Shown: positions 1 to 64,000 of the stretch, one piece after another
Position numbering within the stretch: position 1 is the first letter of the stretch
How the letters are laid out: every line of letters begins with the position of its first letter
Assembly: GCF_900046455.1 (NCBI RefSeq)
Contig: NZ_FCOT01000012.1
Location: 186,001-250,000 of the forward strand
Source of the DNA: Cellulomonas timonensis
Lineage (GTDB): Bacteria > Actinomycetota > Actinomycetes > Actinomycetales > Cellulomonadaceae
DNA length: 64,000 nt
Direction: 5' to 3'
The notes under the pieces: model-generated
What the model was told of the DNA's origin: nothing
Database searches by the model: none
The model's input: the letters and a program-made list of their open reading frames with translations, nothing else
Program-made: the position numbers and the translations under genes

Positions 1-1
1 C

Positions 2-424
2 GTCTTCCTGTCCTCGCACTTGATGAGCGAGATGGCGCTGACCGCCGACCACATCATCGTGATCGGGCGCGGGCGCATCATCGCGGACGCCCCGGTGCAG
101 GACATCGTGGCCCGCGCCACCGGCACCACCGTCCGGGTGCGCACCCCGCACGCCACCCAGCTCGCGGAGCTGCTCCGCGCCGCCGATGTGACGATCTCCA
201 CCTCGGAGCCCGGCCTGCTCGAGATCACCGGCTCCACTGCCGTGACCATCGGGGAGACCGCCGCGGCCGCCCAGCTCGTGCTGCATGAGCTCACGCCCGT
301 CGCCGCGTCCCTCGAGGACGCCTACATGTCCCTGACCGCCGACTCCGTCGAGTACCACTCGACCTCGACGGGCCTGCCCACCCCCGCCCTGGCAGCGTCC
401 GGCGTGACCCCTGAGGAGAACTGA
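2..424 (+). CDS. ABC transporter ATP-binding protein, C-terminal part only
   Basis: The frame is open from the window edge, so only the last ~140 residues are present. They begin with VFLSSHLMSEM, the region just after Walker B that contains the H-loop histidine (SSHL), followed by the stretch typical of drug/bacitracin-type exporters (DHIIVIGRGRIIADAP). The Walker A, Walker B and signature motifs lie outside the window. The stop codon overlaps the permease ATG by one base (TGATG), so the two form one exporter operon. A two-component system follows directly, as is common for actinobacterial peptide- or drug-efflux ABC systems. The substrate cannot be told from the sequence. Confidence 0.9.
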   Translation, partial: VFLSSHLMSEMALTADHIIVIGRGRIIADAPVQDIVARATGTTVRVRTPHATQLAELLRAADVTISTSEPGLLEITGSTAVTIGETAAAAQLVLHELTPVAASLEDAYMSLTADSVEYHSTSTGLPTPALAASGVTPEEN

Positions 425-1287
425 TGAGCACCACGACGCTGACCGCCGGGGCGCCAGCCACCGCCACGGTCGGGCACGCGACCCGCCCGGGCGTGACATT
501 CGGCCGCCTCGTCGTCGCCGAGTGGATCAAGTTCCGCTCCTTGCGCTCGACCTGGTGGACCCTCGCCCTGGCCGTCGTCGGGATGGTCGGGATCAGCCTG
601 ATCTTCGCGATCGGCGTCCGCGCCAGCGCGATCACCGCTGAGGAGGAGAACAGCATGCTGGGCGTGCTCGTGATCGTCTTCGGCTACTCCGCCGCCCAGC
701 TCGCGCTCGCCGTGCTCGGCGCCCTGACGATCACCGGCGAGTACTCCACCGGGATGATCCGCTCGACCTTCACGGCCGCACCGCGCCGGCTGCCCGCGCT
801 GTGGGCCAAGCTGCTGGTGCTGACCGTCGTGACGGTCGTGGTCTCCGTCGTCGGCCTCGTGCTGTCCTACCTCCTCACGCTGCCGCTGCTCTCGGGCACC
901 GGGGTGAGCCTGGACCTGGGCGATAGCGAGACGGTGCGCGCCCTCGCCGGAGTGCCGCTCTACCTCACGGCCGTCACGCTGCTGGCCTTCACCATCGGCG
1001 CGATCATGCGGCACTCGGCCGGGGCCATCACCACCACGCTCGGCGTCATGCTCGTGGTGCCGATGGTGTTCAACATCCTCGGGGTCTTCTTCACCTGGGC
1101 GCCGCGCGTCGGCGCCTACATGCCCACGACGGCCGGCGAGCAGATCATGTCCTTCGGCGGCCTCGCGGGCTCCGGGATGGTCTCGGACGTGTCGCTGTCG
1201 CCGTGGATGGGGATCAGCCTGCTCGGCGCCTATGTCGTCGCGCTCCTCGCACTCGCGGCGGTGCTCATGCGTCGGAGGGACGCCTGA
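424..1287 (+). CDS. ABC transporter permease (ABC-2 type)
   Basis: 287 residues with about six hydrophobic segments: a first helix near residues 40-62 after a basic cytoplasmic stretch (EWIKFRSLRSTWW), then further helices up to a C-terminal helix ending in RRRDA. The N-terminal EWIKFRSLRSTWWTLALA pattern is characteristic of actinobacterial ABC-2 permeases that pair with a separate ATPase. It presumably forms the membrane channel for the ATPase encoded just upstream. The start is fixed by the 1-nt overlap with the upstream stop and by GAGGAG 5 nt before the ATG. An RBS-like GGAGGG near its 3' end (1274-1279) probably serves the histidine kinase. Confidence 0.92.
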   Translation: MSTTTLTAGAPATATVGHATRPGVTFGRLVVAEWIKFRSLRSTWWTLALAVVGMVGISLIFAIGVRASAITAEEENSMLGVLVIVFGYSAAQLALAVLGALTITGEYSTGMIRSTFTAAPRRLPALWAKLLVLTVVTVVVSVVGLVLSYLLTLPLLSGTGVSLDLGDSETVRALAGVPLYLTAVTLLAFTIGAIMRHSAGAITTTLGVMLVVPMVFNILGVFFTWAPRVGAYMPTTAGEQIMSFGGLAGSGMVSDVSLSPWMGISLLGAYVVALLALAAVLMRRRDA

Positions 1288-2582
1288 GCGACGTCGCGCC
1301 CCTGGCGCCGGGCCGGGCACTGCCCGACCCGGCGCTCTCGGCTGTCCCGGCGCGCTCCGCCGTGCCGGTCCACACTCCCGCCCCCACGGTGTTCAGCGAG
1401 CAGAACGCCCGGCACGGCGGCCCTGTCCGGCGCTGGGTCTGGCGCCACCCGGTGGCGATGGACTGGCTCGTCGCCGGGAGCTTCGCCGCCGCCGGCGTGC
1501 TGAACTCGCTGGTGGTCGACGGCCCCCGGTCGGTCGCCATGCTGCCGGTGGTCCTGGCTGGCGCGGCCGCGCTGCTCGCCCGGCGCCAGCGCCCAGAGGC
1601 CATGCTCGCGGTGCTCTCGCTGCTCGGCGCGATCGCCCTGGCCCTCACGGCCAGCCTGTCCAGCTTCGACCTCGCCGCGGCCTTCGGCCTGTACGCCGTC
1701 GCCGCCGTGCGCACACCCCGCGTCGCCTGGACCGCGTTCGGCCTCTCCGCCGGCGCGACAACCCTGGCGGTGCTCGCCTTCGCCCCGTCGACGCTCTCGG
1801 GCGAGGTGGGCGTCTACCTCGTCCTCGGGTTCGCGGCGCTCGCGATCGGCGCCTCGGCCCGCAACCGCCGCCTGCATGTCGTGGACCTGGTGGACCGGGC
1901 CAACGCGCTCGCCCGGGAGACTGAGCAGCGCGCCCAGCTCGCCAGCGCTGACGAGCGCGCCCGGATCGCCCGCGAGATGCATGACATCGTCGCGCACAGC
2001 CTGTCGGTGATGGTGGCGCTGGCCGACGGCGCCGGCGCCTCGATCGACAGGTCGCCGGCCAGCGCCCAGGCGGCCATCGACCAGCTCTCCGAGACGGGGC
2101 GCGCCGCGTTGGCCGACATGCGCCGGGTGCTCGGCGTGCTGCGTGACGCCGACGCCCAGTACGGCCCGACCCCCGGCGAGACCGACCTGGACGAGCTGGT
2201 CGGCCGGTTCCGGCTGGCCGGCATGGCGGTGCAGCTCTCGGTCTCAGGCGCCGGCCTCCCGCCGGACACCGGGCTGCAGCTCGCGGTCTACCGCATCGTC
2301 CAGGAGTCCCTGACGAACGCGCTGCGCCATGCGCGCGCCAGCCACGTGATGGTGGCGATCGCGCGCACGGACCTCGCGATCGTGGTCGAGGTCACCGACG
2401 ACGGCGGCGTCGGCGGCCGCCCCGCGCCCAGCACGGAGCCTGGCGGTGGACGCGGCGTCATCGGGATGCGGGAACGCGCGACGATCTACGGCGGAACAGT
2501 CGTGGCTGGGCCGCACGGCGCAGGCTGGCGGGTCCGGGCCGAGCTGCCATGGGAGACGACGAGGGATGAGGGGACGACGTGA
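1284..2582 (+). CDS. NarL-family sensor histidine kinase
   Basis: Residues near 60-205 form a membrane domain with several hydrophobic helices. The HisKA_3 dimerisation domain follows, with the phospho-acceptor in REMHDIVAHS (about residue 233), then an ATPase domain with the N-box (LTNALRHARASH) and a GGGRGVIGMRER G-box. It signals to the LuxR-type regulator encoded next, with a 4-nt overlap (GTGA). The start is uncertain. An in-frame CTG at 1284 overlaps the permease stop and has GGAGGG 4 nt upstream, which is the best ribosome-site context. The alternatives are GTG 1362 or 1389 and ATG 1458 (inside the domain), or ATG 1203, which would overlap the permease by 85 nt. The context suggests it controls the neighbouring ABC exporter. 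Confidence 0.88.
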   Translation: MSDVAPLAPGRALPDPALSAVPARSAVPVHTPAPTVFSEQNARHGGPVRRWVWRHPVAMDWLVAGSFAAAGVLNSLVVDGPRSVAMLPVVLAGAAALLARRQRPEAMLAVLSLLGAIALALTASLSSFDLAAAFGLYAVAAVRTPRVAWTAFGLSAGATTLAVLAFAPSTLSGEVGVYLVLGFAALAIGASARNRRLHVVDLVDRANALARETEQRAQLASADERARIAREMHDIVAHSLSVMVALADGAGASIDRSPASAQAAIDQLSETGRAALADMRRVLGVLRDADAQYGPTPGETDLDELVGRFRLAGMAVQLSVSGAGLPPDTGLQLAVYRIVQESLTNALRHARASHVMVAIARTDLAIVVEVTDDGGVGGRPAPSTEPGGGRGVIGMRERATIYGGTVVAGPHGAGWRVRAELPWETTRDEGTT

Positions 2583-3271
2583 CACACGAGACCCAGCCGC
2601 CGGTGCGGGTACTGCTCGTCGACGACCAGGCGCTCATGCGGATGGGATTCCGGCTCGTGCTGGAGGCCGAGGACGGCATCGAGATCGTCGGCGAGGCGGG
2701 CGATGGAGCCAGCGCGGTGCGGCAGGCGGCAGTGCTGCAGCCTGACGTGGTGCTGATGGACGTCCGGATGCCGGGCATGAACGGCATCGAGGCCACCGAG
2801 CAGGTGGTCGCGGCAGGCACTGGCGTGCGGGTGCTGATCCTCACGACCTTCGACCTCGACGAGTACGCGTTCGCCGCGCTGCGGGCCGGGGCCAGCGGCT
2901 TCCTGCTCAAGGACGCCCGGCCCGCCGAGCTCGTCGCCGCGATCCGCGCCGTGTCCACCGGGGACGCCGTGGTGTCGCCGCGCGTCACCCGCCGCATGCT
3001 CGAGATGTTCTCCGACCGGCTGCCTGACGGCCGCGCGAAGGATGGCGGCGCCGCGGACGCCGACCCGCGCCTGGCCCAGCTCACCACCCGCGAGTCCGAG
3101 GTGCTGCGCACAGTCGCCGAGGGGATGTCGAACGCGGAGATCGCCGAGCGGCTGTTCCTCTCCGAGGCGACGGTGAAGACGCACGTCGGGCGGATCCTGT
3201 CGAAGCTCCAGGTGCGGGACCGGGTGCAGGCGGTCGTGCTCGCGTACGAGACGGGCCTCGTCGGCCGCTGA
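2579..3271 (+). CDS. Two-component response regulator, NarL/LuxR type
   Basis: 230 residues. The receiver domain covers residues 1-125 with the acidic pair DD near residue 15, phospho-acceptor D61 in VLMDVRMPG, the T in LTTF and a conserved K in LLKDA. The LuxR-type helix-turn-helix lies at about 160-225 (LTTRESEVLRTVAEGMSNAEIAERLFLSEATVKTHVGRIL, quoted here only as its landmarks TTRE, SNAEIA and TVKTHV). The GTG start overlaps the kinase stop by 4 nt. The partner is the upstream kinase; likely targets are the exporter genes at the left edge. Confidence 0.95.
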   Translation: MTHETQPPVRVLLVDDQALMRMGFRLVLEAEDGIEIVGEAGDGASAVRQAAVLQPDVVLMDVRMPGMNGIEATEQVVAAGTGVRVLILTTFDLDEYAFAALRAGASGFLLKDARPAELVAAIRAVSTGDAVVSPRVTRRMLEMFSDRLPDGRAKDGGAADADPRLAQLTTRESEVLRTVAEGMSNAEIAERLFLSEATVKTHVGRILSKLQVRDRVQAVVLAYETGLVGR

Positions 3272-3399
3272 CGGGCGCGCTGCCGGGCGCACTGCCAGAC
3301 GCACTGCCGGGCGCGCTGCTGGGCGCGCGGCGCGCGTGGCGGGCTCGTCCGCCTACTCTCGAGTGGCACACCAGCCGCCCCTGCTGAGACGAGTGAGAC

Positions 3400-4266
3400 A
3401 TGTCGGCCGCCGCCGCACGCCCCCGACCGACCGCCCTGCGCGCCACAGTGCTGCGCACCGAACGACTCACCCCCACGATGGTCCGCCTCGTGCTGGGCGG
3501 CCCCGGGCTGGCCCCCTTCACCCCGTCCGAGCACGCCGACTCCTACGTCAAGCTCGTGTTCCTGCCCCCGGCCGCTGCGGGGGAGCTGCCCCTGACGTCT
3601 GATGACCGCGTGGACCTGGACGCGCTGCGCGCGGGCCTGCCCGCCGACCAGCAGCCCCGCCTGCGCAGCTACACCGTGCGCGCGTTCGACCCACAGGCGC
3701 TCGAGCTCACTGTCGACGTGGTGGTGCACGGCGAGGAGGGCATCGCGGGCCCCTGGGCTGACGGCGCCCAGCCGGGCGACGAGATCCTCGTGGTCGGGCC
3801 CGGCGGCGCCTACTCCCCCGCCGAGGACGCCGACTGGCATCTGCTGATCGGCGACGCCAGCGCGCTGCCCGCCATCGCGGTGGCGCTCGAGCGGATGGGC
3901 CCCGACGCGCAGGGCCACGCGTTCGTCGAGGTGCACCACGCCGAGGACGAGATCCCCCTCACAGCGCCCGAGGGCGTGCAGGTGCACTGGGTGCACCGCG
4001 GCCACGGCGTCGTGGGCCTCGCGCTCGTGGAGGCCGTGCAGGACCTCCCCTGGCCCGACGGCGTCGCACACGCGTTCGTGCACGGTGAGGCGGGCACGAT
4101 CAAGGAGCTGCGCCACCACCTGCGCGCCGAGCGTGGGATCGCGCGGGACCGCCTGTCGATCTCCGGGTACTGGCGCCTGGGCGCGGACGACGAGGCGTGG
4201 CGCGCCGCCAAGAAGGCGTGGACCGGCGCCATCGAGGCCGACGAGCAGGCCGCAGGGCTCGACTGA
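3400..4266 (+). CDS. Siderophore-interacting protein (FAD/NADPH ferric-siderophore reductase)
   Basis: 288 residues of the SIP/ViuB family. The N-terminal FAD-binding barrel has the flavin-binding RLRSYTVR motif (about residue 88), preceded by KLVFLPP. The C-terminal NAD(P)-binding SIP domain has GDASALPAIAVALE (about 151) and ends with ISGYWRLGADDEAWRAAKKAW, a standard family signature. Known members reduce ferric iron in imported siderophores in the cytoplasm. It is separated from the response regulator by 128 bp of GC-rich sequence and has no transporter gene beside it. The start has weak RBS support (GAGTGAGAC). Confidence 0.93.
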   Translation: MSAAAARPRPTALRATVLRTERLTPTMVRLVLGGPGLAPFTPSEHADSYVKLVFLPPAAAGELPLTSDDRVDLDALRAGLPADQQPRLRSYTVRAFDPQALELTVDVVVHGEEGIAGPWADGAQPGDEILVVGPGGAYSPAEDADWHLLIGDASALPAIAVALERMGPDAQGHAFVEVHHAEDEIPLTAPEGVQVHWVHRGHGVVGLALVEAVQDLPWPDGVAHAFVHGEAGTIKELRHHLRAERGIARDRLSISGYWRLGADDEAWRAAKKAWTGAIEADEQAAGLD

Positions 4267-4390
4267 GGCTCGACTGAGCGGAACCGCTTCGATTCGCGGG
4301 ACGGCCGTCGTCCGACTCCTCTAGGGTTCCGGCAGCCATGTCGGCCAGCGGCCGCCCCACGTCACGCCGCCCCACGTCACTAGGAGAGTC

Positions 4391-4798
4391 ATGCGCTACC
4401 TGCCGGTGCTGATCCAGGTCGCCGTCCTCGTCTACTGCCTGATCGACTGCATCCAGGCCGACACGGACCGCATCCGGAACCTGCCCAAGGTCGTGTGGGT
4501 GATGCTGATCGTGTTCCTGCCGATCGTCGGCGGCGTGGCCTGGCTCGTCGCCGGACGGCCGCAGGGCGCGTCCCACAGTCGCGCGCCCTGGCCCTCGACC
4601 GCCACGGCGGGGTTCCCCGAGTACGAGCGGCCGCGTGCCGTCGCCCCCGACGACGACCCCGAGTTCCTCGCGGGCCTGCGCCGCTCGGACACCGAGCACG
4701 AGAAGATGCTGGGCGACTGGGAGGCGCGGCTGCGTGAGCGCGAGGAGCGGCTCAAGCGGCCCGAGGCCGACGACGACGCGCCCCGGCCGGGCGCCTGA
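4391..4798 (+). CDS. Small membrane protein with PLDc_N (phospholipase D nuclease N-terminal) domain
   Basis: 135 residues: two transmembrane helices separated by the conserved DCIQADTDRIRNLPKVVWV segment, with the second helix ending in GGVAWLVAGRP. This matches the stand-alone PLDc_N family, common in actinobacteria and of unknown function. The cytoplasmic tail (residues 55-135) is charged and predicted helical (REREERLKRPEADDD), with an FLAGLRRSDTEHEK segment seen in many relatives. The ATG follows AGGAGAG by 4 nt. No functional link to the neighbours is evident. Confidence 0.88.
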   Translation: MRYLPVLIQVAVLVYCLIDCIQADTDRIRNLPKVVWVMLIVFLPIVGGVAWLVAGRPQGASHSRAPWPSTATAGFPEYERPRAVAPDDDPEFLAGLRRSDTEHEKMLGDWEARLREREERLKRPEADDDAPRPGA

Positions 4799-4811
4799 GC
4801 CGCACCGCCAG

Positions 4812-4885
4812 TGCCCCCGGCGGGTTTCGAACCCGCACTGGACCGGGTTTAAGCCGGTTGCCTCTGCCGGTTGGGCTACGGGGGC
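4812..4885 (-). tRNA. tRNA with anticodon UAA on a short-variable-loop (class I) body
   Basis: On the minus strand a full cloverleaf folds. It has a 7-bp acceptor stem GCCCCCG/CGGGGGC, a 3-bp D stem with a loop containing GG, a 5-bp anticodon stem ACCGG/CCGGT, a 5-nt variable loop, a T stem GCGGG/CCCGC with loop TTCGAAA, and discriminator A. CCA is not encoded. The anticodon loop CTTAAAC gives UAA (plus-strand 4849-4851), which reads UUA. Normal tRNA-Leu(UAA) has a long variable arm that this gene lacks, so the amino-acid identity is uncertain. No separate promoter is obvious. It lies between the convergent PLDc_N gene and ndh. Confidence 0.85.
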
Positions 4886-4933
4886 CAGCCCACATCCTGC
4901 CAGGAGGTGGGGTGGCGCCCGTCGCCCTACCGG

Positions 4934-4952
4934 CTAGTGGCGGGGCCGCTAG
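4934..4952 (-). terminator. Hairpin over the ndh stop codon, possible terminator
   Basis: The inverted repeat CTAGTGGC-GGG-GCCGCTAG spans the ndh TAG stop. As minus-strand RNA it has one C-A mismatch in an 8-bp stem and no U-tract, so the call is weak. Confidence 0.3.
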
Positions 4953-6379
4953 ACGCTGGCGCTCGTCGTCGCCTCGGCTGCCGGCTCGGCAGGGCGGGGC
5001 TTCGGCGGCACGGACGCGGCGCGGAACTCGGCGCGCGGATCGTGCAGCGAGCCCAGCGAGACGACCTCGCGGCGGAGCAGCAGCGAGCCCGTCCAGCCGG
5101 CCATGATGCGGACCTTGCGGTTGAAGGTCGGCATCGCGAACACGTGGTACGTGCGGTGCAGCACCCAGGCGAGGAAGCCGCGGACCTTGATGCGGCCGAA
5201 CATCTGCGCGACGCCCTTGTACATGCCGAGCGACGCGACGGCGCCGACGTTCTTGTGCTTGTAGGGCGTGGGCTCCGCGCTGCGGAGCACGTTCGCCAGG
5301 TTGTCGCCGAGACGCTTGGCCTGGCGCAGGGCGTGCTGGGCGTTCGGCGGGCAGAACTTGCCCGGGTTGTACAGGTCGGGCACAGCCGCGCAGTCGCCGG
5401 CGGAGTACGCGTCGGGCACCACGACACCGTCGGCGTCGACGACCTGGAGCGTCGCGGAGCAGGTCACCCGGCCGAGCTTGTCGAGCGGCAGGTCGGAGTC
5501 CTGCAGCACCGGGTTGGCCTTGACGCCGGCCGTCCACACGATCGTGTCGCTGTCGAACTCGACCTTGTTGGACAGCACCACGTGGCCGTCGACGCACGAG
5601 TTGAGGAACGTCGACAGGTGGATCTCGATGTCCCGCTTGCGCAGCTGCTCGAGGGTGTACCCGCCCAGCTCGTCGCTGACCTCGGGCAGGATGCGCGGCG
5701 AGCCCTCCACGAGCACGAAGCGCAGCTCGGACTGCTCGATCTGCTTGTAATAGCGCACCGTGGCGCGGGCCATGTCCTCGACCTCGCCCAGTGCCTCGAC
5801 ACCGGCGAACCCGCCGCCCACGAACGTGAAGGTGAGCATGCGGCGGCGCAGCTCGGGGTCCCACGTGGAGGCGGCGACGTCGATGCGGTCCAGCACGTGG
5901 TTGCGCACCGCGATCGCCTCTTCGACGTTCTTGAAGCCGATGCCCTGCTCGGCCAGCCCGGGGATGGGCAGCGTGCGGGCGACGGAGCCGAGGCCCACGA
6001 CCAGGTGGTCGTAGGTGATCCAGTACGGCTCGCCCTCCTCGGGGAGGATCTGCACGGTGCGGTCGCGGTGCTTGATCTCGCCGACCTTGCCCTGCAGCAC
6101 GTCCACGCCCTTGAGTGCGCGACGGTGCGGGGCGACGATGTGGCGCGGGTCGATGGACCCTGCGGCGGCCTCGGGCAGGAACGGCTGGTACGTCATGTAC
6201 GGGCGCGGGTCGACGACCACGATGGCCGCCTCGCGCCGGCCCAGGCGCTTGCGCAACCGCCGGGCCGAGTAGAGGCCGACGGTGCCGCCACCCAGGATCA
6301 CAATGCGCGGGACCTTGCGCGGACGGGGCGCTGGGGCCTGTGCGCGGGCAGCATCAACGGGGACGGCAACCTGTGACAT
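4949..6379 (-). CDS. ndh: Type II NADH dehydrogenase (NADH:quinone oxidoreductase)
   Basis: 476 residues. The Rossmann dinucleotide motif VILGGGTVGLYSARRL (about residues 26-41) is followed by the family block DPRPYMTYQPFLPEAAAGSIDPRH. A second dinucleotide site is at FTFVGGGFAGVEALGE (about 188), and SAGDCAAVPD (about 316) is the FAD-binding ATG/GD motif. This single-subunit, membrane-associated enzyme passes electrons from NADH to menaquinone without pumping protons. The C-terminal region (LHRTYHVFAMPTFNRKVRIMAGW) is the usual amphipathic membrane-binding part. No ribosome site precedes the ATG; a -10 element sits 6 nt upstream, suggesting a leaderless mRNA. Confidence 0.97.
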   Translation of the reverse strand: MSQVAVPVDAARAQAPAPRPRKVPRIVILGGGTVGLYSARRLRKRLGRREAAIVVVDPRPYMTYQPFLPEAAAGSIDPRHIVAPHRRALKGVDVLQGKVGEIKHRDRTVQILPEEGEPYWITYDHLVVGLGSVARTLPIPGLAEQGIGFKNVEEAIAVRNHVLDRIDVAASTWDPELRRRMLTFTFVGGGFAGVEALGEVEDMARATVRYYKQIEQSELRFVLVEGSPRILPEVSDELGGYTLEQLRKRDIEIHLSTFLNSCVDGHVVLSNKVEFDSDTIVWTAGVKANPVLQDSDLPLDKLGRVTCSATLQVVDADGVVVPDAYSAGDCAAVPDLYNPGKFCPPNAQHALRQAKRLGDNLANVLRSAEPTPYKHKNVGAVASLGMYKGVAQMFGRIKVRGFLAWVLHRTYHVFAMPTFNRKVRIMAGWTGSLLLRREVVSLGSLHDPRAEFRAASVPPKPRPAEPAAEATTSASV

Positions 6380-6385
6380 AGATCG

Positions 6386-6391
6386 AGGTTA
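6386..6391 (-). promoter_or_regulatory. Candidate -10 element of a leaderless ndh promoter
   Basis: On the minus strand TAACCT fits the TANNNT -10 consensus and ends 6 nt before the ndh ATG. The transcript would therefore start at or next to the start codon. A T-rich stretch (TTTTTTCC) about 17 nt further upstream could serve as a poor -35. There is no purine-rich ribosome site. Confidence 0.45.
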
Positions 6392-6579
6392 AACCCCGGT
6401 CGGACAGGGAAAAAACGGATCGGGCGTGATCCCGCGCACACGTGGCGGTCGCGCTCCCAGGCCGCGGCGGCCACCGGCGCGAACCCGCAGGTCCGCAGTG
6501 GCCGCCGCGGCGCCGTCAACGACGCGCTCCCTCCAGGCGCGCCGCCGGGGCGTGCGTCACATCCGGTGCCCGAGGCGGG

Positions 6580-7800
6580 TCAGGGGGCGACGGGCTCCTG
6601 CCCGGCGGGCGCGCCGTCGACCGCCGGGCTCGTGTCGGGGTCGGGGCTGGGCGTGGTCGCCTGGCCCGACGGGCTGGTCGCGGGATCGGGCGTCTCGCCG
6701 GCCGTGGGATCAGCGCCGGGCGTCGAGGCCTCGCCGCTCACCGCCGAGGCGAGGGCCGGGGCCTTGGCGAACGGGCGGGGCGGGATGCGCAGCATGGCCC
6801 CGGGCACGAGCGTGGGATGCCCCTCGGCATCGGTCTCGTCACCGAAGTCGTTCACGGGCGCGCCGCGCTGCGGGTAGACGTTCCAGCGGGTGCGCCCGTC
6901 CTCGTCCTCGACCGAGGCGAACCGCCACGGCTCGTCGACCCCGTAGAGGTCCCAGACGCCGAAGCCGTTGTCGACCATCGTCTGCACGGGCCGGCCGCGG
7001 TCGTCGTAGATCTGCACGTCGTCGAGCGGGTTGCCCTCCGCGTCGTACACGTAGAGGTTGCTCACCGCCATGCCGCCCACCACGACGCCGTCCGCGACGC
7101 CGGGGCCGTCCGCGTACTCGACGACCGTCTCGTAGCGGTACTCGACGTCGCGCGTCGAGAGGCTCGCCACGATGGGCAGCGCGACGACCAGGGTGGCCAC
7201 GGTCATGATCCTCGGCAGCCGCCGCAGCCGGCCGGTCGGGATCCAGAGTCCGCGTCCCCACTGCACGCTCAGCAGGATCACGGCCAGCATGAACAGGAAG
7301 AGCAGCGGGTTGCCGAACGGCGCCCAGCTCATGCGCAGGCCGAACATCGCTCCGACCACTACCGCGAACACGAGCTGGTAGGCGACCCACCCGCGCAGCA
7401 CCCACGCGACGGGCTGCAGCGACGTGAGCAGCTCGCCCACCGGCGGCCACCAGGTCTGCGATCGGAGCACGTCGATGCCCTCCGCGGACGCCTCGTAGGC
7501 CGAGCGGATCGGGAGCGTGAGCCACCGCCAGAACGACTTGCGGCGTGCCGGCGCGACGCCGCCGTCGGGCAACCCCGCAGCGGCGCGCAACTCGGCGGCG
7601 TACGCGCGTGGCTCACCGAACCTGCTGACCAGGTCGTCCGTGCCAGGCGTGTCGGCGAGCGCCTCGCCCAGGTCGGCCTCGAGCCCGTCGGTGAGGTCGT
7701 CGACCTGCTCGGGTGTGAGCCCGAGGAGGTGGCGGCGCACCTCGGCGGCGTAGGTGTGGGCGTCGCTGATGACGCCGTGGCCTGCGTGCGTGCTGCTCAT
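6580..7800 (-). CDS. Membrane protein with N-terminal HAAS-like domain, partner of PadR regulator
   Basis: 406 residues. Residues 10-80 (AEVRRHLLGLTPEQVDDLTDGLEADLGEAL...RFGEPRAYAAELR) match the HAAS/DUF1700-type cytoplasmic domain that regularly accompanies PadR regulators. About four hydrophobic segments follow between residues 115 and 205. A soluble, probably external region at ~210-350 is rich in DD/YD motifs, and the last ~55 residues are a Pro/Thr/Ser-rich disordered tail. The ATG overlaps the PadR stop by 4 nt, so the two are translationally coupled. The family's function is not established; it may sense or modulate something at the membrane. Confidence 0.8.
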   Translation of the reverse strand: MSSTHAGHGVISDAHTYAAEVRRHLLGLTPEQVDDLTDGLEADLGEALADTPGTDDLVSRFGEPRAYAAELRAAAGLPDGGVAPARRKSFWRWLTLPIRSAYEASAEGIDVLRSQTWWPPVGELLTSLQPVAWVLRGWVAYQLVFAVVVGAMFGLRMSWAPFGNPLLFLFMLAVILLSVQWGRGLWIPTGRLRRLPRIMTVATLVVALPIVASLSTRDVEYRYETVVEYADGPGVADGVVVGGMAVSNLYVYDAEGNPLDDVQIYDDRGRPVQTMVDNGFGVWDLYGVDEPWRFASVEDEDGRTRWNVYPQRGAPVNDFGDETDAEGHPTLVPGAMLRIPPRPFAKAPALASAVSGEASTPGADPTAGETPDPATSPSGQATTPSPDPDTSPAVDGAPAGQEPVAP

Positions 7801-8126
7801 CGGGCAGTCTCCGTCTCCAGCAGGCGCGACATGGTGCCTGCGAACTCGAACCAGTCCTTGCGCTGCGCGGCGAGCATGGCCCGGCCCTGCGCGTTGATGC
7901 CGTAGTACTTGCGGTGCGGACCCTCGTCGCTGGGTACGACGTAGGACGTGAGCGCCCCGGATGAGTAGAGCCGGCGCAGCGTGCCGTACACCGACGCGTC
8001 GCCGACCTGCTCGAGCCCCCCGGCCCGCAGTCGCCGCAGCACGTCGTAGCCGTAGCCGTCCTCCTCTGCGACCACCGCGAGGACCGCGACGTCGAGGACC
8101 CCCTTCAGCAGCTGGGTGGTGTCCAT
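7797..8126 (-). CDS. PadR-family transcriptional regulator
   Basis: 109 residues with the PadR winged helix: MDTTQLLKGVLDVAVLAVVAEEDGYGYDVLRRLR, then GDASVYGTLRRLYSSGALTSY and RKYYGINAQGRAML, all family hallmarks. The ATG at 8126 is preceded by AGGAGGCACTG, a strong ribosome site, so the longer in-frame extension to 8249 is rejected. PadR proteins usually repress their own operon, and an inverted repeat at 8190-8212 is a good operator candidate. Confidence 0.93.
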   Translation of the reverse strand: MDTTQLLKGVLDVAVLAVVAEEDGYGYDVLRRLRAGGLEQVGDASVYGTLRRLYSSGALTSYVVPSDEGPHRKYYGINAQGRAMLAAQRKDWFEFAGTMSRLLETETAR

Positions 8127-8189
8127 CAGTGCCTCCTGGCGATTGGTGTCGCGGAAGCCCGCCCCTCCGCGGGCTCCCGCGATACGCAC

Positions 8190-8212
8190 GGTACTACGGT
8201 TCGCGCAGTACC
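8190..8212. promoter_or_regulatory. Inverted repeat upstream of padR, candidate operator
   Basis: Perfect 6-bp arms GGTACT and AGTACC are separated by 11 nt, 64-86 nt upstream of the padR ATG. The sequence differs from the classic PadR box (ATGT-N8-ACAT), but its position suits autoregulation. Confidence 0.45.
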
Positions 8213-8276
8213 GGGCACAGTGGGATACCCCGCGACGTGTTTCACCCATTCGGGCGCAACGCGACCGCCCGTCGCG

Positions 8277-9224
8277 TCAGGCGATGCTCCAGGCGATCCC
8301 GTCGAGGATGTCGTGCTCGGAGGTGACGACCTCGGTGAGGTCACGGCCCTGGGCCCGCACCGCGTCCCGGACGCGCGCCACGACGTCGTGCCACACCAGC
8401 GCCCCGGCGGCGATCACGTCGACGCGCCCCGGGTGCATGAAGCCCAGCGCGGCGCGCGACTCGCGACCCCGCGCGAGCAGGTCGTCGCAGGCCGCGAGCA
8501 CCGTGTCGACGGGCAGCGTGGCGCCGTCGATGCGGTGCGGGTCATACGCCGTCAGGCCCAGCGCATGCGCCGTGACAGTGGTCACCGAGCCCGCGAGCCC
8601 CACCAGCGTCACGGTGTCGCCGAACGGCACCGTCAGCGCCGCCTCGTCCAGGGCCGCCGCGACGTCGGCGTGCGCGGCCGCCCTCTGCTCGGCGGTCGGC
8701 GGGTCGGTCAGCAGATGCCGCTCGGTGAGGCGCACGCAGCCCACGTCCATCGAGAACGCGGCGTCCGGGGCTGTCGTGCCGATGACCACCTCCGTGGACC
8801 CGCCACCGAGGTCGACCACCAGGAACGGCCCGGGCCGGCGCGCGGCCAGCACCCCGGTGGCGCCGCGGAAGGACAGCGTCGCCTCCTCCTGCCCGCCGAT
8901 GACCTCGGGCTCGACGCCCAGGGCGGCGCGCACGCCGTCCACGAAGTCGGCGCGGTTCTCGGCGTCCCGCGACGCGCTGGTGGCCACGAAGCGGATGCGC
9001 TCGACGCCCAGGTCGCCGCAGACCTTCGAGTAGCGGGCCGCGGCGTCCAGCGTGCGCTCGAGGGCCTCCGGCGCGATGCGGCCGGTGCGGTCCACGCCCT
9101 GCCCCAGGCGGACCACCTCCATGCGGCGGTCGAGGTCGACCAGCGTCCCGGCGACGGGGTCGACGTCCGCCACGAGGAGTCGGATCGAGTTCGTCCCGCA
9201 GTCAATGGCAGCCACACGCGTCAT
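8277..9224 (-). CDS. Exopolyphosphatase / pppGpp phosphohydrolase (Ppx/GppA family)
   Basis: 315 residues of the ASKHA fold: AIDCGTNSIRLLVADV at the N-terminus (phosphate-1 loop), FVATSASRDAENR (about 100), and LVVDLGGGSTEVVIG (about 135-150, phosphate-2 loop). It is the short actinobacterial form without the C-terminal HD domain. Family members hydrolyse inorganic polyphosphate or pppGpp. ATG 9224 has GGAGG 9 nt upstream, whereas the alternative ATG at 9233 directly abuts it. The conserved order ppx-DUF501-ftsB-eno supports its identity. Confidence 0.93.
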   Translation of the reverse strand: MTRVAAIDCGTNSIRLLVADVDPVAGTLVDLDRRMEVVRLGQGVDRTGRIAPEALERTLDAAARYSKVCGDLGVERIRFVATSASRDAENRADFVDGVRAALGVEPEVIGGQEEATLSFRGATGVLAARRPGPFLVVDLGGGSTEVVIGTTAPDAAFSMDVGCVRLTERHLLTDPPTAEQRAAAHADVAAALDEAALTVPFGDTVTLVGLAGSVTTVTAHALGLTAYDPHRIDGATLPVDTVLAACDDLLARGRESRAALGFMHPGRVDVIAAGALVWHDVVARVRDAVRAQGRDLTEVVTSEHDILDGIAWSIA

Positions 9225-9267
9225 GGCGGACATCCTCCCATTCCCGCGTGCGCGGATCGGCCTCCGG

Positions 9268-9786
9268 TCAGCAGCTGCAGCGGTCGGGGCGCCACACATC
9301 CCGAAGCAGCGCGAGCGTCTCGTCGCCCACCGGGTTGACCCCGGGACCCGAGGCCAGGGCATGCCCCACCAGCACATGCAGGCACTTCACCCGGGTCGGC
9401 ATCCCGCCCGCGGAGATCCCTGCGATCTCCTCCACATGCCCCAGCTCCTCGCGCTGTGCGAGATACGCCACATGCGCGCGCTGGTAGGCGGCCGCGAGCT
9501 CCTCGTCCTCCTGCAGGCGGGCGGTGAGCTCCTTCATCAGCCCACTGGCCTCCAGCGTGCTGACCGCCGCCACGGCAGGCGGGCACGTCAGGTAGAACGT
9601 GGTCGGGAACGGCGTGCCGTCGTCGAGGCGCGGCGCCGTGCGCACCACCAGCGGCCGACCGCACACGCACCGGGCGGCCACGGCCACCACACCGCGCGGG
9701 GGGCGGCCGAGCTGCTCGGCGAGCACCTCCAGGTCGCCGTCTGTCACGACCGCGTCATCGGTCCTCGCCAGGGGGATCTCGCTCAC
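9268..9786 (-). CDS. DUF501 domain protein
   Basis: 172 residues with the DUF501 pattern: LGRPPRGVVAVAARCVCGRPLVVRTAPRLDDGTPFPTTFYLTCP, then HVEEIAGISAGGMPTRVKCLHVLVGHALA. Conserved Cys/His residues (CVCG, C in YLTCP, C and H in KCLHVLVGH) suggest a metal site. The family is restricted mainly to actinobacteria, sits between ppx and the septum gene, and has no known function. The start is the GTG reading VSEIPLART, because the residues upstream of it are not conserved-looking. Confidence 0.9.
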   Translation of the reverse strand: MSEIPLARTDDAVVTDGDLEVLAEQLGRPPRGVVAVAARCVCGRPLVVRTAPRLDDGTPFPTTFYLTCPPAVAAVSTLEASGLMKELTARLQEDEELAAAYQRAHVAYLAQREELGHVEEIAGISAGGMPTRVKCLHVLVGHALASGPGVNPVGDETLALLRDVWRPDRCSC

Positions 9787-9888
9787 TGCACGTCCGTTCC
9801 AGGTCGACTCGCGGCAGGGCCGCGGGGCTGTGGTCGTCGTCCGGCGCATGACCGGACCGGCACACATTCTCGCTCAGCCGGATGGGCG

Positions 9889-10575
9889 TCAGGGCGCGGA
9901 GTCGCCGACGGGAGGATCGACCGCGTCGTCGGACGGGGCGAGCTCCGCCTCGCCGGCCAGGCGCACTGACTCCCACACCGTCGCGTACCAGGGCAGCTGC
10001 GCGTCCTGCTGCTCGGCGCCCGCCACGGGTCCGACCGCCGGCGCGTCGGTGGCCGCCGGGGCGTTCTCCGGATCGGCGACGCGGTAGGCCGTCTCCCCGG
10101 GCACCACATAGCCGAGTCGGGCCCGGGCCTGCGCCACCACGTACGCGTCGTCCGACCACCTGTCGACGGCGGCGTTCAGGTCGTCATTGCGCCCCCGGGC
10201 CGCCTCCACCTGCGCCGTGAGCTGCTCCAGCTCCACGCGCTGCGCGAGGTAGCTGCGCAACGTGGGGAAGACGAGCACGAACGCGATCATCGTCACCACG
10301 CCCAGCACCATGACGCGCACCGTGAACAGCCGCGGGACGCGCGTCTGCACCTGCTCGGCGCGGGGCACTCCGCGCGCGGGGGTGGCTCCGGAGGCCCGGG
10401 TGGCCGGTCGCACCGACGCCGGCCGCGTGGCCGAGGTGCGAGGCGCCGCCCCGGCTCGCGCGGCGCCGCTCCGGCCCCCGCTCACCCGCGGGGTGCTCCC
10501 GGTGCGGGGCCCGGCACCCTGACGCGGCCCAGCAGCCCCCTGGCGCGGGGAGGCGGGGCGACGGGCGGAGGGCAC
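9889..10575 (-). CDS. Septum formation initiator (FtsB/DivIC-like)
   Basis: 228 residues. The N-terminal ~80 residues are basic and Pro/Arg-rich (cytoplasmic, disordered). One transmembrane helix follows near 93-112 (VMVLGVVTMIAFVLVFPTL), then a short coiled coil (LAQRVELEQLTAQVEAARGRNDDL) and the DivIC block WSDDAYVVAQARARLGYVVPGETAY. In the divisome this protein family links FtsL and FtsQ. I chose GTG 10575 because the sequence upstream to 10740 falls in the enolase terminator region. The disordered N-terminus is long but usual in actinobacterial homologues. Confidence 0.9.
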   Translation of the reverse strand: MPSARRPASPRQGAAGPRQGAGPRTGSTPRVSGGRSGAARAGAAPRTSATRPASVRPATRASGATPARGVPRAEQVQTRVPRLFTVRVMVLGVVTMIAFVLVFPTLRSYLAQRVELEQLTAQVEAARGRNDDLNAAVDRWSDDAYVVAQARARLGYVVPGETAYRVADPENAPAATDAPAVGPVAGAEQQDAQLPWYATVWESVRLAGEAELAPSDDAVDPPVGDSAP

Positions 10576-10716
10576 GCGTTGATTGTGCCCCTCGCATGGC
10601 GGATAGGCACGCAGGACGGTGGGCCGCGTCGCCCTGCGACCGGGACCTTCACCACTGCTCCCCACTCTCACCGCGACCTCAGCGCCCAGTGCCGGGACGC
10701 GGCCGGGACGCGCCGA

Positions 10717-10746
10717 AGGCCGGCGACCCTCGCGGGTCACCGGCCT
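10717..10746 (-). terminator. Strong hairpin terminator after eno
   Basis: A 13-bp stem (AGGCCGGTGACCC pairing with GGGTCGCCGGCCT on the minus strand, one G-U) with a 4-nt loop begins 28 nt past the enolase stop. There is no U-tract, as is common in high-GC actinobacteria. Confidence 0.7.
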
Positions 10747-10773
10747 CCGGCCACTCCAGGGACTACGCCCTGA

Positions 10774-12099
<1,326 letters not shown>

Positions 12100-12167
12100 G
12101 TGGCGTGCGCCACGCGGCGCGGCGGGACCTTCGGCCGCTGGACAGCCCTGGACGCGGAAACGACACA

Positions 12168-12208
12168 CGCCCGCACCCTCCGAGGTCTCCCCCGGAGCGG
12201 TGCGGGCG
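12168..12208 (-). terminator. Terminator after pntB
   Basis: Outer arms CGCCCGCACC and GGTGCGGGCG pair perfectly over 10 bp, with an inner CTCCG/CGGAG stem between them. It starts 14 nt past the pntB stop and has no U-tract. Confidence 0.65.
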
Positions 12209-12221
12209 CCTGCCGAACGGC

Positions 12222-13604
12222 TCAGAACGCCTGGATGATGTTCTCCACCTGGGACTTGGCGTCCCCGAAGAGCATCGCGGTGTTCTCCCGGAAGAACAGC
12301 GGGTTCTGCACGCCCGCGTAGCCGGTGGCCATCGACCGCTTGAACACGATCACCTGCCGCGAGCCCCACACCTCGAGCACCGGCATGCCCGCGATGGGCG
12401 AGCCCGGGTCCTCCAGCGCGGCGGGGTTCACGGTGTCATTGGCGCCGATCACGAGCACGACGTCGGTGTCCGCGAAGTCGTCGTTGATCTCGTCCATCTC
12501 GAGCACGATGTCGTACGGCACCTTGGCCTCGGCGAGCAGCACGTTCATGTGGCCGGGCAGGCGCCCCGCGACGGGGTGCACGCCGAACCGCACGGTCCCG
12601 CCCTGGGCGCGCAGCCGCTGGACCAGGTCCGCCACGGGGTACTGCGCCTTCGCCACGGCCATGCCGTAGCCGGGGGTCACGATCACCGAGCGGGCGTTCT
12701 TGAGCATGTCCGCGACATCGGCGGCGCTGACCTCGCGGTGCTCGCCGTAGTCCGTGTCCGAGGCCACGACCGTGCCGCCCTCGGCCCCGAACCCGCCAAG
12801 GATCACCGAGATGAACGAGCGGTTCATCGCCTTGCACATGATCCAGCTGAGGATCGCGCCGGAGGAGCCGACGAGGGCGCCCACCACGATCAGCAGGTCG
12901 TTGCTCAGCATGAAGCCGGCAGCGGCGGCAGCCCACCCGGAGTACGAGTTGAGCATCGAGACGACCACCGGCATGTCGCCGCCGCCGATGGACGCCACCA
13001 GGTGCCACCCGACGAGCAGCGCGATCACCGTCATGGCGATCAGCGGCGCGAGGGCGGCGTCCGCGATGAACCAGCCCATCAGGCCGAGCGCGGCGACCAC
13101 GGCGCCCAGGTTCAGCCAGTTGCGGCCGGGGATCATCAGCGGCGCCGAGGAGATCTTCGCGGCGAGCTTGAGGTACGCCACGATCGAGCCGGTGAACGTC
13201 ACCGCGCCGATGAACACCCCGAGGAACACCTCGACGAGGTGCACCGTGTCGGGTGCCTCTGTCAGGTAGGAGTTGAAGCCGACGAGCACCGCCGCGAGGC
13301 CCACGAAGCTGTGCAGCATCGCGATCATCTCGGGCATCTGCGTCATCTCGACCTTGCGGGCCTGCCAGGTGCCGATCGTGGCGCCGATGAGGAACACGAG
13401 GGCGATGAGCATCAGCGTCACGTAGACGGGCCGCTCGGAGTTCTGCGCGGCGAGCAGGACTGTGGCGAACAGGGCCAGGCCCATGCCGACCATGCCGAGC
13501 ACGTTGCCGCGCCGGGCGGACTCAGGCTTGGAGAGTCCCGCGAGGGACAGCACGAACAGGACGGCCGCGATGAGGTACACGGCCTGGGCGAGCGACGTCA
13601 ACAT
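12222..13604 (-). CDS. pntB: NAD(P) transhydrogenase, beta subunit
   Basis: 460 residues. The N-terminal two-thirds holds about nine membrane helices (domain II, proton channel). The C-terminal domain III binds NADP(H): [18 protein letters not shown] (about 317), [32 protein letters not shown], and [16 protein letters not shown]. With PntA it uses the proton gradient to reduce NADP+ with NADH. Its ATG shares one base with the pntA stop (TGATG), giving a tight pntA-pntB operon. Confidence 0.98.
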
Positions 13605-15154
13605 CAGGCGTCCTTCCTGAACATGCCGATCATGCGGTACGCGACCAGGAACCCACCGAAGATGTTGATGCTGGCCACGGCCGCGGCGATGAACGCCAGC
13701 GTCGAGACGATCCAGCTCTCCGAGCCGATCTGCAGCAGCGCGCCGACGAGGATGATCCCTGAGATCGCATTGGTCTGTGCCATCAGCGGCGTGTGCAGCG
13801 AGTGGCTCACGTTCGAGATGACGTAGTAGCCGATGACCACCGCGAGGACGAACACCGTGAAGTGCCCGAGGAACGCCGCGGGGACGAACATCAGCGCGAG
13901 GGCGAGCAGCACGGCGCCGAGGCCGGCCATCGCCATCCGCCGCTGGCCGCGCACCTGCGCGGCGCGAGCGGCCTCAGCCGGGTCGACAGGGGCGACGGGC
14001 GCCGCCTCGGGCTGCGCTGCGGGCGCCGCCGAGACCTGCACGGGCGGCGGCGGCCAGAGCACCTCCCCCGCGCCGACCACCGTCATGCCGCGCTGGACCA
14101 CGTCCTCGAGGTCCAGGACGAGCTGGCCGTCCTTCTCGGGGGTGAGCAGCGCCATGAGGTGCACGATGTTCGTGCCGTAGAGCTGCGAGGTGTGCTGCGG
14201 CATGCGGCTGGTGAGGTCGGTGTAGCCGAGGATCACCACGCCGTTCTCGGTGACCACGCGCTCGCCGGGGACGGTGAGCTCGCAGTTGCCGCCGCCGGAG
14301 GCCGCGAGGTCCACGATGACCGAGCCGGGCCGCATCGCGGCGACCATCTCGGCGGTGATCGTGGTGGGGGCTTGGCCGCGCACCAGCGCGGTGGTGATGA
14401 CGATGTCCGCCTGGCGGGTCTCCTCGGCGTACATGCGCGCCGTGAGCTCCTCCTGCTCGGCAGTCAGGGCGCTCGCGTAGCCGTCGGAGCTGACCTCCTG
14501 CTGGGCGGTCTGCGCCTGGACGAACTGCGCGCCCATCGACTCGATCTGCTCGCCGACCTCGGGGCGGACGTCGAACGCCCGCACCTGGGCGCCGAGGCTG
14601 CCCGCCGCGCCGATCGCGGCGAGGCCCGCGACCCCGGCGCCGATCACGAAGACGTGCGCCGGCGGCGTCTTGCCCGCGGCGGTGACCTGGCCGCTGAACA
14701 TGCCGCCGTACTCCTCGGCGGCCTCGATGACGGCGCGGTAGCCGGCCACGTTCGACAGCGTCGAGAGCACGTCGAGGGCCTGCGCGCGCGAGATACGCGG
14801 CACGGCGTCGAGCGCCAGCGCGTTCACGCCGCGCGCGGCCAGCGCCTTCAGCAGCTCGGGGTGTGTGGCGGGGGACATCATCGACACGACGGTGGCGCCG
14901 GGCTGCAACGCCTCGATCTGCGCGTCGCCGGGCGCCTCCACCGAGGTGATGACGTCGCTGGCCCACACCTCCGCGGCGCTGCCCAGGCTCGCCCCGGCAT
15001 CGGAGTACGCCACGTCGGGGAAGTTCGCCGCGGCGCCCGCTCCCTGCTCGACGACGACCTCGTAGCCGAGCTTGACGAGCTGCGCGACAGTCTTGGGCGT
15101 CGCGGCTACTAGCCGCTCACCCGGGCGTTGCTCGCGCGGGACGCCGATCCTCAT
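13604..15154 (-). CDS. pntA: NAD(P) transhydrogenase, alpha subunit (single-chain form)
   Basis: 516 residues with both domain I and the membrane part in one chain, as in E. coli PntA. Domain I begins [20 protein letters not shown], with the RQD-loop region, and binds NAD in [37 protein letters not shown] (about 175-210). A Pro/Ala-rich linker (about 385-405) leads to four C-terminal helices (residues ~415-510). Start ATG 15154 has AGGAAGGG 6 nt upstream; an ATG three bases before it is too close to that site. The first gene of the pntAB operon. Confidence 0.97.
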
Positions 15155-15286
15155 CATCTGGCCCTTCCTCTGATCCACAGCGTGCCGTCAGGCAACCGCC
15201 ACTCATTGTTGTGAGGGTGACCTCCCTCAACCCCGGACCTTCGACCTGATCCGGCAGGCATTGTCCATATATTGAGACGATCCGGC

Positions 15287-15991
15287 TCAGGAAGGAGGCG
15301 TCTCAGCCTCTGCCGAGCCCTCTGCCGCGCGGACCTGGGACTCCAGTCCCCGGGTTGCCGCACGAAGCTCCTGCTCAGCGTCCACCCCCGCGGACTGCGC
15401 CTCGGCGATCAGCGCCAGCAAGCGCTCGCCCAGCGTCGCGGGATCAGGCGCCGTGTCCGCCGCGAGGTCGGGGGCCAGCTCGCCATGGCCGGACCGCCGC
15501 GCGCGGGACACGACCTTCTGCGCGCGGGCCACCGCCCCCAGCGTCGCGGGGATGCCGTCCAGCACCGAGCCGCGCCGCTTCTCCTCGGCCTTGATCCGGT
15601 CCCACTGGACGTGCAGGTCCTCGAGGCTGCCGACCTCGGAGGCGTCGGCGAAGACGTGCGGGTGGCGCCGGACCAGTTTCGCGGTGATGCCCCGGGCGAC
15701 GTCGTCGACGTCGAACGGGTCGTCCGGGTCCTCCTGCGCGATCCGCGCGTGGAAGACGACCTGCAACAGCAGGTCCCCCAGCTCCTCGCGCATCCCCGCG
15801 CGGTCGCCCTGCTCGATGGCTTCGGCGACCTCGTGGGCCTCCTCGAGCGCATACGGCACAAGCGAGAGATGGGTCTGCTCGGCGTCCCACGGGCATCCGC
15901 CCGGCGAGCGCAGCCGGTCCATGACCTCGACCAGCTCGCGCAGGCCCGCGCCGGGCTCCCCCACGTCACGACCAGCCGGGGTCGGGCTCAT
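15287..15991 (-). CDS. mazG: MazG-family nucleoside triphosphate pyrophosphohydrolase
   Basis: 234 residues. One MazG domain: LVEVMDRLRSPGGCPWDAEQTHLSLVPYALEEAHEVAEAI, then the metal-binding EELGDLLLQVVFHARIA (EExxD pattern), DVARGITAKLVRRHPHVF and WDRIKAEEK. It hydrolyses non-canonical or damaged NTPs to the monophosphate. The C-terminal ~70 residues are Ala/Glu-rich. The start at 15991 overlaps the upstream lipoprotein stop by 4 nt; the much longer open frame upstream is a shadow of that gene. Confidence 0.95.
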   Translation of the reverse strand: MSPTPAGRDVGEPGAGLRELVEVMDRLRSPGGCPWDAEQTHLSLVPYALEEAHEVAEAIEQGDRAGMREELGDLLLQVVFHARIAQEDPDDPFDVDDVARGITAKLVRRHPHVFADASEVGSLEDLHVQWDRIKAEEKRRGSVLDGIPATLGAVARAQKVVSRARRSGHGELAPDLAADTAPDPATLGERLLALIAEAQSAGVDAEQELRAATRGLESQVRAAEGSAEAETPPS

Positions 15992-16542
15992 CCGCCGGAC
16001 GAGTCCCCGGGCGCCACGAGCCAGTCGCGGACGGGGGCGACGATCTCGTTCTCGCCCACCACCTCGGCGTAGCGAGGGCTGATCTCGAGGTCCGCGTCGG
16101 CGACCTCCTCGGTGAGCTGCACGAGGGCCTCCGACGCGTTCGGCAGCGCCTGGAGCGCGGTGATCTCGAGCGAGAAGCGCGCCACGGCCCGGGCGCCCTT
16201 GCCGAACGACGCGTCGGCCATGCCGGACTGGGCGGCGAGCTGGTCGAGCAGCGCGTCGGCGTCCTCGTTGGACGCCGCCACGCCGTACTCGGCCGCGACC
16301 CGGTCCACCGCGGGGGTCTGCACGAGCACGGTGAGCACGCTGAGCGGCGAGGAGCCCTGGAGGAACGGCCCGATCTCGGCGACCGTGTCCTGGAGCTCGG
16401 ACGCGCTGATCTCCTCGCCGTCCACGACGGCGGCGGCGCCGGGCTGGCCGCTGCAACCGGCGAGCAGGCCCGCGACGGCGAGCCCTGCGGCTGCCGCAGC
16501 TGCTCGACGCGGCCTGACCGCCCGGGAATTCTTCGCCGTCAC
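15988..16542 (-). CDS. SurA-N-like lipoprotein
   Basis: 184 residues with a lipoprotein signal: basic start, hydrophobic core and lipobox LLAGC (Cys about residue 29). After the lipobox, AAVVDGEEISASELQDTVAEIGPFL resembles the SurA/PrsA N-terminal region, but no parvulin (PPIase) domain follows. It is probably anchored to the outer face of the membrane with a chaperone-like or unknown role. Its position between mazG and mfd is conserved in actinobacteria. The ATG overlap with mazG suggests co-expression. Confidence 0.85.
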   Translation of the reverse strand: MTAKNSRAVRPRRAAAAAAGLAVAGLLAGCSGQPGAAAVVDGEEISASELQDTVAEIGPFLQGSSPLSVLTVLVQTPAVDRVAAEYGVAASNEDADALLDQLAAQSGMADASFGKGARAVARFSLEITALQALPNASEALVQLTEEVADADLEISPRYAEVVGENEIVAPVRDWLVAPGDSSGG

Positions 16543-16615
16543 TGTGGGGACCTCCTGCGTCGTCGCACTGCGGACCGGCCCATCGTAGGCGCTGCGGGCG
16601 CCGTGGCCGTCCAGC

Positions 16616-19600
16616 TCATCGTCCAGCCGACCCGGTGCCGACCTGCGCGGCCGCCGACACGTCGCCGCTGATCACGGCGTCGATGAGCTGCCGTGCCCAG
16701 GCGAGCACCTCGCCGCCGTGCAGCGGGCGGCCGCCGATCCGCGCCGTCGTCGGGAACGGCACCAGGATGGTGCGCACCGCGGGCTTGAGCACAGTGCCCG
16801 GGTAGAGCCGCTTGAGCCGCAGCTGCGCCGACTCGGGCAGGTCCACGGGCGCGAACCGCACGAACTTGCCCTGGGCGGTGACGTCCGCGATCCCCGCGGC
16901 GCGCGCGTGGGTGCGGAAGTCGGCCACCTCGAAGAGGTTCGCCACGGCGTCGGGCACCGGCCCGTACCTGTCGACGAGCTCGGCGCGGACCTCGCCGAGC
17001 TGCGCCGAGTCGGTCGCCGACGCGATCTTGCGGTACGCCTCGAGCCGCAGCCGCTCATGCGCGATGTAGTCGTGCGGGATGTGCGCGTCGACGGGCAGCT
17101 CGATGGTGACGTCCGGCGCCTCCTCCTCGGCCTCGCCCCGGTAGGACGCGACGGCCTCGCCGACCATGCGGATGTACAGGTCGAAGCCGACGCCCTCGAT
17201 GTGCCCGGACTGCTCGCCGCCCAGCAGGTTGCCCGCGCCGCGGATCTCCAGGTCCTTCATCGCCACGGCCATGCCGGCGCCCAGGTCTGTGTTGGCCGCG
17301 ATGGTCTGGAGCCGGTCGTGGGCCGTCTCGGTGAGCGGGCGCTCGGGCGGGTAGAGGAAGTAGGCGTAGGCCCGCTCGCGGCCACGGCCCACGCGCCCGC
17401 GGAGCTGGTGGAGCTGGGACAGGCCCAGCAGGTCCGCGCGCTCCAAGATGAGCGTGTTCGCGTTCGAGATGTCGAGGCCCGTCTCGACGATCGTGGTGCA
17501 GACCAGGACGTCGAACTTCTTCTCCCAGAAGTCCACGATGACCTGCTCGAGCTGGTTCTCCTGCATCTTGCCGTGGGCCACGGCGATGCGGGCCTCGGGC
17601 ACGAGCTCGGCGAGCCGCGCGGCCGTGCGCTCGATCGAGTCGACCTTGTTGTGCACGTAGAAGACCTGCCCCTCGCGGAGCAGCTCGCGCCGGATCGCCG
17701 CGGAGATCTGCTTCTCCTCATACGGCCCGACGAAGGTCAGCACCGGGTGGCGCTCCTCCGGCGGGGTCGCCAGCGTGGACATCTCGCGGATGCCCGTGAC
17801 AGCCATCTCGAGCGTGCGCGGGATGGGGGTCGCGCTCATCGCGAGCACGTCCACGTTGGTGCGCAGCGCCTTGAGCGTCTCCTTGTGCTCGACGCCGAAG
17901 CGCTGCTCCTCGTCGACGATCACCAGCCCGAGGTCCTTGAACCGCACCTCGCCGGTGATCAGCCGGTGCGTGCCGATGACCACGTCCACGGAGCCGTCCT
18001 TGAGCCCCTCGACAACCGCCTTGCTCTCGGCGGCCGACTGGAACCGGGACAGGGCCTTGACTGTCACGGGGAACGGCGCGTACCGCTCCAGGAACGTGTC
18101 GAGGTGCTGCTGCACCAGCAGGGTCGTCGGCACCAGCACGGCGACCTGCTTGCCGTCCTGCACGGCCTTGAACGCCGCGCGCACCGCGATCTCCGTCTTG
18201 CCGTAGCCGACGTCGCCGCACACCAGCCGGTCCATCGGGATCGGCTTCTCCATGTCGGCCTTGACCTCGTCGATCGTGACGAGCTGGTCGGGGGTCTCGA
18301 CGTAGGCGAACGCGTCCTCCAGCTCACGCTGCCAGGGGGTGTCGGGGCTGAACTGGTGCCCTGACGTCGCCATCCGCGCCGCGTAGAGGCGGATCAGCTC
18401 TGCGGCGATCTCCTTGACGGCCTTGCGCGCGCGGCTCTTGGTCTTGGCCCAGTCGCCGCCGCCCATCTTGCTCAGGCCCGGCGACTCGCCGCCCACGTAC
18501 TTGGTGACCTGGTCGAGCTGGTCGGTGGGCACGAACAGCCGGTCGCCCGGCTGGCCCCGCTTGCTCGCGGCGTACTCCACCACCATGTACTCGCGGGTCG
18601 CCGCGCTGGCGCCGGAGCCGATGGTGCGCTGCACGAGCTCCACGAAGCGCCCGACCCCGTGCTGCTCATGCACCACGTAGTCGCCCGGGCGGAGCTGCAG
18701 CGGGTCCACGGTGTTGCGCCGGCGGCTCGGCATCCGGCGCATGTCGCGCGTGGAGGATCCGGCGCGACCGGTGAGGTCGGACTCGGAGAGGACGGCCAGG
18801 CCCAGCTCCTCGAAGACGAACCCGGGGCCCACAGGCGCCGGCACCACGAGCACGACGCCGGGCTCGGCCGCCTCGGTGATCTGCGGCACCAGGCGCGCGG
18901 GCACGTCCGCGGCGCGCAGCTGCTCGGTCATGCGCTGGGCCGGGCCGTGCCCCTCGGTGGCGAGCACGACGCGCCAGCCCGCCTGCTGGTGCTCGCGCAG
19001 ATGCGCCACGGCGCGGGCCACGTCGCCCCGGTACCGCTCCACCTCGCGGGCGGCGACGACGAGCGTCTCCCCCGCGTCGGGGTCCACGAACGGCGTGCTG
19101 CCGGGCTCGGCGCCGCCCGTGGCGTCGACGTCGAGCGTGAACGGGCTGAGCGTCCACCAGCCGAGGCCGCGCACCTCCGCGAGCGCCCGCACCTCGGCGA
19201 AGGTGGCGAACGACGCGGCCGACAGGTCGAGCGGGGTCTGCGCGCCCGCCGCGGCCGACGTCCACGCGGCGGCGAGGAACTCGTCGGTGGTGGCCGCCAG
19301 GTCGTGGGCCCGGCGGCGCACCCGCTCGGGGTCGGCGAGCACGAGCAGGGAGTCATCCGGCACGAGGTCGAGCACGGGGACCATCTCGTCGACGAGCACC
19401 GGCGCGAGGGACTCCATGCCCTCGACGGCGATGCCGGACGCGAGCTTGTCGAGCATCTCCGCGGCGGCGGGCAGCTCGCCCACCAGCGACGCCGCGCGCT
19501 CGCGCACCTCGTCCGTCAGCAGGATCTCCCGGCACGGCGGCGCCCACACGCCGTGCGAGGCGACCTCGAGGCTGCGCTGGTCGGCGACGGAGAACCAGCG

Positions 19601-20263
19601 GATCTCCTCGACGTCCTCGCCCCAGAACTCGATGCGCAGCGGGTGGTCCTCGGTGGGCGGGAACACGTCGAGGATGCCGCCGCGCACGGCGAACTCCCCG
19701 CGCTTCTCCACCATGTCCACGCGCTGGTAGGCCGCGGCGACGAGCCGGTCGGCGACATCGGCCAGGTCGACGCGGGCGCCCACCGCCAGCGACACGGGCT
19801 CGAGCTCGCCGAGGCCCGCGACCACCGGCTGCAGCATCGCGCGGACCGGCATGACCAGCACGCGGATGGGCCCGGCGAGGCCCAGCTCGACGCTCGGGTG
19901 GGCGAGGCGGCGGAACACCGCGAGCCGACGGGCGACGGTGTCGCTGCGCGGGGAGAGCCGCTCATGGGGCAGCGTCTCCCACGCGGGCAGCACCGCGACG
20001 TCGTCGTCGGGCAGATAGCAGCGCAGGGCGGCGGCAAGCTCGTCGGCCTCCCGCCCGGTGGCGGTGACCACGACGAGCGGACGGGGCCGTGCGGCCTGCG
20101 GGGCGTCGCCCGGCTGGTGCGCGCCCGCGAGCGCGGCGAGCAACGGCGGGCGGATGCCGGCGGGGCCGACGATGTCGACCTGGCCACGCGCGGACGCCAG
20201 CTCGAGTGCTCGGGCGGCTGCGGGGTCGGCGAGGACGGCGGGCAGGATTCCGGTGAGGTCCAT
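16616..20263 (-). CDS. mfd: Transcription-repair coupling factor
   Basis: 1215 residues, the normal family length. The UvrB-homology region is N-terminal, with the RNA polymerase-interaction/CarD-like domain near 545-640 (LRPGDYVVHEQHGVGRFVELVQR). Helicase motifs follow: Walker A GDVGYGKTEIAVRAA, DEEQRFGVEHKE (motif II), SATPIPRTLEMA, and motifs V-VI CTTIVETGLDISNANTLI and QLRGRVGRGRERAYAYF. The TRCF C-terminal domain ends the chain. Mfd removes stalled RNA polymerase from lesions and recruits UvrA. ATG 20263 (MDLTGIL) has AAGGGA just upstream, so the 24-residue extension is rejected. Confidence 0.98.
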   Translation of the reverse strand: MDLTGILPAVLADPAAARALELASARGQVDIVGPAGIRPPLLAALAGAHQPGDAPQAARPRPLVVVTATGREADELAAALRCYLPDDDVAVLPAWETLPHERLSPRSDTVARRLAVFRRLAHPSVELGLAGPIRVLVMPVRAMLQPVVAGLGELEPVSLAVGARVDLADVADRLVAAAYQRVDMVEKRGEFAVRGGILDVFPPTEDHPLRIEFWGEDVEEIRWFSVADQRSLEVASHGVWAPPCREILLTDEVRERAASLVGELPAAAEMLDKLASGIAVEGMESLAPVLVDEMVPVLDLVPDDSLLVLADPERVRRRAHDLAATTDEFLAAAWTSAAAGAQTPLDLSAASFATFAEVRALAEVRGLGWWTLSPFTLDVDATGGAEPGSTPFVDPDAGETLVVAAREVERYRGDVARAVAHLREHQQAGWRVVLATEGHGPAQRMTEQLRAADVPARLVPQITEAAEPGVVLVVPAPVGPGFVFEELGLAVLSESDLTGRAGSSTRDMRRMPSRRRNTVDPLQLRPGDYVVHEQHGVGRFVELVQRTIGSGASAATREYMVVEYAASKRGQPGDRLFVPTDQLDQVTKYVGGESPGLSKMGGGDWAKTKSRARKAVKEIAAELIRLYAARMATSGHQFSPDTPWQRELEDAFAYVETPDQLVTIDEVKADMEKPIPMDRLVCGDVGYGKTEIAVRAAFKAVQDGKQVAVLVPTTLLVQQHLDTFLERYAPFPVTVKALSRFQSAAESKAVVEGLKDGSVDVVIGTHRLITGEVRFKDLGLVIVDEEQRFGVEHKETLKALRTNVDVLAMSATPIPRTLEMAVTGIREMSTLATPPEERHPVLTFVGPYEEKQISAAIRRELLREGQVFYVHNKVDSIERTAARLAELVPEARIAVAHGKMQENQLEQVIVDFWEKKFDVLVCTTIVETGLDISNANTLILERADLLGLSQLHQLRGRVGRGRERAYAYFLYPPERPLTETAHDRLQTIAANTDLGAGMAVAMKDLEIRGAGNLLGGEQSGHIEGVGFDLYIRMVGEAVASYRGEAEEEAPDVTIELPVDAHIPHDYIAHERLRLEAYRKIASATDSAQLGEVRAELVDRYGPVPDAVANLFEVADFRTHARAAGIADVTAQGKFVRFAPVDLPESAQLRLKRLYPGTVLKPAVRTILVPFPTTARIGGRPLHGGEVLAWARQLIDAVISGDVSAAAQVGTGSAGR

Positions 20264-20678
20264 GGTTCCCTTCGGGCCTTGCCCGGGACCTGTCCGCGGT
20301 GGCGGAGGACGGCCGGGCGAGGGGCACGGCAGCACGAGAGCCCCGAATCCGAGGGGATCCGGGGTGCGTGCGCCATCTTACGTGCGGCGTCTGACACCCG
20401 GGCGGTGTCCGGCGACGGACGGGGGCGCCCGCGCCAGGCGGGCGGGCAGCGGCCGGGCAGCTGGGTGAAAAACCCTCATGATTCGGATAGATCGGACACG
20501 GGGACGCTCGCGGCGGCTACCGTATCCTTCGCCCGCTTTCATCCCTTTCGCCCCGCTTTGGCCATGCCTGTGCGCGGAGCTCGACCAGCAAGGTGCCCGA
20601 TGGACCTGCCCACTCGTCTCCGCGTGCCCCACCGCGCGGACGGCGCACGCCGAGGACGCGCCCAGGTGAGGGCCTGAC
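20264..20678. other. 415-bp divergent intergenic region between mfd and the polysaccharide locus
   Basis: No convincing gene. It holds the mfd leader, an imperfect hairpin at about 20341-20364 (CCCCGAAT against ATCCGGGG) and a relatively AT-rich patch at 20465-20545. That patch includes TACCGT (20518-20523), a possible -10 facing the MFS gene. The region separates housekeeping genes from the accessory locus and could contain the promoters of both sides. Confidence 0.5.
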
Positions 20679-22052
20679 GTGTACGTGACACTCCGGGACC
20701 GACCCGCCGTCGATCGATCGCCCACCTCGGCCAGCCGCGGGCGGGTGCCCTCCGTCGTCGTGACGCTCGGCGTGGTCAGCCTGCTCACCGACATCTCCTC
20801 CGAGGCCGTGGCCGCGGTGCTGCCGGTGTACCTCACCGCCGCCCTGGGCCTGTCGACCATCGCCTACGGGATCGTCGACGGCCTGCTGCAAGGCATGAGC
20901 GCGCTCGTCCGGGTCGGCGGCGGATGGGCCGCCGATCGCGGCGACCGGCCCAAATGGGTCGCGTTCGCCGGCTATGGGCTCTCCGCCCTCACCCGCGGCG
21001 GCCTGCTCCTCGCCACCGGGTTCGGCGCCGTGACCGCGCTCGTCGCGGTCGACCGCGTCGGCAAGGGCATCCGCACCGCCCCCCGCGACGCGATGATCTC
21101 GGCGGCCGCCGACCCCGACCACGTGGCGCGGGCGTTCGGCGTGCACCGCATGCTCGACACCGTCGGCGCGGCACTGGGACCACTGCTGGCCTTCCTCATC
21201 CTGTGGGCCGTGCCCGACGGGTACCGCTCGGTCTTCGTGCTCTCCTTCGGCTGCGCGGTGCTGGGCGTGGCAGTGCTGGGGCTGCTCGTGCCGGATGCGC
21301 GCCCGCGCCGGGACCGCGAGCGCGGAGCCGATCCCACCGGACCCACCGATCCCGCCGGCCCTGGCGGGCCCGTCGCCTCGGAGTCCCTCGACTCGGAGCC
21401 GCGCACGACGCCGCGCCCCGTGACGGCGCCGGGGGTGCTGCGCCACCTCGCCGACCCCCGGCTGCGCCGCCTGCTGCTGGTGGCCGGCGCGCTCGGCCTG
21501 CTGACCGTCGGCGACGGCTTCGTCTACCTCGCGCTGCAAGCCCGGGACGGCTTCGCCACGACGTGGTTCCCGCTGCTGTACGTCGGCTCGAACCTCGCCT
21601 CCCTGCTGCTCGCGATCCCCGTCGGCCGGCTGGCAGACCGCGTGGGCCGGGGGCGGGTCCTCGTGGCGGGGCATGTGGCACTCGTCGGCGCGTACCTCTG
21701 CGCCGGGCTGCAGACCGGATGGGCCGGAGCCACCATCGTCGCCCTGGTGCTGATCGGCGTCTTCTACGCGGCGACGGACGGGGTGCTCGCGGCCATCGCC
21801 GGGCGGCTCGTCGACCCGGACGCGCGCGCCACCGCCATCGCCTCGGCGCAGACGGTGGTGGCTGTCGCCCGGATGGTCGCCTCGATCGGCTTCGGGCTGC
21901 TCTGGCACACGGTGGGCCGGGGTCCCGCGATGCTCACCATCGCCGGGCTCCTCGCCGTGGCCCTGCCGGCGTGCTGGTGGGCACTGCGCCCGGTCGACCG
22001 CACACCCGCGCCGAGCCCTGTGGGCGCGGCATCGCCCGGCGGGCGCTCATGA
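20679..22052 (+). CDS. MFS transporter
   Basis: 457 residues and about 12 membrane helices. Motif A variants are seen at WAADRGDRPKWV (after helix 2) and GRLADRVGRGRV (after helix 8). VDRVGKGIRTAPRDAMISAAADP is a block found in a family of MFS proteins often located in or next to actinobacterial polysaccharide and secondary-metabolite loci. Substrate unknown. The GTG start is the first in frame and has only weak ribosome-site support; downstream codons starting near the helix at SVVVTLGVV are possible. The stop overlaps the next gene by 4 nt. Confidence 0.85.
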   Translation: MYVTLRDRPAVDRSPTSASRGRVPSVVVTLGVVSLLTDISSEAVAAVLPVYLTAALGLSTIAYGIVDGLLQGMSALVRVGGGWAADRGDRPKWVAFAGYGLSALTRGGLLLATGFGAVTALVAVDRVGKGIRTAPRDAMISAAADPDHVARAFGVHRMLDTVGAALGPLLAFLILWAVPDGYRSVFVLSFGCAVLGVAVLGLLVPDARPRRDRERGADPTGPTDPAGPGGPVASESLDSEPRTTPRPVTAPGVLRHLADPRLRRLLLVAGALGLLTVGDGFVYLALQARDGFATTWFPLLYVGSNLASLLLAIPVGRLADRVGRGRVLVAGHVALVGAYLCAGLQTGWAGATIVALVLIGVFYAATDGVLAAIAGRLVDPDARATAIASAQTVVAVARMVASIGFGLLWHTVGRGPAMLTIAGLLAVALPACWWALRPVDRTPAPSPVGAASPGGRS

Positions 22053-23074
22053 GGCGCCCGGGCGCCCGGATCCTCGCCGTGGCCGTGCTCTGCGCCATCG
22101 TGGTCGGGGGGATCGTGGCGTACGCCGCGATGCAGCGCCGCGCCGTGCAGGCCCGCACAGCGGCCGCGCCACCCGTCGCACAGGTCGGGCTGGACGAGGT
22201 GCGGCAGGGCCCGCACCTGGTGTTCCGCAGCACCGCGCCCGGCGCCGAGTATGGGCTGGTGGCCGCCGTGCCGATCGACGCGCCGGACGGGCCACGCGCG
22301 TTCACGGACGTCGCATGTGATCGGGTCGACGCGACGCCCGACGCCGCCTCATGCCTGCGCACCCTGCGCGGCGTCGTCACGCGATACGAGGCGCGCCTGC
22401 TCGACGCGGACTGGCAGACGGTGCAGACCTGGCCGCTGCCCGGGCTGCCCAGCCGCACCCGCCTGTCCGACGACGGGACGCTGCTGGCCACCACCTCCTT
22501 CGTCACCGGGCACTCCTACGCCAGCGTCGGCTTCTCCACCGAGACCGTCGTGCACAAGGCCGACGGCTCGACGTTCGGCAACCTCGAGGAGTTCGCCCTG
22601 ACGGTGGGCGGCGAGCCGTTCACCGCGCTCGACCGCAACATCTGGGGCGTCACCTTCGTCGACGACGACGTCTTCTACGCGACGGCCGCGTCCCAGTCGG
22701 CGAGCGCCACCTGGCTGGTGCGGGGCAGCTTGTCCGCGCGCACGCTCGACGCGCTCCGCGAGAACGTCGAGTGCCCCTCGCTGTCCCCCGACGGGACGCG
22801 GGTCGCGTTCAAGCGGGACGTCGGCGACGGGGCCACGCCCTACTGGGCGATCGCGGTGCTCGACCTGGCGACGGGCGCCGAGACGGTGCTGGCCGAGGAG
22901 CGCGACGTCGACGACCAGGTCGCCTGGCTCGACGACGACACCTTGCTCTACGGCATGCCGCGTGAGGACGACATCGGCGTCACGGACGTGTGGGCGATCC
23001 CCGCGCGGCCCGACGCGGCGGCGCGCGTGCTGATCCCGCAGGCCTGGTCCCCCGCCGTCGTGCGAGACGGCTGA
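22049..23074 (+). CDS. Membrane-anchored TolB-like beta-propeller protein
   Basis: 341 residues. One N-terminal helix (residues 8-27, ILAVAVLCAIVVGGIVAYAA) anchors or exports the protein. The rest has repeating beta-propeller blades of TolB/WD40-like type: RTRLSDDGTLLATTSFV, CPSLSPDGTRVAFKRDV and QVAWLDDDTLLYGMP. It lies between an MFS transporter (4-nt overlap) and an alpha-toroid protein, ahead of wecG-wecC. No enzymatic motif is seen. A scaffold or sensing role outside the cell is inference only. Confidence 0.8.
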   Translation: MRRPGARILAVAVLCAIVVGGIVAYAAMQRRAVQARTAAAPPVAQVGLDEVRQGPHLVFRSTAPGAEYGLVAAVPIDAPDGPRAFTDVACDRVDATPDAASCLRTLRGVVTRYEARLLDADWQTVQTWPLPGLPSRTRLSDDGTLLATTSFVTGHSYASVGFSTETVVHKADGSTFGNLEEFALTVGGEPFTALDRNIWGVTFVDDDVFYATAASQSASATWLVRGSLSARTLDALRENVECPSLSPDGTRVAFKRDVGDGATPYWAIAVLDLATGAETVLAEERDVDDQVAWLDDDTLLYGMPREDDIGVTDVWAIPARPDAAARVLIPQAWSPAVVRDG

Positions 23075-23124
23075 CATCGGCCCGGCGCCCACCCCACCAC
23101 TGTCGGCCGGACGAGAGGACCAGC

Positions 23125-24432
23125 ATGCCGCAGCCACCGATCAGCACGACCCCGCAGACCAGCGCCCCGCAGTCACCCACCACCACAGACCGGGGGCTGC
23201 CGCCCGGGGGCGCCGCGCAGGGGGCGGCGCCCCCGGACCGCGCCTCCGTGCTGGCTGCCGCGCGGCGGGCCCGGGTCGACGCGCTGGTCGCGCTCGCCGT
23301 GCGCGGCCTGCCGGCAGCGGTCGTGCCCGCGCCCGGCCTCTTCGCCCAGACGGTGCGGGCGGTGCGCGGCGACGCGGGCGTCACGCTGCGGGCCGAGGGG
23401 TCGAACTTGCGGTACGCGGCGATCGTCGCGCTCGGCCTCGCCGGGCTGCCGCCGGCGGAGCAGCGGGCCGCGCATGGCAGCCTCACCGCCGCCGAGCTCG
23501 CGGGCCAGGTCGTCGAGCGCGCCGCAGCACACCGCGACCCCGGGGCCGTCGCGCTGGCGGCCTGGGCGGGCGCCGAGGCAGGCGGCGCCTGGCCGACGGA
23601 CGGGCTCGGCCGCCTGCTCGAACGCCTGCACCGCCTGCTCGACGCGGGAGGCCCACTGCCCACGGTGGACACCGCATGGATGCTCACCGCCGCGCTCGCC
23701 ATCGAGCGGCACGGGCCCGACCCGGTCGCCGCAGCCGTGCGAGCCGCCGCCCGCGAGCGCCTGCTCGCCGCGCAGGGACCACAGGGGATCTTCCCGCATG
23801 CGCTCCCCGCCGCGTCCCAGGGCCGGCTCCGCGCGCATGTCGGATGCTTCGCGGACCAGGTCTACCCGATCCAGGCCCTAGCCCGGCTCGCGGCCGCGAT
23901 GCCGGACGAGGAGGCGTTGGCCGCCGCGAACCGCTGCGCCGCGCGGATCTGCGCGCTGCAAGGCGTCGCCGGGCAGTGGTGGTGGCATTACGACGCGCGC
24001 ACCGGGGACGTCGTCGAGGGCTACCCCGTGTACAGCGTCCACCAGCACGCCATGGGCCCGATGGCCCTGCTCGACCTGCGCGAGGCGGGCGGCGACGACC
24101 ACCTCGCCTCGGTGGAGCGGGGGCTCGACTGGCTGGACGCGCACCCCGAGGTGCTCGAGGACCTCGTCTCCGAGCGCCATGCGCTGGTGTGGCGCAAGGT
24201 CGGCCGCCGCGAGCTGGCGAAGGCCATGCGCAAGATCGCCGCCGCCACCACGGCGGTGGCGCCTCGACTGCGCCTCCCCGGCCTCGCACGGCTGATGCCG
24301 CCGTCGGTCGTGGACCACGAGTGCCGCCCCTATGAGCTGGGCTGGCTCGTCTACGCCTGGCGCTCCACCGACCGGCGCTCCCCAGACGCACGCACTTCAG
24401 AACCCGCAACCCCGAGACCGGAGCCGAGATGA
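23125..24432 (+). CDS. Conserved protein, probable alpha/alpha-toroid fold, function unknown
   Basis: 435 residues with no signal peptide. After a Pro/Thr/Gln-rich first 45 residues the sequence is a series of amphipathic helix pairs with aromatic loop motifs, best seen at GIFPHALP, CFADQVYPIQALARLAAA and QWWWHYDARTGDVVEGYPVYSVHQHAMGPMALLDL. This looks like the (alpha/alpha) toroids of prenyltransferases, glycoside hydrolases and epimerases. The WWW-HYD and HQHAM segments could line an active site. The ATG is preceded by GAGAGGA. It overlaps wecG by 4 nt, so it belongs to the same operon and probably to polysaccharide metabolism. Confidence 0.75.
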   Translation: MPQPPISTTPQTSAPQSPTTTDRGLPPGGAAQGAAPPDRASVLAAARRARVDALVALAVRGLPAAVVPAPGLFAQTVRAVRGDAGVTLRAEGSNLRYAAIVALGLAGLPPAEQRAAHGSLTAAELAGQVVERAAAHRDPGAVALAAWAGAEAGGAWPTDGLGRLLERLHRLLDAGGPLPTVDTAWMLTAALAIERHGPDPVAAAVRAAARERLLAAQGPQGIFPHALPAASQGRLRAHVGCFADQVYPIQALARLAAAMPDEEALAAANRCAARICALQGVAGQWWWHYDARTGDVVEGYPVYSVHQHAMGPMALLDLREAGGDDHLASVERGLDWLDAHPEVLEDLVSERHALVWRKVGRRELAKAMRKIAAATTAVAPRLRLPGLARLMPPSVVDHECRPYELGWLVYAWRSTDRRSPDARTSEPATPRPEPR

Positions 24433-25307
24433 CCACCCCGGAGACCTCCCTCCGCAGCACCGCCGACCGTGACAACCCGACGTTCGAGGGCGCCCCGGTC
24501 GACCGGCCGGCTGCGGCCCGCCGCCTGATGTTCGGGCTGCAGCTCGACGGGCTCACCCTCGCCGAGGCGGTGCAGCGCTGCGACGACGCCATGCGGGAGC
24601 GTGAGCGGCTCCTGGTCGGGGTCGTCAACGCCGCGAAGGTCGTCAACCTGCGACGCGACCCGTTGCTGCGCGAGTCGCTCCTCGAGGCCGATGTGCTGCT
24701 CGCGGACGGCCAGTCGGTGGTCTGGGCGAGCCGGCTGCTGCGCCGCAGGCTCCCCGAGCGTGTGGCGGGGATCGACCTGTTCGAGGAGCTGCTCGCGCTG
24801 GGCGGCCGGGAGGGCCGGTCGGTGTACCTGCTCGGCGCCCGGCCCGAGGTGCTGCGCGAGCTCGTGGCCCGCGTCGAGGCGCGCTTCCCCGGGCTGCGGG
24901 TGGTGGGCAGCCGGGACGGCTACTTCACCGACGCCGAGTCCGAGGCCGTCGCCGCCGAGATCTCGGCGAGCGGCGCCGACATGCTCTTCCTGGGGATGAC
25001 CTCGCCCAAGAAGGAGGTCTTCCTGGCCACGCACGGCCCGCGCCTCGGCGTCCCGATGCTGCATGGCGTGGGCGGCTCGTTCGACATCCTCGCCGGGCGC
25101 ACCCGTCGGGCCCCGCGCTCGTGGCAGCGACTCGGCCTGGAGTGGGCGTACCGCCTGGCCCAGGAGCCGGGCCGGCTGTGGAAGAGGTACTTGGTCACCA
25201 ACACGAGGTTCGTGGCGCTCGTCGCGCGCGAGCTCGTCCGGCCGGTGGCGCCGCTGCGCCGCACGGCTCCCGCACTCACGCGCAGGGGGAACGATGTCCA
25301 CGGATGA
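24429..25307 (+). CDS. WecG/TagA/CpsF-family (GT26) glycosyltransferase
   Basis: 292 residues. Family blocks are all present: VVNAAKVVNLRRDPLLRESL, DVLLADGQSVVWASRL (with the conserved D/G pair), RVAGIDLFEELL, VYLLGARPEVL and FLGMTSPKKEVFLATHGPRLGVPMLHGVGGSFDILAGRTRRAPRSWQRLGLEWAYRLAQEP. Known members transfer ManNAc (TagA) or ManNAcA (WecG) to lipid-linked GlcNAc at the inner membrane face. Because the next two sugar genes make UDP-ManNAcA, a WecG-like role is favoured. It overlaps wecC by 14 nt. Confidence 0.92.
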   Translation: MTTPETSLRSTADRDNPTFEGAPVDRPAAARRLMFGLQLDGLTLAEAVQRCDDAMRERERLLVGVVNAAKVVNLRRDPLLRESLLEADVLLADGQSVVWASRLLRRRLPERVAGIDLFEELLALGGREGRSVYLLGARPEVLRELVARVEARFPGLRVVGSRDGYFTDAESEAVAAEISASGADMLFLGMTSPKKEVFLATHGPRLGVPMLHGVGGSFDILAGRTRRAPRSWQRLGLEWAYRLAQEPGRLWKRYLVTNTRFVALVARELVRPVAPLRRTAPALTRRGNDVHG

Positions 25308-26556
25308 GCAGTTCAGCGGCCGGGTGGCCGTGATCGGGCTCGGCTACATCGGCCTGCCCACGGCCGTCGCGCTCGCGACGCGCGGGATCGACGTGGTGGG
25401 CGTGGACGTCAACGAGGACACGGTCAAGGCCGTCGCACACGGCCAGGTCCCCTTCGTGGAGCCCGACCTCGCGGTCGCGGTGAGCGGCGCCGTGAGCATC
25501 GGGCGGCTGACGGCCACGACCGAGACCCCCGAGGCGGACGCGTTCATCATCGCGGTGCCGACGCCTTTCCTCCCGGACCGCACGGCCGACCTGTCGTATG
25601 TGCGGGCCGCCGTCGGGCAGATCGCCCCGCGGCTGCGCGGCGGGGAGCTCGTGGTGCTGGAGTCCACGTCCCCGCCCGGCTCCACCGAGCTGGTCAGCCG
25701 GTGGCTCGCCGAGTTGCGGCCCGACTTGCGGCTGCCCCATGAGGGCGAGGGCGTGCCCGATGTGCATGTCGCGCACTGCCCGGAGCGGGTGCTGCCCGGC
25801 CGGATCATGATCGAGATGATCACCAACGACCGGGTGGTCGGCGGTATCACGCCCCGCTGCGCCGCGCGCGCCGAGGCGCTCTACCGGGTCTTCGCGCAGG
25901 GCGCGATCCTGCAGACGGACGCGGCGAGCGCCGAGATGGCCAAACTCGTCGAGAACGCCTACCGCGACGTCAATATCGCCTTCGCGAACGAGCTGTCCCT
26001 GGTGAGCGAGCACCTGCGCCTGGACGTGTGGGAGGTCATCCGGCTGGCCAACCACCACCCGCGGGTGAACATCCTGTCCCCCGGGCCCGGCGTGGGCGGG
26101 CACTGCATCGCTGTGGACCCCTGGTTCATCGTGGGCGCCGCCCCGCACCTCACCCCGCTGATCCGCGCCGCGCGCGAGGTCAACGACGGCAAGCCGCTGC
26201 ACGTCGCCGCCCAGGTGGTCGCGAAGACCGCCCGGTTCCGCGACCCCACGGTGGTGTGCCTGGGCCTGGCCTTCAAGGCCAACGTCGACGACCTGCGCGA
26301 GAGCCCGGCGGTGGACGTCGTCGCGGCCATCGCGGACGCCCTCCCCGACCTGGACCTGCGGGTCGTCGAGCCGTACACCGAGACGCTGCCGCGTGAGCTG
26401 GCCGACCGCCCCCGGGTGCGCCTGCAAGCCGCCAGTGAGGCGATCGACGACGCCGACATCGTGGTGCTGCTCGTGGACCACGACCAGTTCCGCTCGATGA
26501 GCCGGTCCCGGCTCGAGGGCAAGGTCGTCTACGACACGCGGGGCGTCTGGCGCTGA
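25294..26556 (+). CDS. wecC: UDP-N-acetyl-D-mannosamine dehydrogenase
   Basis: 420 residues of the UDP-sugar 6-dehydrogenase superfamily, most like WecC. The NAD site is VAVIGLGYIGLPTAVALA. The WecC-type centre reads HCPERVLPGRIMIEMITNDRVVGG, KLVENAYRDVNIAFANELSLVSE and RVNILSPGPGVGGHCIAVDPWFIV, with catalytic Cys at about residue 271. It oxidises UDP-ManNAc to UDP-ManNAcA using two NAD+. ATG 25294 follows AGGGGGA by 3 nt and lies inside the end of wecG. A perfect terminator begins immediately after the stop. Confidence 0.95.
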   Translation: MSTDEQFSGRVAVIGLGYIGLPTAVALATRGIDVVGVDVNEDTVKAVAHGQVPFVEPDLAVAVSGAVSIGRLTATTETPEADAFIIAVPTPFLPDRTADLSYVRAAVGQIAPRLRGGELVVLESTSPPGSTELVSRWLAELRPDLRLPHEGEGVPDVHVAHCPERVLPGRIMIEMITNDRVVGGITPRCAARAEALYRVFAQGAILQTDAASAEMAKLVENAYRDVNIAFANELSLVSEHLRLDVWEVIRLANHHPRVNILSPGPGVGGHCIAVDPWFIVGAAPHLTPLIRAAREVNDGKPLHVAAQVVAKTARFRDPTVVCLGLAFKANVDDLRESPAVDVVAAIADALPDLDLRVVEPYTETLPRELADRPRVRLQAASEAIDDADIVVLLVDHDQFRSMSRSRLEGKVVYDTRGVWR

Positions 26557-26588
26557 GCGGGCGGGCGGCCCACCGGCCGCCCGCCCGC
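26557..26588. terminator. Bidirectional terminator between wecC and wecB
   Basis: A perfect 14-bp stem (GCGGGCGGGCGGCC / GGCCGCCCGCCCGC) with loop CACC starts at the base after the wecC stop and ends 12 nt before the convergent wecB stop. It is entirely G+C in the stem and serves both strands. Confidence 0.85.
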
Positions 26589-26600
26589 TCGCCCACCTGC

Positions 26601-27773
26601 TCAGGCGAGCTCGGCCGCCAGGTCGCGCGCCGGAGCCGGCATGAAGTCCGTGGGACGTGGCCCGAGCCCGAACAGGTGCTCAATGGCGCCGACCACCCGG
26701 CGCGCGGCCTGGCCGTCGCCGTAGGGGTTCACGGCATGCGCCATCTGGGCGTGCGCGTCGGCGTCGACCAGCAGCCGAGTGACCTCCTCGACCACGACGT
26801 CCTCGTCGGTGCCGACCAGCCGGACGGTCCCGGCGAGCACCGCCTCGGGCCGCTCGGTGGTCTCGCGCAGCACCAGCACCGGCTTGCCGAGGCTGGGCGC
26901 CTCCTCTTGCACACCGCCCGAGTCGGTGACGACCAACGTCGACGCCGCCATCAGCCGGGCCATGTCCGAGTAGCCCAAGGGCTCGGTGACGAGCACGTTC
27001 GCCAGGCCCCGCACCGGCGGCAGCAGCACCTCCCGGACGGCGGGGTTGAGGTGCGCGGGGAGCACGTACAGCACGTCGGGGAATGCCCGGGCGAGGCGGG
27101 CGAGCGCCCGGCCGGGGCGCGCCATCGGCTCGCCCCACGCCTCCCGCCCGGGGCTGGGGGCGAGCACGACGCGCTCGGCGCCCCCGACGCGGCGCCGCGC
27201 CGGGTCCTGCAACGGGAGGTCCCGGGAGACCACGTCCAGCAGCGCGTCGATCACGGTGTTCCCGGTGACGACCACCTCGGCTGGGTCAATGCCCTCCGCG
27301 AGCAGGTTCTCCCGCGAGGTGGGCGTCGGCGCCAGGTGCAGCGTGGTCAACGCGGACGTCAGGCGCCGGTTGAGCTCCTCGGGGAACGGGTCGTAGCGCG
27401 CGCCGGTGCGTAGCCCCGCCTCGACGTGCGCGACGGGCGCCTGCGCGTAGGAGGCGGCGAGGGCGGCCGCGAAGCTCGTGGTGGTGTCGCCCTGCACCAC
27501 CACGAGGTCAGGCTGCTCGGCGGCCAGCACCCGGACGAGGCCCTGCAGGGACCGGGTGGTGACCCCGGTGAGGTCCTGGCGCTCGCGCAGGATGTCCAGG
27601 TCATGGGCCGGCACGATGCCGAACAGGCTGTTGACCTGGTCGAGCATCGCCCGGTGCTGCCCGGTGACGACCACCACGGGTCGCAGCGACCCGGAGGCCG
27701 CCAGGCCCGCGACGACGGGCGCCAGCTTGATGGCCTCGGGGCGTGTGCCATAGACGACGAGGACGGTGCGCAT
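26601..27773 (-). CDS. wecB: UDP-N-acetylglucosamine 2-epimerase (non-hydrolysing), with an altered active-site motif
   Basis: 390 residues. TRPEAIKLAPVV, VVVQGDTTTSFAAALAA (Asp), VAHVEAGLRT (Glu) and FPEELNRR (Glu) are the expected catalytic and binding blocks, and DSGGVQEEAPSLGKPVLVLRETTERPEA binds UDP. It interconverts UDP-GlcNAc and UDP-ManNAc, the substrate for WecC. Oddly, the usual HRRE(N/S)WGEP motif carrying the catalytic His reads SPGREAWGEP here (about residues 203-213). The His and one Arg are missing, with no frameshift. Either activity is changed or the sequence has errors there. The wzz-like gene upstream overlaps it by one base. Confidence 0.9.
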   Translation of the reverse strand: MRTVLVVYGTRPEAIKLAPVVAGLAASGSLRPVVVVTGQHRAMLDQVNSLFGIVPAHDLDILRERQDLTGVTTRSLQGLVRVLAAEQPDLVVVQGDTTTSFAAALAASYAQAPVAHVEAGLRTGARYDPFPEELNRRLTSALTTLHLAPTPTSRENLLAEGIDPAEVVVTGNTVIDALLDVVSRDLPLQDPARRRVGGAERVVLAPSPGREAWGEPMARPGRALARLARAFPDVLYVLPAHLNPAVREVLLPPVRGLANVLVTEPLGYSDMARLMAASTLVVTDSGGVQEEAPSLGKPVLVLRETTERPEAVLAGTVRLVGTDEDVVVEEVTRLLVDADAHAQMAHAVNPYGDGQAARRVVGAIEHLFGLGPRPTDFMPAPARDLAAELA

Positions 27774-28432
27774 CAGGAAGCCTCCGTGAGATCGGCGCGG
27801 GGCCGGGCGCCGAGGCGCTTGTCGGCGGTGAGGACGGCGGCGAGGGTGAGCAGGAGGCCCAGGCCGAGCGAGACCGCTGTCGCCCGCGTGGACCGGGCGC
27901 CGATGTGCTGGACCACCGGGACGCGCGGCGCCTGGTCGATGACGATCCGGCTGGCGGCCTCGACGCCCGCCTCCTCCTGGAGATCGGCCAACGCCTGCTC
28001 GATCCGCTCCAGCAGCACGGCGGCCCGCTGCTGGACCTCCGCGGCGGTGGGCCCGACGACCTGCACGTCGAGGACTGGGCGCTCGAAGTTCTCGGCCCAC
28101 TGGCCGCCGGAGTTCGGCAGCCGCACGGCCTGCCCCTCGCGGACGCCCAGGCCCACCAGACTGGTGCCGGACGACGCGAGCTGGGTGACGGCGGCGCCGT
28201 CGTCGACCCGGTGCGAGACGATCCCCGCCGTGGCGATGATGCTCTGCGAGGTGACCTCGAGGGTGTTCGGGTAGCGGACGCTCGCGGGCGCGAGGAACAC
28301 GACGTCGACCTGGGTCCAGTACGACCCCGGCGCCCGGCCCACCGTCACGCAGGCCAGAGCGGTGAGCAGCAGGCCGATGACGACTGCCCACCAGCGCCGG
28401 CGCGCGGCCAGCAGCACCCCCATGACGGTCAT
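27773..28432 (-). CDS. Wzz-like polysaccharide chain-length/co-polymerase protein
   Basis: 219 residues with the Wzz topology: a first helix at about 14-31 (WWAVVIGLLLTALACVTVG), an external domain with YWTQVDVVFLAP and helical segments (ADLQEEAGVEAASRIVIDQAP), and a second helix at about 180-200 followed by a short basic tail. No kinase domain is attached. Such proteins set polymer length in Wzx/Wzy systems. ATG 28432 has AGAGGGGG 4 nt upstream. It shares an operon with wecB and is divergent from another Wzz-like gene. Confidence 0.8.
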   Translation of the reverse strand: MTVMGVLLAARRRWWAVVIGLLLTALACVTVGRAPGSYWTQVDVVFLAPASVRYPNTLEVTSQSIIATAGIVSHRVDDGAAVTQLASSGTSLVGLGVREGQAVRLPNSGGQWAENFERPVLDVQVVGPTAAEVQQRAAVLLERIEQALADLQEEAGVEAASRIVIDQAPRVPVVQHIGARSTRATAVSLGLGLLLTLAAVLTADKRLGARPRADLTEAS

Positions 28433-28512
28433 GTCACCCCCTCTGGCACGTCATCCTGCCAGGCATATGGGGACATACTGGGCCGTAAGGGTCACATTTG
28501 TGGGTGAAGAGT

Positions 28513-28529
28513 GTGAGTGCGGCGCTCAC
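28513..28529. promoter_or_regulatory. Inverted repeat in the divergent promoter of two Wzz-like genes
   Basis: GTGAGTGC-G-GCGCTCAC is a near-perfect 17-bp palindrome (one mismatch per arm pair). It lies in the 173-bp gap between the two divergent genes, inside a wider pair of GGGCCGT (28480-28486) and ACGGCCC (28528-28534) arms. This is a candidate operator controlling both directions. No regulator gene is adjacent. Confidence 0.4.
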
Positions 28530-28605
28530 GGCCCGTATGCGGCTTTTGCCCGATCTATGCTGCGAGGACCGCGCTGGGCGACGGCCCCTCACGAACAGGG
28601 AGACG

Positions 28606-29527
28606 ATGAACCTCAAGGAGCTCGGCGGCGCGCTCGCGCGACGCTGGTACCTCACCCTCGCCGGGGCCCTTCTGGCGGTGGCCCTGTGCGTGCTGGCCTA
28701 CGTGCTGGTGCCCCCGACGTTCGAGTCCGGTGGCGACGTCGTGCTCCTGCCGCCGCAGACCACCGTGGGCGAGGGAGGCAACCCCTACCTCTTCCTCGGG
28801 GACCTCGACCAGGCGGTGGACATCCTCACCCGCTCGCTGATGTCGGGCGAGACAGTGGCCGACGTGGAGGACGAGGTGCCGGGCGCCGAGTTCGAGGTGA
28901 TCCCCGACTGGACCACCAGCGGCCCGATCCTGGTGATCACGGGCCGCGCGAGCACGCCCGTCGAGGCCGAGGCCGTGCGGGACGCCGTCCTCGACCGGCT
29001 GCCCGCAACGCTGCTCGCCTTGCAGGACACGCTCCACGTCCCCGCCGACGCCCAGATCGACTCGATGGTGCTCACCCAGGACCTCGAGCCCGAGGCCGTG
29101 ACCACGGCGCGGATGCGCGCTGTCACAGCCGCGGGCGCCGTGGGGCTCGTGGGCGCGGCGCTCGCCATCGGCCTGCTCGACGCGTCGCTCCTGGCCCGAG
29201 CACGGCGTGCGGGCCGGCCACGCGCGGGCGCCCGGGCAAGGGCGGGCGCGCGGACAACAGCGGAGGTCCAGCCTGAGGCCTGGCTCTTTTACCCATCTGA
29301 CGCTGCCGACGATCTTACGCCGGGAGGTATAGCTGGACGCTGTACTGGTGTGATCGGGGCCGCGGCTTCTCCACGTTCCTCCCCTCGTATCGGATCCTCG
29401 ACAACCAGTACCTGCTGCTGTTGATCGAGATCGGGGTGGTGGGCCTGATCGCGATGCCGTCCCGCGCTCGATCGCCGACCTGCGCCACCTGCTCGGCGCG
29501 CCACCCTCGCCGCCCGCACGGCGGTGA
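28606..29527 (+). CDS. Wzz-like chain-length protein, broken by an assembly artefact
   Basis: From ATG 28606 (CAGGGAG 4 nt upstream) the frame encodes a first helix (residues 17-36), an external domain (VLLPPQTTVGEGGNPYLFLGDLDQAVDILTRSL) and a second helix at about 170-188. A basic Ala/Arg-rich tail runs to about residue 225. From 29280 the sequence is Illumina adapter and a misplaced copy of the next gene, so the continuous ORF ending at 29424 has a false C-terminus. If 29280-29457 is removed, the frame continues as AVPRSIADLRHLLGAPPSPPARR and stops at 29527. That stop overlaps the ligase GTG by 4 nt, like its neighbours. The true protein would be about 247 residues. Confidence 0.75.
29280..29357 (+). 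other. Illumina Nextera adapter remnant (assembly artefact)
   Basis: 29280-29312 matches the transposase read-through adapter with three mismatches, including an exact 18-mer ATCTGACGCTGCCGACGA at 29295-29312. The following 8 bases, TCTTACGC (29313-29320), are the reverse complement of a Nextera i5 index (S517, from memory). The rest to about 29357 is degraded adapter-like sequence. The same adapter in the opposite orientation occurs at 61667-61703. This is not genomic DNA. Confidence 0.9.
29358..29457 (+). repeat. Misplaced 100-bp copy of 30523-30622
   Basis: Identical over 100 bp to 30523-30622, inside the downstream ligase gene (encoding GRGFSTFLPSYRILDNQ...), and attached directly to the adapter remnant. 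It is best read as the genomic part of a chimeric or read-through sequence, not a biological duplication. Confidence 0.9.
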
Positions 29528-30870
29528 CCAGCCCGCCACGCGCCTCCCCGGCCCGCCGGCTGGCGCTGCCGCGCGCCGACGTCGCGCCGTCGACGTTCGG
29601 CGACGGGGTCGGCCTGCTCAGCGCCTACGTGCTGCTCCTCATCGCGATCCCGTCCCGGCTGGTGCTCGCCCCGCTCGGCGGCGCCGGGACCCCCTCCCTG
29701 CTGCTCGGCTGCGGATGCGCGCTGTGGTGGGTGTGGCACCGGCTGCACCGCAGCGAGCCCGAGCCGGCCCCGCCCGCGCCGGTGCGCCGGACGGTGCTGT
29801 TGCTTGGCGCCGCGGTGCTGGCCAGCTACGTCAACGCGATGGCCCGCCCGATCGTCTCCGAGGAGGTCGGCACCGCCGACCTGGGGCTCGTGGCGCTGCT
29901 CGGCTGGACGGGCGTCGCGCTCCTCGCGCACGACGGCATCGCGGACCGTGAACGGCTCACGACGCTGCTCTCCCGGCTCGCCGTGGCCGGCGGAGCACTG
30001 GCCCTGGTCGGGATCGTGCAGTTCGCGACCAAGGAGTCGTGGGTGGACCGGATCGACATCCCCGGCCTGACGGCCAACGCCACCCTCGCGAACGTCTACG
30101 ACAGGGACGGCTTCGCGCGCCCGGCTGGCACCGCCATCCATCCCATCGAGTTCGGCGTGGCCGTGACGATGCTGCTGCCGTTCGCGCTGCACCGCGCGTT
30201 CCACGCGACCCACCTCGGCGCCCTGCGGCGCTGGTGGCCGCTGCTCGCGCTCGCGCTGGCCATCCCGCTGTCGATCTCCCGGTCCGCGCTGATCGGCGCG
30301 GTCACGGTCCTCGCGGTGATGATCCCGGCGTGGCCGCCCGTGCGGCGGCGCCTCGCCCTGCTGTTCGTCGCCGCGATCAGCGCGCTGGTCTTCGTCGGCA
30401 TCCCCGGCATGCTCGGCACGCTGACCGGCATGTTCACCGGCATCGGCGCCGATAGCAGCGCCCGCTCCCGCACCGACGGCTACTCCGTGGCGCTCGAGTT
30501 CGTGGCGCGCGACCCCGTCGTCGGCCGCGGCTTCTCCACGTTCCTCCCCTCGTATCGGATCCTCGACAACCAGTACCTGCTGCTGTTGATCGAGATCGGG
30601 GTGGTGGGCCTGATCGCGATGCTCGCGATGGTGGTGGCGGCCTGGACGGCGGCACGTCGGGCCCGGCGCGCGGCCACTGTCGAGGCCGACCGCCACCTGG
30701 CCCAGTCCGTGGCCGCGTCCGTCGCCGCGGGAGCCGTGAGCCTGGCCCTGTTCGACGCGTTCTCGTTCCCGATGGTGGCCGGCCTGCTGTTCCTCGCGGT
30801 GGGCATCGCGGGCGCCGTGGGGCGCATCGCCTGGGATGAGGGGGTCGCCAGCAGGCAGGCCCGGTGCTAG
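29524..30870 (+). CDS. O-antigen ligase/polymerase family membrane protein
   Basis: 448 residues with about 11 hydrophobic helices. The large external loop before the last helices contains ARSRTDGYSVALEFVARDPVVGRGFSTFLPSYRILDNQYLLLLIEIGVVGL, the Wzy_C/WaaL-type pattern with a conserved R/H-poor RGFGTF-like motif. The upstream RPAGTAIHPIEFGVAVTMLLP is also typical. It either polymerises or ligates lipid-linked repeat units outside the membrane; the sequence does not decide which. The GTG start overlaps the reconstructed end of the Wzz-like gene. Residues encoded by 30523-30622 recur as an artefact at 29358-29457. Confidence 0.88.
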   Translation: MTSPPRASPARRLALPRADVAPSTFGDGVGLLSAYVLLLIAIPSRLVLAPLGGAGTPSLLLGCGCALWWVWHRLHRSEPEPAPPAPVRRTVLLLGAAVLASYVNAMARPIVSEEVGTADLGLVALLGWTGVALLAHDGIADRERLTTLLSRLAVAGGALALVGIVQFATKESWVDRIDIPGLTANATLANVYDRDGFARPAGTAIHPIEFGVAVTMLLPFALHRAFHATHLGALRRWWPLLALALAIPLSISRSALIGAVTVLAVMIPAWPPVRRRLALLFVAAISALVFVGIPGMLGTLTGMFTGIGADSSARSRTDGYSVALEFVARDPVVGRGFSTFLPSYRILDNQYLLLLIEIGVVGLIAMLAMVVAAWTAARRARRAATVEADRHLAQSVAASVAAGAVSLALFDAFSFPMVAGLLFLAVGIAGAVGRIAWDEGVASRQARC

Positions 30871-30946
30871 CGTCCCAGCGGTCAGGCGCCGGGTATGTCC
30901 GGTGCGCCGGAAGACCACCCGACCGATGATCGGGGAGCCCTCACCC

Positions 30947-32233
30947 ATGACGCCGACCTCCGCACCCCGGAGCCCTCGCGGCGCCCATCGCGGGCCGCGA
31001 CACACCTCCCGCTTCCGCACCCGGCAGGCAGCCCACGGCGCCGCCCTGGCCCTCGCGCTGCTCGTCACGGTGATGGGCGCCGAGCCCGCCGCGAGCGCTC
31101 ACCCCGGGTGGCACGGGCCGCGCGCCTCGGCCGCCGCCACCGCCGCGTCCGACGACGATCACGCCGAGTCCGAGGCCGCCCGCCGGCCATGGCAGCGGCA
31201 CGTCCCCACCCCCGCGCCGGGCACGCCGGGCGCCAGCACCGCGCCGGACGGAGTCCTGAGCGCCGATCCCGCCAGCACCGCCGCGCCCGACGCCGCCCCC
31301 GGAGCCACGGCTGCGGCGCCCAAGGGCTCGACGCCGGAGGCCGCGGCCCCCCCTGGCGGCAGAGGCACACGGCCGGCCAACGGCTGCGCCGCGAAGCCGA
31401 GCAGCTGCGGGTTCCCCGACGCCAGCACCACCGGCGTCCCCGCCGGGACCGTGCTGCGCGCGGTGCCCCAGGAGCTCACCTCCGGGCCGGGCTGGCACTA
31501 CGACGAGCGCGGCTGGATCACCGTCGACGGCGATGGCGCGGTGCTGGAGGGGATCACCACCACCGCCACGGTGGAGGTCTCCGGGCGCGGCGCCGTGGTG
31601 CGCGCCTCGCAGATCGTGGTCTCGGGCGAGGGGAACGGGGTCTCGCTGCGCCATGCGCAGGACGTCACGATCGAGGACTGCGAGATCTCGGGGCCGACGG
31701 GCAGCGGCCCGCAACGCCTGCTGGTGGGCGTCAAGGACGTCTACGGCGACTCGACGGGCTCCGTGATCCGGCGCAACGACATCTGGCACACGTCCACCGG
31801 GGTGCAGATCGACAGCGGGCTGATCGAGGGCAACTACATCCACGACCTAGGGCTGGCCGAGGGCGACCACCTCAACGGCACCACCAGCGGCGGTGGCGCC
31901 ACGCAGCTCACCATCCGCGGCAACACGATCCTCAACCCGCACTCGCAGACGGACGCGGTGAGCCTGTTCCAGGACTTCGGCCCGCAGGCGAACAGGCTCA
32001 TCGAGGGCAACCTGCTGGCCGGCGGCGGGTACACGCTGTACGCGGGCGCCAACAACGGGAAGGCGTCGACGGCCACGAACATCAGTGTGATCGGCAACCG
32101 CTTCGCGCGCTCGTACTACGCGCGGGGCGGCTCCTACGGCCCCGTCACCGCGTACACCTCGGGTGGCGGCAACACGTGGAGCGGGAACGTGTGGGACGAC
32201 GACGGGTCCACGATCCCGACGCCGCAGGGCTGA
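30947..32233 (+). CDS. Secreted right-handed parallel beta-helix protein
   Basis: 428 residues. The start ATG 30947 has GGGGAG 9 nt upstream. A long Arg-rich n-region, hydrophobic core (AALALALLVTVMG) and ASA site form the signal peptide. A low-complexity Ala/Pro linker covers about residues 50-145. The remainder shows beta-helix rungs: AVLEGITTTATVEVSGRGAVVRASQIVVSG, DVTIEDCEISGP, SVIRRNDIWHTSTGVQI, LIEGNYIHDL, LTIRGNTILNP and ISVIGNRFARSYY. The fold is shared by polysaccharide lyases and hydrolases. Catalytic residues cannot be assigned. It may trim or bind the exported polymer. Confidence 0.85.
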   Translation: MTPTSAPRSPRGAHRGPRHTSRFRTRQAAHGAALALALLVTVMGAEPAASAHPGWHGPRASAAATAASDDDHAESEAARRPWQRHVPTPAPGTPGASTAPDGVLSADPASTAAPDAAPGATAAAPKGSTPEAAAPPGGRGTRPANGCAAKPSSCGFPDASTTGVPAGTVLRAVPQELTSGPGWHYDERGWITVDGDGAVLEGITTTATVEVSGRGAVVRASQIVVSGEGNGVSLRHAQDVTIEDCEISGPTGSGPQRLLVGVKDVYGDSTGSVIRRNDIWHTSTGVQIDSGLIEGNYIHDLGLAEGDHLNGTTSGGGATQLTIRGNTILNPHSQTDAVSLFQDFGPQANRLIEGNLLAGGGYTLYAGANNGKASTATNISVIGNRFARSYYARGGSYGPVTAYTSGGGNTWSGNVWDDDGSTIPTPQG

Positions 32234-32244
32234 GGGGCCTCAGC
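32229..32244. terminator. Short hairpin between convergent genes
   Basis: GCTGAGG-GG-CCTCAGC spans both stop codons of the beta-helix gene and the convergent glycosyltransferase, which lie 6 nt apart. The 7-bp arms leave a very small loop, so the call is tentative. Confidence 0.35.
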
Positions 32245-33154
32245 GCGGGACGAGGGCCGGGGGGCAGCCGAGCTCGGCGGGCCTGCGGCCGGGGCGCAGC
32301 AGCGCGGCCAGGGACGCGCGCGATTCCTGATGCCCGCGGGCGAGCCAGCTCAGCTCGCTGGCCACGACAAGGGCGTAGTAGAGGGCGCTGGCGGGCGGGC
32401 GGTGGCGGCGCGCGTACAGGCGCACCCGGTTGACGATCTGCATGGCGTGCGTGCGCGGCGTGCGCCCCGACCCGCCCCCGGAGTGCCTCACCTCGGCATG
32501 CGGCGTGTAGACGGTGCGCCAGCCCGCGTCGGCGGCCCGCAGGCACAGGTCCGTCTCCTCGGAGTAGAGGAAGAACGACTCGTCCCAGCCGCCCAGCGCG
32601 TCGTGGCAGGCGCGATCAACGAGCAGGACCGCGCCGAGCGCCCAGTCCACCAAATGCTCGGCCGTGTAGGCCCCCGGGTCGGTGACGTGCTCGCTGACGG
32701 CCGGCCACCCGGTGAAGCCCAGCCCCGTGGCGCGGCCGAGCGTCGGGGCCCGGCGCAGCGACCAGGTCAGCCGCCCCTGGTCGTCCACGACGCGCGGGGC
32801 GACGATCCCGGCGCCGGTGCGCTTCAGGGCCTCGACCATCAGCTCCACTGCATGGGGCGCCAGTCGCGCGTCGGGGTTGAGCACCAGGACCAGCCCCGCG
32901 CCTGGCATGGCGTCGGCGCCGGCGTTGATGCCCGCCGCGTAGCCCCGGTTCGCCTGCGCCAGAACGAGGCAGTCGGCCCGGGCCCGGGCGAGATCGGCGG
33001 TGCCGTCGGTGGAGCCGTTGTCCACGACGACGACCTCGGCCGCGAGGGAGCCGAGCGCGGCGGGCAGGCTGTCCAGCAGCGGGTCGAGGTCGAGCGCGCT
33101 GTTGTGCGTCACGACGACCACGACGACCTCGGGGGTGCTGATCACGCGCGCCAT
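32240..33154 (-). CDS. Glycosyltransferase family 2 (rhamnosyltransferase-like)
   Basis: 304 residues. GT-A fold: VVVVVVTHNSALDLDPLLDSLP, EVVVVDNGSTDGT, the NRGYAAGINAGADAM motif, the DxD-equivalent VLNPDARL, and the acceptor loop GWDESFFLYSEETDLCLRAADAGWRTVYTPHAEVRHSGGGS. The pattern matches WbbL-type dTDP-rhamnosyltransferases, but the donor is not proven. I used ATG 33154; an ATG at 33196 would add 14 basic residues and overlap the divergent promoter. Confidence 0.88.
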   Translation of the reverse strand: MARVISTPEVVVVVVTHNSALDLDPLLDSLPAALGSLAAEVVVVDNGSTDGTADLARARADCLVLAQANRGYAAGINAGADAMPGAGLVLVLNPDARLAPHAVELMVEALKRTGAGIVAPRVVDDQGRLTWSLRRAPTLGRATGLGFTGWPAVSEHVTDPGAYTAEHLVDWALGAVLLVDRACHDALGGWDESFFLYSEETDLCLRAADAGWRTVYTPHAEVRHSGGGSGRTPRTHAMQIVNRVRLYARRHRPPASALYYALVVASELSWLARGHQESRASLAALLRPGRRPAELGCPPALVPR

Positions 33155-33203
33155 CCTAGGGGTGAAGATCGGTCTTTTTCGTCTCAAACCCGACATCCGA
33201 CGC

Positions 33204-33209
33204 TATCGT
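33204..33209 (+). promoter_or_regulatory. Candidate -10 element for a leaderless glycosyltransferase mRNA
   Basis: TATCGT (TANNNT) ends 6 nt before the GTG at 33216, which has no ribosome site. Transcription would start at the start codon. The AT-richer TTTTTCGTC stretch upstream (33174-33182) is the only -35-like feature. Confidence 0.4.
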
Positions 33210-33215
33210 CGACGC

Positions 33216-34478
33216 GTGACCCGCATCCTCCTCGTGGCGCCGACGTGCGACGGCACCGACGTGGGCGAGGCGTGGGTCGCCCACCAGTGGGCCTCACGGC
33301 TGGGACGACGCCATGACGTCACGCTGCTCACGTCCCATAAGCGTGACCGGCCCCCGGCGACGCCCCAGCTCCCCGGCGTCCGCGTCATCGAATGGCCCGA
33401 TCCGCCCGGGCTCGGGCGCGCCGAACGGCTCAACAGCCTGCTGAAGCCCGGCTACGCGGCGTTCCACGTGCGCGCCCGCCGCTGGGCGCGCGCCGCGCTC
33501 GCCCGCGGGGAGCGCTTCGACGTGGCCCACCAGCCCGCCCCCGTGGCCACGCGCTACCCGTCGCCACTCGCCGGCCTCGGCATCCCGTGGCTGCTGGGGC
33601 CCGTGGGCGGCGGCCTCACCGACCCGCCCGGCTTCCCCACCGACGACACCGCCCCCTGGTACGTGGGCCTGCGGACGCTGGACCGCTGGCGGCTCGCACA
33701 CGACCCGCTGCTGCGCCGGAGTTACCGCGACGCCTCGATCGTGCTCGGCATCGCCCCGTACGTCGCCGAGCACCTCGCCGACGTGCCCGTGCGCGAGCTC
33801 GTCACGCTCAGCGAGACGGCGCTGCCCGAGCTCCCGGACCTCGAGCCGCGCCTCCCGCATGACGGCCCGCTGCGGCTGCTGCATGTCGGCCGCCTGGTGC
33901 GCACCAAGGGCGCCCGTGACGTGGTGCGGGCGCTCAGCCTGCTCCCCCACGGACGCGCGCGGCTCGACGTGGTGGGCGACGGGCCGGACCGTGAGGCCTG
34001 CGAGGCGCTGGCCCGCGACCTCGGGGTCGCCCAGCACGTGACGTTCCACGGCCGCCAGGACCGCGCCACCGTCGAGGCCCACTACCGGGCGGCCGACGTC
34101 TTCGTCTTCCCCAGTTACCGCGAGCCCGGCGGCAACGTGGTCCTCGAGGCGATGGGCCACGGGCTCCCGGTGATCGTGGCCGACCGGGGAGGGCCCGCGA
34201 GCGCCGTCGACGACGCATGCGCGATCCGGCTGCCCGTCACGACGCCCGACGCGCTCGCCGTCGACCTCGCCGCCGCGATCGAGCGTCTCGCCGCCGACCT
34301 GGGGCTGCGCGCGGCGATGGGCAGGGCTGCCCGCCTGCGGATGGAGCGGGTCGGGCTGTGGGAGGCCAAGATCGACGAGGCGGAAGCGCTGTACGCGCGG
34401 GTCATGCTCGCCGCGGCGGTGGGCGGAGGCGCTGGCGACGATCGGCGTGCCGCCGTCCGACAACGGGCGGGCTCATGA
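33216..34478 (+). CDS. Glycosyltransferase family 4 (GT-B)
   Basis: 420 residues. The N-terminal acceptor domain (TRILLVAPTCDGTDVGEAWVAHQWASRL) contains PWLLGPVGGGLTDPPGF, a block seen in GT4 enzymes of this subgroup. The C-terminal donor domain has LLHVGRLVRTKGARDVVRALSLL, DVVGDGPDREACEALARDLGVAQHVTFHGRQDR and VFVFPSYREPGGNVVLEAMGHGLPVIVADRGGP, with the EPGG(N)-E nucleotide-sugar motif. GTG 33216 is the first reasonable start and is probably leaderless. The stop overlaps the next glycosyltransferase by 4 nt. Confidence 0.9.
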   Translation: MTRILLVAPTCDGTDVGEAWVAHQWASRLGRRHDVTLLTSHKRDRPPATPQLPGVRVIEWPDPPGLGRAERLNSLLKPGYAAFHVRARRWARAALARGERFDVAHQPAPVATRYPSPLAGLGIPWLLGPVGGGLTDPPGFPTDDTAPWYVGLRTLDRWRLAHDPLLRRSYRDASIVLGIAPYVAEHLADVPVRELVTLSETALPELPDLEPRLPHDGPLRLLHVGRLVRTKGARDVVRALSLLPHGRARLDVVGDGPDREACEALARDLGVAQHVTFHGRQDRATVEAHYRAADVFVFPSYREPGGNVVLEAMGHGLPVIVADRGGPASAVDDACAIRLPVTTPDALAVDLAAAIERLAADLGLRAAMGRAARLRMERVGLWEAKIDEAEALYARVMLAAAVGGGAGDDRRAAVRQRAGS

Positions 34479-35389
34479 CGACGCGTTCCGCGGACAGGCC
34501 TGGCCCGGTGGCCGGCGTGGTGGTCCCGGCCCACGACGAGGAGCGCACGATCGCGCGGCTGCTCAGCGCGCTGACCAGCGACCCGGACATCGCGCTCGAG
34601 GTGGTCGTGGTGTGCAACGGCTGCGCCGACCGCACAGCCGACGTCGCGCGGCGCGTGGCCCTGGCGCCCGGCGGGCTGTCGACGGTCACGGTGGTCGAGC
34701 TCGCCGCCGCGGGCAAGCCAGGCGCCCTGCGCCGGGGCGATGAGGCCACCGCCACCTTCCCGCGCGTGTACGTCGACGCGGACGTCGAGATCACCGCCGC
34801 GTCGATCGCCGCGCTCGCCGCAGCACTCGACGGCGGGCTCGACGGCGGCCCGCTGGCGGCAGGGCCGGAGCGCCAGGTGCCGCGCGACGGCGTGGACTGG
34901 CCCGTGCGGTGGTACTACGACGTCTGGGAACGACTGCCGCAGGTCCGCGACGGGCTGTTCGGACGCGGGGTCGTGGCCCTGTCCGCCAAGGGCCATGCGC
35001 GGCTGCGCGGGCTGCCGTCCATGCTGTCCGACGACCTGGTGATGTCCGAGGCGTTCACCCCAGCCGAGCGCGTCATCGTGCCCGGGGCCGTCGTCGTGGT
35101 GCGGCCGCCGCGGACGCTGCGCGACCTGGTGCGGCGACGGGTGCGGGTGGCGACGGGCAACGCGCAGGCGGACGGCGCCGGGCTGCGCGGCGCGGCGGCC
35201 ACGACCTCCCCGGGCATGCTGGCCCGCCTCGTCCGTGAGCGGCCGTCGTCCGCGCCGAAGGCCGGAGTCTTCCTGGCGGTGGCGCTCGTCGCCCGGGCTC
35301 GGGCGCGGCGCGCGGTGCGCCGCGGCGACTTCAGGACGTGGCTGCGGGACGAGAGCTCGCGGGCCCCGGCCCCACTGCCTCCTGGCTGA
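34475..35389 (+). CDS. Glycosyltransferase family 2
   Basis: 304 residues, GT-A fold. VAGVVVPAHDEERTIARLLSAL, EVVVVCNGCADRTADVARR and the donor-metal motif VYVDADVEI (DAD) are clear, followed by DLVMSEAF and a basic C-terminal half (LRDLVRRRVRVATGNAQ). The protein lacks obvious membrane helices beyond a possible C-terminal amphipathic segment. Coupled to the upstream GT4 gene by a 4-nt overlap. Its last 59 bases overlap the 3' end of the convergent gene 35331-36695. Donor and acceptor unknown. Confidence 0.85.
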   Translation: MTTRSADRPGPVAGVVVPAHDEERTIARLLSALTSDPDIALEVVVVCNGCADRTADVARRVALAPGGLSTVTVVELAAAGKPGALRRGDEATATFPRVYVDADVEITAASIAALAAALDGGLDGGPLAAGPERQVPRDGVDWPVRWYYDVWERLPQVRDGLFGRGVVALSAKGHARLRGLPSMLSDDLVMSEAFTPAERVIVPGAVVVVRPPRTLRDLVRRRVRVATGNAQADGAGLRGAAATTSPGMLARLVRERPSSAPKAGVFLAVALVARARARRAVRRGDFRTWLRDESSRAPAPLPPG

Positions 35390-36695
35390 CGGCTGCCTCC
35401 TGACTGGCCGCTGCTCCCGGGTGGGGGGTCGCGCGAACTGCCGGCGCGTCGTGCCCAGGGCGGGACGGCCTCACGTCGGCGGCCCCGTAGACCGCCTCCT
35501 CGATGATCCGCACCACGCCCCGCTGCGCTGGCCCCCAGCCCTGCCGCGCGCTGGCGGCCAGCACCGAGCGCGGCTCCGGGCAGGCGAGGGCACGCTCCAG
35601 GCCGGCTGCGAGGCCGCCCGGGGTCGGCGGCGCCCACACCACATGCGGGCTCACCAGGTCGGCGCGCGCGTCCGGGTGGTCGTTGACCACGGGGACCAGC
35701 CCGGCGGCCAGCATCTCCTCCGCGACAAGGGAGATGTTGGTGAAGGACAGCGCGAAGCCCGCCGAGCAGCGCCGGTACAGCGCGGCGAGCTCGACCGGGG
35801 TGAGCCGCCCGTGCCACGTCACGGGGAAGGTGACATCGGTGAACCGCTCGCCGTAGGCGTGGATCTCCTGCTCGGGGTGGCGGGCGTGGAACTGCTCGAG
35901 GGCCAGCCGTGCGAGCAGGTAGCCGCGGCGGCCGACGCCCGGCTTGGCGTAGAGCACGACGCCGGTTCGGGCGCCGTCTGCCGCTGCGGCGGCGGCCGGT
36001 GACGCGGGATCCAGCGCGTACGTGTCGGTGTCGCAGCCGAACGGGACCACGTCCACGTCCACCCCCACCTCGCGGGCGAGCGTGCCGGCGACCATCTCCC
36101 CCAGTGCGATCATCCGCAGGCCGAGCCGGTAGCTGTCCTCGGCGAGCGCGTACCGCGACCCGCGCGGGAAGAAGTACGGCTCGAAGTCCTGCACGAAGTA
36201 CAGCCGCCGCATCGGCATCGTGCCCCGCGACGCCAGCACATGCGCCGTGGGCCAGGACGTGGCCACGCACGCGTCGACGCCGACGATGCCGCCGTCCGCG
36301 CTGAGGATGCGCGCCTGCACTCCCGGCCAGCCCGCGCGCACGACAGCCGCCTGCTCGCGCACATCGCCGCCATGCCGGTCGTACAGGAACACCGTGCAGG
36401 TGTGCCCGGCGGCCTCCAGCGCCTCGATCATCCGGAACATCGTGGTGTGGCCGCCCGAGCCCAGCGACGGCGGCGTGCACAGCCACCCGATATGCAGCGG
36501 GCGCGCGCGGCGGGGGCGCACCGGCGGCGAGGCCAACCGCACCCGGGTGGAGTCCGCGACGTCGCCGGCCAGCAGCGGCAGGTCGGGCGCCTGCGCGTCC
36601 AAGCGTGCCGCGAGCCGCCGGATCCCGCGCCGGATCAGCTCGCGGACCCCGTGCCGCCGGGCGAACCGTGCCACATGTCGTGCCGAGATGGTCAT
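35331..36695 (-). CDS. GT4-type glycosyltransferase (WsaF-like)
   Basis: 454 residues. After a basic N-terminal helix, HIGWLCTPPSLGSGGHTTMFRMIEALEAAGHTCTVFLYDRHG and LYFVQDFEPYFFPRGSRYALAEDSYRLGLRMIALGEMVAGTL are blocks characteristic of the WsaF-like rhamnosyltransferase group. The C-terminal domain has WHGRLTPVELAALYRRCSAGFALSFTNISLVAEEMLAAGLVPVVND. A Pro/Ala/Ser-rich tail of about 45 residues ends the chain and overlaps the convergent gene. ATG 36695 has AGGAGGACG 3 nt upstream. It is the last gene of the eight-gene minus-strand operon. Confidence 0.85.
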   Translation of the reverse strand: MTISARHVARFARRHGVRELIRRGIRRLAARLDAQAPDLPLLAGDVADSTRVRLASPPVRPRRARPLHIGWLCTPPSLGSGGHTTMFRMIEALEAAGHTCTVFLYDRHGGDVREQAAVVRAGWPGVQARILSADGGIVGVDACVATSWPTAHVLASRGTMPMRRLYFVQDFEPYFFPRGSRYALAEDSYRLGLRMIALGEMVAGTLAREVGVDVDVVPFGCDTDTYALDPASPAAAAAADGARTGVVLYAKPGVGRRGYLLARLALEQFHARHPEQEIHAYGERFTDVTFPVTWHGRLTPVELAALYRRCSAGFALSFTNISLVAEEMLAAGLVPVVNDHPDARADLVSPHVVWAPPTPGGLAAGLERALACPEPRSVLAASARQGWGPAQRGVVRIIEEAVYGAADVRPSRPGHDAPAVRATPHPGAAASQEAAVSQEAVGPGPASSRPAATS

Positions 36696-36738
36696 CTCGT
36701 CCTCCTGCCTGCGTGCGATGGGCACGCCGTCGCGGCGC

Positions 36739-37848
36739 TCACAGGTCGCGCAGCGCCTTGTCGAGCACCTCGACGACGCGGTCCTGTTGAGCCGGCTCCA
36801 CGTGCGGGTGCAATGGCAGCGAGAGGATCTCGCCCGCTGCCGCCTCGGCCACGGGGAAGTCCCCGGGGCCGTGGCCCAGCGACGCCAGGGCGCCGGTGAG
36901 GTGCAGGGGCACCGGGTAGTGCACCCCCGCGCCGATGCCCGCCGCGTGCAGCGCCGCGAGCACGCGGTCGCGCTCCGGCACGCGCACCACGTACAGGTGC
37001 CACACGTCGAGGTTCCCCGGGGCCGTGGTGGGGGCGGCCACGTGGTCGACGCCCGCGAGCAGCTCGCCGTACCGCTGCGCGGCCGCCCGGCGCTGCTCGT
37101 TCCACCGCTCCAGGCGCCGCAGTTTCGCGGAGAGCACCACCGCCTGGATCGTGTCGAGGCGCGAGTTGAAGCCGACGGCGTCATGCCGGTACTTCACGGC
37201 GCTGCCGTGCGCCCCGAGCAGCCGGACTCGTTGCGCGATGTCGGGGTCGTTCGTGGTGACCGCCCCCGCGTCCCCCGCGGCGCCCAGGTTCTTCCCCGGG
37301 TAGAAGCTGGTGGCGGCCACAGCGCCGAGCGCCCCGGCAGCCGTCCCGTGGCGCCGGGCCCCCTGTGCCTGGGCCGCGTCCTCGACGATGACGGCGCCGA
37401 CGGCGGCGGCCAGCGGGGCGAGCAACTCGACGGGGGCTGGCTGGCCGAACAGGTGCACGGGCACGATGGCGGCCGTGCGATCGGTCACCGCGGCGGGCGC
37501 CAGTGCCGGGTCGAGCAGCAGGTGCGCGGGGTCCACGTCGACCAGCACCGGTGTCGCGCCGGCACGCAGCACCGCCTCCGCGGTGGCGATGAAGGTGTTG
37601 GCGGGCAGCACCACCTCGTCCCCGGGCCCGACGCCGACCGCGCGCAGCGCGAGCTCCAGCGCGTCGGTGCCGTTCGCGACGCCCACGCAGCTCGACACCC
37701 CGAGGTAGCGGGCGTACTCGGCCTCGAAGGCGGCCACCTGGGGTCCGCCCACGAACGCTGTGGACTCGAAGACCGCCCGCAGCGCGGGGCCCACCTCCGC
37801 GTCGATCTCGCGTTGCTGGGCCCCAAGGTCCACCAGGGGGATGCTCAT
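36739..37848 (-). CDS. DegT/DnrJ/EryC1 sugar aminotransferase (3-aminotransferase-like)
   Basis: 369 residues. PLP enzyme of the sugar-aminotransferase class: FVGGPQVAAFEAEYARYLG, GVANGTDALELALRA, DEVVLPANTFIATAEAVLRAGATPVLVDVDP, VEDAAQAQGARRHG and the PLP-lysine loop TSFYPGKNLGAAGDAGAVTT. The FYPGKNLG loop resembles FdtB/QdtB/WbpE enzymes that aminate C3 of a keto-sugar nucleotide using glutamate. ATGA overlap with the flippase gene upstream. It could pair with the Gfo/Idh dehydrogenase of the same operon. Confidence 0.93.
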   Translation of the reverse strand: MSIPLVDLGAQQREIDAEVGPALRAVFESTAFVGGPQVAAFEAEYARYLGVSSCVGVANGTDALELALRAVGVGPGDEVVLPANTFIATAEAVLRAGATPVLVDVDPAHLLLDPALAPAAVTDRTAAIVPVHLFGQPAPVELLAPLAAAVGAVIVEDAAQAQGARRHGTAAGALGAVAATSFYPGKNLGAAGDAGAVTTNDPDIAQRVRLLGAHGSAVKYRHDAVGFNSRLDTIQAVVLSAKLRRLERWNEQRRAAAQRYGELLAGVDHVAAPTTAPGNLDVWHLYVVRVPERDRVLAALHAAGIGAGVHYPVPLHLTGALASLGHGPGDFPVAEAAAGEILSLPLHPHVEPAQQDRVVEVLDKALRDL

Positions 37849-39419
37849 GCCACGACCTCCTCGACGTTGCTTCCCGGGGACGCGTCCGGCCCCCGGGTGG
37901 TGCGCGCCGGCGAGTCCCGCCGGGCAGGCTCAGAGCTGATGGGCTGCGGCACGTCGACCTGTCCCGCAGCCCGCGCGCGGCGCGGCAGTGTCGACCAGCA
38001 CGGCGCCGTGAGGCCCGCGTGGACGGCCAGACCGACCAGGCCGCCGAGCACAGCGGCGAGCAGCGGCGAGTCGACCAGGCCGGCCGCCCAGGCCGCGGCG
38101 AGCCCGCAGGCGACGCTGCCCGCGAGCGCGGGCGCCACGGCCCGGACGAGTGGGGACACCGGCGTGGCCACCGCACGGCGCAGCACCAGCACGTACAGCG
38201 GCACGACGACAGCCACCGCGACCACGGCGTGCGCGACCCCCGCGCCCGCCAGGCCCCACCGCGCCACCGCGAGCGCCATCGCGGGCGCCAGGGCCGCGCA
38301 CCAGGCGACCTGCACCCAGAACAGCCCGACCGTCCGGCCCGCGCCCACGCTCAGATCCGCGAACACCTCGGCCAGCACGCGCGCCGCGGCGAACACCGCC
38401 AGCCCGAGCATCGCCGCTGCGGCGCCCGACCACGGACCGCCGTACACGCCAGTGACCAGCGGCTGCGCCAGGGCGGCCAACAGCGCGCACACCGGGAACG
38501 ACACGAGCGCGATCCCCTCGACCACGAGCGGGATCGCCGGCGCCAGGCGGCCCGCCGTGAACAGCCGCCCGAACGTCGGCACGGCCACGGTGCGGATGAT
38601 CGCGGTGAACACGCTGCTGGGCAGGCTCGCCAGGTTGAACGCCAACAGGTACAGCCCCAGCTCGACGGTGCCGAGCGTGCGGCCGATGACGACGTAGTCG
38701 ATGTTCAGCGTCGCGAAGACGATGAGGTTCGCGGCGGCCAGCGGCAGCCCCATCCGCAGCACGTCCCGCGCCACCCGGCGGTCGAAGCCCGGCCGGTGGC
38801 GCGTCGGGCTGACGATCAGGTACCCGGCCGTCGCCACGAGCTGCCCGCCGACGCGCGACCAGGCGAGCGCGTAGGCGCCCCAGCCGGCCTGGGCCATCGG
38901 GATCACCAGCGCCAGGCTCACGATGATGTTCGCGAGGTCCACGAGGATGCGCCGGCGCTGGTGGAAGTCCCGCCAGATCAGCGCCGTCGGCACCGACGAG
39001 ACGCCGGTGAGCAGCACGGTGAGCGCGAGCACCTGGATCACGGGCGCGGCGGCCGGGTCGCCCAGCACCCCGGCCAACCACGGCGCGCCCAGCACCATCG
39101 CGGCGGTGAGCCCTGCGCTGTTCGCCAGGGAGATCGTCCAGACCGTGGGCGCGAGCTCGGCGGGGTCCCGGTCGCCGCGCGCCAGCGAGGCGGTGACGCC
39201 CAGCTCGGCGGCGTTCAGCGCGATGGTCTGCACGACGATCGCGATGGCCAGCACCCCGAAGTGCTCGGGGGCGACGAGCCGGGCGACGATGATCGTCGAG
39301 ACGAAGGTCAGCACCCGCGACGCCGCCACGTTGGCAGCGCCCCACAGTGCGCCGCTGCGCACGCGCGGGGCGAGCCCGGCGTCGGCCGCCGGGAGTCCGC
39401 TAGCCGCGGGCTCCGTCAC
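37845..39419 (-). CDS. Polysaccharide flippase (Wzx-like, MATE/MOP superfamily)
   Basis: 524 residues with about 12-14 helices. The N-terminus RVRSGALWGAANVAASRVLTFVSTIIVARLVAPEHFGVLAIAIVVQ is typical of polysaccharide biosynthesis (oligosaccharide flippase) proteins, and LIWRDFHQRRRI and FNLASLPSSVFTAIIRTVAVPTFGRL are matching internal blocks. It moves lipid-linked repeat units across the membrane. The last ~45 residues are polar and disordered. The GTG start overlaps the upstream glycosyltransferase stop by 4 nt. Confidence 0.92.
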   Translation of the reverse strand: MTEPAASGLPAADAGLAPRVRSGALWGAANVAASRVLTFVSTIIVARLVAPEHFGVLAIAIVVQTIALNAAELGVTASLARGDRDPAELAPTVWTISLANSAGLTAAMVLGAPWLAGVLGDPAAAPVIQVLALTVLLTGVSSVPTALIWRDFHQRRRILVDLANIIVSLALVIPMAQAGWGAYALAWSRVGGQLVATAGYLIVSPTRHRPGFDRRVARDVLRMGLPLAAANLIVFATLNIDYVVIGRTLGTVELGLYLLAFNLASLPSSVFTAIIRTVAVPTFGRLFTAGRLAPAIPLVVEGIALVSFPVCALLAALAQPLVTGVYGGPWSGAAAAMLGLAVFAAARVLAEVFADLSVGAGRTVGLFWVQVAWCAALAPAMALAVARWGLAGAGVAHAVVAVAVVVPLYVLVLRRAVATPVSPLVRAVAPALAGSVACGLAAAWAAGLVDSPLLAAVLGGLVGLAVHAGLTAPCWSTLPRRARAAGQVDVPQPISSEPARRDSPARTTRGPDASPGSNVEEVVA

Positions 39420-40441
39420 GAGATCCCCACGATCCGCCAGACCTTCCAGCGGACCCGGTCGGCGAGGTCGCGGGCGGCCCGCATGACTCCCTGGGCCTGG
39501 GTGGGCCTGCGGCCCGACGTCGCGTGGACGAGCGTGCGGCGCACGGCGCGGGCGCGCGGCCACGCGGCGCTGGCCGGCCAGGCCTCCTCCGCGAAGTCCG
39601 CGAGTTGCGCCGCGGTGGCGGGGTCGGCTCCGGCGTCCAGGTCGCGGGCGGCGAGCACCAGGGCCTCGCGGGCGAGGGCGCGCCGGGCCCGCTGCCACCG
39701 CGCCGGGGCGCCCGGCAGCAGGGCGCGGGTCTGGGGCTGGTCGAGGACGGCGAACGCGGCGAGCCGGTGGCGCAGGTCCACGAGCATGGTGGCGAAGGCC
39801 GTGAGGTGCATGTTGGCCTCGTGCACCCGGTAGTGGGCGTGGACGGGCCCGTTGACCCGCCCGACGTCCCACCGGGCCGCGGTGCGCAGCCAGTACTCGA
39901 GGTCCGCCGAGTGCGGCAGCGCGGGGTTGTAGTCGCCGACCTCGCGCAGCGCCGCCGTCCGCATCACCACCTCGGGCGAGAGGATGAAGCAGCGGCCGCG
40001 GCGGCTCGCCCACCCGATCCACTCGGCGCCGCCCCAGAGCGTCCACGAGACCGGACGCCAGCCCGGACGGGGCGGGGCCGGGGTCGAGAACGACTCCGGC
40101 AGGCCGTAGACCAGGCCGACGGACGGCCGCGCCTCCATCAGGTCCGTGGCCCGGGCGAGCGCGCCGGGCGCCAGCAGGTCGTCCGCGGAGAGCAGCACCA
40201 CGTACGTCCCCCGCACCAGCGCGAACCCGTCGTTGTACGTGGCGATGTGCCCACGGTTGACCTCGTGGGCCAGGACGGTGACGCGCGCGTCGGCGTCCGC
40301 GAGGGCGCGCGCGACCTCCAGCGAGTCATCGGTGGACGCGTCGTCGACGATCACCACGTCCGCGCGCACCCTCTCCTGGGTCAGCACGCTCGCCACGACC
40401 TGGGGCAGGTAGCGGCCGTAGTTGTAGCAGGGGCCCATCAT
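39416..40441 (-). CDS. Glycosyltransferase family 2, N-terminus doubtful
   Basis: 341 residues as drawn, GT-A fold: PCYNYGRYLPQVVASVL, DVVIVDDASTDDSLEVARAL, VNRGHIATYNDGFALVRGTYVVLLSADDLLAPGALARA. The C-terminal half has GDYNPALPHSADLEYWLRTAARWDVGRVNGPVHAHYRVH. The start is odd: only MMG precedes the PCYNYG motif, so the first beta strand (normally like VSVVI) is missing. The DNA immediately upstream is a C-rich, low-complexity tract. The real start is probably lost in a bad junction. It overlaps the flippase gene by 4 nt. Confidence 0.82.
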   Translation of the reverse strand: MMGPCYNYGRYLPQVVASVLTQERVRADVVIVDDASTDDSLEVARALADADARVTVLAHEVNRGHIATYNDGFALVRGTYVVLLSADDLLAPGALARATDLMEARPSVGLVYGLPESFSTPAPPRPGWRPVSWTLWGGAEWIGWASRRGRCFILSPEVVMRTAALREVGDYNPALPHSADLEYWLRTAARWDVGRVNGPVHAHYRVHEANMHLTAFATMLVDLRHRLAAFAVLDQPQTRALLPGAPARWQRARRALAREALVLAARDLDAGADPATAAQLADFAEEAWPASAAWPRARAVRRTLVHATSGRRPTQAQGVMRAARDLADRVRWKVWRIVGIS

Positions 40442-41481
40442 GGCGGGTCGGGCCTTCCCCGTGTCGGCTGGCTGGGCCGGTGGGCGCCTCTCTCCCCCCT
40501 CCGCCCGCCCCGCCCGGCCCCCGCTCGGCGCCCCCCCGTCCGCCCCCACCCCCGACGGTCTGCCTCCTCTCGCGCCCTCACGGGCTCGTCGGGCAGGGCG
40601 GGCGCGTCGGGCAGGGCGAAGTTCGTCGGCGCGGCGAGGTCCACGGCCAGGGCCGCCTGCGCGAGCGCGACGTCGTCGGCCTGCGGAGCCGGGGCGAGAG
40701 TGGTGTCGGCCCGATGCCGCCCCGCCGCCGGGCCCTCGCCCCGTGCGCGCGCCGGGACACCCACCCAGGTCTGGCCGTCCGGCAGGTCGCTGAGCAGCGC
40801 CGCGCCCATCCCGAGGGTGGCGCCCGCGCCCACGCGCACCCCTTGCCGCACCGACGCGTTCATCCCCACATAGGCGGCGCGCCCCACGACGACCCCGCCG
40901 CCCAGGCTGACGCCCGCGCACAGCGTCGCGAAGTCCTCGACGACCACGTCGTGGGTGAGGGTGGCCTGCGGCATGACCACGACGTGCGCGCCCACGGTGA
41001 CCGAGGCGGTCAGCACGACACCCGCGAGCAGGATGCCGCCCGGTCCGACCACGCAGCCCTCCGGCGCCTCGACGCCGGGATGGATCGCCCTAGCCCAGCG
41101 CTCCTCCCCGACGCCGTGCTCGGCGAGCCGCGCCACGAGTGCCGCACGCGCGGAGCCCTGCCCCGCGCAGACGAGGACGCGCGCGTGGGGCAGCGTCGCG
41201 ATGTGCTCGATGCCGCCGAGGACGGGCGCCCCGTCCACCGAGCCGCCGCGCAGCGCAGGCGAGTCGTCGAGGAAGCCCGCGACGTCCTCACCGGCCGCGC
41301 GCAGCAGCGCGAGGACCTCGCGGCCCAGTCCGCCGGCCGCGACGAGGACGATTGGCGACGCGTCCGGGCCCTCGCCTGCCGTCGAAGGCCCCTGGCGGGG
41401 AGCCGACTCGCGGGGAGCCTGGCTGGGCTTCGGCGCATCCCTGCGGGGCGTTCGCGCCGTGCCGTCAGTGCTGCGCGCCAT
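40438..41481 (-). CDS. NeuD/PglD-type sugar O/N-acyltransferase, C-terminus doubtful
   Basis: 347 residues as drawn. SPIVLVAAGGLGREVLALLRAAGEDVAGFLDD is the PglD_N Rossmann-like domain. A left-handed beta helix with hexapeptide repeats follows (EGCVVGPGGILLAGVVLTASVTVGAHVVVMPQATLTHDVVVEDFATLCAGVSLGGGVVVGRAAYVGMNASV), then TWVGVPARAR, the usual family end. About 90 further residues of low-complexity sequence follow and are probably false beyond DEPVRA. Such enzymes acetylate 4-amino sugars, which fits the DegT gene upstream. Start chosen at ATG 41481; GTG 41490 is possible. Confidence 0.82.
   Translation of the reverse strand: MARSTDGTARTPRRDAPKPSQAPRESAPRQGPSTAGEGPDASPIVLVAAGGLGREVLALLRAAGEDVAGFLDDSPALRGGSVDGAPVLGGIEHIATLPHARVLVCAGQGSARAALVARLAEHGVGEERWARAIHPGVEAPEGCVVGPGGILLAGVVLTASVTVGAHVVVMPQATLTHDVVVEDFATLCAGVSLGGGVVVGRAAYVGMNASVRQGVRVGAGATLGMGAALLSDLPDGQTWVGVPARARGEGPAAGRHRADTTLAPAPQADDVALAQAALAVDLAAPTNFALPDAPALPDEPVRAREEADRRGWGRTGGRRAGAGRGGRRGERGAHRPSQPTRGRPDPP
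40470..40580. other. C-rich low-complexity tract, suspected bad assembly junction
   Basis: A run of C/G homopolymers (for example CCCCCCTCCGCCCGCCCCGCC near 40495) unlike the surrounding coding DNA separates the truncated start of a GT2 gene from the unnaturally long end of an acyltransferase gene. It has at best vague similarity to adapter sequence, so the cause is unproven. Confidence 0.45.
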
Positions 41482-42736
41482 ACGCCCCACCCGCCTCGTG
41501 CCGACCGGCGCCGACCGGCTCGCCGTGGCCTAGCTCCTGCTCGCCGGGCGACGCCGCGCCCGCCAGCCCCGCGGCCGAGCGGAGCGCGTTGACGACCCGC
41601 GCCTGGTCGGCGCCGGTGAGCTCGTGGTGGAGCGGCAGGATGAGCGTGGTGTCGGTGAGGTGCTCGGTGACCGGCAGCGGCTGGCCGCCATGGTCGCCGT
41701 CCGCGTAGGCGGGCTGCCGGTGGATGGCCATGATCCCGCGCCGTGCGGAGATGCCGGCGGTGGCGAGGTGCGCCAGCAGCCCGTCGCGGTCGAGCGGGAA
41801 CCCCGGGCCGACCTCCACCCAGTAGGACTGGAAGTTGCTGGCGCCCCAGGCCGGATCGGCCACGGCGCGCAGCCCCGGGATCTGGGCGATGTGCGCGGCG
41901 TACTCGGCGGCCAGCGAGCGACGCCGCGCCACGATGTCCCGCAAGCGCCCGAGCTGCACGATGCCGACGGCGGCCTGCAGGTCGGTCATCCGGTAGTTGA
42001 AGCCGACTTCGAGGTACTGCTCGGCGGGCGCGAGGACGCTGGCGTGCCGCTCGGCGGCGGAGACGCTCATGGCGTGCTCGCGCAGGCGTCGGGCGCGCTC
42101 GGCCCAGTCGGGGCGCGCCGTGGTGATCATGCCGCCCTCTCCGGTGGTGAGGAGCTTGCGGGGGTGGAAGGACCACGCCGCGATCTCGGCGCCGGCGCCG
42201 GCCGGGCGTCCGAGGTAGGTGGTCCCGGCGGCGCATGCCGCGTCCTCCACGACCACGATCCCGCGCGGGTCGCACTCGGCCCGGACCTGCTCGAGGTCGA
42301 CGGGCTGGCCGCCCTGGTCGACGACGATCACGGCCCTGGTGCGCGGGGTCAGCGCCGCGGCGACCGTGGCGCCGGTGACGTTCCCGGTCACGGCGTCGAC
42401 ATCGGCGAACACGGGCCGCGCGCCGGCGTGCACCACGGCGTTGGCCGTCGCGACGAAGGAGAAGGACGGCACCACGACGTCGTCGCCGGGCTCGACTCCG
42501 GCCACGATCAGCGCGAGGTGCAGCGCCGTGGTGCAGGAGGAGGTCGCGACGGCGAAGCCGGCCCGTTGCGCCTCGGCGAACTCCTCCTCGAACTGCGCCA
42601 CCCGGGGACCCTGCGCGATCCAGCCGGAGCTGATCACCTCGGTGAGCGCCTCGACCTCGGCGGCGCCCAGCCACGGGCGCATGACGTCGATGCGGCTCAG
42701 CGATCGCGGCTCCGCGGCTCCGCCGTCCCCGGTCAC
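41465..42736 (-). CDS. DegT/DnrJ/EryC1 sugar aminotransferase (4-amino-sugar type)
   Basis: 423 residues. Start blocks RIDVMRPWLGAAEVEALTEVISSGWIAQGPRVAQFEEEFAE and TSSCTTALHLAL are followed by VVVPSFSFVATANAVVHAGARPVFADVD, VVEDAACAAGTTYLG and the PLP-lysine loop SFHPRKLLTTGEGGMITT. The FHPRK loop resembles PglE/perosamine-synthase-type C4 aminotransferases. The acyltransferase just downstream would then acetylate the new amine. The GTG start overlaps the SDR stop by 4 nt; the last 17 bases overlap the acyltransferase start. Confidence 0.93.
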   Translation of the reverse strand: MTGDGGAAEPRSLSRIDVMRPWLGAAEVEALTEVISSGWIAQGPRVAQFEEEFAEAQRAGFAVATSSCTTALHLALIVAGVEPGDDVVVPSFSFVATANAVVHAGARPVFADVDAVTGNVTGATVAAALTPRTRAVIVVDQGGQPVDLEQVRAECDPRGIVVVEDAACAAGTTYLGRPAGAGAEIAAWSFHPRKLLTTGEGGMITTARPDWAERARRLREHAMSVSAAERHASVLAPAEQYLEVGFNYRMTDLQAAVGIVQLGRLRDIVARRRSLAAEYAAHIAQIPGLRAVADPAWGASNFQSYWVEVGPGFPLDRDGLLAHLATAGISARRGIMAIHRQPAYADGDHGGQPLPVTEHLTDTTLILPLHHELTGADQARVVNALRSAAGLAGAASPGEQELGHGEPVGAGRHEAGGAYGAQH

Positions 42737-43731
42737 GACGCCGCCACCAGCCCGCGCCCGGCCGCGATCTCGTCGCGTTGCGGGCGCCACCAGTCGACGA
42801 GCTCGCGCAGCCCGTCCTCGAGCCCCACCTGCGCCTCGAACCCCAGGTCGACGCGTGCCGCCGTGGTGTCGGCGAGCCGGCGGGCGACGCCGTTGACCGC
42901 GCGCTCGGGGCCGTGCTCCACGGACAGGTCGGAGTCCATCGCCCGCAACAGCGCCTGCGCGAGGCCCAGCAGCGACGTCTCGGTCCCCGACGCGATGTTG
43001 TAGACGCCCTCGACCACATCGCTCGATGCCGCGAGCACGTTCGAGCGGGCGATGTCCCGGGTGAACGCGAAGTCCATCGTCTGGAGCCCGTCGCCGAAGA
43101 TCAGCGGCGGCAGCCCATCCGCGATCCGCTCCATCCAGCGCACCAGCACCTCGGTGTAGAGGCCGTGCACGTCCATGCGCGGCCCGTAGACGTTGAAGTA
43201 CCGCAGCAGCACGTAGTCGAGGCCGTGCATCGCGCGGAAGCTGCGGGCCATGCCCTCGTTGAAGGACTTCGCGGCGCCGTAGAACGTGTCGTTGTTGTGG
43301 TGGTGGTGCCGCTCCCCCGTCGGGAATTGCTCCGCCAGCCCGTACACCGACGCGCTGGACGCGGCGACGACCTTCTGCACCCGGTGCTCCACCGCGGCCT
43401 CCAGGACGGTGAATGTCCCGTCGACGAGCACTTCGAGGGCCAGCCGGGGCTCCTCCGCGCACTGCGTGATGCGGATGGCCGCCTGGTGGAAGACGAGGTC
43501 CTGGCCGCGCGTGACGTCGTGCACCAGGTCCCGGTCCCGCAGGTCCCCCTCGACGAGGTCCACGCGGCCAGAGGCGAGCGCGTCGGCGAGGTTCTCGCGG
43601 CGGCCGCGCACCAGGTTGTCCAGGACGACGACGTGCGAGGCCCCGACGTCGAGAAGCTGGTCCACCAGCGTGGAGCCGATGGTGCCGGCCCCTCCGGTCA
43701 CCAGGATGCGGGCTCCTTGCAGCGTGCTCAT
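42733..43731 (-). CDS. NAD-dependent epimerase/dehydratase (extended SDR)
   Basis: 332 residues. NAD site ILVTGGAGTIGSTLVDQL, LDNLVRGRRENL, FHQAAIRITQCAEEP, catalytic SASVYG serine region and YGAAK (Tyr/Lys), then RYFNVYGPRMDVHGLYTEV and PLIFGDGLQTMDFAFTRDIA. These are nucleotide-sugar 4-epimerase or 4,6-dehydratase features; the reaction cannot be fixed. An unusual HHHHNND run sits between the two catalytic regions. In this operon it could supply the 4-keto sugar for the aminotransferase that follows. ATG overlap with the oxidoreductase gene upstream. Confidence 0.92.
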   Translation of the reverse strand: MSTLQGARILVTGGAGTIGSTLVDQLLDVGASHVVVLDNLVRGRRENLADALASGRVDLVEGDLRDRDLVHDVTRGQDLVFHQAAIRITQCAEEPRLALEVLVDGTFTVLEAAVEHRVQKVVAASSASVYGLAEQFPTGERHHHHNNDTFYGAAKSFNEGMARSFRAMHGLDYVLLRYFNVYGPRMDVHGLYTEVLVRWMERIADGLPPLIFGDGLQTMDFAFTRDIARSNVLAASSDVVEGVYNIASGTETSLLGLAQALLRAMDSDLSVEHGPERAVNGVARRLADTTAARVDLGFEAQVGLEDGLRELVDWWRPQRDEIAAGRGLVAAS

Positions 43732-44807
43732 GCGACGGTCTCCAGCGTGGGTGTGGTGGCGGATGCGGCAGCCGAGGTGGTGAGCGGCGTGAGGCGGCCC
43801 CCGTCGGCGAGGCTGCGGGAGGCGGACTCGAGCACGTCGAGCACGCGCAGCCCGGCGTTCCCGTCGGTGCGGGGCGCCCGGCCCTCGCGGATGCTCGCGG
43901 CGAGCTCGGCGACCATCAGCCCGAGGGCCTCCCGCTCGGGCAGCGCGGGCGCCCAGGCGTCGCCGAGTCGGTAGGACACGTTCGCCGTGGCGCGGTCCGG
44001 CAGCGGCTGCCCGAGGTCCACGCCGCGGTCGTACACGGTGAGCCGCTGCTGCGGGCTGAGGTCGTCCCACACGAGGGTGCGCCGCGACCCGCCCACCACC
44101 ATCTGGCGGATCTTCGTGGGGCTGAGCCAGTTGACGTGCACATGCGCGATGGCGCCGTCGGCCAGCGGCAGCGTCAGGTAGCCGACGCAGGCCTGGCCGG
44201 CGCCGAGGGGGTCCGCGCCCTGGGCGCCGACCCCGGTGGGCACCAGTCCGCCCGGGAGGATGAAGTCGAGGATCGACAGGTCGTGCGGCGCCAGGTCCCA
44301 GAACACGTCCACGTCGGGCTGGACGATGCCGAGGTTGATCCGCACCGAGTCGATGAAGTGCACGTCGCCCAGGGCGCCCTCCGCGATCAGCTCGCGCATC
44401 TTGAGCACGGGCGGCGTGTAGCAGAACGTGTGGTCGACCATGAGCACGAGCCCGCGCTCGGCGGCGCGCGCCACCATCTGGCGGGCGGCTCCGCTGTGGT
44501 CGGCGACGGGCTTCTCGACGAGCACGTGCTTGCCCGCGTCGAGCGCCGCCAGGGCGAGCGGGGCGTGGGTGCGGGCGGGTGTCGCGATGGCGACGGCGTC
44601 CACGTCGTCGCGCGCGAGCAGCTCGGCGGCCGACGTCATGACGTCCACGGTGCTGCGCGGGCCGACGACACGGCGGGCGCGGTTCTCGTCGAGGTCGCAC
44701 ACCGCCACGAGGTCCCAGTCGGGGCTGGTGCGGAAGTTGCGGGCGAGGTTCGGGCCCCAGTAGCCGGCCCCGATCACGGCGGCCCGCAGCGGATCGCGCT
44801 CAGACAT
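43728..44807 (-). CDS. Gfo/Idh/MocA-family oxidoreductase (WbpB/WlbA-like)
   Basis: 359 residues. Rossmann domain LRAAVIGAGYWGPNLARNF, then AIATPARTHAPLALAALDAGKHVLVEKPVADH with the conserved EKP lysine. The C-terminal sheet domain contains VHFIDSVRINLGIVQPDVDVFWDLAPHDLSILDFILPG, the H-D-x-x-I/L active-site block. Family members from sugar loci include UDP-GlcNAcA 3-dehydrogenases, which hold NAD tightly and pass its hydride to 2-oxoglutarate. Whether this one does so is inference. First gene of the eight-gene operon; AAGGAG lies 6 nt before the ATG. Confidence 0.9.
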   Translation of the reverse strand: MSERDPLRAAVIGAGYWGPNLARNFRTSPDWDLVAVCDLDENRARRVVGPRSTVDVMTSAAELLARDDVDAVAIATPARTHAPLALAALDAGKHVLVEKPVADHSGAARQMVARAAERGLVLMVDHTFCYTPPVLKMRELIAEGALGDVHFIDSVRINLGIVQPDVDVFWDLAPHDLSILDFILPGGLVPTGVGAQGADPLGAGQACVGYLTLPLADGAIAHVHVNWLSPTKIRQMVVGGSRRTLVWDDLSPQQRLTVYDRGVDLGQPLPDRATANVSYRLGDAWAPALPEREALGLMVAELAASIREGRAPRTDGNAGLRVLDVLESASRSLADGGRLTPLTTSAAASATTPTLETVA

Positions 44808-44907
44808 CGTGCTCCTTCATCGTGGGTCTCCAGTGTGGGACAGAATGGGCTGATCTCTACCCAATTCGGACATTCTTTCACTCGATGGGCGGCTCCGGGT
44901 GGGCCGT

Positions 44908-47900
44908 TCAGCCCGTGGTCTCGAAGACCACGTCGACTCCGTAGGAGGCCGCCGAGGCCGAGGCCGGGAAGCCTGTGCCGTAGACGTAGGCGCCGCCGAG
45001 GGGCAGCGTCGACAGCGGGCCACGGATGCGGCTGTCCGCGAGCGCGCCGGGCTCGTGGGCGTACCGCCCGGCGCTCGAGTGATAGGCCGCCACGAGCACC
45101 TGGCCCGCGGCGACGGGCACCGGCGACGCGAGCTCCACCGTCTGCCATCCCGAGGCCGACTCGGCGGTCGAGGGCGCCGTGGCGAGCAGGTTCCCCTCCC
45201 CGTCCCACACGTTCACGGTGTGCGCGCCGGTGTTCTGCGGGCCCTTGTAGAACCGCACGGCCGTGACCGTCCCGACGACGCTTGACGAGAACCGCGTGCC
45301 GACCTGCACCGCGGCGCCGTCGGCGACGTTCGCGAGGGCAGGCGCCTCGGCGTCCGACCACAGCGAGCACGGGCACGCCCCATCCGGAGGCGCGGCCGAC
45401 GTGGTGAAGCTCCACGCGCCACCCGCGAGCGCCTGGCCCCCGAGCGTCAGCGACGCGGCCACCACCACGCCGGCGGGCAGCGGCGCAGCGGGCGTGAACA
45501 GCACCGTGCGCGTCGCCGCGTCGAAGGCGCTCGTCCCGGCCACCGCCCCAGACGGGCCGGTGAGGGCCAGCACCGGCGTGCCCTGCGCGGGCGCCTTCGA
45601 GAGCACCGCGGAGACCGTCGCGCGCGTGGACACCGCGCTCGCTCCCGAGGGCGGCGCCTGCGAGACGACAACGGGGGCCGCGGGCGCCCCGCGCTGGAAG
45701 ACGGCGTCGACGAAGTAGTTGGTCGACTGCCATGAGCCGCGGGGGAACCCTCCCCCGTAGACGTAACGCCCGTTGCCCCCGGCGGGCGCGGTGAGCGGCC
45801 CCGCCTCCCAGGCCGAGGCGAAGAACGACGGCGTCGCGGAGTAATGCCCCTGCGGCGCCAGGTACGAGATGACGTAGGACGTGCCCGGCTCGACGGCCAC
45901 CGGCGCCGCGAAGGTCGCGGTCTGCCAGCCGCTGGCGCTCTCGTTGGTGAACGTCACGGTGGCGAGCCGGGCGCCGTCCGCCGTCCACAGCGAGCCGGTG
46001 TGCGTGCCGATGTTGCCCGCGCCCTTGTAGAAGCGCACACCCGTGACCTGGCCGTCCTCGATGGGCGTGAACGTGACGCCGAGTTCCACGGCGCCGCCGT
46101 CGTTGCTCGACCCGGTCGCGGGGACCTGCGCGCCGAACATCGTGCACGGGCAGCCGTCGGCGGAGACGGTGGTGAAGCTCCAGCTCGCCGGTGGCGCCGA
46201 CACCCCGTCCACCGACACCGCGCCGGTGACCGTCACGACGTGCTGCGTGGACACGGCCAGCGGCGCCGCGGGTGTGAACGTCACCGTGCGGCGATCGGCG
46301 GACAGCGTGGTGGCGCCGGCGATGGCACGCCCCGCGGCGGTCACCGTGACGGTGGCGGCGGAGGCGAGCGGGACGTTGAAGGCGGCGGTCACGGGCGCGG
46401 TGAGCGCTGAGCCCGGATCGGCCGGGGCGGGCGACTGCGCGACGACGGCCAACGGCTCGGGATCGGGGTGGAACACGACGTCCACGAGGTAGCCGGTGGA
46501 CGTCCGGATGCCGGGGAAGCCCGTGCCGTAGGTGTACGCGCCACCGCTGGCCGTGGTCCGCAGCGGCCCGCGCTGCAGGCCCTGCGATCCGAACGCGGTC
46601 GGGGTCACCGAGTACCGCCCGGCGGGCGCGCGGTAGGAGGCGACGTACTCGGTGTCCTTCGCGAGGGCGACGGGCTGGGCGAATGTCGCGGTCTGCCACC
46701 CGGTGACGCTCTCCGAGGTGAAGGTGGCGGTGGCGAGCGCCGTGCCGTCCGCAGCCCACAGCGTGCCGGTGTGCGTGCCCGTGTTGCCGAGCCCCTTGTA
46801 GAACCGGAGGGCGCTCACCTTGCCCGCCGAGGCGCTCGCGAAGCGCACCCCCACAGTCACGGCCTGCGCGTCGTTGGCCGTGGGCGTCACGGGCGCGGTG
46901 GAGTCGTCGAGCAGCGAGCACGGGCACGTCGCCGGGTCGCGGTCGGGCGCCGCCGTGGTGAACGACCACGAGGCTGCCCCGGCGATCGGCCGGCCCAGCG
47001 CGTCGAGTGCCGTGACCCGCGCGGTGTGCTGGGCCGAGGGCGCGAGCGCGGCGTCGGGCGTGAACGTCGCGGTCCGCGCCACGGCGTCGAAGGCCGTGCT
47101 GCCGGCGACCGGCTGCCCCGACCCGTCGATGACGGCGATCGCGACATCGTGCGCGGTCGGCTTGGACAGCAGTACGGAGATCGGCGCCCCCGGCGGCACG
47201 CTCGTGGCGCCGTTCACGGGCTGTTGGCCGCTCGCGGTGAGGGGGGTGCCGTCGACGGTGTCGAACAGCACGTCGACGTAGTAGTTGCTGTTCTGGTGGC
47301 TCAGCGTCGGGAACCCGGCGCCGCCCTGGAACACCCCGGCGGGCTGGGCTCCGAACCCGCCCGCGACCCGGAGCGGCGCAGCCTCCACACCGCCCGGGGT
47401 GAAGGCATGGGACGCCACGGCGTAGTGGCCGTTCGGCGCGGTGTAGGACACCACGTACGTCGTGCCCGCGGCGAGCTCGACGGGCGCGGAGAACTCGGCG
47501 GACTGCCAGCCCGTCTCGGTCTCGTCCGTGAACGCCACCGTGGCGAGCCGGGCGCCTGCGGTGCTCCACAGCGAGCCGGTGTGGGCCCCCGTGTTGCCGG
47601 CGCCCTTGTAGAAGCGGACCCCGGTGGCGTACCCGTCCATCGTGGCGCTGAACCGCAGCCCGAGCTCGACGGCGCCGGCGTCGTTCGTGGCGGGCACGGC
47701 GGGCTCCTGCGCCCCGAAGACGCTGCACGGGCAGGAGACGGCGAGGCTCAGCGTCGTGGCGGCCCCGATGTTCGCGCTGTCGTCGACGGCACGGGCCCGC
47801 ACGGGCACCGCTCCACCCTGGCCGGTTAGGACATACGTGTGCGTCCACGTCTCGCGGCCGGTGGCCGGATGCCATGTGGCCCCGCTGTCGGTGGACACCT

Positions 47901-49653
47901 CGACTCCCGCGACCCGGCCGCCGCCGACGTCCGCAGCCGTCCCGGTGAGGGTCACGGACGAACCACTCGGCACGGCGGATCCCGACGCCGGGGACGTGAT
48001 CGCGACCGTCGGCCCGCGGGTGTCGGTGGAGCGCGCCGCGGCCGTGAGCCCTGTCATCAGCGTCGTGGGCTGGGCGCCCATGTCGGCCAGCAGGTTCACC
48101 GTCGCCTGCTGCATGCGCGGGTCGGCCGGGGCGCCCTCCCCGTCGTGGGTCTGGTCCAGCCCCCACGCCCACTGCACGCTGCCGGCGGAGAACACGAGGG
48201 CGCCGCTGGGCGCCCGGTACAGCGTGGTGTGGTGCGTGGTCGTGCCGGGCGCCGTCTGGTTGCCGTAGTCCTGCAGGTACTCGGGCACCGCGCCGGTGGT
48301 CGTGGACAACCGGATGAGGCCGGCCGGCCGCTCGCCGTTGTCCAGGTCCTCGTTGGACTCGTAGCCGACGGTGTGCGGCGCCAGCTCGGCGCTCGTCCCG
48401 GGCGCCAGCGAGGCCAGCGACGTGCCGCGCCACAGCCGCAGGCGGCCCTCATCCGCCGAGACGGTCACGGGCAGGTCCGAGTCGTTGGACATGTAGAGCG
48501 TGCCGGTCAGCCCGTTCTCGGCCCGCCCCGCGCCCACCGAGCGCGCGGCGAACCGGGGGTCGCGCCACGTCCCCGTCCACTCCGGCGAGGGGTCGATCTT
48601 GGCCCCGCCCCAGGTCTCCTTGTACGAGACGAGCGTGCGGTGCGGCACCGGGTCCCCCACCGCGGCCGGCTCGAAGCGGGTGCGCCAGTACACCTCGTTG
48701 CCGCTGAAGAACGCGAGGTCGAGGCCCGCGTCCCGGGCCGCCTCCACATTCGCGCGTTGCGGCCCCGACCAGTACTCGTCATGCCCCACCGAGAGGAACA
48801 CCTCGTGGTTGGCCAGGAGCGACCCGTTCCGGTCGGCGTCCACGCCCGCGATGTAGCTCACGTCGTAGCCGTTGCGCTCGAGGAACCGCACCATCGCGAA
48901 CTCGGAGCTGAAGTAGAAGTCGCGACCGCCCTGGTGGCCGCGCGTCGCGAAAGGGCGGTTGTAGCTGAGCTTGTACGCCCGGCCGTTGGCCGCGCCCTGG
49001 TAGAAGCTCGAGCCGCCGTAGGTGTTGTAGGCCTGCCACGTGGTGTCGGAGGTCTGGAACACCACCTCGGAGTGGCTCGCGTCGTCGCGCACGACGAAGG
49101 TGATGTGGCTCTCGTCGCCCGTGTCCGGGCGGCGCAGGTGGGCGATGTACACCCCGGAGACGGCGGTGCTGGGCACCGCCCACGACGCGGAGACCGACCA
49201 CTCGCCGCAGTCGTACAGCTCGGTGGCGGCGTCTCTGCGGCACTCGGGCTGCGGACGGTCCCGCACGGCGCCCGGCACAGAGGTGATGAAGCGGGCGCCC
49301 TTCCCGCCGTACCAGCCGGTGCGGTAGATGTCGACGGTGTACGCGGTGGCGTCGGTGTCGATCTTGAAGTCGATGCGGTCGCCGACGTCCACCGAGATGT
49401 CCGTGGCGTACCCCTGGATCGAGTCGTCGCCGGCGGACTCGACGTCCCACACCGACGGGTCCGTGCCGCCCTTGGAGTTCTCGCACACGATCGGGTTCGC
49501 GCCGGCGGCGCACGGGTCAGCCGCGGCGGCGACCGAGGCGACGGCCTCAGACGGCGCAGCCACGACAGCGCCGGCCGTGAGGATGATCGCCAGGAGGATC
49601 GCCGGGCCCGAGCCGCGTCGCGTGGACGGGGTGCGGCCGGGGACGCGCGTCAT
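44908..49653 (-). CDS. Large secreted protein: N,N-dimethylformamidase-like domain plus four DUF4082 modules
   Basis: 1581 residues. A basic start and hydrophobic segment (ILLAIILTAGAVVAAP) form the signal peptide. Residues ~45-530 resemble the large-subunit C-terminal domain of N,N-dimethylformamidase (IDFKIDTDATAYTVDIYRTGWYGGKGAR, SVGHDEYWSGPQR, FFSGNEVYWRTRFE). An Ig-like domain (about 550-635) precedes four DUF4082 modules, each opened by a CPC(S/T) motif near residues 638, 909, 1166 and 1426 and containing VRFYKG and TGWQ/SGWQ-type blocks. SbsA-like Ig domains lie between them. No cell-wall sorting signal is seen. Probably an extracellular carbohydrate-associated protein; activity unknown. 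ATG 49653 lies 5 nt after GGAG. Confidence 0.88.
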   Translation of the reverse strand: MTRVPGRTPSTRRGSGPAILLAIILTAGAVVAAPSEAVASVAAAADPCAAGANPIVCENSKGGTDPSVWDVESAGDDSIQGYATDISVDVGDRIDFKIDTDATAYTVDIYRTGWYGGKGARFITSVPGAVRDRPQPECRRDAATELYDCGEWSVSASWAVPSTAVSGVYIAHLRRPDTGDESHITFVVRDDASHSEVVFQTSDTTWQAYNTYGGSSFYQGAANGRAYKLSYNRPFATRGHQGGRDFYFSSEFAMVRFLERNGYDVSYIAGVDADRNGSLLANHEVFLSVGHDEYWSGPQRANVEAARDAGLDLAFFSGNEVYWRTRFEPAAVGDPVPHRTLVSYKETWGGAKIDPSPEWTGTWRDPRFAARSVGAGRAENGLTGTLYMSNDSDLPVTVSADEGRLRLWRGTSLASLAPGTSAELAPHTVGYESNEDLDNGERPAGLIRLSTTTGAVPEYLQDYGNQTAPGTTTHHTTLYRAPSGALVFSAGSVQWAWGLDQTHDGEGAPADPRMQQATVNLLADMGAQPTTLMTGLTAAARSTDTRGPTVAITSPASGSAVPSGSSVTLTGTAADVGGGRVAGVEVSTDSGATWHPATGRETWTHTYVLTGQGGAVPVRARAVDDSANIGAATTLSLAVSCPCSVFGAQEPAVPATNDAGAVELGLRFSATMDGYATGVRFYKGAGNTGAHTGSLWSTAGARLATVAFTDETETGWQSAEFSAPVELAAGTTYVVSYTAPNGHYAVASHAFTPGGVEAAPLRVAGGFGAQPAGVFQGGAGFPTLSHQNSNYYVDVLFDTVDGTPLTASGQQPVNGATSVPPGAPISVLLSKPTAHDVAIAVIDGSGQPVAGSTAFDAVARTATFTPDAALAPSAQHTARVTALDALGRPIAGAASWSFTTAAPDRDPATCPCSLLDDSTAPVTPTANDAQAVTVGVRFASASAGKVSALRFYKGLGNTGTHTGTLWAADGTALATATFTSESVTGWQTATFAQPVALAKDTEYVASYRAPAGRYSVTPTAFGSQGLQRGPLRTTASGGAYTYGTGFPGIRTSTGYLVDVVFHPDPEPLAVVAQSPAPADPGSALTAPVTAAFNVPLASAATVTVTAAGRAIAGATTLSADRRTVTFTPAAPLAVSTQHVVTVTGAVSVDGVSAPPASWSFTTVSADGCPCTMFGAQVPATGSSNDGGAVELGVTFTPIEDGQVTGVRFYKGAGNIGTHTGSLWTADGARLATVTFTNESASGWQTATFAAPVAVEPGTSYVISYLAPQGHYSATPSFFASAWEAGPLTAPAGGNGRYVYGGGFPRGSWQSTNYFVDAVFQRGAPAAPVVVSQAPPSGASAVSTRATVSAVLSKAPAQGTPVLALTGPSGAVAGTSAFDAATRTVLFTPAAPLPAGVVVAASLTLGGQALAGGAWSFTTSAAPPDGACPCSLWSDAEAPALANVADGAAVQVGTRFSSSVVGTVTAVRFYKGPQNTGAHTVNVWDGEGNLLATAPSTAESASGWQTVELASPVPVAAGQVLVAAYHSSAGRYAHEPGALADSRIRGPLSTLPLGGAYVYGTGFPASASAASYGVDVVFETTG

Positions 49654-49888
49654 GTGGGCTCCAAGGGCGAGTGCGTGGCAGAGGTGAGTGGATCGACGAC
49701 GGGAAGGGCCTGGTGGGCGCGCCGCCTGGGACCCAAGGCCCATGGCGTACGGAGGCGTAACACGGACAGAATAGATGAGAAGGTGATGAAACGGACATCA
49801 GGCGGAACGGGTGAAATCTCACCGCCTCGCGTCGCCGGCCCCCGCTACGGTGGGCGGCCATCGGCGCACCCCACCCACGGAGGCCCGC

Positions 49889-50581
49889 ATGACAGCCACG
49901 ACCCAGCACCCCGCCCTCGCCGACGCCCGCGTGGCGCCGGGCGCTGATGTCGACGACAGCGCGACGCTCGGGCCCGGAGCCCGCGTGTGGCATCTGGCCC
50001 AGGTCCGCGAGGACGCCGTCGTCGGCGCCGAGTGCGTCATCGGGCGCGGCGCCTACCTCGGCCCCGGCGTCCGGGTGGGCGACCGCTGCAAGATCCAGAA
50101 CCACGCGCTCGTCTACGAGCCCGCCGTGCTCGAGGACGGCGCGTTCATCGGCCCCGGGGTCGTGCTGACCAACGACCACCTGCCGCGCGCCGTCAACCCA
50201 GACGGCGCCCTGAAGTCCGGCGACGACTGGCACGCCGTCGGAGTGACGGTGCGCACCGGCGCCGCCGTGGGCGCCCGCGCGGTCTGCGTGGCGCCGGTGG
50301 TGATCGGCCGCTGGGCGATGGTGGCCGCCGGCGCGGTGGTCACCCGCGACGTGCCCGACTTCGCGCTCGTCGCCGGGGTCCCGGCACGGCGGGTGCGGTG
50401 GATCGGCCGCACCGGCGAGGCGCTCGTGCCCGACGACAGCGTGCCTGACGACGGAGCGCCCGACGGCGCGGTGACGCCACCGGGCGACGGCGCAGACCGC
50501 CGCTGGCGATGCCCCGACACGGGCGACGCCTTCATCGAGCGGGACGGCCTGCTCGTCGAGGCGACAGGGGCCCGGTCATGA
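49889..50581 (+). CDS. WbpD-like sugar N-acetyltransferase with degenerate C-terminal ribbon
   Basis: 230 residues. Left-handed beta helix with WbpD signature blocks: VWHLAQVREDAVVGAECVIGRGAYLGPGVRVGDRCKIQNHALVYEPAVLEDGAFIGPGVVLTNDHLPRA, and VPDFALVAGVPARRVRWIG at the end of the helix. Known relatives acetylate the 3-amino group of a UDP-2-acetamido-3-amino-uronate. The C-terminal RWRCPDTGDAFIERDGLLVEA looks like a zinc-ribbon tail that has kept only one cysteine. GGAGG lies 5 nt before the ATG. It overlaps lhgO by 4 nt, an arrangement that ties the two functions together. Confidence 0.9.
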   Translation: MTATTQHPALADARVAPGADVDDSATLGPGARVWHLAQVREDAVVGAECVIGRGAYLGPGVRVGDRCKIQNHALVYEPAVLEDGAFIGPGVVLTNDHLPRAVNPDGALKSGDDWHAVGVTVRTGAAVGARAVCVAPVVIGRWAMVAAGAVVTRDVPDFALVAGVPARRVRWIGRTGEALVPDDSVPDDGAPDGAVTPPGDGADRRWRCPDTGDAFIERDGLLVEATGARS

Positions 50582-51762
50582 GCCGCATCGTGGTCGTGGG
50601 CGCCGGCATCGTGGGGCTCGCCGTCGCGGCCCGCCTAGCCGGGCGCGGGGACGAGGTCACCGTCGTCGACAAGGAGCCGGACGTCGCACTGCACCAGACG
50701 GGCCGCAACTCCGGCGTCATCCACTCGGGCCTGTACTACGCGCCGGGAAGTTTCAAGGCGACGATGAGCGCCGCCGGGGCGCGCTCGATGACGGCGTACG
50801 CGCGCTCGCGCGGCATCCCGGTGCAGACCTGCGGCAAGCTCGTGGTCGCCACCGACGAGCGCGAGCTGCCCGGCCTGCTCCGGCTGGCGCAGCGTGCCGA
50901 GGCGAACAGCGTGGAGGCGCGGCTGGTCACCCCCGCCGAGGCCCGCGAGCACGAGCCGCATGTGCGCAGCGTGGGGGCGCTGCGGGTGGAGGCCACCGGC
51001 ATCGTCGACTACCCCGGCGTGTGCCGCGCGCTGGTGAAGGACGTCGAGGCCGGCGGCGGCAGTGTGCGGCTCGGCGAGGCTGTCGTCGCGATCCGCAGCG
51101 CCGGCATCGGGGTGGAGGTGCGCACGGACCAGGCGGACCTCGAGGCCGACGCCGTGGTCGCCTGCGCCGGGCTGCACGCGGACCGGCTGGCACGGGCGTC
51201 CGGGATCGAGCCCGAAGCGCGCATCCTGCCGTTCCGCGGCGAGTACTTCGAACTGGCGCCCGACGCCGCCGGCCTGGTGCGCGGGCTCGTCTACCCCGTG
51301 CCGGACCCCCGGTTCCCGTTCCTGGGCGTGCACCTGACCCGGATGATCGACGGCACGGTGCACGCTGGCCCGAACGCCGTGCTGGCCCTCGCCCGGGAGG
51401 GCTACACCTGGTCGACCGTGCGCCTCCACGATGTGCGGGACGCGCTGGGCTGGCCGGGCCTGTGGCGGCTCGCGCGCGGGAACGTGGTCCCCGGCGCCGC
51501 CGAGGTGCTGCGCTCCATGTCCACCCGGGCCTTCGCGCGCAGCCTGGCCAGGCTCGTCCCCGCGATCACGGCGGGCGACCTGCGCCCGGCGCCGGCGGGG
51601 GTGCGGGCCCAGGCGGTGCGCCGGGACGGGACGCTCGTGGACGACTTCCTGGTGCAGACCGGGCCACGGCAGGTGCACGTCCTCAACGCGCCCTCGCCGG
51701 CGGCCACCGCGTCGCTGGAGATCGCGCGGCACGTCGTGGACAGGCTCGACGCCTTGGGCTGA
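50578..51762 (+). CDS. lhgO: L-2-hydroxyglutarate oxidase (LhgO)
   Basis: 394 residues of the DAO/LhgO flavoprotein family. FAD site IVVVGAGIVGLAVAARLAGRGDEVTVVDKE, then LHQTGRNSGVIHSGLYYAPGSFKA, the LhgO hallmark, plus YCGKL-like TCGKLVVATD, GIVDYPGVCRAL, LPFRGEYFELAP and DPRFPFLGVHLTRMIDG. It oxidises L-2-hydroxyglutarate to 2-oxoglutarate, passing electrons to the quinone pool or oxygen. It is unusual in a polysaccharide locus. The 4-nt overlap with the WbpD-like gene suggests it serves sugar synthesis. Confidence 0.9.
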   Translation: MSRIVVVGAGIVGLAVAARLAGRGDEVTVVDKEPDVALHQTGRNSGVIHSGLYYAPGSFKATMSAAGARSMTAYARSRGIPVQTCGKLVVATDERELPGLLRLAQRAEANSVEARLVTPAEAREHEPHVRSVGALRVEATGIVDYPGVCRALVKDVEAGGGSVRLGEAVVAIRSAGIGVEVRTDQADLEADAVVACAGLHADRLARASGIEPEARILPFRGEYFELAPDAAGLVRGLVYPVPDPRFPFLGVHLTRMIDGTVHAGPNAVLALAREGYTWSTVRLHDVRDALGWPGLWRLARGNVVPGAAEVLRSMSTRAFARSLARLVPAITAGDLRPAPAGVRAQAVRRDGTLVDDFLVQTGPRQVHVLNAPSPAATASLEIARHVVDRLDALG

Positions 51763-51786
51763 GGACGCGGCCCGGGGCGGGCGGGC

Positions 51787-52572
51787 TCAGCCCATGAGGT
51801 CCCGCAGCACCGCGCGGATGCGGGGGTGGGTGGCGCAGAGCTCCCCCACGGTGCGGAACGTGTAGTCGCGCGCGCCGTCGAGCACCCGGCGCAGCACATC
51901 CGCACGGTCGAAGTGCGGGAGCTCCTCGTCGAGCCCGGCGGTCTCGGGGTCCCCCCGCACGTCGTGCAGCAGCAGGATCCCCCCGGGGGTCAGCGCCGCG
52001 AGCGCCCGCGCGGCGACTGCCGACTCCTCGTCGTGCCGCCAGTCCTCCGCCCAGCCGGACCACAGCACCACGTCGAGCCCCAGCCGCGCCCAGCCGCGCA
52101 GCTGTGCGGGGGTGTGCGCGCCGTAGGCCGGCCGGAACAGCCGCACCGGGACGCCTGACAGCCGCTCGACCTCGTCCCGGGCGGCGGCCACCAGCGCCAC
52201 CGCCTCGGAGGTGGGCAGGCCGCTGAGCCGCCGATGGTCCCAGCCGTGCAGGGCGAGCTCATGCCCATCCTCGACGATTCGGCGGACCAGCGCGGGGTAG
52301 GTCCGCGCGGCCGTCGCGAGGACGAAGAACGTGGCGGGCACGCCGCGCTGCGCGAGCACGTCGAGCAGCGCGGGGGTGTGCGCCGGATCGGGCCCGTCAT
52401 CGAAGGTGAGGGCGGCGACCCGCTGCGTGGTCGCCACCGCCACCGTGCAGGTCAGTGGGCGCACCAGTGGGGCCATCGGCTGCAGCGCCCAGCGCCGGCC
52501 CGGGGCCAGCGGCGCGCCGAACGGCCCCAGGTCGCGGCGCAGCACGAGCACGTCACGGGTGTCACGGGGCAT
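51787..52572 (-). CDS. Polysaccharide deacetylase (NodB/CE4 family)
   Basis: 261 residues. CE4 motif 1 TFDDGPD (about residue 56), motif 2 HGWDHR (H-x3-H metal site), motif 3 RLFRPAYGAHTP, and later LWSGWAEDWRH and ILLLHDV (motif 5 His). No signal peptide is seen, so it may act in the cytoplasm or on lipid-linked sugars, unlike most secreted CE4 enzymes. It overlaps the upstream glycosyltransferase by 11 nt. Substrate is presumably an N-acetylated sugar of this polymer. Confidence 0.92.
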   Translation of the reverse strand: MPRDTRDVLVLRRDLGPFGAPLAPGRRWALQPMAPLVRPLTCTVAVATTQRVAALTFDDGPDPAHTPALLDVLAQRGVPATFFVLATAARTYPALVRRIVEDGHELALHGWDHRRLSGLPTSEAVALVAAARDEVERLSGVPVRLFRPAYGAHTPAQLRGWARLGLDVVLWSGWAEDWRHDEESAVAARALAALTPGGILLLHDVRGDPETAGLDEELPHFDRADVLRRVLDGARDYTFRTVGELCATHPRIRAVLRDLMG

Positions 52573-53518
52573 GGGACTCCTTCGGGGGCAAGCGCACGGG
52601 CTCGGGCTCTGGCCCGTGGCCGAGCGCGAAGCCCAGCCCCCAGGCGGTGGACCAGCACAGGGCCAGCAGCTCGCCACGCCGGCGCACCCGGGCGAGCCCC
52701 GCGCCGACGCCGAGCACCCGGCGCAGCAGCCGGGCGGCCGTGCCGGGCTGCTGCTCGGCGGCAACGGCGGGCTGCGGCGGCCGAGTGGCGGCGCCGGCTG
52801 CCACGTTGGCGTAACGGCGCGCGAGCCCGCGCTCCGCCGCTCCGTACGCGAAGCCCTGGCGGACGGTGGAGCGGAGCCCGGCGCGGAGCCGGACGTGCAC
52901 CAACGCCTCGTCGGCGTAGGCCAACGGAACGCCGCTCAACTGGATCCGCCAGCACAGGTCGGTGTCCTCGAGGCAGCGCAGCGCCTCGTCGAACCCGCCC
53001 ACGCGACGGAACAGGTCCGCCCGCACCCCCATGTTGCCGGCCCCGGCGTGCCGCAGGCCCGGCAGCAGCGCCGACTCCTGCAGGCCGTCGGACTGCGGCA
53101 GGACGCGCGACGCCAGCACGTCGGGCGTGTTCAGCCGTGCGCCGTCGAAGCGGCCGGCGACGAAGTCGTGCCGCGCCAACGCCTCGAACATGGACTGCAC
53201 CCAGCCGTCGGCCACCACGTCGTCGGCGTCGCAGAAGGCCAGGCTCCGGCCCCGCGCCGCCTGGGCGCCCGTGTTGCGCGCGGCCGCCGCGCCCCGCCGC
53301 TCCGACGCGTCCACGACCCGCAGTGCGGGCAACCTGCCCGCGAAAGCCCGCGCGACGGCGACGGTGCCGTCATGTGAGCCGTTGTCCGCGAGGACGACCT
53401 CCCACGTGCAGGTCGCGCGTTGCCCGGCCAAGGCGGCGAGTTGTGCCGGCAGCGTGGCGGCGGCGTTGTAGGCGGCGATCACCACCGACAGGTCGACACC
53501 GTCGTCTGACACACCCAT
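52562..53518 (-). CDS. Glycosyltransferase family 2
   Basis: 318 residues, GT-A: LSVVIAAYNAAATLPAQLAAL, WEVVLADNGSHDGTVAVARAFA, AAARNTGAQAARGRSLAFCDADDVV (DADD donor-metal motif), and GNMGVRADLFRRVGGFDEALRCLEDTDLCWRIQLSGVPLAYADEALVHVRLR. A moderately hydrophobic C-terminal segment (ELLALCWSTAWGLGFALG) may touch the membrane. Start ATG 53518 is preferred because GGGGGG lies 6 nt before it; the ATG six bases upstream abuts that site. Divergent from the cytidylyltransferase operon. Confidence 0.88.
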   Translation of the reverse strand: MGVSDDGVDLSVVIAAYNAAATLPAQLAALAGQRATCTWEVVLADNGSHDGTVAVARAFAGRLPALRVVDASERRGAAAARNTGAQAARGRSLAFCDADDVVADGWVQSMFEALARHDFVAGRFDGARLNTPDVLASRVLPQSDGLQESALLPGLRHAGAGNMGVRADLFRRVGGFDEALRCLEDTDLCWRIQLSGVPLAYADEALVHVRLRAGLRSTVRQGFAYGAAERGLARRYANVAAGAATRPPQPAVAAEQQPGTAARLLRRVLGVGAGLARVRRRGELLALCWSTAWGLGFALGHGPEPEPVRLPPKESHAP

Positions 53519-53757
53519 CGCCATCCCCCCGGACGTCTCACGGCTGCCCCACCTGCGTCGGGAGTCGGCCGTCGAGCCATTCTGCCCACAGGGCGCCCCC
53601 GGAGCGCCACCAAAAGGACATCTCGCCCCACCGCCAGTCGCCTGGCCGCCCACTTCTCGTCGCGCCCGATTTCACACTGTCAGGCATGGTTTGATAGCAA
53701 TCGCCCAGATACTCTCGAGCAGATGCGCGATCCGCCCACCTGCTCCTAGGAGGCCCC

Positions 53758-54564
53758 ATGAGCGCCGATCCCGCCCAGATCCCCGTCGTCATCCTGTGCG
53801 GCGGCATGGGCACCCGACTCCGCGAGGCGAGCGAGAAGCTGCCCAAGCCGCTTGTCGACATCGGCGGCCGCCCCATCCTCTGGCACATCATGAAGGCCTA
53901 CGGGAGCCATGGGTTCCGGCGGTTCGTGCTGGCCCTCGGGTACAAGAGCGACCTGATCAAGCAGTACTTCCTCGACTACCACCACCTCACCTCGGACTTC
54001 ACGCTGAACCTGCGCAGCCCCGAGACCCCCGTCTTCCACAACACAGCGGGCGACGAGGACTGGGAGATCACGTTCGTCGAGACCGGCCTGACCACCGCGA
54101 CGGCCGCCCGCATCCGCCGCGTCGCGCCACACCTCAACGCCGACCGCTTCGCGCTCACCTACGGCGACGGCATCAGCGACGTGGACATCTCCGCCGCGCT
54201 CGCGCACCACCTGGCCCAGGGCCGCCTCGGCACCCTCACCGGCGTGCACCCCTCCAGCCGTTACGGCGAGATGCGGGTCGAGGGATCCACGGTCGTGGAG
54301 TTCAACGAGAAGCCGACCCTCGCCGACGGCTGGGTCAACGGCGGCTTCTTCCTCTTCGAGCGCGAGTTCGTCGACAAGTACCTCGACGACGACCCGACGG
54401 TGATGCTCGAGACCTCCCCCCTGCAGCAGCTGGCCCGCGACCGCGAGCTGAGCGTCTACGAGCACGAGGGGTTCTGGATGGGCATGGACACGTTCCGCGA
54501 CTGGACCGAGCTGAACGGCCTGTGGGACAGCGGCCGCGCGCCCTGGAAGACGTGGGAGGACTGA
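53758..54564 (+). CDS. Sugar-1-phosphate cytidylyltransferase (RfbF-like)
   Basis: 268 residues. Nucleotidyltransferase signature VVILCGGMGTRLREASEKLPKPLVDIGGRPILWHIMKAYGSHGFRRFVLALGYK, YGDGISDVDI (metal site) and FNEKPTLADGWVNGGFFLFE, all as in glucose-1-phosphate cytidylyltransferase. It should make CDP-glucose or a similar activated sugar. TAGGAGG lies 5 nt upstream of the ATG, a strong start. It heads the long plus-strand operon. No CDP-glucose 4,6-dehydratase (RfbG) is seen nearby, so the product's fate is unclear. Confidence 0.92.
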   Translation: MSADPAQIPVVILCGGMGTRLREASEKLPKPLVDIGGRPILWHIMKAYGSHGFRRFVLALGYKSDLIKQYFLDYHHLTSDFTLNLRSPETPVFHNTAGDEDWEITFVETGLTTATAARIRRVAPHLNADRFALTYGDGISDVDISAALAHHLAQGRLGTLTGVHPSSRYGEMRVEGSTVVEFNEKPTLADGWVNGGFFLFEREFVDKYLDDDPTVMLETSPLQQLARDRELSVYEHEGFWMGMDTFRDWTELNGLWDSGRAPWKTWED

Positions 54565-54566
54565 GC

Positions 54567-55595
54567 GTGCGCGTGCTGGTCACGGGAACCGAGGGCTATC
54601 TGGGCAGCCTGCTCGCCCCAACGCTGACAGCGCGGGGCGACGAGGTCACCGGCCTGGACACGGGCTACTACCGGTCGGGATGGTTGTGCCACACGGCCGG
54701 CGAGCAGCCGCGCACGCTGGTCAAGGACGTCCGCCACGTCACCGTCGAGGACCTGGCCGGCCAAGACGCGGTAGTGCACCTGGCCGAGCTGTCGAACGAC
54801 CCGATCGGCGACCTGATCGGGGACGTGACCGCCGACATCAACCACCACGGCACGGTGCGCCTGGCCCGCATGGCCAAAGCCGCGGGTGTGGAGCGGTTCG
54901 TGCACATGTCGTCGTGCAGCGTGTACGGGGTGGCGGCCGGCATCGTCGACGAGGACAGCCCCATCGACCCGCAGACCGCCTACGCCCGGTGCAAGGCGCT
55001 CGTCGAGCGGGATGTCGGCGCGCTGGCCGACGACTCCTTCAGCCCCACCTTCCTGCGCAATGCGACGGCGTTCGGCGCCTCGCCCCGGATGCGCTTCGAC
55101 ATCGTGTTGAACAACCTCGCGGCCCTCGCCTGGACCACCCACCGGATCGCGATGACCAGCGACGGGACGCCGTGGCGGCCGCTGGTGCACGGGCTCGACA
55201 TCGCCAAGGCCGTGCGGGCGGTGCTCGACGCGCCCCGGGAGGCGGTGCACGGCCAGGTGCTCAACGTCGGCAGCGAGCGCAACACCTGCACGGTGCGCCA
55301 GGTCGCCGAGGCCGTCGCCGCCGAGTTCGCCGGCTGCGAGCTCGCCTTCGGGCCGCCGAGCGCCGACAACCGCAGCTACCGGGTGTCATTCGAGAAGATC
55401 CGCGACGTGCTGCCGGGCTACGACGCGGACTGGGATGTCGCGGCCGGCGCCGCCCAGCTCCACCGGGTCTTCGAGGCGGTCGCCCTCGACGACGAGACGT
55501 TCACCGGGCGCGGGCACACCCGCCTCAAGCAGATCGAGCACCTGCTCAAGACCGGCCAGGTCGACGAGCGGCTGTTCTGGACGGGGGCACTGTGA
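54567..55595 (+). CDS. NAD-dependent epimerase/dehydratase (SDR)
   Basis: 342 residues. VRVLVTGTEGYLGSLLAPTLTARGDEVTGLDTGYYRSGWL is the NAD site of a distinct SDR group, followed by VVHLAELSNDPIGDL, MSSCSVYG, and YARCKALVE (Tyr-x3-Lys). RNATAFGASPRMRFDIVLNNLA and WRPLVHGLDIAKAV are also typical. It acts on a nucleotide sugar, perhaps a keto-reduction or epimerisation; the precise step is not known. GTG 54567 has GGGAGG 8 nt upstream and starts 3 nt past the preceding stop. Confidence 0.9.
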   Translation: MRVLVTGTEGYLGSLLAPTLTARGDEVTGLDTGYYRSGWLCHTAGEQPRTLVKDVRHVTVEDLAGQDAVVHLAELSNDPIGDLIGDVTADINHHGTVRLARMAKAAGVERFVHMSSCSVYGVAAGIVDEDSPIDPQTAYARCKALVERDVGALADDSFSPTFLRNATAFGASPRMRFDIVLNNLAALAWTTHRIAMTSDGTPWRPLVHGLDIAKAVRAVLDAPREAVHGQVLNVGSERNTCTVRQVAEAVAAEFAGCELAFGPPSADNRSYRVSFEKIRDVLPGYDADWDVAAGAAQLHRVFEAVALDDETFTGRGHTRLKQIEHLLKTGQVDERLFWTGAL

Positions 55596-56134
55596 GGTAC
55601 ACGACGACAGCGGTGGACGGGGTGCTGCTCGTCGACCTGGAGCCGCTCACTGACGACCGGGGATTCTTCGCGCGCGCGTTCGACGCCACGGAATTCACGC
55701 GCAACGGGCTCGACGCGCACGTCGCACAGGCGAACGTGTCCTTCAACCACCGGGCGGGCACCGTGCGCGGCATGCACCGGCAGATCCCCCCGCACGCCGA
55801 GGGCAAGCTGGTGCGCTGCACGGCGGGGGCGATCGTCGACGTGGCCCTGGACGTCCGCCCCGGATCGCCCACCCACGGGCTGCACGTGATGGTCGAGCTC
55901 AGCGCGGCGAACCGCACCGCGCTGTTCGTGCCGCCCTATGTCGCCCACGGATACCAGACGCTGGTCGATGACACGGAGGTCGTCTACCAGGTCAGCGGCC
56001 CGTACGTGCCCGGCGCCGAGCAGGGCTTCCGCTACGACGACGAGGCGTTCACGATCGTGTGGCCGCTGCCGGTGACGGTGGTGTCGGCCAAGGACGCGGC
56101 GTGGCCCCTGGCCGGCGAGCAGGTGCCGCGATGA
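55592..56134 (+). CDS. dTDP-4-dehydrorhamnose 3,5-epimerase-like protein (RmlC family)
   Basis: 180 residues forming a double-stranded beta helix. TDDRGFFARAFDATEF, QANVSFNHRAGTVRGMHRQIPPHAEGKLVRCTAGAIVDVALDVRPGS (catalytic-type His in RGMH) and FVPPYVAHGYQTL, where the H in AHGY is normal. It epimerises a keto-sugar nucleotide. No other rhamnose genes are nearby, and the partner is a cytidylyltransferase, so the substrate may be CDP-linked. GTG overlaps the preceding stop by 4 nt; ATGA overlap with the next gene. Confidence 0.9.
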   Translation: MRYTTTAVDGVLLVDLEPLTDDRGFFARAFDATEFTRNGLDAHVAQANVSFNHRAGTVRGMHRQIPPHAEGKLVRCTAGAIVDVALDVRPGSPTHGLHVMVELSAANRTALFVPPYVAHGYQTLVDDTEVVYQVSGPYVPGAEQGFRYDDEAFTIVWPLPVTVVSAKDAAWPLAGEQVPR

Positions 56135-57426
56135 TCGTCGTCGACACGCTGCTGCGCCAGCGCCAGGTCGACGGCCGGCCCGTGCGTGTCGCGATCGTGG
56201 GGGCGGGCTTCATGGGCCGCGGACTGGTCAACCAGATCGTCAACTCGGTGCCCGGCATGCAGGTGTCGGTGATCGTCGCGCGCAAGCCCGAGCAGGGTGT
56301 CCGCGCGTTCGTCGAGGCCGGGCTGGACGAGGTGCGGGAGGTCGACAGCCCGGCCGCGCTGGACCGGGCTGCCGCCGCAGGGATCGCGGCCGTCACCGCC
56401 GACCCCACCACCGCGACCCGCGCGCACTGCGTCGACGTGGTGGTGGACGTGACGGGCGCCGTCGAGTACGGCGCCCGGGTGGCGGTGGAGTGCATCGCGC
56501 AGGGCAAGCACCTGGTGCTGATGAACGCCGAGGTGGACGCCACAGTGGGCCCGGAGCTGGCGCGCCGCGCCGAGGCCGCGGGCGTCGTCTATACGGGCTG
56601 CGACGGCGACCAGCCGGGAGTGCAGCTCAACCTGCACCGGTTCGTGCGGGGCATCGGGCTGACCCCGCTGGTCGCGGGCAACGTCAAGGGCCTGCAGGAC
56701 CCGTACCGGACCCCCACCACGCAGCGCGCGTTCGCCGAGCGCTGGGGGCAGGACGCCCACATGGTCACGAGCTTCGCGGACGGCACCAAGATCAGCGTCG
56801 AGCAGGCGCTCGTGGCCAACGCCACGGGGATGACGGTGCACCGGCGCGGCATGCTCGGCCGGGACCACGCCGGGCACGTCGACGAGTTGACCACGCGGTA
56901 CGACGTGGACGAGCTGCGCGCGATGGGCGGGGCCGTCGACTACGTCGTGGGCGCGCGGCCCGGACCCGGCGTGTACGTGCTGGCGACCCACGACGATCCC
57001 CGGCAGCGGCACTACCTGGAGCTCTACAAGCTCGGGACCGGCCCGCTGTACAGCTTCTACGCGCCGTACCACCTGTGCCATTTCGAGGTGCCGACCACGA
57101 TCGCGCGGGCGGCGCTTCTGGGCGACGCGGCCATCCGCCCCCTCGGCGCCCCGGTGGTCGAGGTCGTCGCCACCGCCAAGCGGGACCTGCCCGCAGGCGC
57201 CGTGCTCGACGGGCTGGGCGGATACGACTACTACGGCCAGGCCGAGACCGCGGCGACGACTCGGCGCGAGCGCCTGCTGCCGGTGGGCGTCGCCGAGGGA
57301 TGCGTGCTGCGCGACGACGTGAAACAAGACGCGACGCTCACGTACGACGACGTCGTCCTGCCGTCCGGGCGGCTCGTCGACCTGCTGCGGGCCGAGCAGG
57401 CCATGATGTCGAAGGGGGCCCGATGA
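56131..57426 (+). CDS. NAD(P)-dependent oxidoreductase with C-terminal SAF domain
   Basis: 431 residues. Rossmann site VRVAIVGAGFMGRGLVNQI, then DVVVDVTGAVEYGARVAVECIAQGKHLVLMNAEVDATVGPEL (homoserine-dehydrogenase-like NAD-domain block), and GCDGDQPGVQLNLHRF. The C-terminal ~80 residues (LPAGAVLDGLGGYDYYGQAE...LPVGVAEGCVLRDDVKQDATLTYDDV) are a SAF/antifreeze-like domain. This fusion recurs in bacterial surface-sugar loci, but the reaction is not established. It sits in a row of coupled genes with 4-nt overlaps. Confidence 0.87.
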   Translation: MIVVDTLLRQRQVDGRPVRVAIVGAGFMGRGLVNQIVNSVPGMQVSVIVARKPEQGVRAFVEAGLDEVREVDSPAALDRAAAAGIAAVTADPTTATRAHCVDVVVDVTGAVEYGARVAVECIAQGKHLVLMNAEVDATVGPELARRAEAAGVVYTGCDGDQPGVQLNLHRFVRGIGLTPLVAGNVKGLQDPYRTPTTQRAFAERWGQDAHMVTSFADGTKISVEQALVANATGMTVHRRGMLGRDHAGHVDELTTRYDVDELRAMGGAVDYVVGARPGPGVYVLATHDDPRQRHYLELYKLGTGPLYSFYAPYHLCHFEVPTTIARAALLGDAAIRPLGAPVVEVVATAKRDLPAGAVLDGLGGYDYYGQAETAATTRRERLLPVGVAEGCVLRDDVKQDATLTYDDVVLPSGRLVDLLRAEQAMMSKGAR

Positions 57427-58556
57427 GCACGCTGCTGGCCCGTGCTGTCGCCTTCTACCTGCCGCAGTACCACCCCGTCCCGGAGAACGACGAGTGGTGG
57501 GGGCCGGGCTTCACCGAGTGGACCAACACCGCGCGCGCCCGCCCGCTGTTCCCGGGGCACCGGCAGCCCACCCTGCCCGCCGACCTGGGTTTCTACGACC
57601 TGCGCCTGCCGGAGGCGCGGGCGGCGCAGAGCGCGCTGGCCCGCGAGCACGGCGTCGAGGCGTTCGTGTACTGGCACTACTGGTTCGGCAACGGGTCGCG
57701 CATGCTGGAGCGCCCGTTCGCGGAGGTGCTCAAGACCGGTGAGCCGGAGATCTCCTTCTGCCTTGCCTGGGCCAACCAGACGTGGAGCGGCATCTGGCAC
57801 GGCGCCGCCGACCGTGTGCTCAAGGAGCAGCTGTACCCGGGGCCGGAGGACGAGCGCGCGCACTTCGAGGCGGTGCTGCCGGCGTTCCGCGACGAGCGCT
57901 ACCTGCGCGTCGACGACCGCCCGGTCTTCTACGTTTTCCGGCCCGAGGACCTGCCCGACGCGGCCGCGTTCGTCGACCGGTGGCAGGCGATGGCCCGTGC
58001 CGCCGGGCTGCCGGGGCTCTACCTGGTGGCCGAGGTCGCCGACCTGCTCGGCGCCGGGCCGCGGTTCTCCGGGGTGGACGCGGCGGGCTTCGACGCGGGC
58101 GCGTACATCCGCATGCCGGTGAACGTCACGCGACTGGCCACGCTGCGGATGCGCGCCGCGCGCAAGCTGCTGCGCTGGCCCGAGATCTACCCGCATGCCC
58201 CCCGCCCCGCGGCGCTGCCGCCGACGTCCGCCCGGCTCCAGCCGAGCGTGTTCCCCAACTGGGACAACACCCCACGCTCGGGCCGCCGCGGGCTGGCGAT
58301 CACCGGCTCCTCGCCCGAGGTCTTCGGGCAGCACGTGCGCGAGGCCGTCGCCTCGATCGCCGACCGCCCGCAGCAGGAGCGGTTCCTGTGGGTGAAGTCG
58401 TGGAACGAGTGGGCCGAGGGCAACCACCTGGAGCCCGACCTGCGGCATGGGCGCGGCTGGCTCGAGGCGCTGCGGGACGGGCTGATCGGGGACGCGGTGG
58501 CCGGGGGCGCATTGGCCGAGGGCGCGTTGACCAGCGGCGGGGTGGCCGATGGGTGA
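57423..58556 (+). CDS. WbsX-like protein (GT99/GH99-like domain)
   Basis: 377 residues. VAFYLPQYHPVPENDEWWGPGFTEWTNTARARPLFPGHRQPTLPADLGFYDLRLPEARAAQSALAREHGVEAFVYWHYWFGNGSRMLERPF is the WbsX family start, with FCLAWANQTWSGIW, SVFPNWDNTPR and FLWVKSWNEWAEGNHLEPD at the end. The TIM-barrel fold resembles GH99 enzymes, yet members occur in O-antigen loci as probable glycosyltransferases. No signal peptide, so a cytoplasmic role is favoured. Overlaps both neighbours by 4-8 nt. Confidence 0.92.
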   Translation: MSTLLARAVAFYLPQYHPVPENDEWWGPGFTEWTNTARARPLFPGHRQPTLPADLGFYDLRLPEARAAQSALAREHGVEAFVYWHYWFGNGSRMLERPFAEVLKTGEPEISFCLAWANQTWSGIWHGAADRVLKEQLYPGPEDERAHFEAVLPAFRDERYLRVDDRPVFYVFRPEDLPDAAAFVDRWQAMARAAGLPGLYLVAEVADLLGAGPRFSGVDAAGFDAGAYIRMPVNVTRLATLRMRAARKLLRWPEIYPHAPRPAALPPTSARLQPSVFPNWDNTPRSGRRGLAITGSSPEVFGQHVREAVASIADRPQQERFLWVKSWNEWAEGNHLEPDLRHGRGWLEALRDGLIGDAVAGGALAEGALTSGGVADG

Positions 58557-59634
58557 GCCGCTGCGCATCGCGATGGTCAGTTACTACCTGCCCTCGGGCA
58601 GCAAGATCGGCGTCGGCTACCAGGCGCATCAGCTGGCCTGCGAGCTGAGCCGCCGCGGGCACCACGTCGACATGATCAGCGAGTGCCCGCCGGTCGACGG
58701 CGCGCCGTACTCCCATCGCCGGGTGCGGCTGCGCGGCCCGCTGCGCACGTTCCGGTTCGCGCTGGCGGTCCGGCGCCTGGACCTGTCCTCCTATGACGTG
58801 CTGCACGCGCACGGTGACGACTACTGGCTGTGGCGCCGGCGCACCGCGCTGCATGTGCGGACCGTGCACGGCTCCTGCTTCGAGGAGGCCCGGCGGATCC
58901 GCGGCGCCAAGGAGCGTCTGCGCATGGTGCTGCTCGGGCTCAGCGAGGTGCTGGCCGCTGTCGTGGCCGACCGCACCGTGGTGGTCTCCCCGCAGACCCG
59001 CCGGTGGGTGCCGCGCTCGCACGCCACCATCCCCAACGGGGTCGACGCGCGGTTCCACCCGGAGCCGCTGGCGCGCGCTGGCCACCCGGTGATCCTGTTC
59101 GTCGGCGCCTGGCATGGTCGCAAGCGCGGCGCGGAGCTCGCCGCGGCGTTCACCCAGCATGTGCTCCCCCGGCGCCCGGACGCCGAGCTGTGGATGGTCA
59201 CCCGGGACGCCCCCGACCAGCCGGGCCCCGGCATCCGCGTGCTGGGCGCGCTGACGGACGAGGAACTGGCAGCCGCCTACCGGTCGTCCTGGCTCTTCTG
59301 CCTGCCGTCGTCATATGAGGGCTTCGGCATCCCCTACGCGGAGGCGATGGCCTCGGGTCTGCCCGTGGTGGCGACGCCCAACCCCGGCGCCCGGTACGTC
59401 ACCGATCGTGGGCGCGCCGGGGTGCTGATCGGCCTGGACCGGATCGGGCCGCGGCTCGCGGACCTGCTCGACGACGCCCCCGCCCGGGCGGCGCTCACCG
59501 CGGCCGGGTTGGCGCGCTCCGCGCAGTTCACCCTCTCCGCGGTGGCCGACCAGTACGAGGCGCTCTTCGCCGAGCGGCGCCCGGCTCGCGGGGCACGGCC
59601 GGCGCGCGCGCTGCCACGGAGCCGGACGGCATGA
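58549..59634 (+). CDS. Glycosyltransferase family 4 (GT-B)
   Basis: 361 residues. N-terminal domain IAMVSYYLPSGSKIGVGYQAHQLACELSRRGHHVDMIS and YDVLHAHGDDYWLW; donor domain VILFVGAWHGRKRGAELAAAFTQHVLP, GIRVLGALTDEELAAAYRSSWLFCLPSSYEGFGIPYAEAMASGLPVVATPNPGARY, with the E-x7-E type motif of retaining GT4 enzymes. It adds a sugar from a nucleotide donor at the inner membrane face. A basic tail ends the chain. Translationally coupled on both sides. Confidence 0.9.
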   Translation: MGEPLRIAMVSYYLPSGSKIGVGYQAHQLACELSRRGHHVDMISECPPVDGAPYSHRRVRLRGPLRTFRFALAVRRLDLSSYDVLHAHGDDYWLWRRRTALHVRTVHGSCFEEARRIRGAKERLRMVLLGLSEVLAAVVADRTVVVSPQTRRWVPRSHATIPNGVDARFHPEPLARAGHPVILFVGAWHGRKRGAELAAAFTQHVLPRRPDAELWMVTRDAPDQPGPGIRVLGALTDEELAAAYRSSWLFCLPSSYEGFGIPYAEAMASGLPVVATPNPGARYVTDRGRAGVLIGLDRIGPRLADLLDDAPARAALTAAGLARSAQFTLSAVADQYEALFAERRPARGARPARALPRSRTA

Positions 59635-60512
59635 CCGATCACCTGCGCCTCGGCGCGTACCTGCTGGCCGCCGACCCGACCTGGGTGCGGTCGAGCCTGC
59701 TGCGCTACTACGCGCGACTCGACGTGCTGGTGGTGTCCGTCCCGGTGGACGGCCGGGGCTGGACGGGCGCGCCGGTGGCCGCCCAGACGGTGCTCGACCT
59801 GGTCCGGGAGATCGACACCCGCGGCATCGTGCGGGTCGTCACCGGGTCCTGGGTGCGGCCCGACGACCCGCTCGCGGGCGACACCGCCCAGCGCAATGAC
59901 GCGCTCGCCGCCGTCGGCACAGACGTGGACTGGGTGCTGCAGCTCGACACCGACGAGGTGCTGCCCAGCGTCGAGGCGCTGGAGCGCGTGCTGCGCGTGG
60001 CCGACGAGCGGGGCCTCGACGCGGTCGAGTGGCCGATGCGGGTGCTGTACCGCCGGCTCCGCGACGGGGGGTACCTGCAGGTGGTGGGCGCGAACGGCGC
60101 CGTGTTCCACGAGTACCCCGCGCCGGTGGCGGTGCGGCCCGGAGCCCGGCTGACGCACTGCCGCCGGACGGGGGGCGAGTTCCTGCGCCCGGTGGTGCGC
60201 GGCGACGTGACGTCTGTGCAGGTGGCCCGGGCTCCGGAGCCGGGAGAGGTCCGCGTCGAGTTGCTCGACGCGGACGAGGCCATCGTGCACAACTCCTGGG
60301 CCCGCGCCCCGCTGTCCGTGCGCCGCAAGATCGCCTCGTGGGGGCACCATGCGGGCTGGCGCTCCACCGCCTACTACTGGACGCGCTGGTGGCCCGCGGC
60401 CTGGCTGTGGCGCGGCCAGCGGCGCATGCACCCGTTCGAGCCGGCGTTGTGGCCGCGGCTGGCCGCCGCGCCACCGGGCACGGGCGCCCTGCTCCTGGAG
60501 GCGGACCGATGA
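59631..60512 (+). CDS. GT2-like glycosyltransferase
   Basis: 293 residues. RLGAYLLAADPTWVRSSLLRYYARLDVLVVSVPVDGRGWTG, RNDALAAVGTDVDWVLQLDTDEVLPSVEALERVL (DTDE donor-metal motif) and a C-terminal region rich in Trp and Arg (WGHHAGWRSTAYYWTRWWPAAWLW), which may contact membrane lipid. The pattern is that of divergent GT2 proteins in surface-polymer loci. Donor unknown. It overlaps both flanking genes by 4 nt. Confidence 0.82.
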   Translation: MTDHLRLGAYLLAADPTWVRSSLLRYYARLDVLVVSVPVDGRGWTGAPVAAQTVLDLVREIDTRGIVRVVTGSWVRPDDPLAGDTAQRNDALAAVGTDVDWVLQLDTDEVLPSVEALERVLRVADERGLDAVEWPMRVLYRRLRDGGYLQVVGANGAVFHEYPAPVAVRPGARLTHCRRTGGEFLRPVVRGDVTSVQVARAPEPGEVRVELLDADEAIVHNSWARAPLSVRRKIASWGHHAGWRSTAYYWTRWWPAAWLWRGQRRMHPFEPALWPRLAAAPPGTGALLLEADR

Positions 60513-61536
60513 CCGGGCTGCTGCCGGGCCCCGACGCGTCCGCGGCGCCGCCCGCCTCCCCCACGGCCGAGGCGGCGCTCGACACGCTGCACGTGGTGGT
60601 GCTGAGCTGGCACGGGCGCGACGACACGCTGCGCTGCGTCACGTCGGCGCTGGCAGACGGCTTGGCGCCCCACCAGGTGCTCGTGGTCGACAACGGCTCC
60701 GGCGACGGCCTGGAGGAGGCGCTCCGCGCGCTCGATCCCCACGTGCGGTTCAGGCAGACCGGGGCCAACCTCGGCTTCACCGGGGGGATGAACCACGGCA
60801 TCCGGGCCTGCCTCGCGGAGGGCGCCGGGCTCGTGTGCGTGCTCAACAACGACACCCAGGTCACGCCGGGGATGTTCGCGGCGCTCGTCCGCCATGCGGC
60901 GCCGGGCACTGCCGTGAGCCCCGAGGTCCGCTACCTGGACGAGCCGGAGGCCGTGTGGTTCGGCGGCGGGGTGGTCGAGGCCGATCGCGGCTGGCCCCGC
61001 CACCTCACCCCCGCCGAGCTGGCCCGGGACGACGTCGCCGACCCGACCCGGGTGCTGCGCGAGTCCCAGACCCTCGCCGGATGCTGCGTGCTCGCGCCCG
61101 CGGACACCTGGCGGGCCGTGGGGCTCTTCGACCCCCAGTACTTCCTGCTCTTCGAGGACGCGGACTGGAGCGCTCGGGCCCGCGCGCTCGGCGTCCGACT
61201 GGTCGTGGCCCGCGACGCGGTGCTGCTGCACGCCGTCTCGGCCTCGTTCACCGGGCCCGGCCGGCTGCTCTCGTCCTACTACTACGCGCGCAACGCCATG
61301 CGGTTCACCCGGCTGCGGGTCACCCGGCGCCCGGCGGCCCGGCTGCGCTTCATCCGCGACCAGCTCGCCCGGCCGGCCGCGCGGCGCATCCGCTCGGGCG
61401 ACGTGCGCGGCGGCACGTGGGAGGCGCTGTTCGCCGCCGCGGGACTGGCAGCCGACGCCCTGCGGCGCTACGGCCCCGCGCCCGGCGTCGTGCTCCGCTG
61501 CGCGCGCCGCGCCGCGCCTCCACCCCCCGCACCCCC
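60509..61536 (+). CDS. Glycosyltransferase family 2, 3' end lost to an assembly artefact
   Basis: At least 342 residues. VVVLSWHGRDDTLRCVTSALADGL, VLVVDNGSGDGLEEALRAL, TGANLGFTGGMNHGIRACLA, VLNNDTQVTPGMF (donor-metal motif) and LFDPQYFLLFEDADWSARARALGVRLVVARDAVLLHAVSASF are rhamnosyltransferase-type GT2 blocks. From 61537 the sequence is Nextera adapter. The stop the frame reaches at 61672 is therefore false, and the real C-terminus is missing. It probably ends within a few codons, since the basic Ala/Pro tail has already begun. Confidence 0.85.
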
Positions 61537-61703
61537 CTGTCTCTTATACCCCTCTGACGCTGCGCACGCTCCTCCCCGCGTCGCCCTCGCGCCCGACCCT
61601 GACCGTATTCGTATTGTCAGCGACTCTGTCGAGGCAACGCACCGTGCCTCCCACCGAGCTCCCGCCGCGTAGGATCGTCGGCAGCGTCAGATGTGTATAA
61701 GAG
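61537..61703. other. Back-to-back Nextera adapters (assembly artefact)
   Basis: CTGTCTCTTATA (61537-61548) followed by TCTGACGCTGC starts the forward adapter. TCGTCGGCAGCGTC and then AGATGTGTATAAGAG (61675-61703, 29 exact bases in all) ends the reverse one. Just before it, GCGTAGGA (61667-61674) differs by one base from the i5 index inferred at 29313-29320, and CCACCGAG at about 61651 resembles the P5 end. The middle is error-rich. No genomic content can be trusted here. Confidence 0.93.
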
Positions 61704-62906
61704 CCGGCGGCCATCCAGGTCCGCGGGCTGTCCAAGCACTACCGGATCTCCCATGACGACAACCGCCCCTCCACCGCGGGCGAGGCGTTGCTGCGCCGGT
61801 TGAGGCACCCCTTCCAACGCCCCGCGCTGGAGCGCTTCACCGCGTTGGACGGCCTGGACTTCGACATCGCGCAGGGCTCGGCCGTGGGCATCCTGGGCCG
61901 CAACGGCGCCGGCAAGAGCACGCTGCTCAAGCTGCTCACGCGGGTCGCGGCGCCCTCGGAGGGCCAGATCCGCCTGCGCGGGCGCGTCGGCAGCCTGCTG
62001 GAGGTGGGCACCGGGTTCCACCCCGAGCTCACCGGTCGGGAGAACGTCTACCTCAACGGCACGCTGCTGGGCATGCGGCGCGGGGAGATCCAGCGGCGCT
62101 TCGACGAGATCGTCGACTTCTCCGGGGTGGAGAAGTTCCTCGACACCCCGGTGAAGCGGTACTCGTCGGGCATGTACGTGCGCCTGGCCTTCGCGGTCGC
62201 CGCGCACCTGGACACCGAGATCCTCGCCATCGACGAGGTGCTGGCCGTGGGCGACGCCGAGTTCCAGGCCAAGTGCATCGACCGGATGCGCAGGTCCGCG
62301 CAGGACGGGCGCACGGTGCTGTACGTCAGCCACCAGGTGCAGACCGTCACCGCGCTGTGCTCCACAGCGCTGTACCTGGAGAACGGCCGGCTGGTGATGC
62401 AGGGCGACGTCGACGAGGCGATCGAGCTGTACCGCACCAGCCGGGACCGCGTGGTGCTGGCCGCCACGGACATCGAGCGCCGCGCCGGCACCGGCGAGCT
62501 GCGGATCACATCGGCCACCGTGTCGAGCCCGCTGTACCGCACCACCGAGGACAAGACCATCGAGCTGGTGGTGGGCGCCAACCCGTCGTTCATCGGCAAG
62601 TACTTCGTCTCGTGCCACATCAACGACCGCAACGGCACCACCCTCCTGCAGTGCGATTCGCGGGTGAGCGGCCTCTGGCTCGACGCGGGGCTCGACCAGA
62701 AGATCGCGCTCACCATCAGGTCGCCGTGGCTCAAGCCCGGGGAATACTCGGTGGACCTCTACGTGTGCGCCGCAGGGGTCCTCGACGCGTTCGAGGGCGC
62801 CGGCCGGTTCGAGATCCACCCGGTGCTGCCCTATGAGCACGCGGTGTCCGACGAGGGGCTCGAGAACGGCCTCGTCCTCGCCGACTTCGGCTACGAGAGG
62901 CGTTGA
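61704..62906 (+). CDS. Polysaccharide ABC exporter ATPase (Wzt-like), 5' end lost
   Basis: About 400 residues remain. The frame is coding from AIQVRGLSKHYRIS (61707 on), so only the first few residues are missing, hidden by the adapter; the ATG is not visible. Walker A GRNGAGKST, RGRVGSLLEVGTGFHPELTGRENVYLNG (typical of Wzt), signature YSSGMYVRLAF, Walker B ILAIDEVLAVGD and switch SHQ follow. Residues ~235-400 form the Wzt C-terminal carbohydrate-binding domain (IELVVGANPSFIGKYFVSCHINDRNGTTLLQCDSR). It drives export of a finished, lipid-linked polymer with the permease next door (3 nt apart). Confidence 0.93.
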   Translation, partial: PAAIQVRGLSKHYRISHDDNRPSTAGEALLRRLRHPFQRPALERFTALDGLDFDIAQGSAVGILGRNGAGKSTLLKLLTRVAAPSEGQIRLRGRVGSLLEVGTGFHPELTGRENVYLNGTLLGMRRGEIQRRFDEIVDFSGVEKFLDTPVKRYSSGMYVRLAFAVAAHLDTEILAIDEVLAVGDAEFQAKCIDRMRRSAQDGRTVLYVSHQVQTVTALCSTALYLENGRLVMQGDVDEAIELYRTSRDRVVLAATDIERRAGTGELRITSATVSSPLYRTTEDKTIELVVGANPSFIGKYFVSCHINDRNGTTLLQCDSRVSGLWLDAGLDQKIALTIRSPWLKPGEYSVDLYVCAAGVLDAFEGAGRFEIHPVLPYEHAVSDEGLENGLVLADFGYERR

Positions 62907-62909
62907 GGC

Positions 62910-63731
62910 ATGCCCCGCACGATCGTGATCAACCCGCCCGGACGCCTGCCGCTGCCCAGCCGGCGCGAGCTGTGGGAGGCCCGCGAGGTGCTCTGGCGGT
63001 TCGGGGTGCGCGACCTCAAGCTCCGATACCGGCAGACGGTGTTGGGCGTCGCCTGGGTGGTGCTGCAGCCGCTGCTCAGCGCCGGCATCTTCTCGATCGT
63101 GTTCGGCCGCATCGCCGAGCTGCCGAGCGACGGGGTGCCGTACTTCGTGTTCAGCTTCGCGGGGATGCTGTGCTGGACGCTGTTCAGCGGGATCGTCACC
63201 CGCGCGGCGCCGTCGCTGGTGAACAACCAGGCGTTGGTGTCCAAGGTGTTCTTCCCGCGGGTGCTCGTGCCGCTGTCGTCGGTGCTGTCGGTGGCGGTGG
63301 ACGTGCTCGTCGCCGGGGTGCTGATGGCCGGGATGCTCGCCGTGACGGGCATCTGGCCGGGGTGGCCGGTGCTGCTGCTGCCGGTGTGGATGGTGCTGGT
63401 GGCGCTGCTCGCCTCCGGCATCGGCCTGGCCGCGTCGGCGCTGATGGTCAGCTACCGCGACATCCAGTACATCGTCCCGTTCGCCCTGCAGACCCTGCTG
63501 TACGCGAGCCCGCTGGCGTACTCGCTGTCCGCGGTCGGCGAGGACATCCGATGGCTCTTCGACCTCAACCCCCTGACCTGGCTGCTCGAGGGCTTCCGAT
63601 GGTCGCTCCTCGGCCTGGAGCAGCCCGCGCCCTGGCAGCTCGTGGCGGTGGTGGTGACGAGCGTCGGCGTCTTCGTGGGCGGCATGCTCGTCTTCTCGAA
63701 GATGGAACGCGGATTCGCGGACGTGATCTGA
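62910..63731 (+). CDS. Polysaccharide ABC exporter permease (Wzm-like)
   Basis: 273 residues. RELWEAREVLWRFGVRDLKLRYRQTVLGVAWVVLQPLLSAGIFSIVFGRIAELPSDGVPYFVFSFAGMLCWTLFSGIV is the ABC-2/Wzm family start, and RDIQYIVPFALQTLLYASPLAYS and NPLTWLLEGFRW are its later blocks. Six helices are expected. It forms the membrane pore for the Wzt ATPase upstream. ATG lies 3 nt past the wzt stop. The next gene starts within one base of its stop. Confidence 0.95.
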   Translation: MPRTIVINPPGRLPLPSRRELWEAREVLWRFGVRDLKLRYRQTVLGVAWVVLQPLLSAGIFSIVFGRIAELPSDGVPYFVFSFAGMLCWTLFSGIVTRAAPSLVNNQALVSKVFFPRVLVPLSSVLSVAVDVLVAGVLMAGMLAVTGIWPGWPVLLLPVWMVLVALLASGIGLAASALMVSYRDIQYIVPFALQTLLYASPLAYSLSAVGEDIRWLFDLNPLTWLLEGFRWSLLGLEQPAPWQLVAVVVTSVGVFVGGMLVFSKMERGFADVI

Positions 63732-63732
63732 G

Positions 63733-64000
63733 ATGGCGCCACCCCAGCAGGCCCAGCCGACCCAGTCCCAGGCCCGGCGACGCCGCCGCGTCACGTCAGG
63801 CGCCCTCGTGCTGCTGCTCGCGCTGCTCGGCGTCGGCGCCTGGCAGCTGCGCGGGTCGCCGCCGGAGGACAGGCCGGCGCCCGTCGCGGCGCCGGGCGCG
63901 GAGGCGGCTCCGCTGTGCGGTGTCGCCGATGTGGGCAGGTACTCGGCGCTAGCCGGCGATCCCCCGACCGACGTGGTGGAGACGGTCGTGGCCGACATGA
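63733..64000 (+). CDS. Membrane-anchored or secreted protein, 5' part only
   Basis: 89 residues before the window edge. A basic start (QARRRRRVTSGAL) and hydrophobic stretch (ALVLLLALLGVGAWQL) form a signal anchor, followed by a Pro/Ala-rich spacer and CGVADVGRYSALAGDPPTDVVETVVADM. The coupled position just after wzm suggests co-expression with the exporter. The C-terminal domain lies outside the window, so no function is assigned. Confidence 0.75.
   Translation, partial: MAPPQQAQPTQSQARRRRRVTSGALVLLLALLGVGAWQLRGSPPEDRPAPVAAPGAEAAPLCGVADVGRYSALAGDPPTDVVETVVADM

Follow-up and report, generated by a model that had tools for sequence, protein, structure and literature searches.

Nextera Adapter Remnants Interrupt a Wzz-Like Gene and Recur Across a Cellulomonas Assembly

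The Wzz-Like/Ligase Locus and the Composition of the Scar

The window, i.e., the complete stretch of 64,000 nucleotides of Cellulomonas timonensis DNA analyzed here, contains a Wzz-like (chain-length determinant) gene that starts at position 28606 and, downstream of it on the same (+) strand, an O-antigen ligase-like (Wzy_C) gene at 29524-30870. The left part of the Wzz-like gene (28606-29279) is true genomic DNA with 91% identity to C. cellasea over residues 1-214 and is cut off at position 29279. The Pfam Wzz family (PF02706) matched it with an E-value of 0.052, which is below the curated cut-off; the gene was called Wzz-like because of its position and homology, the homologous gene adjoining a Wzy_C-like ligase gene in many relatives. 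The downstream gene gave an E-value of 7e-13 with Pfam Wzy_C (PF04932; 49 bits vs. a cut-off of 31.7), and its predicted product is an O-antigen ligase-like Wzy_C protein.

The Wzz-like gene is interrupted by a scar at 29280-29457 (+). It opens with CTGGCTCTTTTACCCATCTGACGCTGCCGACGA, and a direct reading of the sequence shows that the Nextera mosaic end starts exactly at position 29280. The segment 29280-29312 corresponds to the Nextera read-2 read-through adapter (mosaic end plus s5; for the adapter text as given for trimming, see PMC6460022) and differs from CTGTCTCTTATACACATCTGACGCTGCCGACGA at three of 33 positions (29283, 29289, and 29293). An earlier note on this DNA had described adapter-like sequence with an exact 18-mer at 29295-29312; the adapter match held, and the longest exact run proved to be one base longer (29294-29312, 19 nt). 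The adapter is followed by the octamer TCTTACGC (29313-29320), the index-like tag of that note, which we identified as an i5 index, the reverse complement of S517 (GCGTAAGA; PMC7770539, PMC7589761). Adapter and index together show three mismatches in 41 positions, for which the base composition gives a chance expectation of about 2e-16 in the window. The standard TruSeq stem AGATCGGAAGAGC was not found in the window, which rules out TruSeq as the adapter type in favor of Nextera.

The next segment (29321-29357) consists of a degraded remainder of the P5 primer, with 16 matches in the 29 positions up to 29349, and a low-quality read tail of a few unassignable bases. The rest of the scar, 29358-29457, is a misplaced duplicate of bases 30523-30622 in the ligase gene, as the earlier note had stated. 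The identity extends over exactly 100 bp, both neighboring bases differ, and the copy is the sole exact repeat of at least 60 bp in the window. To the right of the scar, 29458-29503 is probably true DNA; its codon-position GC content fits the frame of the Wzz-like gene, and it is without an alignable counterpart in C. cellasea. The following bases, 29504-29527 (+), are conserved in C. cellasea and hold the GTGA border formed by the Wzz stop and the ligase start codon.

Related Adapter Remnants in the Same Assembly

The complete Cellulomonas assembly (4,057,828 bases or 4.06 Mb, 13 contigs) was searched for further remnants, which were counted from these searches and from fetched stretches of the assembly. 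The 24-base adapter stem was present with at most three mismatches at 20 places, whereas the reversed pattern gave none. A 70-base query composed of adapter, index, and P5, together with other searches, led to about 31 read-2-type places, and a read-1 query to about nine more remnants of the read-1 type, so that the assembly contains about 40 adapter remnants. At most of the read-2-type remnants the index was TCTTACGC or deviated from it by one or two errors, and the consensus over about 30 sites was TCTTACGC. The P5 match after the index comprised 21 of 29 positions at the site L029, compared to the 16 of 29 at the focal scar. At most read-1-type remnants the index was AGGCAGAA (N703; PMC7589761) or close to it, followed by the P7 primer, which was exact in 24 of 24 positions at L061. 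The use of a single index pair throughout the assembly identifies the remnants as products of one barcoded library and not of biology. No adapter remnants were found in six other Cellulomonas genomes.

These features largely agree with the known read-through contamination from Nextera or Nextera XT libraries, in which mosaic end plus s5, i5 tag, and P5 likewise follow each other in fixed order, as do mosaic end plus s7, i7 tag, and P7 at other sites, with one index pair assembly-wide. In contrast to the perfect copies at contig ends that such contamination can leave, the remnants described here carry two to seven stem mismatches and nearly all lie inside contigs. None in the assembly had zero or one mismatch to the 24-mer stem, and the differences from the stem were dominated by T>C and A>C changes. 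One remnant (L112, G000:C1:54-97) lies near an end of the 3,570-bp contig C1, and this small contig may end in junk.

Convergent adapter pairs were present at five places, 45-212 bp apart (L107, L111, L113, L116, and L136). At L113 (4819-5356, corresponding to G000:C13:380561-381098), a read-2 and a read-1 adapter converge, flanked on either side by the same 144-bp sequence; this site represents two overlapping contig ends that were left unmerged. Short-range duplications adjoin the adapter at L113 and L123. Locally duplicated copies were also considered as a general pattern of the scars, which was rejected: in a check reaching about 5 kb at the examined sites, the 100-bp copy of the focal scar was the only distant local duplicate. 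The recruitment of this copy is therefore not explained by the general pattern.

Comparison with C. cellasea

For comparison we used a genome whose locus matches Cellulomonas cellasea ET82. This relative is without an insert at the focal locus, at a second scar of the window (61537-61707), and at L115. The second scar contains an adapter on the + strand beginning at 61537 and a reversed adapter, tagged GCGTAGGA, whose end is at 61707; the scar fuses the end of a glycosyltransferase-like ORF with junk sequence. The match to C. cellasea stops at 61536 and resumes at 61708, i.e., exactly at the outer ends of both adapters. Between these positions the DNA of C. cellasea is different and comprises 64 bp, which likely include the ATG start codon of the downstream gene for a polysaccharide-export-like ABC-transporter ATPase. 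At L115, about 33 G-rich bases of C. cellasea are replaced by the adapter. The artefact can thus replace genuine bases.

A comparison with a close relative had been proposed in the earlier note as a check of the focal scar. The C. cellasea locus lacks the insert, but the linker 29242-29503 cannot be aligned, so that C. cellasea failed as a proof of the exact join and bases may have been lost at this site. After removal of the scar, the linker is 84 nt long, compared to 72 nt in C. cellasea. When a second origin of 29458-29523 was sought in the rest of the genome, no match was convincing, the best one being 82% over 44 nt.

Origin of the Scar

The mosaic end of Nextera derives from Tn5 and serves as a transposase site. 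A true chromosomal transposition or duplication would accordingly agree with the presence of a mosaic end and of a 100-bp direct repeat. However, the mosaic end is followed by library indices and P5/P7 flow-cell sequences, both here and genome-wide, and the adapter is missing from the relatives. The index and primer parts refute a transposition in practice, and we regard this explanation as exceedingly improbable. Instead, 29280-29457 is almost certainly an assembly artefact, composed of adapter read-through and, presumably, a gap-closing or scaffolding join, rather than a biological feature.

The scar can be traced to a Nextera XT library with the index pair N703/S517 and short inserts. Reads passing the end of a fragment continued through adapter and index into the flow-cell primer, and their base calls became increasingly erroneous. 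One such read probably served to extend the left contig edge at 29279 during gap closing or scaffolding, and the extension would have been joined to the 100-bp piece of the neighboring ligase gene, which was misplaced and provided the connection to the right contig edge near 29458. Convergent adapter pairs are the expected result when a gap is closed from either edge with reads of short fragments that had not been trimmed. The restriction to error-rich remnants is presumably a consequence of cleaner adapter copies having been trimmed or screened away. Convergent adapter pairs, a duplicated contig overlap (L113), and the replacement of genuine bases are also features of gap-closing misassemblies, which differ from the focal scar in that the latter additionally holds the exact 100-bp copy from 1.2 kb downstream. 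Literature searches on comparable artefacts of gap filling yielded nothing specific.

The earlier note had interpreted the site as adapter sequence plus a local copy in the wrong place, which is strongly supported, above all by the roughly 40 further remnants with one i5/i7 index pair. What the present analysis adds is the type of the adapter, the identity of the index pair, a count of remnants for the whole genome, and the demonstration that some scars lack genuine bases.

Reading Frame Across the Wzz-Like/Ligase Border

When 28606-29279 is read on to 29458-29527, a Wzz-like protein of 247 residues results, with a stop at 29527 and a 4-nt overlap with the GTG start codon of the ligase gene. 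This agrees with the earlier note, according to which joining 29279 to 29458 gives an end in PEAVPRSIADLRHLLGAPPSPPARR and a stop codon (29525-29527) that overlaps the GTG at 29524 by 4 nt. The note had further concluded that removal of exactly 178 nt restores the gene. Codon composition and the occurrence of GTGA borders support this frame, but the exact join is called into question by the sister scars in which bases were replaced.

If the scar were a pure insertion, exactly 178 nt would have been added and none lost, and the gene would read through PEAVPRSIADLRHLL to the stop at 29527. In addition to the continuation of the frame to the GTGA overlap, a 4-nt ATGA or GTGA border is found in five of 14 homologous pairs, and the linker length of 84 nt can be set beside the 72 nt in C. 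cellasea. The codon-position GC content of 29459-29523 is coding-like (0.86/0.68/0.90) and close to the pattern of both genes, which with 22 codons is modest evidence. On the other hand, a matching frame has a one in three chance of occurring anyway, sister scars have replaced real bases (64 bp at 61537-61707 and about 33 bp at L115), and C. cellasea keeps one open frame across the border. We consider an insertion of exactly this length possible, at somewhat less than even odds.

The frame in C. cellasea ET82 (L070 1501-3588/L078) comprises 695 codons and covers both genes, raising the question of whether the Wzz-like and ligase genes are one fused frame also in the window, with the scar hiding missing bases (1 mod 3). 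Read in the fused frame, the window gives AARTAVTSPPRA vs. AARTAVSSPPRA. In contrast, the two genes are separate in all 14 other homologous pairs, and the codon-position GC content of 29458-29523 in the fused (ligase) frame (0.91/0.86/0.68) is not coding-like. We therefore regard a fused frame as rather unlikely. Given the single frame in C. cellasea, the nearest relative, either its draft genome contains a fusion or a frame error at this place, or the window lacks bases. That a Wzz-like chain-length regulator is naturally fused to an O-antigen ligase-like protein and that the scar conceals this, possibly as a feature of this Cellulomonas clade, is likewise rather unlikely. The frame with the Wzz stop at 29527 is plausible and favored, the exact join being unproven.

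Consequences for Annotation and Use of the Assembly

The ORFs called across the scar, e.g., 28498-29424 (+), 29289-29519 (-), and 29315-29539 (-), would need correction before being annotated. The view that any gene model at 29280-29424 is false is strongly supported together with the artefact reading. Because about 40 similar scars are present in the assembly, gene calls over these are wrong as well.

The scar is of importance for data quality only and represents no biological novelty. About 40 such scars occur in a single Cellulomonas assembly with a completeness score of 99.98%, and all of them are too degraded to be recognized with fewer than two errors against the 24-base adapter stem. 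They truncate or alter genes, give rise to spurious ORFs and duplications, and can conceal bases that truly belong to the organism, and the common index pair provides a simple search for finding and masking them.
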